34,518 nt of DNA from Spirochaetota bacterium (GCA_026418195.1 JAOABU010000091.1:1-34518), one strand, 5' to 3'; positions 1-34,518 are shown, counted from the stretch's first letter. Numbers and translations are program-made. The notes: generated by a model from the sequence alone, not told the origin.

Positions 1-21
1 TTTTTAGGAAGGAGGATCTCC

Positions 22-1611
22 ATGAATGTATCCTATAAAAACTTAACCGCTACCCGAGCATTCGCCACTTTGAAACAGTTAGAACCCACACCGCATCTTT
101 CCACCCTGCTAACTCCCGAACGGATTCGCAGTTGTTCGATCCCAATGGGGGGAGGCCTTACCTATAACTACGCAGCTAAACGGTTTGATTCCCGAGTGTT
201 AGATGCTCTCCAGAAATTGGCGGATGAACAGCAGGTGATTGAAAAGTACCGATCTCTTCTGAATGGAGAGATCATGAACACGGGTGAGAAACGGATGGTC
301 CTGCATCACCTTCTGCGGGGGCAATTGGGAAAGGACATTTACTATCAAGGAAAAAATCTGCGTGAGTTCTATCGAAAAGAACAGGAACGATTCTACTCCT
401 TTGCGGAAGGTGTACATCAGGGAAAAATCCGGGGATCCACAGGGAAACCTTTCACCCAAATCGTGCAGATTGGTATCGGCGGTTCAGATCTAGGGCCAAG
501 AGCCCTTTACCTCGCTTTAAAAAATCTGAAGGAGGTAGAGGGGCAACTCTGGATGAAAGCCTTCTTCCTCTCCAATGTAGATCCGGATGATGCATCGGAG
601 GTCTTGTCTCAGGTGGATCCTGAAACCACCCTCTTTATCTTGGTGTCGAAAAGCGGAACGACTCAGGAAACCTTAACCAACGAAGCCTTTGTTCTTAAAC
701 GATTAGAAGGATTGAAAGATCGAGGGATGGTTCCTAAAAAACACATCGTAGCAGTTACTTCCGAAACGAGTCCCATGGCAAAATCCTCCGAATACCTTGA
801 GGCCTTCTTTATCGACGATTTCATCGGTGGACGGTACTCCTCTACCAGCGCTGTAGGAGGTGTAGTGCTATCTTTGGCATTTGGAAAAGAGACGTTCGAG
901 GAATTGTTGGAGGGAGCCCATGAGGAAGATGTACGGGCTTTAGAACCCAATATCCTTCAGAATGCTTCCCTGTTGGATGCCCTGTTAGGAGTGTATGAGC
1001 GGAACGTATTAGGATACCCTTGTACGGCCATCTTACCCTACAGCCAGGCCCTATTCCGGTTCCCTGCCCATCTACAGCAACTGGACATGGAATCCAATGG
1101 CAAACGAGTGAATCGATTTGGAGATCCTATCGATTACCCAACCGGTCCGGTCGTGTTTGGCGAACCAGGAACGAATGGGCAGCATAGTTTCTACCAACTC
1201 CTCCATCAGGGAACAGATATTGTCCCCTTACAGTTCATTGGATTCCTCCGTTCCCAACGGGGAGAGGATATAGACTATCAGGGTTCCACTAGTCAACAAA
1301 AACTCAATGCGAATTTGGCAGCCCAAATCACCGCTTTCGCAAGGGGAAAAGAAAGTGCAGATCACAATCGTGAGTTCCCCGGGAATCGGCCTTCCAGTCT
1401 TATCTATGGAGACCAGTTAACAGCAAGGGCTTTGGGAGCCCTACTGGCTCATTATGAAAATAAAGTCATGTTTCAGGGATTCATCTGGAATATCAATAGT
1501 TTCGATCAGGAAGGAGTCCAGTTGGGAAAAACCTTAGCTTCGGCAGCTCTAGCGGGTAGTAAGGAAGATTCTGTCCTTTCTGCCTACTCGGAAATCCTTG
1601 GGGGGAAATAA
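22..1611 (+). CDS. pgi: Glucose-6-phosphate isomerase
   Basis: Cytosolic glycolytic enzyme interconverting glucose-6-phosphate and fructose-6-phosphate. The 529-residue length fits the long bacterial/eukaryotic GPI class. Seen: a sugar-phosphate loop GIGGSDLGP at about residues 151-159, SKSGTT near 209-214, the first family signature around GGRYS (268-272), and the second signature FDQEGVQLGK (494-503) with its catalytic lysine at the end. The start is set by a strong Shine-Dalgarno AAGGAGG at 9-15, six bases before the ATG. Its promoter lies outside the window. It converges on the hydrolase gene with only 13 bases between stops and no hairpin terminator. The next enzyme of the pathway, phosphofructokinase, is two genes away on the other strand, so this is a small glycolytic neighbourhood but not one operon. 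Identification is firm. Confidence 0.97.
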   Translation: MNVSYKNLTATRAFATLKQLEPTPHLSTLLTPERIRSCSIPMGGGLTYNYAAKRFDSRVLDALQKLADEQQVIEKYRSLLNGEIMNTGEKRMVLHHLLRGQLGKDIYYQGKNLREFYRKEQERFYSFAEGVHQGKIRGSTGKPFTQIVQIGIGGSDLGPRALYLALKNLKEVEGQLWMKAFFLSNVDPDDASEVLSQVDPETTLFILVSKSGTTQETLTNEAFVLKRLEGLKDRGMVPKKHIVAVTSETSPMAKSSEYLEAFFIDDFIGGRYSSTSAVGGVVLSLAFGKETFEELLEGAHEEDVRALEPNILQNASLLDALLGVYERNVLGYPCTAILPYSQALFRFPAHLQQLDMESNGKRVNRFGDPIDYPTGPVVFGEPGTNGQHSFYQLLHQGTDIVPLQFIGFLRSQRGEDIDYQGSTSQQKLNANLAAQITAFARGKESADHNREFPGNRPSSLIYGDQLTARALGALLAHYENKVMFQGFIWNINSFDQEGVQLGKTLASAALAGSKEDSVLSAYSEILGGK

Positions 1612-1624
1612 GAGGAACGAATCC

Positions 1625-2614
1625 CTACCCCTTGGTCGGATCCGGTAGAGGAGGGAATCTGTCATTCAGCCAGGAGAGGATATCCTTGTATACCTCGTCT
1701 CGATTGGTCTCGTTCAGCATTTCATGGCGACCATCGGAATAGAACTTCATGGTAACATTAGAAACACCCGCTCTACGATACTCTTTGTATAGCGAAGTGA
1801 TTCCCTTTGAGAATTTACCTACAGGATCCTTACTTCCACCAAAGATATAAATTTGCAGCTCCTTTGGCGTGTTTCTATAGGTACTCTGCTTATACGCCAG
1901 TTGAAGCCCCTTTAATAGATCCTGGTAAAACCCAATAGACATGATTCGTCCACAATGAGGATCCCGGATGTATGCGTCTACCTGCCGTTCATCCCGAGAA
2001 AGCCAATCAAAGTCGGTACGCCTATCCTTTATGCTCCTTCCATACCCTTTGAAAATCAGCCGGTCCAATAATCTCGCCGGTGCGTTCCGGCCGTTGATCA
2101 ATCCATTACCCCATGCAATGAGGGAAGCTAGGATCCGAAGGAAACCCGGATTCGCTACAGGCCCAGAGAGGATCAATCCTCTAAGTTTATCTCCATGTAT
2201 TGCCGCGTAGCATTTAGCTAGGAGTGAACCCATGGAATGACCAAAAAGCACGATAGGGGATTCTGGGTATTCCTGCCGTATCTTCTCAACCCAAAGATCT
2301 ATATCGGATAGTACCCGCTCCCATCCATTCTCGGCAGCAAGGATCCCACTAGAAGCAGACATATCCCCCGTACGCCCATGTCCTCGAAGGTCAAAGCCAT
2401 AGACAGCATACCCTTTTTCACTAAGGAACTCTGAAAACGCTTCATACCGTTGGATATGTTCGGCCATCCCATGCAAAATGAGAATGCAAGCTCTAGGAGG
2501 TTTAAGGTCTGGTAGACATCTCCAACCGAGAAGACGAACTTTGTCTTCCGCGGTTAGGGTAAGTTCAATCCGTTGCATAGGACCCCCAAGTTGGAAGTCA
2601 TCAGCTCCTACCAT
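1625..2614 (-). CDS. Alpha/beta hydrolase, monoacylglycerol lipase-like
   Basis: Serine hydrolase of the Hydrolase_4 (monoglyceride lipase / lysophospholipase) group, probably cleaving an acyl ester of a lipid. Seen: oxyanion segment LILHGMAEH near residues 45-53, nucleophile elbow GHSMGS with Ser127, the acid region FGGSKDP and a late His in DGRHEM, giving a complete Ser-Asp-His triad. No signal peptide or membrane segment is apparent, so it is probably cytosolic. It lies directly downstream of the phosphofructokinase gene and overlaps its end by 14 bases, so the two are likely cotranscribed. The start is uncertain. ATG at 2614 has no Shine-Dalgarno and depends on coupling. An in-frame ATG at 2578, starting MQRIEL, fits the family N-terminus better and has a weak GGGGG just upstream. 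The true substrate cannot be read from sequence. Confidence 0.88.
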
Positions 2615-3935
2615 TGATCATTAAAGGAGGCTGATTGGTGGCTTCTAGCACGTCTCTCCACAGACTCGATTCAGGGTCCACTCGATTCCGAACAGAGACA
2701 GCTACCTCGATGGGAAGATGGACAAAGGTGTTGTTCACCTGGCTGATGAGAATCTTTGTTTTACCAGCCATTGCTGCATGAACGGCATTGCTTCCCAACC
2801 GAGAACAGTACGCGGAGTCTTCGGGATCTGCGGGAGCACTGCGAATGATATAGCTAGGATCGATGTATTTCAGATTGATTTCCATTTTTTCTGCTTCAAA
2901 ATAACTCGCGATACGATCGCGCAGGAAAACTCCAATATCGCCAAGCTTCCGGTTCCCTGAAGGGTCCGTACCGTTTGCGCTTCCCACTAGATCCTGTCCT
3001 GCCCCTTCGGCCACGATGATAACCGCATGGTTCCGCCTTAATAGCCTCCGTTTCAAGTGCTCTAAAAGGCCATTGGGGCCTTCTAATTCAAAAGGCACTT
3101 CGGGTATCAGTACGAAATTCGCTTCATGGGATGCCAACGCTGTTGCTGCAGCAATGAATCCGCTCTCGCGTCCCATGAGTTTCACCAATCCAATACCGTT
3201 GATGGCCGAGTGAGCCTCCGTATGGGCAGCATACACAGCCTTGGACGCATAGCTTACAGCGGTTTCAAATCCAAAGGATTTCTGAATGAAGGAAAGGTCA
3301 TTGTCTATGGTTTTGGGGATTCCAATAATTGCTATCTTTAATCCCCGTTTAGCTATCTCATTGGCAATCCGGATGGCTCCTTTCTGTGTACCATCCCCGC
3401 CAATCACAAAAAGCATGTTCAAGTTCAATCGTTCCAGGGAATCAACAATATCCTCTGTCCGTTCCCCTCCTCCGCGGGATGAACCTAGCATAGATCCCCC
3501 CATTCGATGGATATCGTCCACTACATCCACATTAAGGTCGATGGTAGGGAATTGGTATTCGGGAAGCAACCCCTTGTACCCGTAGCGAATGCCAGAAATT
3601 CTACGAACCCCGTAGCTGTTCCACAGACATCGAACGATGGAACGAATAACATCGTTGATCCCAGGACACAAGCCTCCACAGGTAACGATCCCTGCATGCA
3701 CATGTCCGGGATTAAAGTAGATCATCTTTCGAGGGCCTGCGACCTGTAGCATCTGTTTTGGGTCGAGGGGAATACTAGAGAGGGAGGGATTTACCTGAAT
3801 ATCGGCTAGAATGCACTCTTCATCGGAAACGTAATTGGCAATATAGTCTCCCAATACATTGGAAAGTTTTATGGGTGAGGGTATCTTACATTCCCCTAGA
3901 GTAGGGACGGTAAAGTCATACTGTTTTTTTTCCAT
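2601..3935 (-). CDS. pfkA: 6-phosphofructokinase, PPi-PFK-like sequence with ATP-type glycine
   Basis: Phosphorylates fructose-6-phosphate in glycolysis. Seen in 444 residues: GGLCPGIND (87-95), the phosphoryl-donor loop GGDGTQ (179-184), catalytic PKTIDND (207-213) and substrate-binding MGRESGF (254-260). Known for the family: PPi-dependent enzymes carry Asp at the second Gly of GGDG and Lys in PKTIDND, whereas ATP enzymes have Gly at the first site. This protein has Gly182 together with Lys208, the combination of plant and kinetoplastid ATP-dependent enzymes, so ATP is the more likely donor (inference). The first ATG lies only six bases after a good -10 box and lacks a Shine-Dalgarno, so a leaderless message is predicted. 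It is probably cotranscribed with the downstream hydrolase, and is divergent from the carboligase gene. Confidence 0.93.
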
Positions 3936-3941
3936 GGGGGT

Positions 3942-3970
3942 ATTCTAACCTGTCATTCTCATTGATGCAA
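3942..3970 (-). promoter_or_regulatory. Sigma70-like promoter of pfkA
   Basis: On the minus strand TTGCAT (3970-3965), a 17-base spacer and TAGAAT (3947-3942). The ATG follows after six bases, so transcription should begin at or next to the start codon. Confidence 0.6.
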
Positions 3971-3971
3971 G

Positions 3972-4001
3972 TTGACGTTTTCGAAAGAAACATGCTATAA
4001 T
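3972..4001 (+). promoter_or_regulatory. Sigma70-like promoter of the carboligase gene
   Basis: TTGACG (3972-3977), 18-base spacer, consensus TATAAT (3996-4001). It starts one base from the -35 box of the opposing pfkA promoter, so the two face away from a shared core. The leader of about 40 bases carries a GGAGG at 4038-4042. Confidence 0.7.
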
Positions 4002-4048
4002 TTTAAAAAATGATTATGATATTTTAATTAGTGAAATGGAGGCGGGGT

Positions 4049-5719
4049 ATGCAAGCGGCAGAAGTATTGGTCCGTATCCTTGAACGGGAAGGGATCACCG
4101 ATGCATTTGGGATTCCAGGAGCTGGGATCAATCCCGTATATAAGTACCTAAAGGATTCCCAGAAGATCAAACACTACACCATGAGGCACGAGGAAGCGGC
4201 TGTTCATGCAGCGGATGCCTACTTCCGGGCTAGTGGAAGGTTAGCTATGGCCATCTGTACGTCTGGACCAGGAGCTACCAACTTCGTTACCGGATTATAC
4301 ACTGCCTGGATCGATAGTATCCCCTTGATCGCAATCACAGGACAGAACATTACTTCCTTATTGGGTAAAGACGCTTTCCAGTGCGTGGACATCGCATCCA
4401 TTGCACGGCCGATCTCCAAAGCTACCTGGTGTGTCACTAATCCAAAGGACCTACCAGAGATTCTCCAGAAAGCCTTCCACACGGCTCGTTCGGGACGTCC
4501 CGGTCCTGTGCTGATCGATCTTCCCTTAGATGTACAGCAAGCCGATATCCCGTTCGACCCCGAGGCATACAGATCCTTGCCAGTGGAAAAACCCGCTCCG
4601 GATCCTGAAAAGATTCGGAAAGCGTTGGATCTTCTCGACGCCGCTCAATCCCCTTGTATGATCATGGGTGGAGGGGTAATTCTCGCAGATGCCACCCGGG
4701 AATGCGTGGAGCTTGCCGAGTACCTGCAGCTTCCCGTTATCATGACTTACATGGCAAAAGGTGGAATCCCTGCTAAACACCCCCTCTGTGCAGGTCATGC
4801 AGGGATCCAAGTGGGAATCCCCCTTGGGAATCGGATCCTGCTGGACTCGGATGTAGTCCTGGCTATAGGATGCAGGTTCACTGACCGGCATACCGGTAAG
4901 ATCGATGTGTACAAGGGAAACAGAAAATTCATTCATATCGATATCGAACCTACCCAGATCGGTCGAATCTTTCCTCCTGAACTAGGGATTGTCTCGGATG
5001 CAAAGCTCGCCTTACAAGCGCTCCTAGCAGAAGCAAAGAAACGAGGGCCTAAAAGACAACCATCGGAACGGGTAAAGAACTTACCGGTTCTTCGGGAACA
5101 ATTGAAACGAAAAACTGACTACGACCAGATTCCCATCAAACCCCAACGAGTCTACAAGGAAATCAACGAATTCTACGACGACGAAACCCTCTTCACTACC
5201 GGATGCGGTTTAAATCAGATTTGGAGCGGTCAGTTCCAAGAAATCAACAAACCTCGACACTATCTTCCCACAGGGGGAGCAGGGACCCTAGGGTTCGATA
5301 TACCAGCTGCCATAGGAGCCTCTATCGCGACAGGGAAGAAACGAGCAGTTGCTGTAATGGGAGACTTTGGGTTCACCTTCCTCGTTGAAGAGCTTGCCGT
5401 AGCAGCTAAGTACCAAGTACCCATTACCGTCCTCGTACTGAACAATGCGAACCTCAGTTTAATTCGGCAGAACCAGAAGTATGCCTATGGGTTCGAGTAC
5501 GCTATTGAAATGAAAGAAAACAAAGAATTCATCGACTATATCAAAGTTTCAGAAGGATTTGGATGCAAAGCAAAACGAGTGGTGAAACCTGAAGAAATAA
5601 AGCCTGCTCTCGCGTGGGCTAATCAACAGCAGGGTCCAACAGTGATCGAGGTGTTGGTGGAAGAATGTACCGATTGTTCCATGGGAATTTCGATCGACTC
5701 CATTAAAGAGTTCCAGTGA
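4049..5719 (+). CDS. ThDP-dependent carboligase, glyoxylate carboligase / acetolactate synthase-like
   Basis: ThDP/FAD-family enzyme joining two 2-oxo acid units. Overall sequence resembles glyoxylate carboligase (tartronate semialdehyde synthase): FDPEAYRSLPV, the FAD-region stretch HIDIEPTQIGR, LGIVSDAK and PIKPQRVY recall E. coli Gcl closely. The ThDP-Mg motif runs from GDFGF to LNN in the last third. Odd feature: true Gcl has Val in place of the catalytic Glu that activates ThDP (RHVEGA), but here the sequence is RHEEAA, restoring Glu48 as in acetolactate synthase (RHEQGA). The GKDAFQ segment is also synthase-like. Substrate is therefore open: glyoxylate, pyruvate or another 2-oxo acid. 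The start is ATG 4049 with GGAGG six bases upstream, rather than the upstream in-frame GTG at 4031. No regulatory acetolactate-synthase subunit is nearby. Confidence 0.85.
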   Translation: MQAAEVLVRILEREGITDAFGIPGAGINPVYKYLKDSQKIKHYTMRHEEAAVHAADAYFRASGRLAMAICTSGPGATNFVTGLYTAWIDSIPLIAITGQNITSLLGKDAFQCVDIASIARPISKATWCVTNPKDLPEILQKAFHTARSGRPGPVLIDLPLDVQQADIPFDPEAYRSLPVEKPAPDPEKIRKALDLLDAAQSPCMIMGGGVILADATRECVELAEYLQLPVIMTYMAKGGIPAKHPLCAGHAGIQVGIPLGNRILLDSDVVLAIGCRFTDRHTGKIDVYKGNRKFIHIDIEPTQIGRIFPPELGIVSDAKLALQALLAEAKKRGPKRQPSERVKNLPVLREQLKRKTDYDQIPIKPQRVYKEINEFYDDETLFTTGCGLNQIWSGQFQEINKPRHYLPTGGAGTLGFDIPAAIGASIATGKKRAVAVMGDFGFTFLVEELAVAAKYQVPITVLVLNNANLSLIRQNQKYAYGFEYAIEMKENKEFIDYIKVSEGFGCKAKRVVKPEEIKPALAWANQQQGPTVIEVLVEECTDCSMGISIDSIKEFQ

Positions 5720-5768
5720 ACGTATTCGGATGTTGTGTCCTCCATGAGGAAAGGGATCGGCGGGGAGA

Positions 5769-6833
5769 TTACTCCTCGTCGATCAACTCTTCCAAGTTTT
5801 CCGTGAAATTCGTGTAGATCGGTTCTGGTTTGTTCAATTTTTCCCTATACATACTCAGATCTAGCTTCTTGAGAATATCCTCAAAATTTCCTTCGTTTCC
5901 TTCCGTAAGACCCATACTGACCGTAAAAGGAGGAATTCCTTCCTCCATGCATTCTGATAGGGCTTTCTCAATTCTCTTCTTTACTTCTTCGCCTGCTCCA
6001 ATTTTCGTATCGGGCATCAGAACAAGGAACTCATCTCCGCCGTATCGACAGGGAATGTCTACTTTACGAATATTCCGTTGCAGCACAGTGGCCAACTGCT
6101 TCAATACGATGTCTCCTACGGCATGACCAAAGTTATCGTTGATCCGTTTGAAATCATCAATATCCAGTAAAAGCACAGTGTACACCGTATGGTACCTGCT
6201 ACACCGCTGTTGTTCTCGTTCCAAAGCCTTAAGAAAGCTCCGTCGGTTGGGAAGTCCTGTTAGTTCATCTGTCGAGGCTAATCGCTTTAGAGAGGAAAGG
6301 TAGTAGGCTTTCTCGATCGCTATTGCGGCAAAATCGGCAATGGTCGTGAGGATCTTGAGATCCAGGGGAGTGAAGGAATCTCCATTCAGCTTGTTGACCA
6401 GTTCGATCACTCCAAAGACCTTGTCCTTGGATACTAAAGGGACTCCGATTATGGACTTAGTAACAAAGCCGGTAATTTCATCCATTTCATCGTAAAACCG
6501 CTTGTCTTTCCGAACATCCTCGATAATGACGGATTGCTTGTGCTCTGCGATCCACCCTGCAATACCTTTGCCTCGGGGAATCACTTTCCCTTCCAACTGA
6601 TCCCTACCGCTACCCACTACTATGGCAAATCGCAAGTTCCCCGTCTTAAAATCGCGGAGCATGAGGGACCAATTCAAAGGAGCAAAGATGTCTCCTATTT
6701 GTTTCATCACCGCTCGTAACGTTTCCTTCAACGTGGTAGCAGAGGCTATGGATTTGGCCATTTCGGCAAAGAAGGAAAGTCGTATCAGTTCGTCCGTAGG
6801 GGAAAGGATTGGGTTGGTATGTTCGTTACTCAT
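5769..6833 (-). CDS. GAF-domain diguanylate cyclase
   Basis: Makes cyclic di-GMP in response to an unknown signal sensed by a cytosolic GAF domain. In 354 residues: GAF domain at about 30-178 (GIAGWIAEH, FGVIELVNK) and GGDEF domain at about 188-335. The active-site loop is intact, GGDEF at 265-269, and the product-inhibition site RKVD is present at 256-259, so it is predicted active and feedback-inhibited. DELTGLPNRR at 189-198 is the usual domain entry. There is no membrane segment. Its ATG overlaps the stop of the upstream iclR-type gene as ATGA (6833-6830), meaning translational coupling to that regulator. The 3' end faces the carboligase gene across 49 bases. Confidence 0.93.
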   Translation of the reverse strand: MSNEHTNPILSPTDELIRLSFFAEMAKSIASATTLKETLRAVMKQIGDIFAPLNWSLMLRDFKTGNLRFAIVVGSGRDQLEGKVIPRGKGIAGWIAEHKQSVIIEDVRKDKRFYDEMDEITGFVTKSIIGVPLVSKDKVFGVIELVNKLNGDSFTPLDLKILTTIADFAAIAIEKAYYLSSLKRLASTDELTGLPNRRSFLKALEREQQRCSRYHTVYTVLLLDIDDFKRINDNFGHAVGDIVLKQLATVLQRNIRKVDIPCRYGGDEFLVLMPDTKIGAGEEVKKRIEKALSECMEEGIPPFTVSMGLTEGNEGNFEDILKKLDLSMYREKLNKPEPIYTNFTENLEELIDEE

Positions 6834-7639
6834 GGAGTTTCCTTCTCGTATCCCAAGAGCTGTGAAATTTCTTCTGCCGCTTGAGTGATTCGAATCTTCA
6901 TGTATTCCATCTTTTCCCTCGTCATCCGGAATACAGGTCCGGAAGTGCTAATCGCAGCTACGATCCTTCCCGAATAGTCCCGAATGGGAGCGGCCACACA
7001 ACGTGCACCGATCTCGCATTCTTCATTATCGATGGCCCATCCCTGTCTTTTCACGGTTTCTAGTTCTGCTTTTAGAGCTTCCAGGGAATGAATCGTATTG
7101 GGGGTGAGGGCAGGAAGTCCTTGTCTACGAACCAGCTCTTCGAGTCGGAACTCATCGAATCCTAATAAAAGACACTTCCCTACCCCAGTCCCATGGAGGG
7201 GAGCGATCTTGCCAATCCGCTGGAGAGTTTGGAGCATGTGATCCGGTCCATCCACCACATCCACATAAACTACATGAAAATTCTGTTCTATGGCCAAGGA
7301 CACGGACTCCTCGAACTCTCGGGAAAGTCGTTCCAGATACGGCCGCACGATATCACGGATCCGAACCTGCTTGCTCACCTGATTCCCAATTCGGCAAAAC
7401 TTCATGGTCAGGAAATACTGGGATGTTTCTCGAACCTGATCTACATACCCGTATTCTTTTAGGGTAGAAAGGAAGCGCAAAACCGTACTGGCCGGCATTC
7501 CCGTTCCCTGGGCGATTTCCTGGAGACGCATGGGACCTCCCTGGGAAGCCATTACCTCGATCACATGGAACGCTTTCCCAATGGATAGGTTACGTTTCGT
7601 TCCCCCGGCCTTTTTTAGTGTTTCCGTCTGGTTTTTCAC
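6830..7639 (-). CDS. IclR-family transcriptional regulator
   Basis: Dimeric DNA-binding regulator with an N-terminal winged helix (about residues 17-75; LQEIAQGTGMPASTVLRFL is the helix-turn-helix) and a C-terminal IclR effector domain (about 90-265; GTGVGKCLL, ECEIGARCVAAPI and ISTSGPVFRM). The effector is not predictable. Start is a GTG at 7639, eight bases after a -10-like box and without Shine-Dalgarno. It is divergent from the homocysteine cassette, with -35 boxes of the two promoters overlapping, so autoregulation and control of that cassette are plausible (inference). The last codon region overlaps the downstream diguanylate cyclase as ATGA, forming a two-gene operon. Confidence 0.93.
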   Translation of the reverse strand: MKNQTETLKKAGGTKRNLSIGKAFHVIEVMASQGGPMRLQEIAQGTGMPASTVLRFLSTLKEYGYVDQVRETSQYFLTMKFCRIGNQVSKQVRIRDIVRPYLERLSREFEESVSLAIEQNFHVVYVDVVDGPDHMLQTLQRIGKIAPLHGTGVGKCLLLGFDEFRLEELVRRQGLPALTPNTIHSLEALKAELETVKRQGWAIDNEECEIGARCVAAPIRDYSGRIVAAISTSGPVFRMTREKMEYMKIRITQAAEEISQLLGYEKETP

Positions 7640-7647
7640 TTGCTAAA

Positions 7648-7677
7648 ACTATGCCATAAGGAATCCTGTTGTGTAAA
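7648..7677 (-). promoter_or_regulatory. Promoter of the iclR-GGDEF operon
   Basis: Minus strand TTTACA (7677-7672), 18-base spacer, CATAGT (7653-7648), then eight bases to GTG 7639. The -35 box overlaps that of the opposing promoter. The -10 match is moderate. Confidence 0.45.
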
Positions 7678-7697
7678 GCAGCCCTCGGTGCTATAGT
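7669..7697 (+). promoter_or_regulatory. Promoter of the homocysteine cassette
   Basis: TTGTGT (7669-7674), 17-base spacer, TATAGT (7692-7697), then eight bases to ATG 7706. No Shine-Dalgarno lies in those bases, so a leaderless transcript is predicted. Confidence 0.55.
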
Positions 7698-7705
7698 TCC
7701 CAATC

Positions 7706-8896
7706 ATGAAGAGCTACGAGGAGATCAATCGAAAGATAGAATCCAAAAAAGCGGTTGTCCTTACAGCGGAAGAAGTGATTGAATACGTAGAAAAAAAGGG
7801 CTTGGAAGAAGCGGCAAAGGAAGTAGATGTGGTTACCACGGCAACCTTTGGAGCCATGTGTTCATCGGGTTGCTTTCTTAATTTCGGGCATAGTGCTCCC
7901 CGTATTCGGATCACAGAGGCATGGTTGGATGATGTGCTCCTCTATTCAGGGATCGCTGCGGTAGACGCGTATCTTGGTGCTACCCAACTTCGTCACAACG
8001 ATCCTGCCAATATGGATTACCCAGGAACGTTTAAGTTCGGGGGTGGACATGTGATCGAAAAGTTGGTAGCCGGCAAACCGGTACAGCTCTTTGCCCTGTC
8101 CTATGGAACGGATGATTATCCAAGAAGAGAGCTTCGCACCTATATCACCATCCACGATTTGAACCAGGCGATCATGGTAAATCCCCGTAACTGCTATCAG
8201 AATTACAACGTTGCAGTGAATGCAGGGGAACGCCCCATCTACACCTATCTGGGTTTGTTGAAACCCGAGTTGAAGAACGCATCCTACAGTTCGGCAGGGC
8301 AACTTTCACCCCTCTTGAATGATCCGTACTATGAAACCATCGGTATTGGTACAGCGGTTTGGCTTGCAGGAGCTCGTGGGCATGTGTACGCAGAGGGAAC
8401 CCAATTCTCTTCTCTCTGTGAGCGAGGTGCCAATGATGTACCGATGGAGGGTGCAGGGACACTAGCCTTAACAGCAGACATGAAAAAGATGAATCCAAAA
8501 TGGGTTCGAGGAGTGAGCCTCGTAGGGTATGGAGTGTCTCTTGCATTAGGAGTTGGGATTCCGATTCCTATCCTGAATCCCCAAATCCTTAAACGCACCA
8601 CGGTAAAGGACAGTGAGATCTATGCGCCCGTAGTGGATTACTCCCAAGATTATCCGAACCGAACGGGGAAAATCCTAGGTAGGGTTAGTTATGCGGAACT
8701 GAAATCCGGCGAGATCATTGTCCAGGGGAAAAGAGTCCCCACTAGCTCGATGTCTTCCTATGCCTACGCACTGGAGATTGCCGAAATCCTAAAGGATGAA
8801 ATCCGTCGAGGGGAGTTTCTACTGTCTCCCCCATTGGAGAGATTACCCCTCGGAAAATCAATGAAACCCTTACCCATTCGAGGTCGTTCCCAATGA
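7706..8896 (+). CDS. Homocysteine biosynthesis protein, COG1900/DUF39 family
   Basis: First gene of a three-gene cassette. Known for the family: in Methanosarcina acetivorans the COG1900 protein MA1821 is needed to convert aspartate semialdehyde plus reduced sulfur to homocysteine. The 396 residues cover the DUF39 core only, without the C-terminal CBS pair present in the archaeal protein. Conserved-looking cysteines occur in MCSSGC (Cys52, Cys56), NPRNC (Cys163) and SSLCERG (Cys238), candidates for sulfur transfer chemistry. Glycine-rich stretches such as FKFGGGHV and LVGYGVSLALGVGIP match the family by eye. Its stop overlaps the next start as ATGA (8893-8896). Start chosen is ATG 7706, directly behind the promoter. 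Family assignment is good; exact chemistry is not established by sequence. Confidence 0.88.
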   Translation: MKSYEEINRKIESKKAVVLTAEEVIEYVEKKGLEEAAKEVDVVTTATFGAMCSSGCFLNFGHSAPRIRITEAWLDDVLLYSGIAAVDAYLGATQLRHNDPANMDYPGTFKFGGGHVIEKLVAGKPVQLFALSYGTDDYPRRELRTYITIHDLNQAIMVNPRNCYQNYNVAVNAGERPIYTYLGLLKPELKNASYSSAGQLSPLLNDPYYETIGIGTAVWLAGARGHVYAEGTQFSSLCERGANDVPMEGAGTLALTADMKKMNPKWVRGVSLVGYGVSLALGVGIPIPILNPQILKRTTVKDSEIYAPVVDYSQDYPNRTGKILGRVSYAELKSGEIIVQGKRVPTSSMSSYAYALEIAEILKDEIRRGEFLLSPPLERLPLGKSMKPLPIRGRSQ

Positions 8897-9306
8897 ATAC
8901 AACAAAGAAAGTCCTGTTTTACTTTCCTAAAAGCGAAACCGAGAAACCCATCGTGTATCAACTCGTGAAAGACTACAATCTTATGGTAAATATTTTCCGT
9001 GCCAAGGTTACCCCGGACGAAGAAGGGTATCTCCTACTGGACATAACAGGAGATTCTTCCGACATTGATCGGGCATACCAGTGGATCCGCTCCTTGGGAG
9101 TGCAGATCCGTGAAGATGTAAAAGGGATGCGATGGGATGAAAACCGATGCACCAGTTGCGGAGCCTGCATCACCCAATGCCCTACAGCGGCGCTTCACAT
9201 CCCGAATCGACGTACGATGCGGGTTTTGTTTGACGCGGATAAATGCATCGAATGCATGAATTGCATCACCCTCTGTCCTTTCGGGGCCTGTTCGTCTCAG
9301 TTTTAA
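8893..9306 (+). CDS. NIL-domain 2[4Fe-4S] ferredoxin of the homocysteine cassette
   Basis: Small 137-residue electron carrier fused to a NIL domain. Residues about 4-76 form the NIL (ligand-binding, ACT-like) domain. The rest carries two CxxCxxCxxxC cluster motifs: Cys86/89/92/96 followed by Pro, and Cys118/121/124/128 followed by Pro. This is the layout of Methanosarcina MA1822, which works with the COG1900 protein in homocysteine synthesis, presumably supplying electrons for reductive sulfur insertion. It overlaps the upstream gene as ATGA and the downstream gene as TAATG, so all three products are likely made in fixed proportion. Cytosolic, no signal peptide. Confidence 0.92.
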   Translation: MNTTKKVLFYFPKSETEKPIVYQLVKDYNLMVNIFRAKVTPDEEGYLLLDITGDSSDIDRAYQWIRSLGVQIREDVKGMRWDENRCTSCGACITQCPTAALHIPNRRTMRVLFDADKCIECMNCITLCPFGACSSQF

Positions 9307-10034
9307 TGCACTACCGGAGTTTCAGTTACAAAGAAACGAATTTACGGTTTCGGGTACAATATCCCGAAAAGATGATCAAGGAAATCCTTCTCCAGCGCAG
9401 GCTTATAGAAGGGTATATCCGTAGGTATCCACAGTTCCTTACCTCCCTCGTTCCGATCCCCCCCTTACCTAACGCACCGCCCATCGCTTTGGCAATGCAT
9501 AGCGCTTCGGAACTCACGGGGGTAGGTCCCATGGCTGCTGTAGCAGGAGCCATTGCAGAGTATGCTGCCCGCGCTGGAGGAGGTGGGGTAGTAGAAAACG
9601 GTGGGGATATCTTTCTCATCTCTGAAACTCCTGTGGTGATCGGATTGTATGGGGGAAAAACACCTCTGTCCAACCGGATAGGATTTCGCATCGATCCGGA
9701 ACGGATGCCCATGGCAGTATGTTCCTCCTCTGGCAAGATGGGACATTCGTTGAGTTTCGGTAAAGCGGATCTGGTAACCATATTTTCCAAAGACGGAGCT
9801 TTGGCGGACGCCGCAGCTACGTTAGGCGGGAATCTGGTGCAGAGCGAGAGGGATATCGAATCCACGTTGGTACAGTTATGCCAAATCCCAGGGATCGAGG
9901 CGGCTTGGATTGAGGTAGATGGAAAAGTAGGCTTCCAAGGGAATTTACCTCCTCTGGTGAGATTGGAGGATAGGGAGTTTTATAGAAAAATTACCAGAGA
10001 CGTGCGGAGCGGGGTGCGCCTAGAAGATCTCTAG
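9306..10034 (+). CDS. UPF0280 / COG2122 ApbE-like protein
   Basis: Third gene of the cassette, 242 residues. The family (COG2122, distant from ApbE flavin transferases) includes Methanosarcina MA1715, linked genetically to homocysteine formation along with the COG1900 and NIL-ferredoxin proteins. Seen: GVGPMAAVAGAIAEY, the ENGGDIFL segment with conserved Asn-Gly-Gly-Asp, and a later DAAATLGGN that recalls the Mg-binding region of ApbE proteins. Start: the reading frame is open further upstream inside the ferredoxin gene, but ATG 9306, sharing one base with the preceding TAA, gives the expected N-terminus MHYRSF. Role, possibly flavin handling or maturation of the system, is unproven. It converges on the next gene within four bases. 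Confidence 0.86.
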   Translation: MHYRSFSYKETNLRFRVQYPEKMIKEILLQRRLIEGYIRRYPQFLTSLVPIPPLPNAPPIALAMHSASELTGVGPMAAVAGAIAEYAARAGGGGVVENGGDIFLISETPVVIGLYGGKTPLSNRIGFRIDPERMPMAVCSSSGKMGHSLSFGKADLVTIFSKDGALADAAATLGGNLVQSERDIESTLVQLCQIPGIEAAWIEVDGKVGFQGNLPPLVRLEDREFYRKITRDVRSGVRLEDL

Positions 10035-10037
10035 ATC

Positions 10038-11624
10038 CTATTTCCCTTCCTCCTTCACGAACAATTGGAGAAGTTGAATGAAGGTATATACCTTCTTGTA
10101 TACCTCTACCATCCGTTCCCTCACCTTCCCCTCCGCTGCCTGATCTACCTCTTTCCAGTTGATAAGGATTTCACTTTGAGGGCTCTTATCGTAGTCATCG
10201 ATCAGGTTTTTCAGATTCTTTCCAAAAACGATCAACTGCCGTCCCGATTCGGTGAGGATCTTGGACATTCGTTCATTGATCCCTCGGATGGTATCCCGTA
10301 GGGTCTTCATGGCTCCCTGATCCCTCTCGACCCGATTGATCACTTTCCGAATCTTTGTTCCATACTCCCCTTCGTCGCCGCAAGCATCGTCGAACTTCAC
10401 CAGTTCCTCGCTCAACTCTACCAAGGTATGGAAAGATTCGGATAGTTGTTGGGAAAGAAGGTTGGTAGCCCACTTTCCCCGCACAATGAGAAGATCCCTA
10501 AGTTCCCGAATGTCCTTCTTCACATAGTCCAGCATGAACGCCTTCAAATAGTTAGCGGGTTCGGTAAGGGTAAACCCACTCACCATCTTCTTCGAGAACG
10601 TGACATTTGCCTTGTCTGTATAGTATCGCATGCGTAGGATCGTTGGCCCCCCAAAGATCTTGTGTACCAATTGATCAATCTGCTGATTTTTCTTTTCCTG
10701 CAGGATCTTCTGGATCAAAAGCTCTGTTTGAGTTTTTATCTTGTTCAGGTACGGTTCCACGATCCGCTCGCTACTAACATCTAACGTAGGCTTATAGAAA
10801 GGATTCCCATCTAGGTGTCGGATGATCAATTCCAAAACCCCACTCTTCCTTACTTCTTCCAAGGAAGAAAGAAGTTTCTTCCACGCGGGGCGAGACACAA
10901 CATCCACATTTCGGTACACCTTCAGTACATCGAACAGCTCATCCCATGAGTAGGCAGGATCCAAGGGAAGAAGAATTTCGAGAAAGTCTTTCAGATCGTC
11001 CGAAACATAGTCCCCATGGATGGCTTCGAACTTTGGAATATAGTTATAATCCTTGTCCGGAAGATTGGGATCAAACTTCTTCAAAAGAAAATAGTAGTCG
11101 AAGAATATAAACTTGAGAAACTGATGCAACGCCCTATTCACCAGGTTGATCTGTTTGATCTTATCGTGATCGAACACCGCATAGAGAGTTACGATCTGCT
11201 CCTTTACTTCTTCCACCAGAGTTTTTAAATCTTTCGTTCTAGCCCGTTCCCGAAGTTTGTCCTCCGAGAGAGACTCCACTAAATCGAGTTCCTGTTTACT
11301 GAGACTCGATTCGATCAACAGAGTCCGTAACGCACCGGAGGAAGCGGCATTCTGGAGTAAAACCTGAGCGGGTCCTACCACTTTGAAGATCTCGTGGAAG
11401 AATTTTGCCATAGCAGGAAGGGCAAGGCGCCCCTTGGGGTTGTAGAACTTGTACTTGTTCCGTTTGAGTTCCTTCGCTATGGTTTTTAGCAAACGCTTTT
11501 TCTCTTTTTCAGGATCGTTGGCGCCTAGCAGGATCGCTAGTAACCGTTCCCAGAAGCTCTCTTTCGAAGTTTGAGGCACTATAGGTGCATCCTTCTGGAT
11601 AGGATCGAGCCCTTTCGCATCCAT
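10038..11624 (-). CDS. Helical protein of unknown function, spirochaete DUF5312-like
   Basis: I recognise no enzymatic motif. The 528-residue product is highly charged and predicted mostly alpha-helical, with Lys/Glu-rich stretches, for example EKEKKRLLKTIAKELKR near residues 39-55, and no signal peptide or obvious membrane span. It looks like the DUF5312 family, which I remember as essentially confined to treponemes and relatives; this is memory-based and not verified. It is a single-gene transcription unit: promoter TTGACA-17-TACCAT with the ATG eight bases after the -10 box, no Shine-Dalgarno, and a palindrome covering the -10 region. It diverges from the QueG-like gene and meets the homocysteine cassette tail to tail. 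A structural or cytoskeletal role would be speculation. Confidence 0.7.
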   Translation of the reverse strand: MDAKGLDPIQKDAPIVPQTSKESFWERLLAILLGANDPEKEKKRLLKTIAKELKRNKYKFYNPKGRLALPAMAKFFHEIFKVVGPAQVLLQNAASSGALRTLLIESSLSKQELDLVESLSEDKLRERARTKDLKTLVEEVKEQIVTLYAVFDHDKIKQINLVNRALHQFLKFIFFDYYFLLKKFDPNLPDKDYNYIPKFEAIHGDYVSDDLKDFLEILLPLDPAYSWDELFDVLKVYRNVDVVSRPAWKKLLSSLEEVRKSGVLELIIRHLDGNPFYKPTLDVSSERIVEPYLNKIKTQTELLIQKILQEKKNQQIDQLVHKIFGGPTILRMRYYTDKANVTFSKKMVSGFTLTEPANYLKAFMLDYVKKDIRELRDLLIVRGKWATNLLSQQLSESFHTLVELSEELVKFDDACGDEGEYGTKIRKVINRVERDQGAMKTLRDTIRGINERMSKILTESGRQLIVFGKNLKNLIDDYDKSPQSEILINWKEVDQAAEGKVRERMVEVYKKVYTFIQLLQLFVKEEGK

Positions 11625-11627
11625 TGG

Positions 11628-11644
11628 TTTTCATGGTATGAAAA
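11628..11644. promoter_or_regulatory. Palindrome centred on the -10 region
   Basis: Perfect inverted repeat TTTTCAT-GGT-ATGAAAA. The -10 box of the DUF5312-like gene lies at its centre, and a possible TATGAA -10 for the divergent gene is inside its right arm. The position suits a repressor operator; the regulator is unknown. Confidence 0.4.
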
Positions 11645-11661
11645 TTGGAGAATTTTGTCAA
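11633..11661 (-). promoter_or_regulatory. Promoter of the DUF5312-like gene
   Basis: Minus strand consensus TTGACA (11661-11656), 17-base spacer, TACCAT (11638-11633), eight bases to ATG 11624. The -35 box reaches the first base of the opposing QueG-like start codon. Confidence 0.6.
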
Positions 11662-12680
11662 TGAAAGATTTAATCGAAATCTTAGAAGAAGAGTCAGAGA
11701 AACTTGGAATCCTTCCTCCCTGCTTTCTTCGATATAATGGGATGATCGGGTTCATCACGGGTCTCTATCATGGGAAAGGAAATCCCTTAGAAAAGGATCC
11801 TATCAACCCAAAGGGTTCTATTGGGGCCTTTGCACAGAGGAACTACTATCGGATTCTAGTGAATAAAGTAAAAGCCCTCCTTCATACTCTCCAACTCAAT
11901 GGATTCTTTCCCAAGGGAGCAGGACGAATCTATTGCAATTCCCGGTTTCCGGAAAAATCCTTCGCCCTTGCCAGTGGCTTTGGAGTGAGAGGAAAGAACT
12001 CTTTAGTGATCGTGCCCTCTCTTGGCACCTTTCTGGTATTAGGAGGCGTGCTGTTCCCGGCTTCGTTGTTCCCTAGGGGATGGGCAGAGATGGAAAAACG
12101 ACAAGGATTACATTCAAGGCTCGTATCGAAAGGATTCCCCCTCTGCGAGAATTGCAAGGCCTGCCAAGAAGCGTGTCCTACCGGTGCGTTGGAACAACCT
12201 GGAATCGTTGATCCAAGCCGATGTCTTCAGGCCTACGCATCCCATCCCTATATCGTTCCTGAAAAAATTGCAGCGAGGTGGGGTACTCTTTTCTATGGTT
12301 GCGATGTATGCCAAGTCGTCTGTCCCCACAACACTGTACGCTACGCTCCCAACTCTACCTTGAGAATCCCACTCTTCGATACTCAGGTCCTAGAACCGAA
12401 GGGCTACTTGGGAGGAGGGATAGATCTGGGCACCGTCCTAGAAACACCGGATGAGCAACTCCGAAAAGGCATTTTTCGACATTCCGTTCTGGATATCGCC
12501 TGGATCACTCCCCAAACCCTTAAGCGGAATGCCTTGCTCGCTCTTTCCCATCAACCTGTTTCGTCAGATTGGATAACCCCAAGGAAGGATTTGTTGGAGA
12601 AGTATCGAACTTGTTCAGATCCGATCCTTCGCTTTGCTGCAGAATACACTATGAAAAAAATCAGAAACAAGATACTATAG
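11661..12680 (+). CDS. Epoxyqueuosine reductase (QueG)-like iron-sulfur protein
   Basis: Resembles QueG, the cobalamin and 2[4Fe-4S] enzyme that performs the last step of queuosine synthesis in tRNA. Seen in 339 residues: ferredoxin cysteines 162/165/168/172 in CENCKACQEACP; a second set formed by Cys188 and 214/217/221 in YGCDVCQVVCPHN; and a short HEAT-like tail beginning LKRNALLALS. Odd: the catalytic Asp region of QueG (DSAPVLER followed by GLGWxGKN) reads YCNSRFPEKS followed by GFGVRGKN, so by hand alignment the Asp is Cys92. The GRDYH motif is also diverged to QRNYY. It may be a divergent QueG or a paralogue with another substrate. ATG 11661 is chosen over upstream starts that lie in the opposing gene. 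A GGAG sits ten bases before it. Confidence 0.75.
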   Translation: MKDLIEILEEESEKLGILPPCFLRYNGMIGFITGLYHGKGNPLEKDPINPKGSIGAFAQRNYYRILVNKVKALLHTLQLNGFFPKGAGRIYCNSRFPEKSFALASGFGVRGKNSLVIVPSLGTFLVLGGVLFPASLFPRGWAEMEKRQGLHSRLVSKGFPLCENCKACQEACPTGALEQPGIVDPSRCLQAYASHPYIVPEKIAARWGTLFYGCDVCQVVCPHNTVRYAPNSTLRIPLFDTQVLEPKGYLGGGIDLGTVLETPDEQLRKGIFRHSVLDIAWITPQTLKRNALLALSHQPVSSDWITPRKDLLEKYRTCSDPILRFAAEYTMKKIRNKIL

Positions 12681-12691
12681 ATCCGATCGTT

Positions 12692-13798
12692 ATGGAAAAG
12701 TTCGATATTCAAAAATTGATCTTTCTTACCTTTTTCCTGGGGCTCACCATACTCCTATTGGTGATCTTTAGCCCCTTCTTCTCAACCCTACTGTGGTCTC
12801 TTCTCTTTTATATCTTGATCAATCCTCTGTATCAGCGATGCTTGAAATGGATCCCGAGTACGAGCAAGGGTTTCTCCATCTATCAGAATGTGCTAGCCGC
12901 AATCTTCTCCCTTCTCATGGTCGCTCTCATCATCCTACCCATCATTTTCATCCTACAGGGCGCTTTCAAACAATCCTTCCAACTCCTCCAACTAGTGGAA
13001 GGATTCGTCAAGCGAGGGGCAAAGGGTTTGGCTTTCCATCCCGATGATCCTTTAGTCCACACGATCCGAGAGATTACATTCAACGCAGTAGACCTTTCTA
13101 AAATTGATTTACCGAAAACCATTATCGCCTTTTTACGTCAAAGCACGGATCTCCTCTTCAAGGCTTCCACTCAGATGGTTCGAAATGTTACGAATTTCTT
13201 TATTACCCTTCTGTTCATGGTCTTTACTCTGTTCTTTCTTCTGTTGGATGGGAAGTATCTCCTAAACCTATTCATTCGGGCCGTTCCCTTAAACAAGGAG
13301 CTATTACTGGTCTTCGTACACCGGTTCAAAGAAACCACTCAGCATTTGGTCACTGGATACTTCCTGGTAGCCTTATATCAAGCTACAGCAGCAGGTTTTC
13401 TGTTCTATCTGTTCCATGTCCCTGCCTTTCTCCTCCTCTCCCTCCTGATTCTCTTCTTTGCCTTTATCCCCATGTTTGGCGCTGCGGGAATCTGGATACC
13501 CGTGACTGTGCTGAAGCTTCTATCCGGGGACACTTCGGGAGCATTGCTGTTAGCTGCCCTATGTACCTTTTTCGTTTCTACGGTAGACAATTTCTTGCGC
13601 CCCTTGATCCTAAAGGATCGAATAAAAATTCATCCTCTCTTGATTTTCTTTTCCATCCTTGGTGCAATTCAATATTTCGGATTCCAGGGTGTCATTTTAG
13701 GTCCCCTGATCCTCATCTTCTTCTTTGCCGCTTTGGATATTTTCCTCGAGCAGTATCAGATTCCCCATGAGAAAGAACCTCATGGAAAGGATCCATAA
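12692..13798 (+). CDS. AI-2E family transporter (PerM/YhhT-type membrane protein)
   Basis: Polytopic inner-membrane protein of 368 residues with about seven to eight hydrophobic segments: two near residues 8-45, one near 67-90, one near 170-190, and several from 215 to 350. Family signature near the C-terminus: DNFLRPLILKDR followed by LIFFSILGAIQYFG and GVILGPLI. Members include transporters proposed for AI-2 export and Na+/H+ antiporters, so the substrate is unknown. ATG 12692 is preferred because an upstream extension to 12569 would overlap the QueG-like gene by 112 bases. No Shine-Dalgarno precedes it. It follows that gene by 11 bases, suggesting cotranscription, and converges on the response regulator across 19 bases. 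Confidence 0.88.
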   Translation: MEKFDIQKLIFLTFFLGLTILLLVIFSPFFSTLLWSLLFYILINPLYQRCLKWIPSTSKGFSIYQNVLAAIFSLLMVALIILPIIFILQGAFKQSFQLLQLVEGFVKRGAKGLAFHPDDPLVHTIREITFNAVDLSKIDLPKTIIAFLRQSTDLLFKASTQMVRNVTNFFITLLFMVFTLFFLLLDGKYLLNLFIRAVPLNKELLLVFVHRFKETTQHLVTGYFLVALYQATAAGFLFYLFHVPAFLLLSLLILFFAFIPMFGAAGIWIPVTVLKLLSGDTSGALLLAALCTFFVSTVDNFLRPLILKDRIKIHPLLIFFSILGAIQYFGFQGVILGPLILIFFFAALDIFLEQYQIPHEKEPHGKDP

Positions 13799-13817
13799 CC
13801 TAACAGAACGAATCGTT

Positions 13818-14516
13818 TTATTCATCGACCAATCGATACCCCACACCAACTTCGGTGAGAAGATACCTAGGTCTAGCCGGATCCTTCTCTAACTTCTTTC
13901 GTAGACCTGCCATGTAGATCCGGACGTAATGGAGCTGATCAGTACTAGCAGGCCCCCAAACCTCCCGAAGTAGATGCATGTGGGTTACCACTTTTCCAGC
14001 GTTCTTCACCAAAACCGAAAGAAGCTTGAACTCTATAGGAGTGAGGTGCACTTCCTCTCCATCTATAAACACTCTTCGGGCCTCTAGATCCACTTTTAGC
14101 CCTCCTACAGAAAAGACGGTTCCTCCCCCCTCCTCCATCTCTCGACGGACCCGGTTGCGCAAAGCCACCCGTATCCTTGCTAAAAGTTCTCCCACACCAA
14201 AGGGTTTGGTCAGATAGTCATCCGCACCTGCATCAAGAGCTGCGATCTTATCCCGTTCCTGTCCTCGGGCAGAAAGGATTAGGATGGGAGCGGTATACCA
14301 AGCTCTTAGTTCTTTGATCACCTCAATACCATCCATATCCGGAAGTCCTAAGTCTAGGAGGATTATGTCTGGCACATGGGATGCAGCTAAAGATACCCCC
14401 TCCTTTCCCTTTCCTGCTTCCAGTACCCGATACGATTGTGTCTGAAGGGCAGACTTGAGAAAGTTACGAATAGGACGTTCATCTTCTATCACTAGGATCA
14501 ACGGTTCATTACCCAT
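13818..14516 (-). CDS. kdpE: KdpE-like OmpR-family response regulator
   Basis: Two-domain response regulator of 232 residues. The receiver domain (about 1-120) has acidic pocket residues IEDE, phosphoacceptor Asp55 in LLDLGLPD and switch Lys in YLTKPF. The C-terminal winged helix (about 135-230) includes LTPIEFKLL and VGVGYRL. Closest in style to KdpE, which activates the high-affinity K+ uptake operon. The frame is open upstream but ATG 14516, preceded by GGAG within the kinase gene, gives the standard N-terminus. It overlaps the kinase gene by eight bases, so the pair is coupled. No kdpFABC genes are in the window, so the target is inferred only from family similarity. Confidence 0.88.
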   Translation of the reverse strand: MGNEPLILVIEDERPIRNFLKSALQTQSYRVLEAGKGKEGVSLAASHVPDIILLDLGLPDMDGIEVIKELRAWYTAPILILSARGQERDKIAALDAGADDYLTKPFGVGELLARIRVALRNRVRREMEEGGGTVFSVGGLKVDLEARRVFIDGEEVHLTPIEFKLLSVLVKNAGKVVTHMHLLREVWGPASTDQLHYVRIYMAGLRKKLEKDPARPRYLLTEVGVGYRLVDE

Positions 14517-15990
14517 TCGTCTCCACCTCCAACGGTAGGGTGAATCGGAATATAGTTCCTCCTCCTTCCCTAGGAATGGCCTGTATGGTTCCCCCATGAG
14601 CCTCAATGATGGCTTTACAGATGGAAAGACCTAGCCCTGTTCCTCGAATCCCTCGAATCTCCTCAGGCTTACCTCGTTGGAACTTTTCGAACACTCTCGT
14701 TAGATCCTCCAACGCAATTCCAATTCCCCGATCGGCTACTTTGAATACAGCCATATCCCCCTCTACCCCAACTTCGATTTCAATGGGAGCGTTAGGATTC
14801 GAATATTTGGCTGCATTGTCTAGAAGATTCACCAACACCTGTTCTATCAGAGCACTCTCCATCGGAACCATAAGGATCGAATCGGGAAGTTTGATGTGCA
14901 AGGGATGCGAAGCCAGCCGTTTGGACAACACCCGCACAGCCGAACCTACCACATCCTCCACGGATTCCGATTCCTTTCTCAACACCACCCGTTCCGATTC
15001 AAACCTTGTTAAACTTAAAATATTGTCCATCATTCTTGCCAACCAGGCTAATTCTTCCGAAACACTTTCGAGGAGTTCGCGGTTTTCCGGCGTGTCTCCC
15101 TCGTTTAATTTCATCTTCAATAGTTCAATAGACCCTTGGATACCTGTCAATGGAGTGCGTAAGTCATGGGAGAGGGATCGTAACAAAGAGTTCCTGAGTT
15201 TTTCCCCTTCTTGAACTAGATTCGTCTGAAAACCGTTTACCACTTCTTGGTCCCGTTCCAGGGCTTCCCCGATCTGCTTTGCGATGGTTTCATACACGCT
15301 ACGCTTGTCCTCGTCATAATAGTCCGCCGGGTCTCTGAACTGAACACTCAAAGCGCCAAAACGTTTCTGATCCGTTCCCAAAGGAAGGAACAGTGCATCG
15401 GCTCCCGGAAGCGTTTCCGTTCCTTTTCCCGCTGGCTCCCCTGTACGGAATACCCAATCGGGGAGGGTGCGTAGGTGTTCATCTACCGGGTCCAGTTCAG
15501 TACCCTTTAACTTCAGGATCTGGTTCCCTTCCACTAAATAAAACTCCAATGTATCAGGGACTTCTCGTTTCAGGATGGAAGCTGCGGAAGCGAGAAGCGC
15601 GAGTTTCCCATTCTTCCGCGTTAAATCACGGCTCAATCGATAGAGTACCTCAGCCCGCTCCGATTGAAGGATTGCCTTGTATCGGAGGTATTTCAGTCGG
15701 GCGATACAGAAGGTAACCCCCAAAGTGGTCAACCCGAAGATCTTTATCGCTCCCTGCTCCTCACTCCCAGCTATCAACGCACTCACTAGAGAAATTCCAA
15801 TAGCTGTATAGTATCCCTGAATCCCTTCAACGAACACAGTACTAAATACGATTCCAAAGAGTAGGAGGGGGCCTAGTGTATCGTATCCAACTCCCCGTAA
15901 GCGTAAGAAAATTTCCAACACTGAGAGACCCAGAATGCTTAAGAGAGTAGGGGCAGTAGGTATCAGTAATTTGGCGATGGCATGTTGCAT
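14509..15990 (-). CDS. KdpD-like sensor histidine kinase lacking the N-terminal KdpD/Usp domains
   Basis: Membrane sensor kinase of 493 residues. Residues about 8-98 hold roughly four membrane segments like the KdpD DUF4118 bundle, about 110-245 a GAF-like domain, and 262-330 the dimerisation domain with phosphorylated His275 in SLSHDLRTP. The ATPase domain follows, with N-box NLLDNAAKYS, G1 DRGIGI and G2 GTGLGLSI. Full-length KdpD is about 900 residues, and its cytosolic KdpD and universal-stress modules are absent here; the gene simply begins at the membrane region, with no sign of a broken upstream part. Partner regulator is the overlapping downstream gene. A TAGGA about six bases before ATG 15990 may be the Shine-Dalgarno. 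Confidence 0.88.
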   Translation of the reverse strand: MQHAIAKLLIPTAPTLLSILGLSVLEIFLRLRGVGYDTLGPLLLFGIVFSTVFVEGIQGYYTAIGISLVSALIAGSEEQGAIKIFGLTTLGVTFCIARLKYLRYKAILQSERAEVLYRLSRDLTRKNGKLALLASAASILKREVPDTLEFYLVEGNQILKLKGTELDPVDEHLRTLPDWVFRTGEPAGKGTETLPGADALFLPLGTDQKRFGALSVQFRDPADYYDEDKRSVYETIAKQIGEALERDQEVVNGFQTNLVQEGEKLRNSLLRSLSHDLRTPLTGIQGSIELLKMKLNEGDTPENRELLESVSEELAWLARMMDNILSLTRFESERVVLRKESESVEDVVGSAVRVLSKRLASHPLHIKLPDSILMVPMESALIEQVLVNLLDNAAKYSNPNAPIEIEVGVEGDMAVFKVADRGIGIALEDLTRVFEKFQRGKPEEIRGIRGTGLGLSICKAIIEAHGGTIQAIPREGGGTIFRFTLPLEVETNG

Positions 15991-15995
15991 ACAGA

Positions 15996-16025
15996 GTCCT
16001 ACCTTTGAAGTATTCTCCTTGACAA
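15996..16025 (-). promoter_or_regulatory. Possible promoter of the kdpD-like/kdpE pair
   Basis: Minus strand TTGTCA (16025-16020), 18-base spacer, weak TAGGAC (16001-15996), five bases to ATG. The -35 overlaps that of the divergent aminotransferase promoter. The same bases also look like a Shine-Dalgarno. Confidence 0.3.
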
Positions 16026-16047
16026 GAAGATTTTACCATAGTATGGA
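16019..16047 (+). promoter_or_regulatory. Promoter of the aminotransferase gene
   Basis: TTGACA (16019-16024), 17-base spacer, TATGGA (16042-16047), six bases to ATG 16054. No Shine-Dalgarno, so leaderless initiation is predicted. Confidence 0.5.
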
Positions 16048-16053
16048 TACCTT

Positions 16054-17352
16054 ATGAATCCTCTGGCAAAAGAATTAAATGAACTGTTAAAGACCTCCGT
16101 TGCTTATCGGTTACTCTCCGAAACGGGGAAACGAATGTATTTCCCTAAAGGGATCGTTGCACAATCAGCGGAAGCGACAAAGAAAGCTACCCGACATAAT
16201 GCAACCATAGGGATGGCATACGAGCAAGGAAAACCTATGATCCTTCCTACGGTTCAGGCCCTAACAGCTCCCTTTTCTCCTTCCGAATCGGTTGCGTATG
16301 CTCCTGTTACGGGAGTGGAGGAACTCCGCCAACTTTGGAAAAAAGAGCTCCTTCGGAAGAACCCCCTCTTGAAGGAAGATCGGATCTCTCTCCCCATGGT
16401 CGTGCCCGGCCTTACCCCGGGGATCTCCACTGCGGCGGATCTGTTTGTAGAAAAAGACGATATAGTGATCATTCCCGACATGTTCTGGGACAACTATGAA
16501 CTGATCTTTAAGGATCGAAACCAAGCACAGATCGTAACCTATCCCTTTTTCAATGCCCAAGGCTCTTACAATTTGGAAGGTTTAAAGAAAGAGATACTGA
16601 ACCACAAATCCAAAGGGAAAGTGGTACTCCTTTTAAACTTTCCCAACAATCCAGCGGGATACTCTCCTACCATGCAGGAAGCAAAACAATTGGCCGACCT
16701 GGTGTACCAATGTGCTGAGGAAGGGATCGATATTCTCACTATATCGGACGATGCCTACTATGGACTGTTCTATGAAGAGGGAACTGAAACACAATCCAGT
16801 TTTGCCTACCTTGCCGATCTTCACCCCCGAGTACTGGCTGTGAAAGTAGATGGTTCAACTAAAGAGGATTTCGTATGGGGCTTTCGGGTAGCCTTCCTTA
16901 CGTTTGGGGGAAAAGGCTTAACACAAGAACAGTTCGATGCCCTTATGGTGAAAGCTTCTGCAGTCCTCCGCGCTACCATTTCAAACTCCTCTCGTCTTGC
17001 GCAGAGTATCATGATCCGAGTGATGAAAACTCCTTCCTATGGACAAGAAAAGCAAGCCAAATTTCAGATCCTTCGAGAACGATACCTGAAAGTAAAAGAA
17101 ATCCTTAAAAAAAGAAAGAACGGAAAGGCGCTGGAAGAAGTCCCCTTCAACTCAGGGTACTTCATGAGTTTCCGCTGTAACGGGATATCCACTGAAGCCT
17201 TACGAAAACGTCTCTTGGAAAAAGGAATTGGGACTATCAATCTCCAGGATCAGTTCCTCCGAGTGGCTTTTGCCAGTGTGGATGTGTCCCAGTTGGAGGA
17301 TCTCTACGAGGAGATCTTTCGTACCGCAGATGAACTGTCCAACCAGAAGTGA
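16054..17352 (+). CDS. PLP-dependent aminotransferase, class I/II fold
   Basis: Fold-type I PLP enzyme of 432 residues. Seen: NFPNNPAG at 195-202 with the Asn that binds the PLP ring, SDDAYYGLF downstream with the Asp paired to the pyridine nitrogen, Schiff-base Lys270 in GSTKEDF, and Arg278 eight residues later, the usual spacing. The C-terminal small domain contains FNSGYFMSF and a late basic residue in QFLRVAF, likely the carboxylate-binding Arg. Amino-donor and acceptor are not readable. It is a single-gene unit, divergent from the KdpD-like pair and ending eight bases from the radical SAM gene. Promoter and start suggest a leaderless mRNA. Confidence 0.9.
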   Translation: MNPLAKELNELLKTSVAYRLLSETGKRMYFPKGIVAQSAEATKKATRHNATIGMAYEQGKPMILPTVQALTAPFSPSESVAYAPVTGVEELRQLWKKELLRKNPLLKEDRISLPMVVPGLTPGISTAADLFVEKDDIVIIPDMFWDNYELIFKDRNQAQIVTYPFFNAQGSYNLEGLKKEILNHKSKGKVVLLLNFPNNPAGYSPTMQEAKQLADLVYQCAEEGIDILTISDDAYYGLFYEEGTETQSSFAYLADLHPRVLAVKVDGSTKEDFVWGFRVAFLTFGGKGLTQEQFDALMVKASAVLRATISNSSRLAQSIMIRVMKTPSYGQEKQAKFQILRERYLKVKEILKKRKNGKALEEVPFNSGYFMSFRCNGISTEALRKRLLEKGIGTINLQDQFLRVAFASVDVSQLEDLYEEIFRTADELSNQK

Positions 17353-17360
17353 AATGGCCT

Positions 17361-18284
17361 TCAACCAGTAAATCGTCTTCCCTGCCAGGTGTCCTGTTCC
17401 TCTAGCCGGCGAGCTAGGCGAGTAAGGAAGGATGCCTTGTCTGGAAAGGCACGAGGGAAGGCGAGCCTCTCTTTCGGGGTATCACAGGTAAGCCGCATGA
17501 TGAGGGTTTCTGGGGGGAGCAGTTCCAACGCTTTCACTACATACTCTAAGTGCCGCTCTGCACAGGGAAGGGAAAGCTCTCCCAATAAGAACTCCTGGAA
17601 CAACGGAGCCTGGTAGGGAATATGTAGGTTATGGATCTTGATACCATCTGGCCGAAAGGCTGCCACATACCGGATAGTTTGTAGGATCTCCTCCCAGCCT
17701 TCTCCTGGTAACCCAAAAATGAGATGCACCGCAACCTTGATATGGTGGGACCGTAAAAGAAAAAAGGCTTTCTCGAATGCATCCCTACCATGGCCCCTTT
17801 GGATTCGTTGTAGCGTACTTTCGTTAGAAGATTGAAGCCCCAACTCCACCCATACATCCTCAACTTTTGTCTTGAAGGAGGCCAAGACATCGACAATTTG
17901 TGGATCAATGCAATCGGGTCGGGTAGAAACAATTAATTCTTTGAACTCGCCCAGAGATAACCCATAGGAATATAGAGTGCGTAATTGTTCCGCTTTAGCG
18001 TATGTATTTGTGTAGGCCTGAAAATACAGAATAAATCGAGTTGCACCATATCGAGTTCTGAGGAATCCCAATCCTTTCCGTATCTGTTCCCCCACATCTG
18101 AGAGAGATCCCAAGTAGGGAGACCGAGATCCATTTACATCGCAGAAAGAACATCCCCTTTCACTACGGTTGGGGCCTCGATTCGGACAAGAGAACCCCGC
18201 ATCTACCCCGATCCTGTAGGTTTTCCCCCCGTACTTTCCCTGCAGGTAGCGAGAGTAAGAGTTGTACCGCTCTGTCCTCACCAT
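17361..18284 (-). CDS. Radical SAM protein, TIGR01212 (YhcC/YtqA) family
   Basis: Cytosolic radical SAM protein of 307 residues; the family's reaction is not settled. The cluster motif is the family's unusual long one: Cys33, Cys45 and Cys48 (FSCPNR followed by RGCSFC) rather than CxxxCxxC. Other matches: YFQAYTNTY near 90-98, WVELGLQSSN and the HLIFGLPGE region. Start options are TTG 18290, ATG 18284 and GTG 18281. ATG 18284 is chosen because it lies eight bases behind TACTAT, the same distance seen at neighbouring genes, and no Shine-Dalgarno is present. It diverges from the lipoprotein gene and converges on the aminotransferase gene. Confidence 0.9.
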   Translation of the reverse strand: MVRTERYNSYSRYLQGKYGGKTYRIGVDAGFSCPNRGPNRSERGCSFCDVNGSRSPYLGSLSDVGEQIRKGLGFLRTRYGATRFILYFQAYTNTYAKAEQLRTLYSYGLSLGEFKELIVSTRPDCIDPQIVDVLASFKTKVEDVWVELGLQSSNESTLQRIQRGHGRDAFEKAFFLLRSHHIKVAVHLIFGLPGEGWEEILQTIRYVAAFRPDGIKIHNLHIPYQAPLFQEFLLGELSLPCAERHLEYVVKALELLPPETLIMRLTCDTPKERLAFPRAFPDKASFLTRLARRLEEQDTWQGRRFTG

Positions 18285-18292
18285 ACTCAAGT

Positions 18293-18321
18293 ATAGTACT
18301 CAGATTATAGAACGTAGGCAA
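18293..18321 (-). promoter_or_regulatory. Promoter of the radical SAM gene
   Basis: Minus strand TTGCCT (18321-18316), 17-base spacer, TACTAT (18298-18293), eight bases to ATG 18284. Confidence 0.5.
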
Positions 18322-18327
18322 CGAGGA

Positions 18328-18356
18328 TTGACAAGATGCAGAGCCCCTCGTAAGGT
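18328..18356 (+). promoter_or_regulatory. Promoter of the lipoprotein gene
   Basis: Consensus TTGACA (18328-18333), 17-base spacer, TAAGGT (18351-18356), nine bases to ATG 18366. An AAAGGA touches the ATG and is too close to act as a Shine-Dalgarno. Six bases separate this -35 from that of the radical SAM promoter. Confidence 0.5.
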
Positions 18357-18365
18357 TCCAAAGGA

Positions 18366-19616
18366 ATGAAAAAACACGATTCTTTTATCCTATCTACATG
18401 GATCATTCTTTTTGCATTCTTTCAGGGATGTTCGAGTTATACCCCTAAAACCGTAGTGCTTACTACGAGTAGGAAAGAAGTAGCTGCCTATATCGAAACT
18501 TTCAACACCGATCAGAACGATTATCGAATAGAACTACGATTTACCCCAGATTCTCCTGTTTCTATTCCCAGTGAAGGATCCTCCTCAGACATCATTATCT
18601 CTGAATACCTCGCCGGCAATGATACAATTAAAAAGTTCCGTCCTCTGGACGGTCTTTTTTTCGAACGAAAGATCCCTTTACGGGACTTCTATACAGGACT
18701 TTTAAAATTGGGGAAACGGGATAATCGACAGTACCTATTACCCGTATCCTTCGACCTTCCGATCCTTATCTATGACAATCGATTCCCTGGAAAAGAGAAC
18801 GAACTATTTCTACTTAACCTCGAGGAAGTCAGAGCTATCGCCAAGTCTTTCTTAAAAATTGAATCCGGTAAAATCGTTCAGATAGGTTTTTCACCACTCT
18901 GGTATGGAGACTTCATTCTGCTTACCACCCAACTCTTCGGGGCTGATTATACCGAAGACCCTGTACAAGTGTTGAGGTACAATTCCAAGAATCTAAATCA
19001 AGCGATAGATTTTCTAAAAGAATGGTCACAGCAGGATAATGGAGGCCCAACCAACGAGCTTCGGTACAAGGAAAAATACCTTACTACCCCCCCGTATCGC
19101 CAGGTTTCCCTGGGTTGGGCACATTACGCATATTCCTCTGCTTCGAGCTTTTTCCTCCTCCCTGAAAACAGACGCTTGAGTCTGAACTTTCGCTGGATCG
19201 GCCATAAAGGAAAAATCTTAGCACTGGATAGTATTTTATATATCGGTATTCCTGAGAAAGCTTCGAATCCGAAGGGAGCAGAGGCTTTTCTAAGCTGGTT
19301 CTTCCAACTTTCCACCCAAAAAAGACTATTAGAGGCATCACAAATGAAGTTTACTTACTCCTTTGGTATCTTTGGAGGATTCAGTTCCCTAACTGAAATC
19401 AATGAAAAAGAGTATCCTCGCCTGTATCCGTATCTTATGGGGCATATTCCTCCTGCTGAACTATTGGACTTCCCCCCCCCTGTACCCTACGCTTGGGTAG
19501 AGTTAAAGAAGAGGATCCTCCTACCCTATCTAATCGATCAACTACAAACCGAGAAACCTCAGGGAACCTTGGAGGATCGATTGAAAACTTGGATACTGTC
19601 TAAACCCATTCGGTAG
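18366..19616 (+). CDS. Lipoprotein resembling an ABC sugar-type solute-binding protein
   Basis: Exported lipoprotein of 416 residues. A short basic start (MKKH), a hydrophobic stretch and lipobox FFQGC give acylation at Cys22. The mature part resembles family 1 extracellular solute-binding proteins: an opening beta strand, a middle LLTTQLFGADY, and GAEAFLSWFFQLSTQKRLLEAS, typical of the C-lobe helix. Similarity is weak, so the ligand is unknown. It lies 74 bases before a MalK/UgpC-type ATPase gene that has its own promoter, but no permease genes are present. It could feed permeases encoded elsewhere or have a structural role. Predicted leaderless start at ATG 18366. Confidence 0.75.
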   Translation: MKKHDSFILSTWIILFAFFQGCSSYTPKTVVLTTSRKEVAAYIETFNTDQNDYRIELRFTPDSPVSIPSEGSSSDIIISEYLAGNDTIKKFRPLDGLFFERKIPLRDFYTGLLKLGKRDNRQYLLPVSFDLPILIYDNRFPGKENELFLLNLEEVRAIAKSFLKIESGKIVQIGFSPLWYGDFILLTTQLFGADYTEDPVQVLRYNSKNLNQAIDFLKEWSQQDNGGPTNELRYKEKYLTTPPYRQVSLGWAHYAYSSASSFFLLPENRRLSLNFRWIGHKGKILALDSILYIGIPEKASNPKGAEAFLSWFFQLSTQKRLLEASQMKFTYSFGIFGGFSSLTEINEKEYPRLYPYLMGHIPPAELLDFPPPVPYAWVELKKRILLPYLIDQLQTEKPQGTLEDRLKTWILSKPIR

Positions 19617-19630
19617 CATCGGATTTTTCA

Positions 19631-19659
19631 TTGACAAGGGCGGAAAAGTCCCCTACCAT
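19631..19659 (+). promoter_or_regulatory. Promoter of the ATPase gene
   Basis: Consensus TTGACA (19631-19636), 17-base spacer, TACCAT (19654-19659). A leader of roughly 25 bases ends in AGGAGG (19681-19686), five bases before ATG 19691... wait-free conventional initiation, unlike many neighbours. Confidence 0.6.
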
Positions 19660-19690
19660 AGGACCTATAGAATAATTTTTAGGAGGCCAT

Positions 19691-20791
19691 ATGGCTACTG
19701 TAGAACTTAAAGGCATAAGCAAAGTGTATGAGGGTGGGGTCCGAGCGGTAAACAATGCGAATATTACCATCCAGGACAAGGAATTCGTGGTACTCGTCGG
19801 CCCTTCCGGTTGTGGTAAGACAACCACTCTCAGGATGATCGCGGGTTTGGAAGACATCACGGAAGGGGAACTATACATCGATGGGAAACTGATGAATGAT
19901 GTTCCCCCAAAGGATCGGGATATCGCCATGGTGTTTCAGAATTATGCTCTCTATCCCCACATGACGGTGTACGATAACATGGCATTTGGTTTAAAGATCC
20001 GTAAGTTTCCCAAGGACGAAATAGATCGTCGGGTAAAAGAAGCCGCCAAAATTCTCGACATCGAAATGCTTTTGGACCGAAAACCAAAGGCACTGTCCGG
20101 AGGACAACGCCAGCGTGTAGCCGTAGGAAGAGCCATCGTCCGGCATCCAAAGGTGTTTCTCTTCGACGAGCCGCTTTCTAACCTGGACGCCAAACTTCGA
20201 GTACAGATGAGAGCTGAGATTTCTGCCCTCCACAACCGACTTCAGGCAACCATGATCTATGTAACCCACGACCAGGTAGAAGCCATGACCATGGGGGATA
20301 AGATCGTAGTGATGAAAGACGGCTATATCCAACAAATAGGGGATCCTCTTCACCTCTACAATTATCCAGTGAATAGATTCGTGGCTGGGTTCATCGGATC
20401 TCCACCCATGAACTTCCTGAACGTGCGCATCCAAGAATCCGCAGGAACCCTCATCGTGGATGAGGGAACGTTCAAGGTGCAAATTGTGGGAAGAAATATC
20501 GAATTGGTGAGACCGTTCATAGGGAAAGAACTAACCTTTGGTATACGCCCAGAAGATCTAGTGTATTCAGAGAAGGAGGTTCCTGGTAAGAGTATCCAAT
20601 CGACTATCGAAGTAGTGGAACCCTTGGGGGCAGAAATCCATCTCTACGTGAATACCGGGAAACATCAAATGATTGCCCGGGTTCCTCCTCACCATACCTT
20701 CAAGGTGGGGCAACGGATCGACCTTATTCCAAATATGGAAAAAGCGATTTTCTTTGATCCAGCTACCGAGCGAGCCCTTTCGGCAGATTGA
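19691..20791 (+). CDS. ugpC: MalK/UgpC/MsmK-type ABC transporter ATPase
   Basis: ATP-hydrolysing subunit of a carbohydrate-type ABC importer, 366 residues as usual for the CUT1 class. Seen: Walker A GPSGCGKTT at 37-45, Q-loop VFQNYALYPH near 81-90, signature LSGGQRQR at 135-142, Walker B VFLFDEP at 155-161, D-loop SNLDAK and H-loop His193 in VTHDQ. The C-terminal 120 residues form the OB/TOBE-type regulatory domain (GFIGSPPMNF, FGIRPEDL). Strong AGGAGG upstream of the ATG. It is followed by a clear intrinsic terminator and no permease gene, so it may be a shared ATPase energising several sugar importers, as MsmK does elsewhere (inference). The specific gene name is provisional. Confidence 0.93.
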   Translation: MATVELKGISKVYEGGVRAVNNANITIQDKEFVVLVGPSGCGKTTTLRMIAGLEDITEGELYIDGKLMNDVPPKDRDIAMVFQNYALYPHMTVYDNMAFGLKIRKFPKDEIDRRVKEAAKILDIEMLLDRKPKALSGGQRQRVAVGRAIVRHPKVFLFDEPLSNLDAKLRVQMRAEISALHNRLQATMIYVTHDQVEAMTMGDKIVVMKDGYIQQIGDPLHLYNYPVNRFVAGFIGSPPMNFLNVRIQESAGTLIVDEGTFKVQIVGRNIELVRPFIGKELTFGIRPEDLVYSEKEVPGKSIQSTIEVVEPLGAEIHLYVNTGKHQMIARVPPHHTFKVGQRIDLIPNMEKAIFFDPATERALSAD

Positions 20792-20827
20792 TGAGTCGGA
20801 ACAGGTTTTAACCGTTCTCTCTTTGAA

Positions 20828-20859
20828 GGGCTGTCCAAATAGACAGCCCGTTTCTTTTT
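20828..20859 (+). terminator. Intrinsic terminator after the ATPase gene
   Basis: Hairpin GGGCTGTC (20828-20835), six-base loop, GACAGCCC (20842-20849), followed by GTTTCTTTTT. Eight perfect pairs and a U tract. Confidence 0.85.
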
Positions 20860-20877
20860 ACATAGGGATGATTCCTA

Positions 20878-20906
20878 CTGACAATTCTTGAAAAACCCGT
20901 TACACT
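20878..20906 (+). promoter_or_regulatory. Possible promoter of cheX
   Basis: CTGACA (20878-20883), 17-base spacer, TACACT (20901-20906), giving a leader of about 40 bases. It lies just behind the terminator of the previous gene. TATAAG at 20944-20949 is a less likely alternative. Confidence 0.4.
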
Positions 20907-20952
20907 ATCCATGCAGAAAATTAGTTCATTACCATAAGGTTTTTATAAGGTT

Positions 20953-21429
20953 ATGAAAGCGGAATACATCAATCCATTTCTCGAAGCTACTCTCCAACTC
21001 TTTCGGCAAACGTTTGGGATCGAACCTATTCCGGGAAAAGCCTTTTTGATGGAGAGATCCAACACCCATCGGTGGGATGTTTCCGGGGTGATGGTCCTTA
21101 CGGGTCCCGTGATCGGTGTGGTGGTAATCCGCTTGACTCGGTACCTTACGGAAAAGCTTTTAGAAAAAACAGGGATCGTTTGCAAAGACGAAGAGGAACG
21201 GGAAGAGGTGATCAATGGGATGATCGGGGAATTAGTGAATGTAATTGCAGGTAATGCCTCCGGTAAGCTTACCGATTACAATATAAAGGTATCTGTTCCC
21301 TTTGTGGTGCAGGGGGAGAACCATTCCGTCATGTGGCCCGAGCGAGCCCCGATCGTTGGAATTCCCTTCAGCACCAACTATGGACCATTCCTCGTAAACG
21401 TCAGTTTTATCGAGCCGAAGAAGAAGTAA
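20953..21429 (+). CDS. cheX: Chemotaxis CheY-P phosphatase CheX
   Basis: Removes phosphate from CheY-P to reset the flagellar motor signal, acting in the cytosol as a dimer. The 158-residue length and central helix match CheX. The catalytic pair of the ExxN motif is present as Glu93 and Asn96 in GELVNVIAGN. The C-terminal FSTNYGPFLVNVSF strand pair also fits. In spirochaetes cheX usually sits with cheA, cheW and cheY; here it stands alone between a transport ATPase and acetyl-CoA carboxylase, so it could be a second copy. The TAAGG two bases before ATG is too close for a normal Shine-Dalgarno. Its last 23 bases overlap the 3' end of the opposing carboxylase gene. Confidence 0.9.
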   Translation: MKAEYINPFLEATLQLFRQTFGIEPIPGKAFLMERSNTHRWDVSGVMVLTGPVIGVVVIRLTRYLTEKLLEKTGIVCKDEEEREEVINGMIGELVNVIAGNASGKLTDYNIKVSVPFVVQGENHSVMWPERAPIVGIPFSTNYGPFLVNVSFIEPKKK

Positions 21430-24400
21430 GTTCCCGCTCGATACGTTCCACTACATAGGGCCTCAATCGTGAAACTGGAATAATGGCATCGATGGACCCA
21501 ACTTTGAGAGCCCGTTCAACCGAGTGAATCCGATCGAAACGTGCGGCAAGGGCGCTCTGTTTCTCACTATGTACCCTTCTAAAGATTTCATCGAAGTCTT
21601 TCTGGTTGAAACTCTTGTCTGTCCGGAGCCGTTCCTGAGCCTTTTGTACTTCCGGATCCGCATAGGTCTCCTTTAACACCTGGGAAGGGAACACGACTGC
21701 TGCCGCAGGAGCACCCCCAATCACCGAAGCGTAGGCTCCTTCCAAGGCTACCACATGGAGGTTTGGATTTAAGTACTTGGAGAATACTACGTACGCCCCT
21801 CCATGGTACCGGGCAATGACTACAAAAATGAAGGGTCCCTTAAAATTCACCACCGCCCTTCCGATCTCCGCTCCATATTCCAGTTGCAATTTCCTAAGCG
21901 ACTCTGGAGATCCATCGAATCCGCTCAGGTTCGCAAGGAACACTACTGGAAGCCTTCCACTCCAACTATTGATAGCTCGAGCGGTTTTCTTGGAACTCAG
22001 AGGGAAAAGAGTACCTCCACTCCAACTCTCCGGCCCGTCGTAGGGAATTTCTCCTTTTCTAGGGAGAGGCTTACTTTCGATCCCAATGAGTCCTACCGCA
22101 AACCCTCCTATCCTAGCTTCCCAGACAACGGATGTTTCTGCATCTCGCATCCCTGCCCACCGTTCTAGCGGTTTCGTGTCCTGATCGATTAACGCTGCCA
22201 TGACTTGCCGGATATCGAAAGGTTTCTTCCGCTCGGGATTCAACTGCGCACTGAAAATATCCCCTATGGTAGAAAAACCTTGCCCATTGGTGTCTCTATA
22301 GGGGAAGGCTCCTACATCCCGGTCTAGAGGATCCTTTGTGGGAACCCGTACAGGATGGGTTTCTCCTGGACCCATATAGGTGAGAGAGTAATGGTGGAAG
22401 AGGACTTCGTAAGCTTCCTGAAGATCTTTCACCCTGATCTGGGCCTGCCCATTGGGTTCCATGATCTTTTCAGCGCCTCCAATTCCTAGATTGTCCTCGG
22501 CACTGACACTTCCAGAAAAATCCAAAGCTTTCTTTCCAGTGAGAAGCATCGATGCGGTTTCTGTCATGATTAGAAGACCCTTCGTATGCATCAACATGGT
22601 AGCTTCGGCGTTCCAATACGATTGGGCCCCCACATTCGTACCTGCTACGATGATATGGATCACTCCTCCTCGTTGTGTGAATTCAATAATTCGTTTCAAC
22701 GTAGCTGCTGTCCAATCCAAGTTCTCTGTTCCGGAATCCATGTCGATCCGAGCTCCTGCCGAGATTGGCAAAAACTCCACAGGCAGCCCCAGATCCTCTG
22801 CTAAATCGATGGCTGCATTAACCCTTCTACATTCTCCTTCCGCTAACGAACCAAGGTCCGTAGTAGGATCCGAAAGGATAATCACCCTTTTTATCCTACG
22901 CCCATCGGATAATGGATTTTCAATGATACCAAACACGATATTGGCAGTATTCATTCCATAGGGACGTCCCTTTACGCTCCGATAAGCTGGTTTGGGTGAG
23001 GATGCTCCCTCAAATAAAGCAAGATCATACTCTTCGAAGGAGGAATCGTTCGATCGGGAAGTCAACATGCGAATGATCTCATATGGATATACGGTTCCTC
23101 GCTGCCGAGCACGCACCACCTTGGCAACGTACTCATCCATCGGCACCATCGGTTTCCTCGAAGGTTCTCGCACTCGAATAGTGAAGTTCGTCCCCACGAT
23201 ATTGTCGAATAGGAGTTCCTTTTCCTGGACCTGTCGATCCTCGTTTATGAACCTACAGTAAAGAGTGAGTCGTTCCATCCCTAAGCCCAATGTTCGGGCA
23301 GCCATACGTTCTGCGTATTCCTGAATTAAGTGCACAGAAATATCCAATACAGGTCGGATATGAATCACAATCCGGTTCCAGAATAACCGATGTTTCCGTT
23401 TGATCTGCTCGTTCCTGAACGCATAGATCGCCTCCATAAATACATGTTCGAAGGCGACCATTCTTCCTATTCTTCCATCCGAAGTGAACTCGGGCCGGGT
23501 AGTCGAAACTTCCACAAAGGCAAAAATCCGTTCGTCCCTGGGATTTTCTTTGGCCACTCCCCGGACCAGATGGTACTCCTCCCCTCCCGTAAGGTACTCC
23601 AGCTGAAAATTGGTAAGCCGATAGAGGCGTAACTCCCGGTACTGCAAGGGACCAAACTGCAAGCGACCTCCATCCTCAACGAATCGCTTCCCTGTCCCAT
23701 CATCCCCCACCAATGTCCAGGTTCTATACGTAACCTTTCCACCTTTTTCGGATATCCCTAATGAAACCCAATCACAGAGCCAAGGCTGCTGGGAAGTCAT
23801 TGTTGCCCGCTGTAAACTCTTAGAAAAGGTATCGAACACCTCAGCAGGATCGTCATTCTCTGTGTAGGCTACCCATTCCATTGTGGTAGGGTTTCCTGTT
23901 CGGGAGGGATTCATGCTCAGTTCCCCAAGAGCGTTCAACACCGAGGTTGGATCAGATGGATCTAGGTAGGTTACCAATGTGATGGATTCCTCCTCCCCGT
24001 CAAAACTCCTCACCTCGGCAATCCATTTTCCTTTTCGTTCTACTACCGTGACTGATTCTACCTTGCGATCCCTATTCAACCTCCGAGCCAGGGCTTCCAG
24101 AGCCAAACTCCTCAAAGAAGGAGCCCCCTGCTGAATGATCCGAATGAATTCGGGCACCGCCTGTTCTCCCAAGTCCAAGAGACGATCCATGAGGGATTCC
24201 GATGTTCTTCCAATGGATTCTCCTTTCAATAGTAGGGAGAGAATCCTACCTACTCGAGCACTCTTCTGTTCCCGGATACTCTGCAAAATGAACCGGTCAA
24301 AAAGATGGTACCGGGCATTGATAGCAGCATCCGCAAGGGTCTGTCGGGAGGGCTGTGAGATTAAGGCAATTTCATCCAGAAGGTCGGAGAGGTTCTCTCC

Positions 24401-26953
24401 GCTCCCCTCAAGATCCTGAGGGGTCGCGAGTATACTCAGAAGCAAGTCCTGTTTGGCCGATAGAGCTGCTCTAGATTTGAACAACCGGTATAACACTTTC
24501 CGTGCCCGCTCCGTATCCTCTTCCATATCTATCCCATACAACTTAAGGGCATGTTCGAGGGCGCTCAAAAAGGAGGGCGGAAATCCTTTCTTGCGATCTA
24601 CCGTTCGTTTGAAAAAGTGGGAGAGGAGTTCCAAAGATGAAACCGGCGCGAGTTCCCCTTCGGGATCTACCTGATGAGTAGAAAAGAGGCGCTCAATGGT
24701 GGCAAAAATGTTCAACCCTTCCATCCACAGAGATTTAACCCTCGACGAATAAGAGGGATGGGCTTGCTGAAAGGTCTTAATCTCCCGATACAGTTCTGTT
24801 ACTTGGAGGCTGCCGTCATACCCTAAGAGAACCGCTTTTACCATTCCCTTGAGAGCGTTCCACTGATACTCTACATCTGCTTGCCGAAGTCGTTGAATTG
24901 TAACGCGTTCTCCTTTGGGTTGTTCCTTCGATTCCCCTCCCTGTTCCATCGCCTCCAGCAAAACGAGGACCTGTCCTGCTCCAACCTGTTCACCCGGACG
25001 AACTCTCACTTCCCGAACAATACCATCCGCTGAGGCAGGTACCACAACCTCCATCTTCATCGCTTCGAGGGTCAGGAGTACATCCCCTTTTTCTACCTTG
25101 TCGCCCCCACGTACTGGAATGGAGAGAACCACTCCCGGAGAGGGAGATTTAATAACACCCCCGATGGTGAACTCCAACTCGTAAGGGATACCATTCACCT
25201 CTACCTGCAGCACATCCCCTCGTTCTACAATCTGGATTCCATACCGATTCCCAGCGACCCAAAGTTGGGATTCTTCCGACTTTTTTTGATACCGCACTGT
25301 AAGGTCCTGTTCGTCTTTGATTAGGAAAGTCTCCTCATCCAAGGCTTTCACGAGAAAAGAGTAGCGATTTCCCTTTGCCGACACCTCCACTTCATATCCT
25401 GTGCCAGGCCTCAGATCCCTTGGAGAGCCAAAGGTAAGCATTTGCTGGGTGAAGTTCGTCAACTCTTCCTGTTCTCTTCCTAGGTACCGCTCAATAGCGC
25501 CTACAACCAGGGCGACATCCCAATCTGGAGTTGGAAATATCTCTTTGCCAGCGGAAAGGAGCTCCTCCACGAACCGAGTATGCACACCACCCTTTCGTAT
25601 GTCGGGATTACGGAGTAGTCCTAATAGGAACGCCCTATTCGTAGTGCCTCCCTCTATCCGAATCCGCAGTTCCATCAATGCTCGTTCCAGTCTTGCCAGA
25701 GTTGCGGGTCGATTGGGACCTGAAGCAATCACCTTGGCTACCATGGAATCGAAATCAGGAGGAATCTCACTTCCCTGGTCGATTCCAGAGTCGATTCGAA
25801 TTCCTGGACCCGCTGGAGGTCTGAAGGTAGATACCAATCCTGGAGAGGGACGGAAGTCTCTCTGCGGATCTTCCGCATTCAGCCGAACTTCGATGACGCT
25901 TCCCCTGGGTTCCACCTTCCAATTCGCTATGCTCTCCCCTCGGGCTACCCGGATCTGCCCCTGCACGAGATCTATCCCATAAAGTTGCTCGGTGATAGGA
26001 TGTTCCACTTGGAGGCGGGTATTCACCTCCATAAAGTAGAACTCCTCACGGATCAGATCGTAGAGGAACTCTACAGTCCCTGCACTTTCATACCCCGCAG
26101 CCTTCACCAACCGTAGAGCTGCATCCTCCATCTTCCGAATCGTTTCTTGCGAAAATCCTGGTGGAGGGGTTTCCTCAATGATTTTCTGGTTCTTCCTTTG
26201 GACGGAACAGTCTCTGACCCCGAAGGTCTTCACATTCCCATACCGATCTACCAGAACCTGTACCTCCAAGTGCCTGCCCTTTTGAACAAGCCTTTCTATG
26301 AACACCACCCGGTTTCCCGTGATCCGGAACGTCTCTTCAACCGCAGACTGAAACTGTGACTTCAGATCCTCCGGTTTTAAAACAAACCGGATCCCTCTTC
26401 CCCCTCCCGCATTGGCAGCTTTAACAATTACCGGATACCCAATGCGTTCTGCAACCTCCTCTGCTTCCTTCAGTGTATTGACGGGTCCCCGGCTCCAGGG
26501 GCAAATGGGAACTTCAGCTTTTTCAGCTAATTCCTTTGCAGCGATCTTATCACCTAAAAGGGCCATTGCCCTCGAATCAGGTCCTAAAAACACAAGATTT
26601 GCTTGTTCCACCAGGGCTGCAAATTCGGAGTCCTCCGATACGAAGCCCCACCCCACCCAGACAGCTGTACATCCAGAAAGGGTTAGAGCCTCCAGAAGTA
26701 ACGGGCGATCTAGATAGGGGCTTCCTTTTCCCCTTCTATACGAGGGAAACTCATGAAGGGGGTAAGCAAAATCCGCCTCTCGACTGAAGAGAGCATTCTT
26801 TTCACGATCTATATAGAAGGCAACGGTTTTTAAATCGGTTCCTTCCAAACGATTGAAATCCCGAACAGCTCGGATGAAACGGATCGCCGCTTCTCCACGG
26901 TTCACGATTCCTATACGGGCCGTATCCTGCAAAATAGGTTTGGGTCCTGGCAT
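21407..26953 (-). CDS. Single-chain acetyl-CoA carboxylase of eukaryotic architecture
   Basis: Carboxylates acetyl-CoA to malonyl-CoA, the committed step of fatty acid synthesis. One 1848-residue chain holds all activities. Biotin carboxylase at about 1-470: ATP-grasp loop in ANAGGGRGIRF near 180-190 and MEVNTRLQVEH near 308-318. Biotin carrier domain about 595-668: biotinylated Lys633 in EAMKMEV. A long helical central region about 700-1215 corresponds in position to the ACC central domain of eukaryotes. Carboxyltransferase about 1220-1848: RARQRGTVYPYE, SAGARIDMD, GGVIHIIVAGTNVG, EARIGGFAVGLIGIES, ANLSGFDGS and RYHGGAYVVF, which read like yeast and animal ACC rather than AccA/AccD. The frame is unbroken. 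A promoter lies six bases from the ATG, with a palindrome just upstream. Substrate could in principle be another short acyl-CoA. Confidence 0.93.
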   Translation of the reverse strand: MPGPKPILQDTARIGIVNRGEAAIRFIRAVRDFNRLEGTDLKTVAFYIDREKNALFSREADFAYPLHEFPSYRRGKGSPYLDRPLLLEALTLSGCTAVWVGWGFVSEDSEFAALVEQANLVFLGPDSRAMALLGDKIAAKELAEKAEVPICPWSRGPVNTLKEAEEVAERIGYPVIVKAANAGGGRGIRFVLKPEDLKSQFQSAVEETFRITGNRVVFIERLVQKGRHLEVQVLVDRYGNVKTFGVRDCSVQRKNQKIIEETPPPGFSQETIRKMEDAALRLVKAAGYESAGTVEFLYDLIREEFYFMEVNTRLQVEHPITEQLYGIDLVQGQIRVARGESIANWKVEPRGSVIEVRLNAEDPQRDFRPSPGLVSTFRPPAGPGIRIDSGIDQGSEIPPDFDSMVAKVIASGPNRPATLARLERALMELRIRIEGGTTNRAFLLGLLRNPDIRKGGVHTRFVEELLSAGKEIFPTPDWDVALVVGAIERYLGREQEELTNFTQQMLTFGSPRDLRPGTGYEVEVSAKGNRYSFLVKALDEETFLIKDEQDLTVRYQKKSEESQLWVAGNRYGIQIVERGDVLQVEVNGIPYELEFTIGGVIKSPSPGVVLSIPVRGGDKVEKGDVLLTLEAMKMEVVVPASADGIVREVRVRPGEQVGAGQVLVLLEAMEQGGESKEQPKGERVTIQRLRQADVEYQWNALKGMVKAVLLGYDGSLQVTELYREIKTFQQAHPSYSSRVKSLWMEGLNIFATIERLFSTHQVDPEGELAPVSSLELLSHFFKRTVDRKKGFPPSFLSALEHALKLYGIDMEEDTERARKVLYRLFKSRAALSAKQDLLLSILATPQDLEGSGENLSDLLDEIALISQPSRQTLADAAINARYHLFDRFILQSIREQKSARVGRILSLLLKGESIGRTSESLMDRLLDLGEQAVPEFIRIIQQGAPSLRSLALEALARRLNRDRKVESVTVVERKGKWIAEVRSFDGEEESITLVTYLDPSDPTSVLNALGELSMNPSRTGNPTTMEWVAYTENDDPAEVFDTFSKSLQRATMTSQQPWLCDWVSLGISEKGGKVTYRTWTLVGDDGTGKRFVEDGGRLQFGPLQYRELRLYRLTNFQLEYLTGGEEYHLVRGVAKENPRDERIFAFVEVSTTRPEFTSDGRIGRMVAFEHVFMEAIYAFRNEQIKRKHRLFWNRIVIHIRPVLDISVHLIQEYAERMAARTLGLGMERLTLYCRFINEDRQVQEKELLFDNIVGTNFTIRVREPSRKPMVPMDEYVAKVVRARQRGTVYPYEIIRMLTSRSNDSSFEEYDLALFEGASSPKPAYRSVKGRPYGMNTANIVFGIIENPLSDGRRIKRVIILSDPTTDLGSLAEGECRRVNAAIDLAEDLGLPVEFLPISAGARIDMDSGTENLDWTAATLKRIIEFTQRGGVIHIIVAGTNVGAQSYWNAEATMLMHTKGLLIMTETASMLLTGKKALDFSGSVSAEDNLGIGGAEKIMEPNGQAQIRVKDLQEAYEVLFHHYSLTYMGPGETHPVRVPTKDPLDRDVGAFPYRDTNGQGFSTIGDIFSAQLNPERKKPFDIRQVMAALIDQDTKPLERWAGMRDAETSVVWEARIGGFAVGLIGIESKPLPRKGEIPYDGPESWSGGTLFPLSSKKTARAINSWSGRLPVVFLANLSGFDGSPESLRKLQLEYGAEIGRAVVNFKGPFIFVVIARYHGGAYVVFSKYLNPNLHVVALEGAYASVIGGAPAAAVVFPSQVLKETYADPEVQKAQERLRTDKSFNQKDFDEIFRRVHSEKQSALAARFDRIHSVERALKVGSIDAIIPVSRLRPYVVERIERELTSSSAR

Positions 26954-26959
26954 GGCCCC

Positions 26960-26989
26960 ATCCTACAAAAGAGTTGTTTGCAAGGTCAA
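26960..26989 (-). promoter_or_regulatory. Promoter of the acetyl-CoA carboxylase gene
   Basis: Minus strand TTGACC (26989-26984), 18-base spacer, TAGGAT (26965-26960), six bases (GGGGCC) to ATG 26953. No Shine-Dalgarno at a workable distance. Confidence 0.55.
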
Positions 26990-26997
26990 TAGGATTT

Positions 26998-27014
26998 ATC
27001 GGCCATCGGCCGAT
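26998..27014. promoter_or_regulatory. Palindrome upstream of the carboxylase promoter
   Basis: Inverted repeat ATCGGCC-ATC-GGCCGAT, eight bases upstream of the -35 box. Read on the plus strand it is followed by TTTTT like a terminator, but no plus-strand gene ends here. Read in the direction of sixA it has no U tract. An operator for a fatty-acid or biotin regulator is possible. Confidence 0.45.
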
Positions 27015-27027
27015 TTTTAAAGATGTA

Positions 27028-27516
27028 TCAATGATACTCTGGATCGAAATATTCCCATTCCAAGGGGGAACTGGAAGAGAGTTTTTCCCACCTTTCGATG
27101 GGGAATCGAGCATAAAAACATCCGCAGGTGCGATATTTTTCCAATGATTTGCCAGCCCAGTGTTCGGAAAGATCCTCGATAGCAGGATTATGCCCGCAAA
27201 CTAGAACTGTATCTCCCTCTTGTAACGAAGAAAGGATCTCCAGGATCTCCTCACCCGAGGCAGAATAAAGGTCATCCACATATTCGATGGATCGGAGGGG
27301 AAAATGGAGAAAAGGTAACAGAATTTGAACGGTTTCCCTAGCTCGCAAAGCGGGACTGCAAAGAACTCGATCAAAGTTCACTCCTCGCTGTTTTAATAAC
27401 AATCCCATCTGTTCCGCATCTGCCCTTCCTCGCTTCATCAAAGGACGTTCAATGTCGGGAAGGTCAGGGATATCCTTCTTTGCCTTAGCATGCCTTAACA
27501 GGTATACAGTCTTCAT
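27028..27516 (-). CDS. sixA: Phosphohistidine phosphatase SixA-type
   Basis: Histidine-phosphatase-superfamily enzyme of 162 residues that removes phosphate from phosphohistidine in proteins, known in E. coli to act on phosphorelay and nitrogen-PTS proteins. Seen: the LLRHAKA motif with catalytic His9 next to Arg8, SPALRARETV with the second active-site Arg, and CGHNPAIEDL with the second His. Small, without lid insertions, as SixA should be. Promoter TTGTCA-17-TAGGAT places the ATG eight bases after the -10 box, again without Shine-Dalgarno. It lies 74 bases upstream of the carboxylase gene, which has its own promoter, and is divergent from epmA. Confidence 0.88.
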   Translation of the reverse strand: MKTVYLLRHAKAKKDIPDLPDIERPLMKRGRADAEQMGLLLKQRGVNFDRVLCSPALRARETVQILLPFLHFPLRSIEYVDDLYSASGEEILEILSSLQEGDTVLVCGHNPAIEDLSEHWAGKSLEKYRTCGCFYARFPIERWEKLSSSSPLEWEYFDPEYH

Positions 27517-27524
27517 AGAAACGT

Positions 27525-27553
27525 ATCCTACAACCTATTTCCCCAGGTGACAA
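27525..27553 (-). promoter_or_regulatory. Promoter of sixA
   Basis: Minus strand TTGTCA (27553-27548), 17-base spacer, TAGGAT (27530-27525), eight bases to ATG 27516. Confidence 0.55.
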
Positions 27554-27559
27554 TCCATA

Positions 27560-27588
27560 TTCCGAAAATCTTTAAATTTCTGTATGGT
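27560..27588 (+). promoter_or_regulatory. Promoter of epmA
   Basis: TTCCGA (27560-27565), 17-base spacer, TATGGT (27583-27588), eight bases to ATG 27597. Its -35 box is six bases from that of sixA. TAGGA near the ATG might act as a weak Shine-Dalgarno. Confidence 0.45.
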
Positions 27589-27596
27589 TAGGAAAT

Positions 27597-28595
27597 ATGG
27601 ATCCACAAGTAGCTATCTTACGTTCTCAGTTCAATCGCATTACCCGGGAGTTCTTTTCTCAAAAGGGATACCTGGAAGTGGATACACCGATCCTTTCCCC
27701 TGCCCTGATTCCAGAGTCAGCGATAGAGGTATTCGAAACCTTTTTTCTCCATCCCGATCGGAAACCACTTCCTTTGTACCTGATTCCTTCTCCTGAAGTA
27801 TGGATGAAGCGGCTTTTAGCCCAGGGTTGGCCCTCCCTATTTCAAATTACGAAATCCTTCAGGAATGCGGAGTCCATAGGAAGAATCCACAGTCCCGAGT
27901 TCACCCTTTTGGAATACTACACAAGAGGAGCTAACTATATCGCCTCCATCGATATTACCGAACAGTACTTCCAATTCCTATTGGACCAAATACCCCCGGA
28001 TTTCCTGGCTTCCGATCTTCGCGTCCTTCAACCCCCTTTCCAGCGAATGCAGGTTGAGGAAGCCTTTCAACGTTTCGCTGGATTCTCACTGGTTCCATTA
28101 GATCGAGAAGGGTTACTCGAAAAGGCGAAATCCCTAGGACTTACCCTGTCGGAGGAGGCAAGTTGGGAAGAAGCATTCAATCAAGTGTTCGTTCATCTGG
28201 TAGAACCGAATCTCCCACAGGATCGGCCTTTAGTACTTCTTGATTATCCTGCAGAAGTCCCATGCTTGGCAAAACGGATTCCTGGAACTCCTTGGAGGGA
28301 ACGGTGGGAACTGTACATTGGAGGGATGGAACTGGCCAACTGCTTTACCGAGGAAACAGACCCCCATGAAATCGAGGCATACTTCGCTATGGAAGGGGAA
28401 AAGAAACGTTTTTCCCGGGTACCTCATACCCTGGATATCTCCTTTCGGGACATGTATAAAATCCCATCCATGAAAACCATTCCTCTATGTTCCGGTGTAG
28501 CCCTGGGAGTAGATAGATTATTGATGTGCCTTTCGGGGAAATCTTCTATCGAGGGGGTGATTTTATTTCCTATTTCTGATATAGTTCTTTCATAA
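27597..28595 (+). CDS. epmA: EF-P (R)-beta-lysine ligase EpmA
   Basis: Class II lysyl-tRNA-synthetase-like catalytic domain, 332 residues, without the N-terminal anticodon-binding domain. It is therefore not a tRNA ligase but the enzyme that attaches beta-lysine to elongation factor P. Seen: motif 1 region YLEVDTPILSP near residues 23-33, motif 2 FRNAESIGRIHSPEFTLLEY with its two Arg and Glu, and motif 3 GVALGVDRLLM near the C-terminus. The target gene efp follows 39 bases downstream, strongly supporting the assignment. The lysine 2,3-aminomutase EpmB that supplies the substrate is not in the window. Start ATG 27597 sits eight bases after a -10 box. Confidence 0.93.
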   Translation: MDPQVAILRSQFNRITREFFSQKGYLEVDTPILSPALIPESAIEVFETFFLHPDRKPLPLYLIPSPEVWMKRLLAQGWPSLFQITKSFRNAESIGRIHSPEFTLLEYYTRGANYIASIDITEQYFQFLLDQIPPDFLASDLRVLQPPFQRMQVEEAFQRFAGFSLVPLDREGLLEKAKSLGLTLSEEASWEEAFNQVFVHLVEPNLPQDRPLVLLDYPAEVPCLAKRIPGTPWRERWELYIGGMELANCFTEETDPHEIEAYFAMEGEKKRFSRVPHTLDISFRDMYKIPSMKTIPLCSGVALGVDRLLMCLSGKSSIEGVILFPISDIVLS

Positions 28596-28634
28596 CCATA
28601 TCCTAATTTATAGAGAGGGAAACAAGCAGATTGT

Positions 28635-29198
28635 ATGATTAGAGCAGGTGCTATTGAAAAAGGTATGTGTCTCTTGCTGAAGAACGATCCATACCTAGTC
28701 GTAGAGCGAGAATTCGTGAACCCGGGGAAGGGATCAGCCTTTGTGCGGTTGAAACTGAAGAACTTAAAGACCGGTCAAGTATTGCGAGAAACGATCAAGA
28801 CCAACGATTCCGTAGAAGAAGCAGACGTATACGACAAGAACGCTCAGTTCCTCTATTCTGATGCCACAGGTTATTATTTCATGGACAACGAAAGCTATGA
28901 ACAGTTTACCATCCCGAAACAGGGCCTAGAAGACAAACAGTACTACCTTCAGGAAGGACATAGTTACTATGTAACATTTTGGGAAGGAAACCCCATCGAT
29001 ATCAAAATCCCGTATAAGATCGTACTCACTGTGAAAGAAGCTCATGAAGCCTTAAAGGGGGACACGGTTACAGGAGCGACCAAACCGGTTGTTTTAGAAA
29101 CGGGGCTTACCGTCCGGGTGCCTATCTTTATCAAGCAGGGCGAAAAAATCATGATCAATACGGAAACCAACGAGTACGTGGAGCGAGTGAATTCTTAA
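28635..29198 (+). CDS. efp: Elongation factor P
   Basis: Binds the ribosome between P and E sites and rescues stalling at polyproline. The 187-residue, three-domain length is standard: KOW-like domain about 1-63 and two OB domains after it. The modification loop PGKGSAF places the modified residue at Lys32, equivalent to E. coli Lys34. Together with the upstream epmA this predicts beta-lysylation rather than hypusine or rhamnose. C-terminal family signature: ETGLTVRVPIFIKQGEKI. It is 39 bases behind epmA, and no Shine-Dalgarno lies at normal distance (GAGAGG is about 17 bases upstream of ATG), so initiation is unusual. A hairpin terminator follows. Confidence 0.97.
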   Translation: MIRAGAIEKGMCLLLKNDPYLVVEREFVNPGKGSAFVRLKLKNLKTGQVLRETIKTNDSVEEADVYDKNAQFLYSDATGYYFMDNESYEQFTIPKQGLEDKQYYLQEGHSYYVTFWEGNPIDIKIPYKIVLTVKEAHEALKGDTVTGATKPVVLETGLTVRVPIFIKQGEKIMINTETNEYVERVNS

Positions 29199-29211
29199 TT
29201 TTACATCGATC

Positions 29212-29242
29212 AGAGATTTTTTATAAAATCTCTTCCCTTTTT
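29212..29242 (+). terminator. Intrinsic terminator after efp
   Basis: Nine-pair hairpin AGAGATTTT (29212-29220), loop TTAT, AAAATCTCT (29225-29233), followed by TCCCTTTTT. The stem is AU-rich. Confidence 0.7.
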
Positions 29243-29253
29243 CTTCGTTGAGT

Positions 29254-29261
29254 GATATAAT
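29254..29261 (+). promoter_or_regulatory. Extended -10 promoter of the Rrf2 gene
   Basis: TGATATAAT with TG at 29253-29254 and consensus TATAAT at 29256-29261, a perfect extended -10. No good -35 is visible. The leader of about 12 bases includes GGGAAG before ATG 29280. Confidence 0.55.
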
Positions 29262-29279
29262 AATCTATTAGGGAAGAAT

Positions 29280-29717
29280 ATGAGGATCACAACAAAAGGT
29301 CGGTATGCGTTACGGGCAGTGGCGAATTTAGCCGCTTCTCATTCCGACAAGCCCGTATCCATCAAACAGATTGCCGAGGAGGAGGATATATCCCCGGAAT
29401 TCCTTGAGCAAATTTTCTTCAAACTAAAGAAGGCTGGTATCATACGATCGGTTCGCGGGCCAGGGGGCGGATTCATTCTTGCCAAAGATCCCAATGAAAT
29501 TACGATTCAAGACATTTTCATCGCAGTAGGGGAAGGGGTAAAGCTTACCCCTTGCTCCAACTGTTCAAAGACTGAAAAGGAAAAGGATGTGGGATGCTCA
29601 CGGATAGATATATGCCCGATCCATGGAGTGTGGGTAGAAGTATCCAAAGGAGTATCGGACATCCTCACAAGCTATACATTAGAAAAAATTATAGACAGGA
29701 AACTCATCTCCAACTAA
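29280..29717 (+). CDS. Rrf2-family transcriptional regulator with cysteine cluster
   Basis: Winged-helix regulator of 145 residues, in the group of IscR, NsrR and CymR. N-terminus MRITTKGRYALRAV and recognition region EDISPEFLEQIFFKLKKAGII are typical. RGPGGGFILA near 59-68 forms the wing. Cysteines 92, 95, 106 and 112 with His115 could bind an Fe-S cluster, though the spacing differs from the C-x5-C-x5-C of IscR. It would then sense iron-sulfur, redox or nitric oxide status. No isc or suf genes adjoin it. The sirtuin gene follows after 36 bases with no terminator between, so the two may be cotranscribed. Confidence 0.92.
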   Translation: MRITTKGRYALRAVANLAASHSDKPVSIKQIAEEEDISPEFLEQIFFKLKKAGIIRSVRGPGGGFILAKDPNEITIQDIFIAVGEGVKLTPCSNCSKTEKEKDVGCSRIDICPIHGVWVEVSKGVSDILTSYTLEKIIDRKLISN

Positions 29718-29753
29718 TATTCAGGCATCGCACATGACTCTACCTAATCTACC

Positions 29754-30509
29754 ATGGCATTTCTAGAATCGGAGATAGAACTAGCAACAAAGAGAATCCG
29801 TGAATCCCTTTGGTTAACCGTATTTACCGGGGCGGGAATTTCGGTAGAAAGTGGGATTCCCCCCTTCCGTGGGCAAGGGGGAGTCTGGAACCAGTACAAC
29901 CCTGAAGTACTGGAAATCTCTTACTTCCGGGCCCATCCAAAGGAAAGTTGGAAAGTAATTCGGGATGTGTTCTTCGAGAAGTTTCGGCTAGCGAAACCCA
30001 ACGATGCTCATACCATTCTCGCGACTTGGGAACAAAGGGGGTTAGTGAAAGCTCTCATTACTCAGAACATTGACAACCTTCATCACCGGGCAGGTAGTCA
30101 AAAGGTCATCGAATACCATGGGAATTCCCGTTGCCTCCGTTGTCTTGCCTGCGATAGAACCTATACGGTTGACTCGGTCTCCCTCGTCACTTTACCTCCT
30201 GCCTGTTCTTCCTGTGGAGGGCTGTTGAAACCCGACTTCGTGTTTTTTGGCGAAGCGATTCCTCCTGACGCTCTCAGGGAGTCTTTTCAAATGATGGAAC
30301 GTACCGATTGTCTCATTGTGATCGGTACCACAGGGGAAGTGTATCCTGCAGCGGATCTACCTAGGTTGGCAAAGACAAATGGCGCCTTTATTCTAGAGAT
30401 CAATCCAGAACCTTCCGCTTTTACTTTTTCTCTCACGGACCTATATCTCCCCCTTTCTGCCTCGATAGCTTTGGCCCAGATAGAGGAAAGGCTACAAAAA
30501 GGTATCTAG
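29754..30509 (+). CDS. NAD-dependent deacylase, Sir2 family
   Basis: Cytosolic sirtuin of 251 residues removing acyl groups from lysines while consuming NAD. Seen: GAGIS (26-30) and GIPPFRG (34-40) of the NAD pocket, TQNIDNLH (103-110), catalytic His122 in YHGN, a zinc site formed by Cys130/133/151/154, and GTTGEVYPA (about 196-204) for the NAD ribose. The Tyr-Arg pair of desuccinylases is not evident at the usual place, so plain deacetylation is more likely (low certainty). The bases before the ATG hold no Shine-Dalgarno; a weak TACCTA lies seven bases upstream. Probably cotranscribed with the Rrf2 regulator. It converges on lpd across seven bases. Confidence 0.93.
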   Translation: MAFLESEIELATKRIRESLWLTVFTGAGISVESGIPPFRGQGGVWNQYNPEVLEISYFRAHPKESWKVIRDVFFEKFRLAKPNDAHTILATWEQRGLVKALITQNIDNLHHRAGSQKVIEYHGNSRCLRCLACDRTYTVDSVSLVTLPPACSSCGGLLKPDFVFFGEAIPPDALRESFQMMERTDCLIVIGTTGEVYPAADLPRLAKTNGAFILEINPEPSAFTFSLTDLYLPLSASIALAQIEERLQKGI

Positions 30510-30516
30510 CAATTAC

Positions 30517-31917
30517 TTAGATATGAATAGCCCACCCTTCGGCTGCGCGAGCCGCTTCCATTACCCCTTCCGATAGGGTCGGATGCGCATGAATCATGGT
30601 TGCGATATCCTCGGTTCCAGCCTCTGTCTTCTTTGCAAGAAGAATCTCGTGGATCAGCTCCGTTGCCTGGAACCCCACGATATGAGCACCTAGAATCTCT
30701 CCCGTAGAAGAATCAAAGAGAAGCTTCACAAGCCCCTCTGCGCTTTCTACCGCCACCGCTTTTCCTACCCCTCGATAGGGAAAAATCGCCTTTTGATACT
30801 TCAATCCCCGTTTTTGAGCCTCGTTTTCCGTTACACCAAAACTAGCCACCTCGGGTTCACAGTACACGGCCTGTGGAATCTCATCCAGTGGGATACGGGA
30901 CGGTGGGTTCTTCTTGGCGATATGTTCTACGGCTATTTCTCCCTCCTTAGAGGCTACATGAGCAAGAAGAGGTGTAGGAACTACATCCCCTACCGCATAG
31001 ACACCCCGAACCGAGGTTTCGTAGTAATCACCGACTTTTATGAACCCCTTCTCCAGGGCTACCCCTATCCGTTCCAATCCTAGATCTTCAGTATTCGGTG
31101 CCCGACCCACGGCAACGAGAACCTTATCCGCTTCCACTATAAAGGGGGACTCGGTTCCCTTTTGAAGACGAACTTGGATCGAAGTGTTCCCCCTATCCAT
31201 CCCAATCGCTCGGGTTCCCACATGGAACTTTACTCCTCGCTTTGTGAACTCTTTCTCCACAATCTGTACCACCTCCGCATCTTCTAGCGGAAGAATTTGG
31301 GGTAGCATTTCAACCACCGTTACCTCTACCCCAAAGGCGTTCATCACATAGGCGAACTCGATACCGATTGCTCCAGCTCCTAAAATTAAAAGCCGTTTAG
31401 GCAACTCCTTGAGCATTAGAGCCCCTGTTGAGGAAAGCACACGGTCTTCATCGATCTGAAATCCCGGAATGGATTTGGGCCTAGAACCTGTAGCAATGAT
31501 CACATGGGAAGCGGTTACCTTTTGAGATCCCTCTTTGCCCTCCACTCGTAACGTATGGGGATCTTCGAAGGTAGCCTTTCCCGGAATGTACACCACTCCA
31601 TTCTTTTTTAAAAGAAACTGTACTCCTTTAGAAAGGCGTTCTGCTGCAGCTCTCGATTTCTTGAAAACCAACTCATAGGAAAAGCCCGATACGTTCACCT
31701 GCAACCCCAGTTCCTGTAAAGATGTAATCGATCGATACAATCCTGCTTGATGGATTAATGCCTTGGAAGGGATACACCCAATGTTCAAGCAAACTCCACC
31801 AGGTTTGTCCATCTCGATGATGGCGGTAGATAAACCCAACTGTCTTGCTCGAATAGCAGCCACATACCCACCTGGTCCAGCTCCCACTATAGCTACATCA
31901 TACTGATACTGCGGCAT
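30517..31917 (-). CDS. lpdA: Dihydrolipoamide dehydrogenase
   Basis: FAD-dependent E3 component that reoxidises dihydrolipoyl groups with NAD+. In 466 residues: FAD fold VGAGPGGYVA (11-20), redox disulfide Cys43/Cys48 in CLNIGC, NAD fold ILGAGAIGIEFAY near 175-187, second FAD segment GVYAVGDV and the C-terminal dyad His445/Glu450 in HPTLSE. All active-site residues are present. No E1, E2 or glycine-cleavage genes neighbour it, so its partner complex (pyruvate or 2-oxo acid dehydrogenase, or glycine cleavage) must be encoded elsewhere. AGGGGG five bases before the ATG serves as Shine-Dalgarno. Confidence 0.96.
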   Translation of the reverse strand: MPQYQYDVAIVGAGPGGYVAAIRARQLGLSTAIIEMDKPGGVCLNIGCIPSKALIHQAGLYRSITSLQELGLQVNVSGFSYELVFKKSRAAAERLSKGVQFLLKKNGVVYIPGKATFEDPHTLRVEGKEGSQKVTASHVIIATGSRPKSIPGFQIDEDRVLSSTGALMLKELPKRLLILGAGAIGIEFAYVMNAFGVEVTVVEMLPQILPLEDAEVVQIVEKEFTKRGVKFHVGTRAIGMDRGNTSIQVRLQKGTESPFIVEADKVLVAVGRAPNTEDLGLERIGVALEKGFIKVGDYYETSVRGVYAVGDVVPTPLLAHVASKEGEIAVEHIAKKNPPSRIPLDEIPQAVYCEPEVASFGVTENEAQKRGLKYQKAIFPYRGVGKAVAVESAEGLVKLLFDSSTGEILGAHIVGFQATELIHEILLAKKTEAGTEDIATMIHAHPTLSEGVMEAARAAEGWAIHI

Positions 31918-31956
31918 GCGTACCCCCTATTTCTTAAGAATTTCCAATACTCTCCA

Positions 31957-31985
31957 ATAATATCGAAGCTTTCAATTCAGGGCAA
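31957..31985 (-). promoter_or_regulatory. Promoter of lpdA
   Basis: Minus strand TTGCCC (31985-31980), 17-base spacer, TATTAT (31962-31957). A leader of about 30 bases carries AGGGGG before ATG 31917. Confidence 0.5.
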
Positions 31986-32195
31986 GGAACAAGAAGAGAA
32001 TACCATGCCTTCAGAGTGCCCCAATTTCTAACAGCCATTAGAACGAACTGTTCCAATCCCGAACACTTGGTTTACATAGGAATAGCCTAGTTACTAATTA
32101 TCGTAGATTCATAGAAATAAACATGAATCAATTTTGATATATTGGTACGGTTCTTGCAGCTTAATTTCCAAGCCTTCTCTATGTCCGGATTTACC

Positions 32196-32224
32196 TTGAC
32201 GTATGGGAAAGGGAAGGTTAAAAC
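32196..32224 (+). promoter_or_regulatory. Possible promoter of the dctPQM operon
   Basis: TTGACG (32196-32201), 17-base spacer, weak TAAAAC (32219-32224). The start point would fall just before AGGAGG at 32233-32238. Confidence 0.4.
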
Positions 32225-32245
32225 TTAAGTTCAGGAGGTAATAGA

Positions 32246-33319
32246 ATGACACGAATGGTAACGATCTTAACGATTCTATTAACGGCCTTCCTGCTTCCAA
32301 CCCTTCTATTCAGTGGGGGCACGAAGGAAGAGTTCAAACCCAAAACCGAATACACCATGCAAGTTAATGTGGGGCCCGCTTTCGATTGGGGAATCGGTGC
32401 ACAGCGTTGGGCAGATCTGATCAAGGAGAAAACCCAGGGAAAAATCAATGTAAAACCTTACTTCGGTTCTGCCCTCTTAGCAGGGAAACAGACCAACTGG
32501 TACCAGGCAGTGGCAGATGGTGCGATCGATTTCGTAGTGGAATCTACCATCAATGCCTCTACTGTGATCAAGTCTTTGAACCTGTTCAACCTACCGTTCT
32601 TTCTCGGAACCTATGAGAATGTGGACAAGATCGAGAACGGAAAAGCCGGGAAAAAAATCATCGAGGATCTGGAAAAAGGTGGGGTGAAGTTCCTCGCGTG
32701 GGGAGAAAACGGATTCCGGCAACTCACCAATAGCAAGCGGGAAGTAAAGACTCCTCAAGACGTAGCAGGACTCAAGATTCGCGTCGTAGGGTCTCCTCTC
32801 TTTATTGATATCTTCAAACAACTAGGGGCAGACCCCGTAAACATGAACTGGGCAGACGCGGTTACTGCGTTCCAGCAGGGAGTGGTGGATGGACAGGAGA
32901 ACCCCAAATCTGTGCTCACAGTGGTCAAAATTTGGGAGTACCACAAGTACATGACTAACTGGAACTATGTGCTGGATCCCTTAATTTTCGGTCTCAACAT
33001 GAAGCTCTGGGAAAAGTTTCCTCAAGATATCAAGAAAGTGATCCAGGATACTGCTTTAGAGGCAGCAGAGTATCAAAAAGCCCTGGCCCGAGCGTATCTG
33101 GATGGAGAAAAGTCTCTCAACCTCTTAAAAACCAAGTTTAATGTAAAGGAACTTCCCATAGAACCTTTCAAGCTGGCGAAAGAAAAGGGTATGGTCATCA
33201 CGGATTTAACCCCCGCGCAGCTACAGGCGTTCAAGGATGCTACCAAACCGATCTACGACAAGTGGATCCCTCAGATTGGGAAAGAACTGTACGATTTAGC
33301 TGTGGCAGACATGAAATAA
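32246..33319 (+). CDS. dctP: TRAP transporter solute-binding protein DctP
   Basis: Periplasmic receptor of a sodium-driven TRAP importer, 357 residues. The hydrophobic N-terminus (about 4-23) ending LLFSGG is a signal peptide; there is no lipobox Cys, so the mature protein is probably soluble or held by an uncleaved helix. Family marks: LADIKEK-like opening (RWADLIKEKTQGKI), GLKIRVVGSPLF with Arg179 that salt-bridges the substrate carboxylate, MNWADAVTAFQQGVVDGQENP, and KAYMTNW-type segment HKYMTNWNYV. An organic acid ligand is expected; C4-dicarboxylate is only one possibility. Strong AGGAGG seven bases before ATG. It is the first gene of dctPQM and is separated from dctQ by a hairpin. Confidence 0.93.
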   Translation: MTRMVTILTILLTAFLLPTLLFSGGTKEEFKPKTEYTMQVNVGPAFDWGIGAQRWADLIKEKTQGKINVKPYFGSALLAGKQTNWYQAVADGAIDFVVESTINASTVIKSLNLFNLPFFLGTYENVDKIENGKAGKKIIEDLEKGGVKFLAWGENGFRQLTNSKREVKTPQDVAGLKIRVVGSPLFIDIFKQLGADPVNMNWADAVTAFQQGVVDGQENPKSVLTVVKIWEYHKYMTNWNYVLDPLIFGLNMKLWEKFPQDIKKVIQDTALEAAEYQKALARAYLDGEKSLNLLKTKFNVKELPIEPFKLAKEKGMVITDLTPAQLQAFKDATKPIYDKWIPQIGKELYDLAVADMK

Positions 33320-33335
33320 GTTTCTTATCTATCCG

Positions 33336-33366
33336 ACCGGCCGGTTCTACGGCCGGTTTTTCTTTT
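33336..33366 (+). terminator. Intercistronic terminator/attenuator between dctP and dctQ
   Basis: Hairpin ACCGGCCG (33336-33343), loop GTTCTA, CGGCCGGT (33350-33357), followed by TTTTCTTTT. A GC-rich eight-pair stem with a U tract inside an operon should reduce expression of the membrane subunits relative to the binding protein. Confidence 0.85.
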
Positions 33367-33383
33367 CGTAAAGGAGCCTTCCG

Positions 33384-33860
33384 ATGAAGAAAAACGTTCA
33401 TCTGGATGAATTGATCAGTGCTATTCTTTTAGGAATCATGTCCCTCATTACCTTTGTCAATGTAATGAACCGTTACTTTTTCAAACACAGTATTGCCTTC
33501 ACTGAAGAAATTACCGTAAACATGTTCGTCTGGATCACCCTATTAGGTATCTCCATGGCTTTTCGTAAGGGAACGAACCTGAAAATGACCACAGTGTTTG
33601 ATCTATTTTCTCCTACCTTGAAGAAAGTTGCCATCATTGGAGCAGGGGTACTGGGGACCCTACTGTTCCTTTTTTTAATCGTGAACTCACTAAAGGAAAT
33701 CTACAAGAACATTACCTTTTACAAAACAACCTCTGAAGCATTGGGGATTCCTACCTGGATCTATAGCCTCGGTACCCCGGTGTTTTCCTTGGTTGTGATC
33801 CGGGAACTTATTAAAAGTACCTACCGAATGCTGAAACAAACAGAAGGGAAGGAGGGATGA
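33384..33860 (+). CDS. dctQ: TRAP transporter small membrane subunit DctQ
   Basis: Small integral membrane subunit of 158 residues with four hydrophobic helices (about 9-28, 47-64, 88-110 and 128-147), which bridges the binding protein and the large permease. Seen: NRYFFKHSIAFTEEI, the family-typical aromatic and acidic segment after the first helix, and WITLLGISMAFRKG following it. Start from AAGGAG at 33370-33375, eight bases before ATG. The stop codon overlaps the next start as ATGA, showing translational coupling with dctM. Confidence 0.92.
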   Translation: MKKNVHLDELISAILLGIMSLITFVNVMNRYFFKHSIAFTEEITVNMFVWITLLGISMAFRKGTNLKMTTVFDLFSPTLKKVAIIGAGVLGTLLFLFLIVNSLKEIYKNITFYKTTSEALGIPTWIYSLGTPVFSLVVIRELIKSTYRMLKQTEGKEG

Positions 33861-34518
33861 TTATGGCAGCCCTTATTGTATTTGGACTCTTCCTACTCCT
33901 AATCCTATTCGGCACCCCCATTGGGACTGCGTTGGGCATTGCTGGAATTGGTGCCATCCTCACCTTCGATCTAGGAACGGCCATGATTTCCCGTAACTTC
34001 GAAGCAAATATAGCCAAGTTTCCCTTAGTAGCCATTCCTTTCTTTATTTTAGCTGGAAACCTAATGGAAAAATCCCGGATCGTAGATGGGATTTCCCGAT
34101 TCGTTATCCTGCTGACGGGTAAGAACGTGGGGGGACTTGCCATTGCAGGAATCATTACCTGTATCTTCTGGGGTGCTGTGTCGGGCTCCGGTCCTGCTAC
34201 CGCAGCCGCATTGGGTCTTGTGTTCATCGCTCCCATGATCAAGCAGGGATATGACAAATACTTTGCAGCTTCCACCATTGCAGCAGGCGCAGGACTTTCC
34301 ATTATCATCCCACCCAGTATAGCCTTCATCGTATACGGCAACCTAACCGATGTGTCCGTTGGCGCCCTTTTCCTAGGAGGGGTGATTCCGGGTATCATTG
34401 TAGGGATCTTCCTCATCATTGCTGCCTACTGGATTGCCCGAACCCATAACTTTAGGGGAACGGAAGAAAAAGGGACTCCTAAAGAACTTCTGAAAGCCTT
34501 TATCAATTCCTTCTGGGC
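33857..34518 (+). CDS. dctM: TRAP transporter large permease DctM (3' end outside window)
   Basis: Large membrane subunit forming the sodium-coupled transport path. The window contains 220 codons of an expected 420-440; the frame is open to the last base. Start ATG 33857 overlaps the dctQ stop and is preceded by AAGGAGG; a second in-frame ATG comes two codons later. Seen: repeated hydrophobic segments; LFGTPIGTALGI in the first; IPFFILAGNLMEKS; WGAVSGSGPATAAALG with the Ser/Gly-rich hairpin that binds sodium in the family; and SIIIPPSIAFIVYG. These are standard DctM motifs. With dctP and dctQ it completes a three-part transporter. Confidence 0.93.
   Translation, partial: MIMAALIVFGLFLLLILFGTPIGTALGIAGIGAILTFDLGTAMISRNFEANIAKFPLVAIPFFILAGNLMEKSRIVDGISRFVILLTGKNVGGLAIAGIITCIFWGAVSGSGPATAAALGLVFIAPMIKQGYDKYFAASTIAAGAGLSIIIPPSIAFIVYGNLTDVSVGALFLGGVIPGIIVGIFLIIAAYWIARTHNFRGTEEKGTPKELLKAFINSFW

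Follow-up and report, generated by a model that had tools for sequence, protein, structure and literature searches.

A single gene in a Spirochaetota draft genome very probably encodes the housekeeping acetyl-CoA carboxylase (ACC) of this spirochaete as one eukaryote-type chain descended from the same fused ancestor as eukaryotic ACC, an explanation based on its architecture, homology in every domain, conservation of catalytic residues and the lack of alternatives. Within the window, the whole 34,518-nucleotide stretch of DNA analysed (GCA_026418195.1, JAOABU010000091.1:1-34518), the gene occupies positions 21,407 to 26,953 of the minus strand, running uninterrupted from an ATG at 26,953 to a stop codon at 21,407-21,409 and encoding 1848 amino acids with zero internal stops. 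This confirmed the unbroken frame of the initial annotation, which had named no strand. A candidate Shine-Dalgarno sequence (AGGA, 26,961-26,964, minus strand) lies 7 nt 5' of the ATG, and a sixA-like gene on this strand ends 74 nt upstream of the start of the ACC gene. Orthologues of equal length (50-90% identity) were found within the same genus, the same family and several other families of the class, and their full-length occurrence in independent assemblies excludes a chance reading frame or an assembly fusion. The neighbouring genes (sixA, cheX-like, epmA and efp) were seen again only in a sister genome of the same genus; a conserved gene neighbourhood was thus ruled out and the fused ACC gene stands alone.

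The encoded domains follow the order BC-BT-BCCP(K633)-CDN-CDL-CDC1-CDC2-CT, which is that of eukaryotic ACC, and Pfam together with models of the central region and the BT-BCCP segment agreed on the yeast and animal arrangement that had been read from the frame. Pfam placed biotin carboxylase at residues 12-464, a biotinyl domain at 600-665 and Carboxyl_trans at 1357-1844, along with a weak ACC_central match at residues 1107-1220 (E 4e-4 with the whole chain, 1.3e-5 with the region alone). The biotin carboxylase (BC) domain, delimited with Pfam/NCBIfam to residues 12-467 (25,553-26,920, minus strand, as are all features below), carries nine active-site residues, mapped by E. coli AccC numbering, and these were invariant in 38 of 38 family members. 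Three further BC residues, Trp99 and Trp102 of a WxGW signature (26,648-26,659) and Trp153 of a PWS motif (26,495-26,497), were tryptophan in all 38 members and in three of three eukaryotic ACC rows and in none of the 32 other rows (19 AccC-picked, 3 PCC-alpha, 2 PYC and 8 type-2 spirochaete chains), making them common to eukaryotic ACC only among the rows compared. Between BC and the carrier, residues 468-598 (25,160-25,552) adopt a BT fold of one long helix followed by eight beta strands in an AlphaFold model of residues 466-674 (mean pLDDT 85), whose best Foldseek matches were yeast and human ACC. The biotin carrier domain (BCCP, residues 600-667, 24,953-25,156; Pfam Biotin_lipoyl E 1.6e-16) contains the EAMKM motif and, as annotated initially, Lys633 (codon at 25,055-25,057), the predicted biotin acceptor, which was conserved in all 69 aligned members of the family that are full-length or nearly so.

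The central region, previously put at roughly 500 residues, is present and larger, at about 610 residues. A profile of residues 672-1290 built from ten family members matched ten PDB chains up to E 1, of which the top eight were eukaryotic ACC (E 7e-12 to 0.08, colinear in several segments) and the last two, at E 0.11 and 0.14, were a designed protein and another ACC fragment. An AlphaFold model of the region (68 sequences) reached a mean pLDDT of 89 and a pTM of 0.86, and all 31 of its Foldseek matches at E < 1e-3 were eukaryotic ACC (best E 3e-22), with a target-normalised TM-score of 0.70 against the yeast AC3-AC5 part. AlphaFold and Foldseek delineated a CDN-like helical domain (about residues 687-868, 24,350-24,895, boundaries inferred from the model), a CDL-like four-helix bundle (residues 871-959, 24,077-24,343, with a profile match to yeast ACC 950-1112) and two alpha-beta domains in which helices connect strands 3 and 4 and strands 4 and 5, one CDC1-like (residues 964-1113, 23,615-24,064) and one CDC2-like (residues 1116-1262, 23,168-23,608), the same element order as described for CDN, CDL, CDC1 and CDC2 (PMC4833862). 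The region is truly homologous to the ACC_central region (CDN-CDL-CDC1-CDC2) of eukaryotic ACC. The yeast CDC1 regulatory loop, 36 residues between strands 2 and 3 that include the phosphorylated Ser1157 (PMC4833862), was not found: a tight, short turn replaces it in the spirochaete model, and the whole stretch from strand 2 to strand 3 spans at most 30 residues in the 68 aligned family members, leaving no room for such a loop. As a regulatory trait, the loop was not used to define the wider eukaryote-type family.

These results bear on whether the protein could have arisen in bacteria by a separate fusion of an AccC-like chain to a PCC-beta-like carboxyltransferase (CT), eukaryotic in domain order alone. 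Other Spirochaetota do encode type-2 chains (about 1900 aa) in which this order is combined with a PCC-beta-type CT and ACC_central is lacking, and the spirochaete BC is 41-44% identical to two spirochaete AccC sequences versus 34-36% to human and fungal ACC. Set against this are the central region, homologous by both profile and fold, the common tryptophans and the CT and BC trees described below. We consider such an origin highly unlikely, with convergence rejected on the central-region profile, the Foldseek matches and the BC tryptophans.

Both halves of the CT lie in residues 1285-1848 (21,410-23,101; Pfam Carboxyl_trans E 1.3e-38), and a CT profile searched against PDB chains matched eukaryotic ACC best (E 1e-25 to 1e-15; the best PCC-type chain reached 6e-9). 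The reading of its motifs as eukaryotic-type held in part: SAGARIDMD, like the segment LANxxGFxG, is a better fit to the eukaryotic type, whereas GGAYVVF is nearer to the PCC-beta type (GGAY) than to eukaryotic GGSWVV, the second oxyanion-hole motif being GGAY or GGAF in bacterial members versus GGSW in eukaryotes. Arg1954 of yeast CT (ANWRGF) is Ser in 7/7 bacterial rows compared, two of them actinobacterial, and CT chemistry or substrate preference may therefore differ.

Phylogenies were inferred separately for CT and BC, with sequences of PDB chains returned by the search serving as human and fungal rows, and in both the bacterial family joined eukaryotic ACC. The CT tree separated family plus eukaryotes from PCC-beta, type-2 fusions and AccD+AccA with support of 100/100; with AccD+AccA left out, this split was kept in 1000 of 1000 bootstraps and a topology uniting eukaryotes with PCC-beta was rejected (AU p 0.003). 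Eukaryotes plus family received 96 SH-aLRT in a quick BC tree and 100/96 in the finished one, in which the bootstrap was not fully settled and the label was read after rerooting; the separation of family from eukaryotes was weak there (66/93). The eukaryotic branch of the CT tree is long, at 5.3 changes per column, and hence carries a long-branch risk for tree placement. With that caveat, the CT and BC sequences of the spirochaete protein group with eukaryotic ACC, and the fused family is the closest bacterial kin of eukaryotic ACC among those found here. The suggestion that the gene is a relative of the lineage behind eukaryotic ACC was thus upheld: the central region proved related to eukaryotic ACC, and the CT grouped with neither AccD/AccA nor PCC-beta chains.

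The initial annotation had offered a second origin, acquisition by horizontal transfer from a eukaryote, with which the shared domain order would agree, as would the presence of a central region that is otherwise known best in eukaryotes. CT identities point the other way, at 25-30% to human and fungal ACC versus 55-66% to bacterial relatives, other phyla included (58-66% to bacteria of other phyla), and in the CT tree a branch supported at 98/96 holds the bacterial family on one side, with eukaryotes as its sister outside. The missing regulatory loop, and the 236 relatives that one scan found in bacterial genomes, also stand against transfer, which we regard as extremely improbable and which was rejected on the CT identities and the CT tree.

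That scan, of 84,980 species' genomes, found relatives encoded in 236 stretches, and the top 80 of these came from Spirochaetota (43), Myxococcota (11), Bdellovibrionota (9), Pseudomonadota (7), Planctomycetota (6) and Fidelibacterota (1), with 3 lacking a phylum and some possibly misbinned. Relatives 55-66% identical in CT spanned Spirochaetota, Planctomycetota, Bdellovibrionota, Myxococcota, Pseudomonadota and Actinomycetota, and the closest named relative among the matches listed was an uncultured Spirochaeta MAG (CT 95% identical). Across an even sample of the phylum, 7 of 393 genomes, counting the source genome, carried the fused gene, and its distribution is therefore patchy. The protein is thus fused and eukaryote-like as first noted but no rare oddity, given the 236 relatives and an actinobacterial homodimeric kind already described in 2019, for which an actinobacterial origin of the fusion was proposed (PMC6491548). 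The actinobacterial members found here (Tsukamurella, Nonomuraea, Embleya and Gordonia) form a twig nested within a Myxococcota-Pseudomonadota clade of the CT tree, and the published actinobacterial origin is therefore not supported. In the literature searched, which was not exhaustive, we found no report of fused ACC in spirochaetes or of this wider phylum range, the kind itself being known since 2019. In some other phyla the fused gene lies beside polyketide/fatty-acid-synthase-like KR-DH and phosphopantetheinyl transferase genes, neighbours consistent with malonyl-CoA supply.

The source contig belongs to a 3.13 Mb draft genome that is 98.6% complete. No second CT domain, second biotin carboxylase or AccA was found in this draft, which could miss a gene, and the check for accA, accC and accD that had been proposed likewise returned no relatives, leaving the fused ACC as the only CoA carboxylase found in the genome. 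Clustered fabD, fabG and fabF lie on another contig, adjoining genes for the alpha and beta chains of oxaloacetate decarboxylase, the only other biotin carrier identified, and two biotin/lipoate ligase-type genes are present. Among 60 near relatives, 18 carried the fused gene, 19 carried AccD/AccA-type genes (3 as one frame) and none carried both, a zero overlap with a hypergeometric chance of 2e-4 when kinship is ignored, a figure that relatedness inflates. The simplest reading is that the fused ACC replaced the heteromeric enzyme in this spirochaete lineage, and malonyl-CoA production probably proceeds without AccABCD in some spirochaetes. A carboxylase acting mainly on propionyl-CoA or another acyl-CoA would fit the Ser at the Arg1954 position of the bacterial rows, and SACE_4237 of Saccharopolyspora erythraea carboxylates acetyl-CoA and propionyl-CoA equally well (PMC6491548). 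We nevertheless judge a preference other than acetyl-CoA improbable, as no other CoA carboxylase was found in the genome, whose FabD/FabG/FabF system needs malonyl-CoA, and as the fused gene and AccD/AccA never occurred together in the 60 relatives.

Malonyl-CoA is the building block of fatty acids. For the favoured acetyl-CoA carboxylase, we infer activity, substrate, homodimer and central-region role by analogy with the yeast, human and S. erythraea enzymes. Biotin would be attached to Lys633 and carboxylated by the N-terminal BC using ATP and bicarbonate, after which the BCCP arm would swing over to the C-terminal CT, where transfer of the carboxyl group to acetyl-CoA would yield malonyl-CoA to feed the type II fatty-acid synthase (FabD, FabG and FabF being present). 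The central region CDN-CDL-CDC1-CDC2 would be a non-catalytic hinged spacer, as in eukaryotic ACC minus the phosphorylation loop, that holds BC, BT and BCCP in place relative to the CT dimer. Such an enzyme would occupy the place that AccA/B/C/D hold in other spirochaetes, and would come from an old bacterial family in which actinobacterial SACE_4237 is one twig and whose fused ancestor is common to eukaryotic ACC.

The origin of eukaryotic ACC, which is of major importance as a target of drugs and herbicides, is not settled. A 2011 analysis was unable to place the eukaryotic enzyme, and it detected no ACC in three spirochaetes (PMC3199775). A multi-phylum bacterial family with every eukaryotic ACC domain leaves no special case for Actinobacteria and makes the origin of ACC testable by dense sampling, and its members offer, as a model, a smaller version of the hinged central region that is free of the phosphorylation loop. 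We tentatively propose, as a plausible rather than a favoured scenario, that cytosolic ACC reached the ancestor of eukaryotes in fused form from this family of at least six phyla, and not from an actinobacterial invention; spirochaete, planctomycete and proteobacterial members would then keep the pre-eukaryotic form of the enzyme, which lacked the phosphorylation loop. The placement of eukaryotes as sister to the bacterial family is equally compatible with donation by bacteria and with an older common ancestor.

Compared with known systems, the spirochaete chain would carry out the same reaction as heteromeric ACC, by analogy with characterized enzymes, but the latter is built from separate subunits (AccA, AccB, AccC and AccD), and relatives of AccA, AccC and AccD are absent from the source genome. 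The LCC/AccS single-chain carboxylases also combine BC, BCCP and CT in one chain but differ in domain order (PMC6491548, PMC11602165) and in the central region, which places the spirochaete protein outside that group. The type-2 spirochaete chains (L023-L042) resemble it as one chain of about 1770-2070 aa with BC first and CT last but, unlike the fused ACC, have a PCC-beta-type CT in a separate 100/100 CT clade and no ACC_central; nor is the spirochaete protein a PCC-type carboxylase, since its CT stands apart from PCC-beta in the CT trees. Eukaryotic cytosolic ACC (yeast ACC1, human ACC1/2; 5csk, 5i6e and 8xkz) has the same domain order, a homologous central region and the BC tryptophans, but is longer (2211-2407 residues for the matched PDB chains of full length, versus 1848) and has the 36-residue CDC1 phospho-loop, CT Arg1954 and GGSW, where the spirochaete protein has no loop, Ser and GGAY. 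The ACC central region has been described as confined to eukaryote-type enzymes (PMC6491548). Among these is SACE_4237, an experimentally proven, essential homodimeric ACC and the sole malonyl-CoA source of Saccharopolyspora erythraea (Livieri et al. 2019, PMC6491548), which differs in host phylum (Actinobacteria versus Spirochaetota) and, like the spirochaete protein, is a chain of about 200 kDa with a eukaryote-type central region and a CT grouping with eukaryotic ACC. Actinobacterial members found here (L150-L153) fall in the same clade as the spirochaete protein, to which actinobacterial members are 58-59% identical in CT and 50% in BC, and SACE_4237 itself is placed by its published description and these actinobacterial relatives. 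The features of the SACE_4237 kind (about 200 kDa, eukaryote-type central region and group V CT) are all found in the spirochaete protein.

The single-chain fusions found in other Spirochaetota families (loci L023-L042) are a second such fusion, independent of the eukaryote-type fused acetyl-CoA carboxylase (ACC) of the window. The ACC_central domain was absent from these chains, and their carboxyltransferases (CT) formed a separate clade in the CT tree (support 100/100). Each chain, of approximately 1770-2070 aa, comprises biotin carboxylase, biotin carrier, a long linker and a PCC-beta-type CT, the last of which bears a long insertion. Among the 60 near relatives, 17 genomes (for example G206, G207 and G222) carried only CT genes of the 525-aa class, of PCC-beta or decarboxylase type, with neither fused ACC nor AccD/AccA. 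In three others (G215, G216 and G235), AccD-like and AccA-like halves seem to share a single open frame of approximately 590-870 aa.

Within the window, the sixA-acc pair is preceded upstream, in divergent orientation, by genes at 27597-29198 that we take to be a putative EpmA (GenX)-like lysyl-tRNA synthetase paralogue followed directly by elongation factor P. Elsewhere in the source genome, the interval 5155-12581 of locus L201 (contig 84) carries a fabF-fabG-fabD cluster that adjoins a PEP carboxykinase gene and the genes for both chains, alpha and beta, of oxaloacetate decarboxylase.

Fused ACC was also observed beside polyketide/fatty-acid-synthase-like KR-DH proteins, type I PKS or phosphopantetheinyl transferases, at loci of Pseudomonadota, Myxococcota and Tsukamurella (L129, L131, L132, L136, L145 and L150). 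A further member (L122; CT identity 66%) is encoded by Candidatus Uabimicrobium amorphum, a planctomycete described as engulfing its prey.
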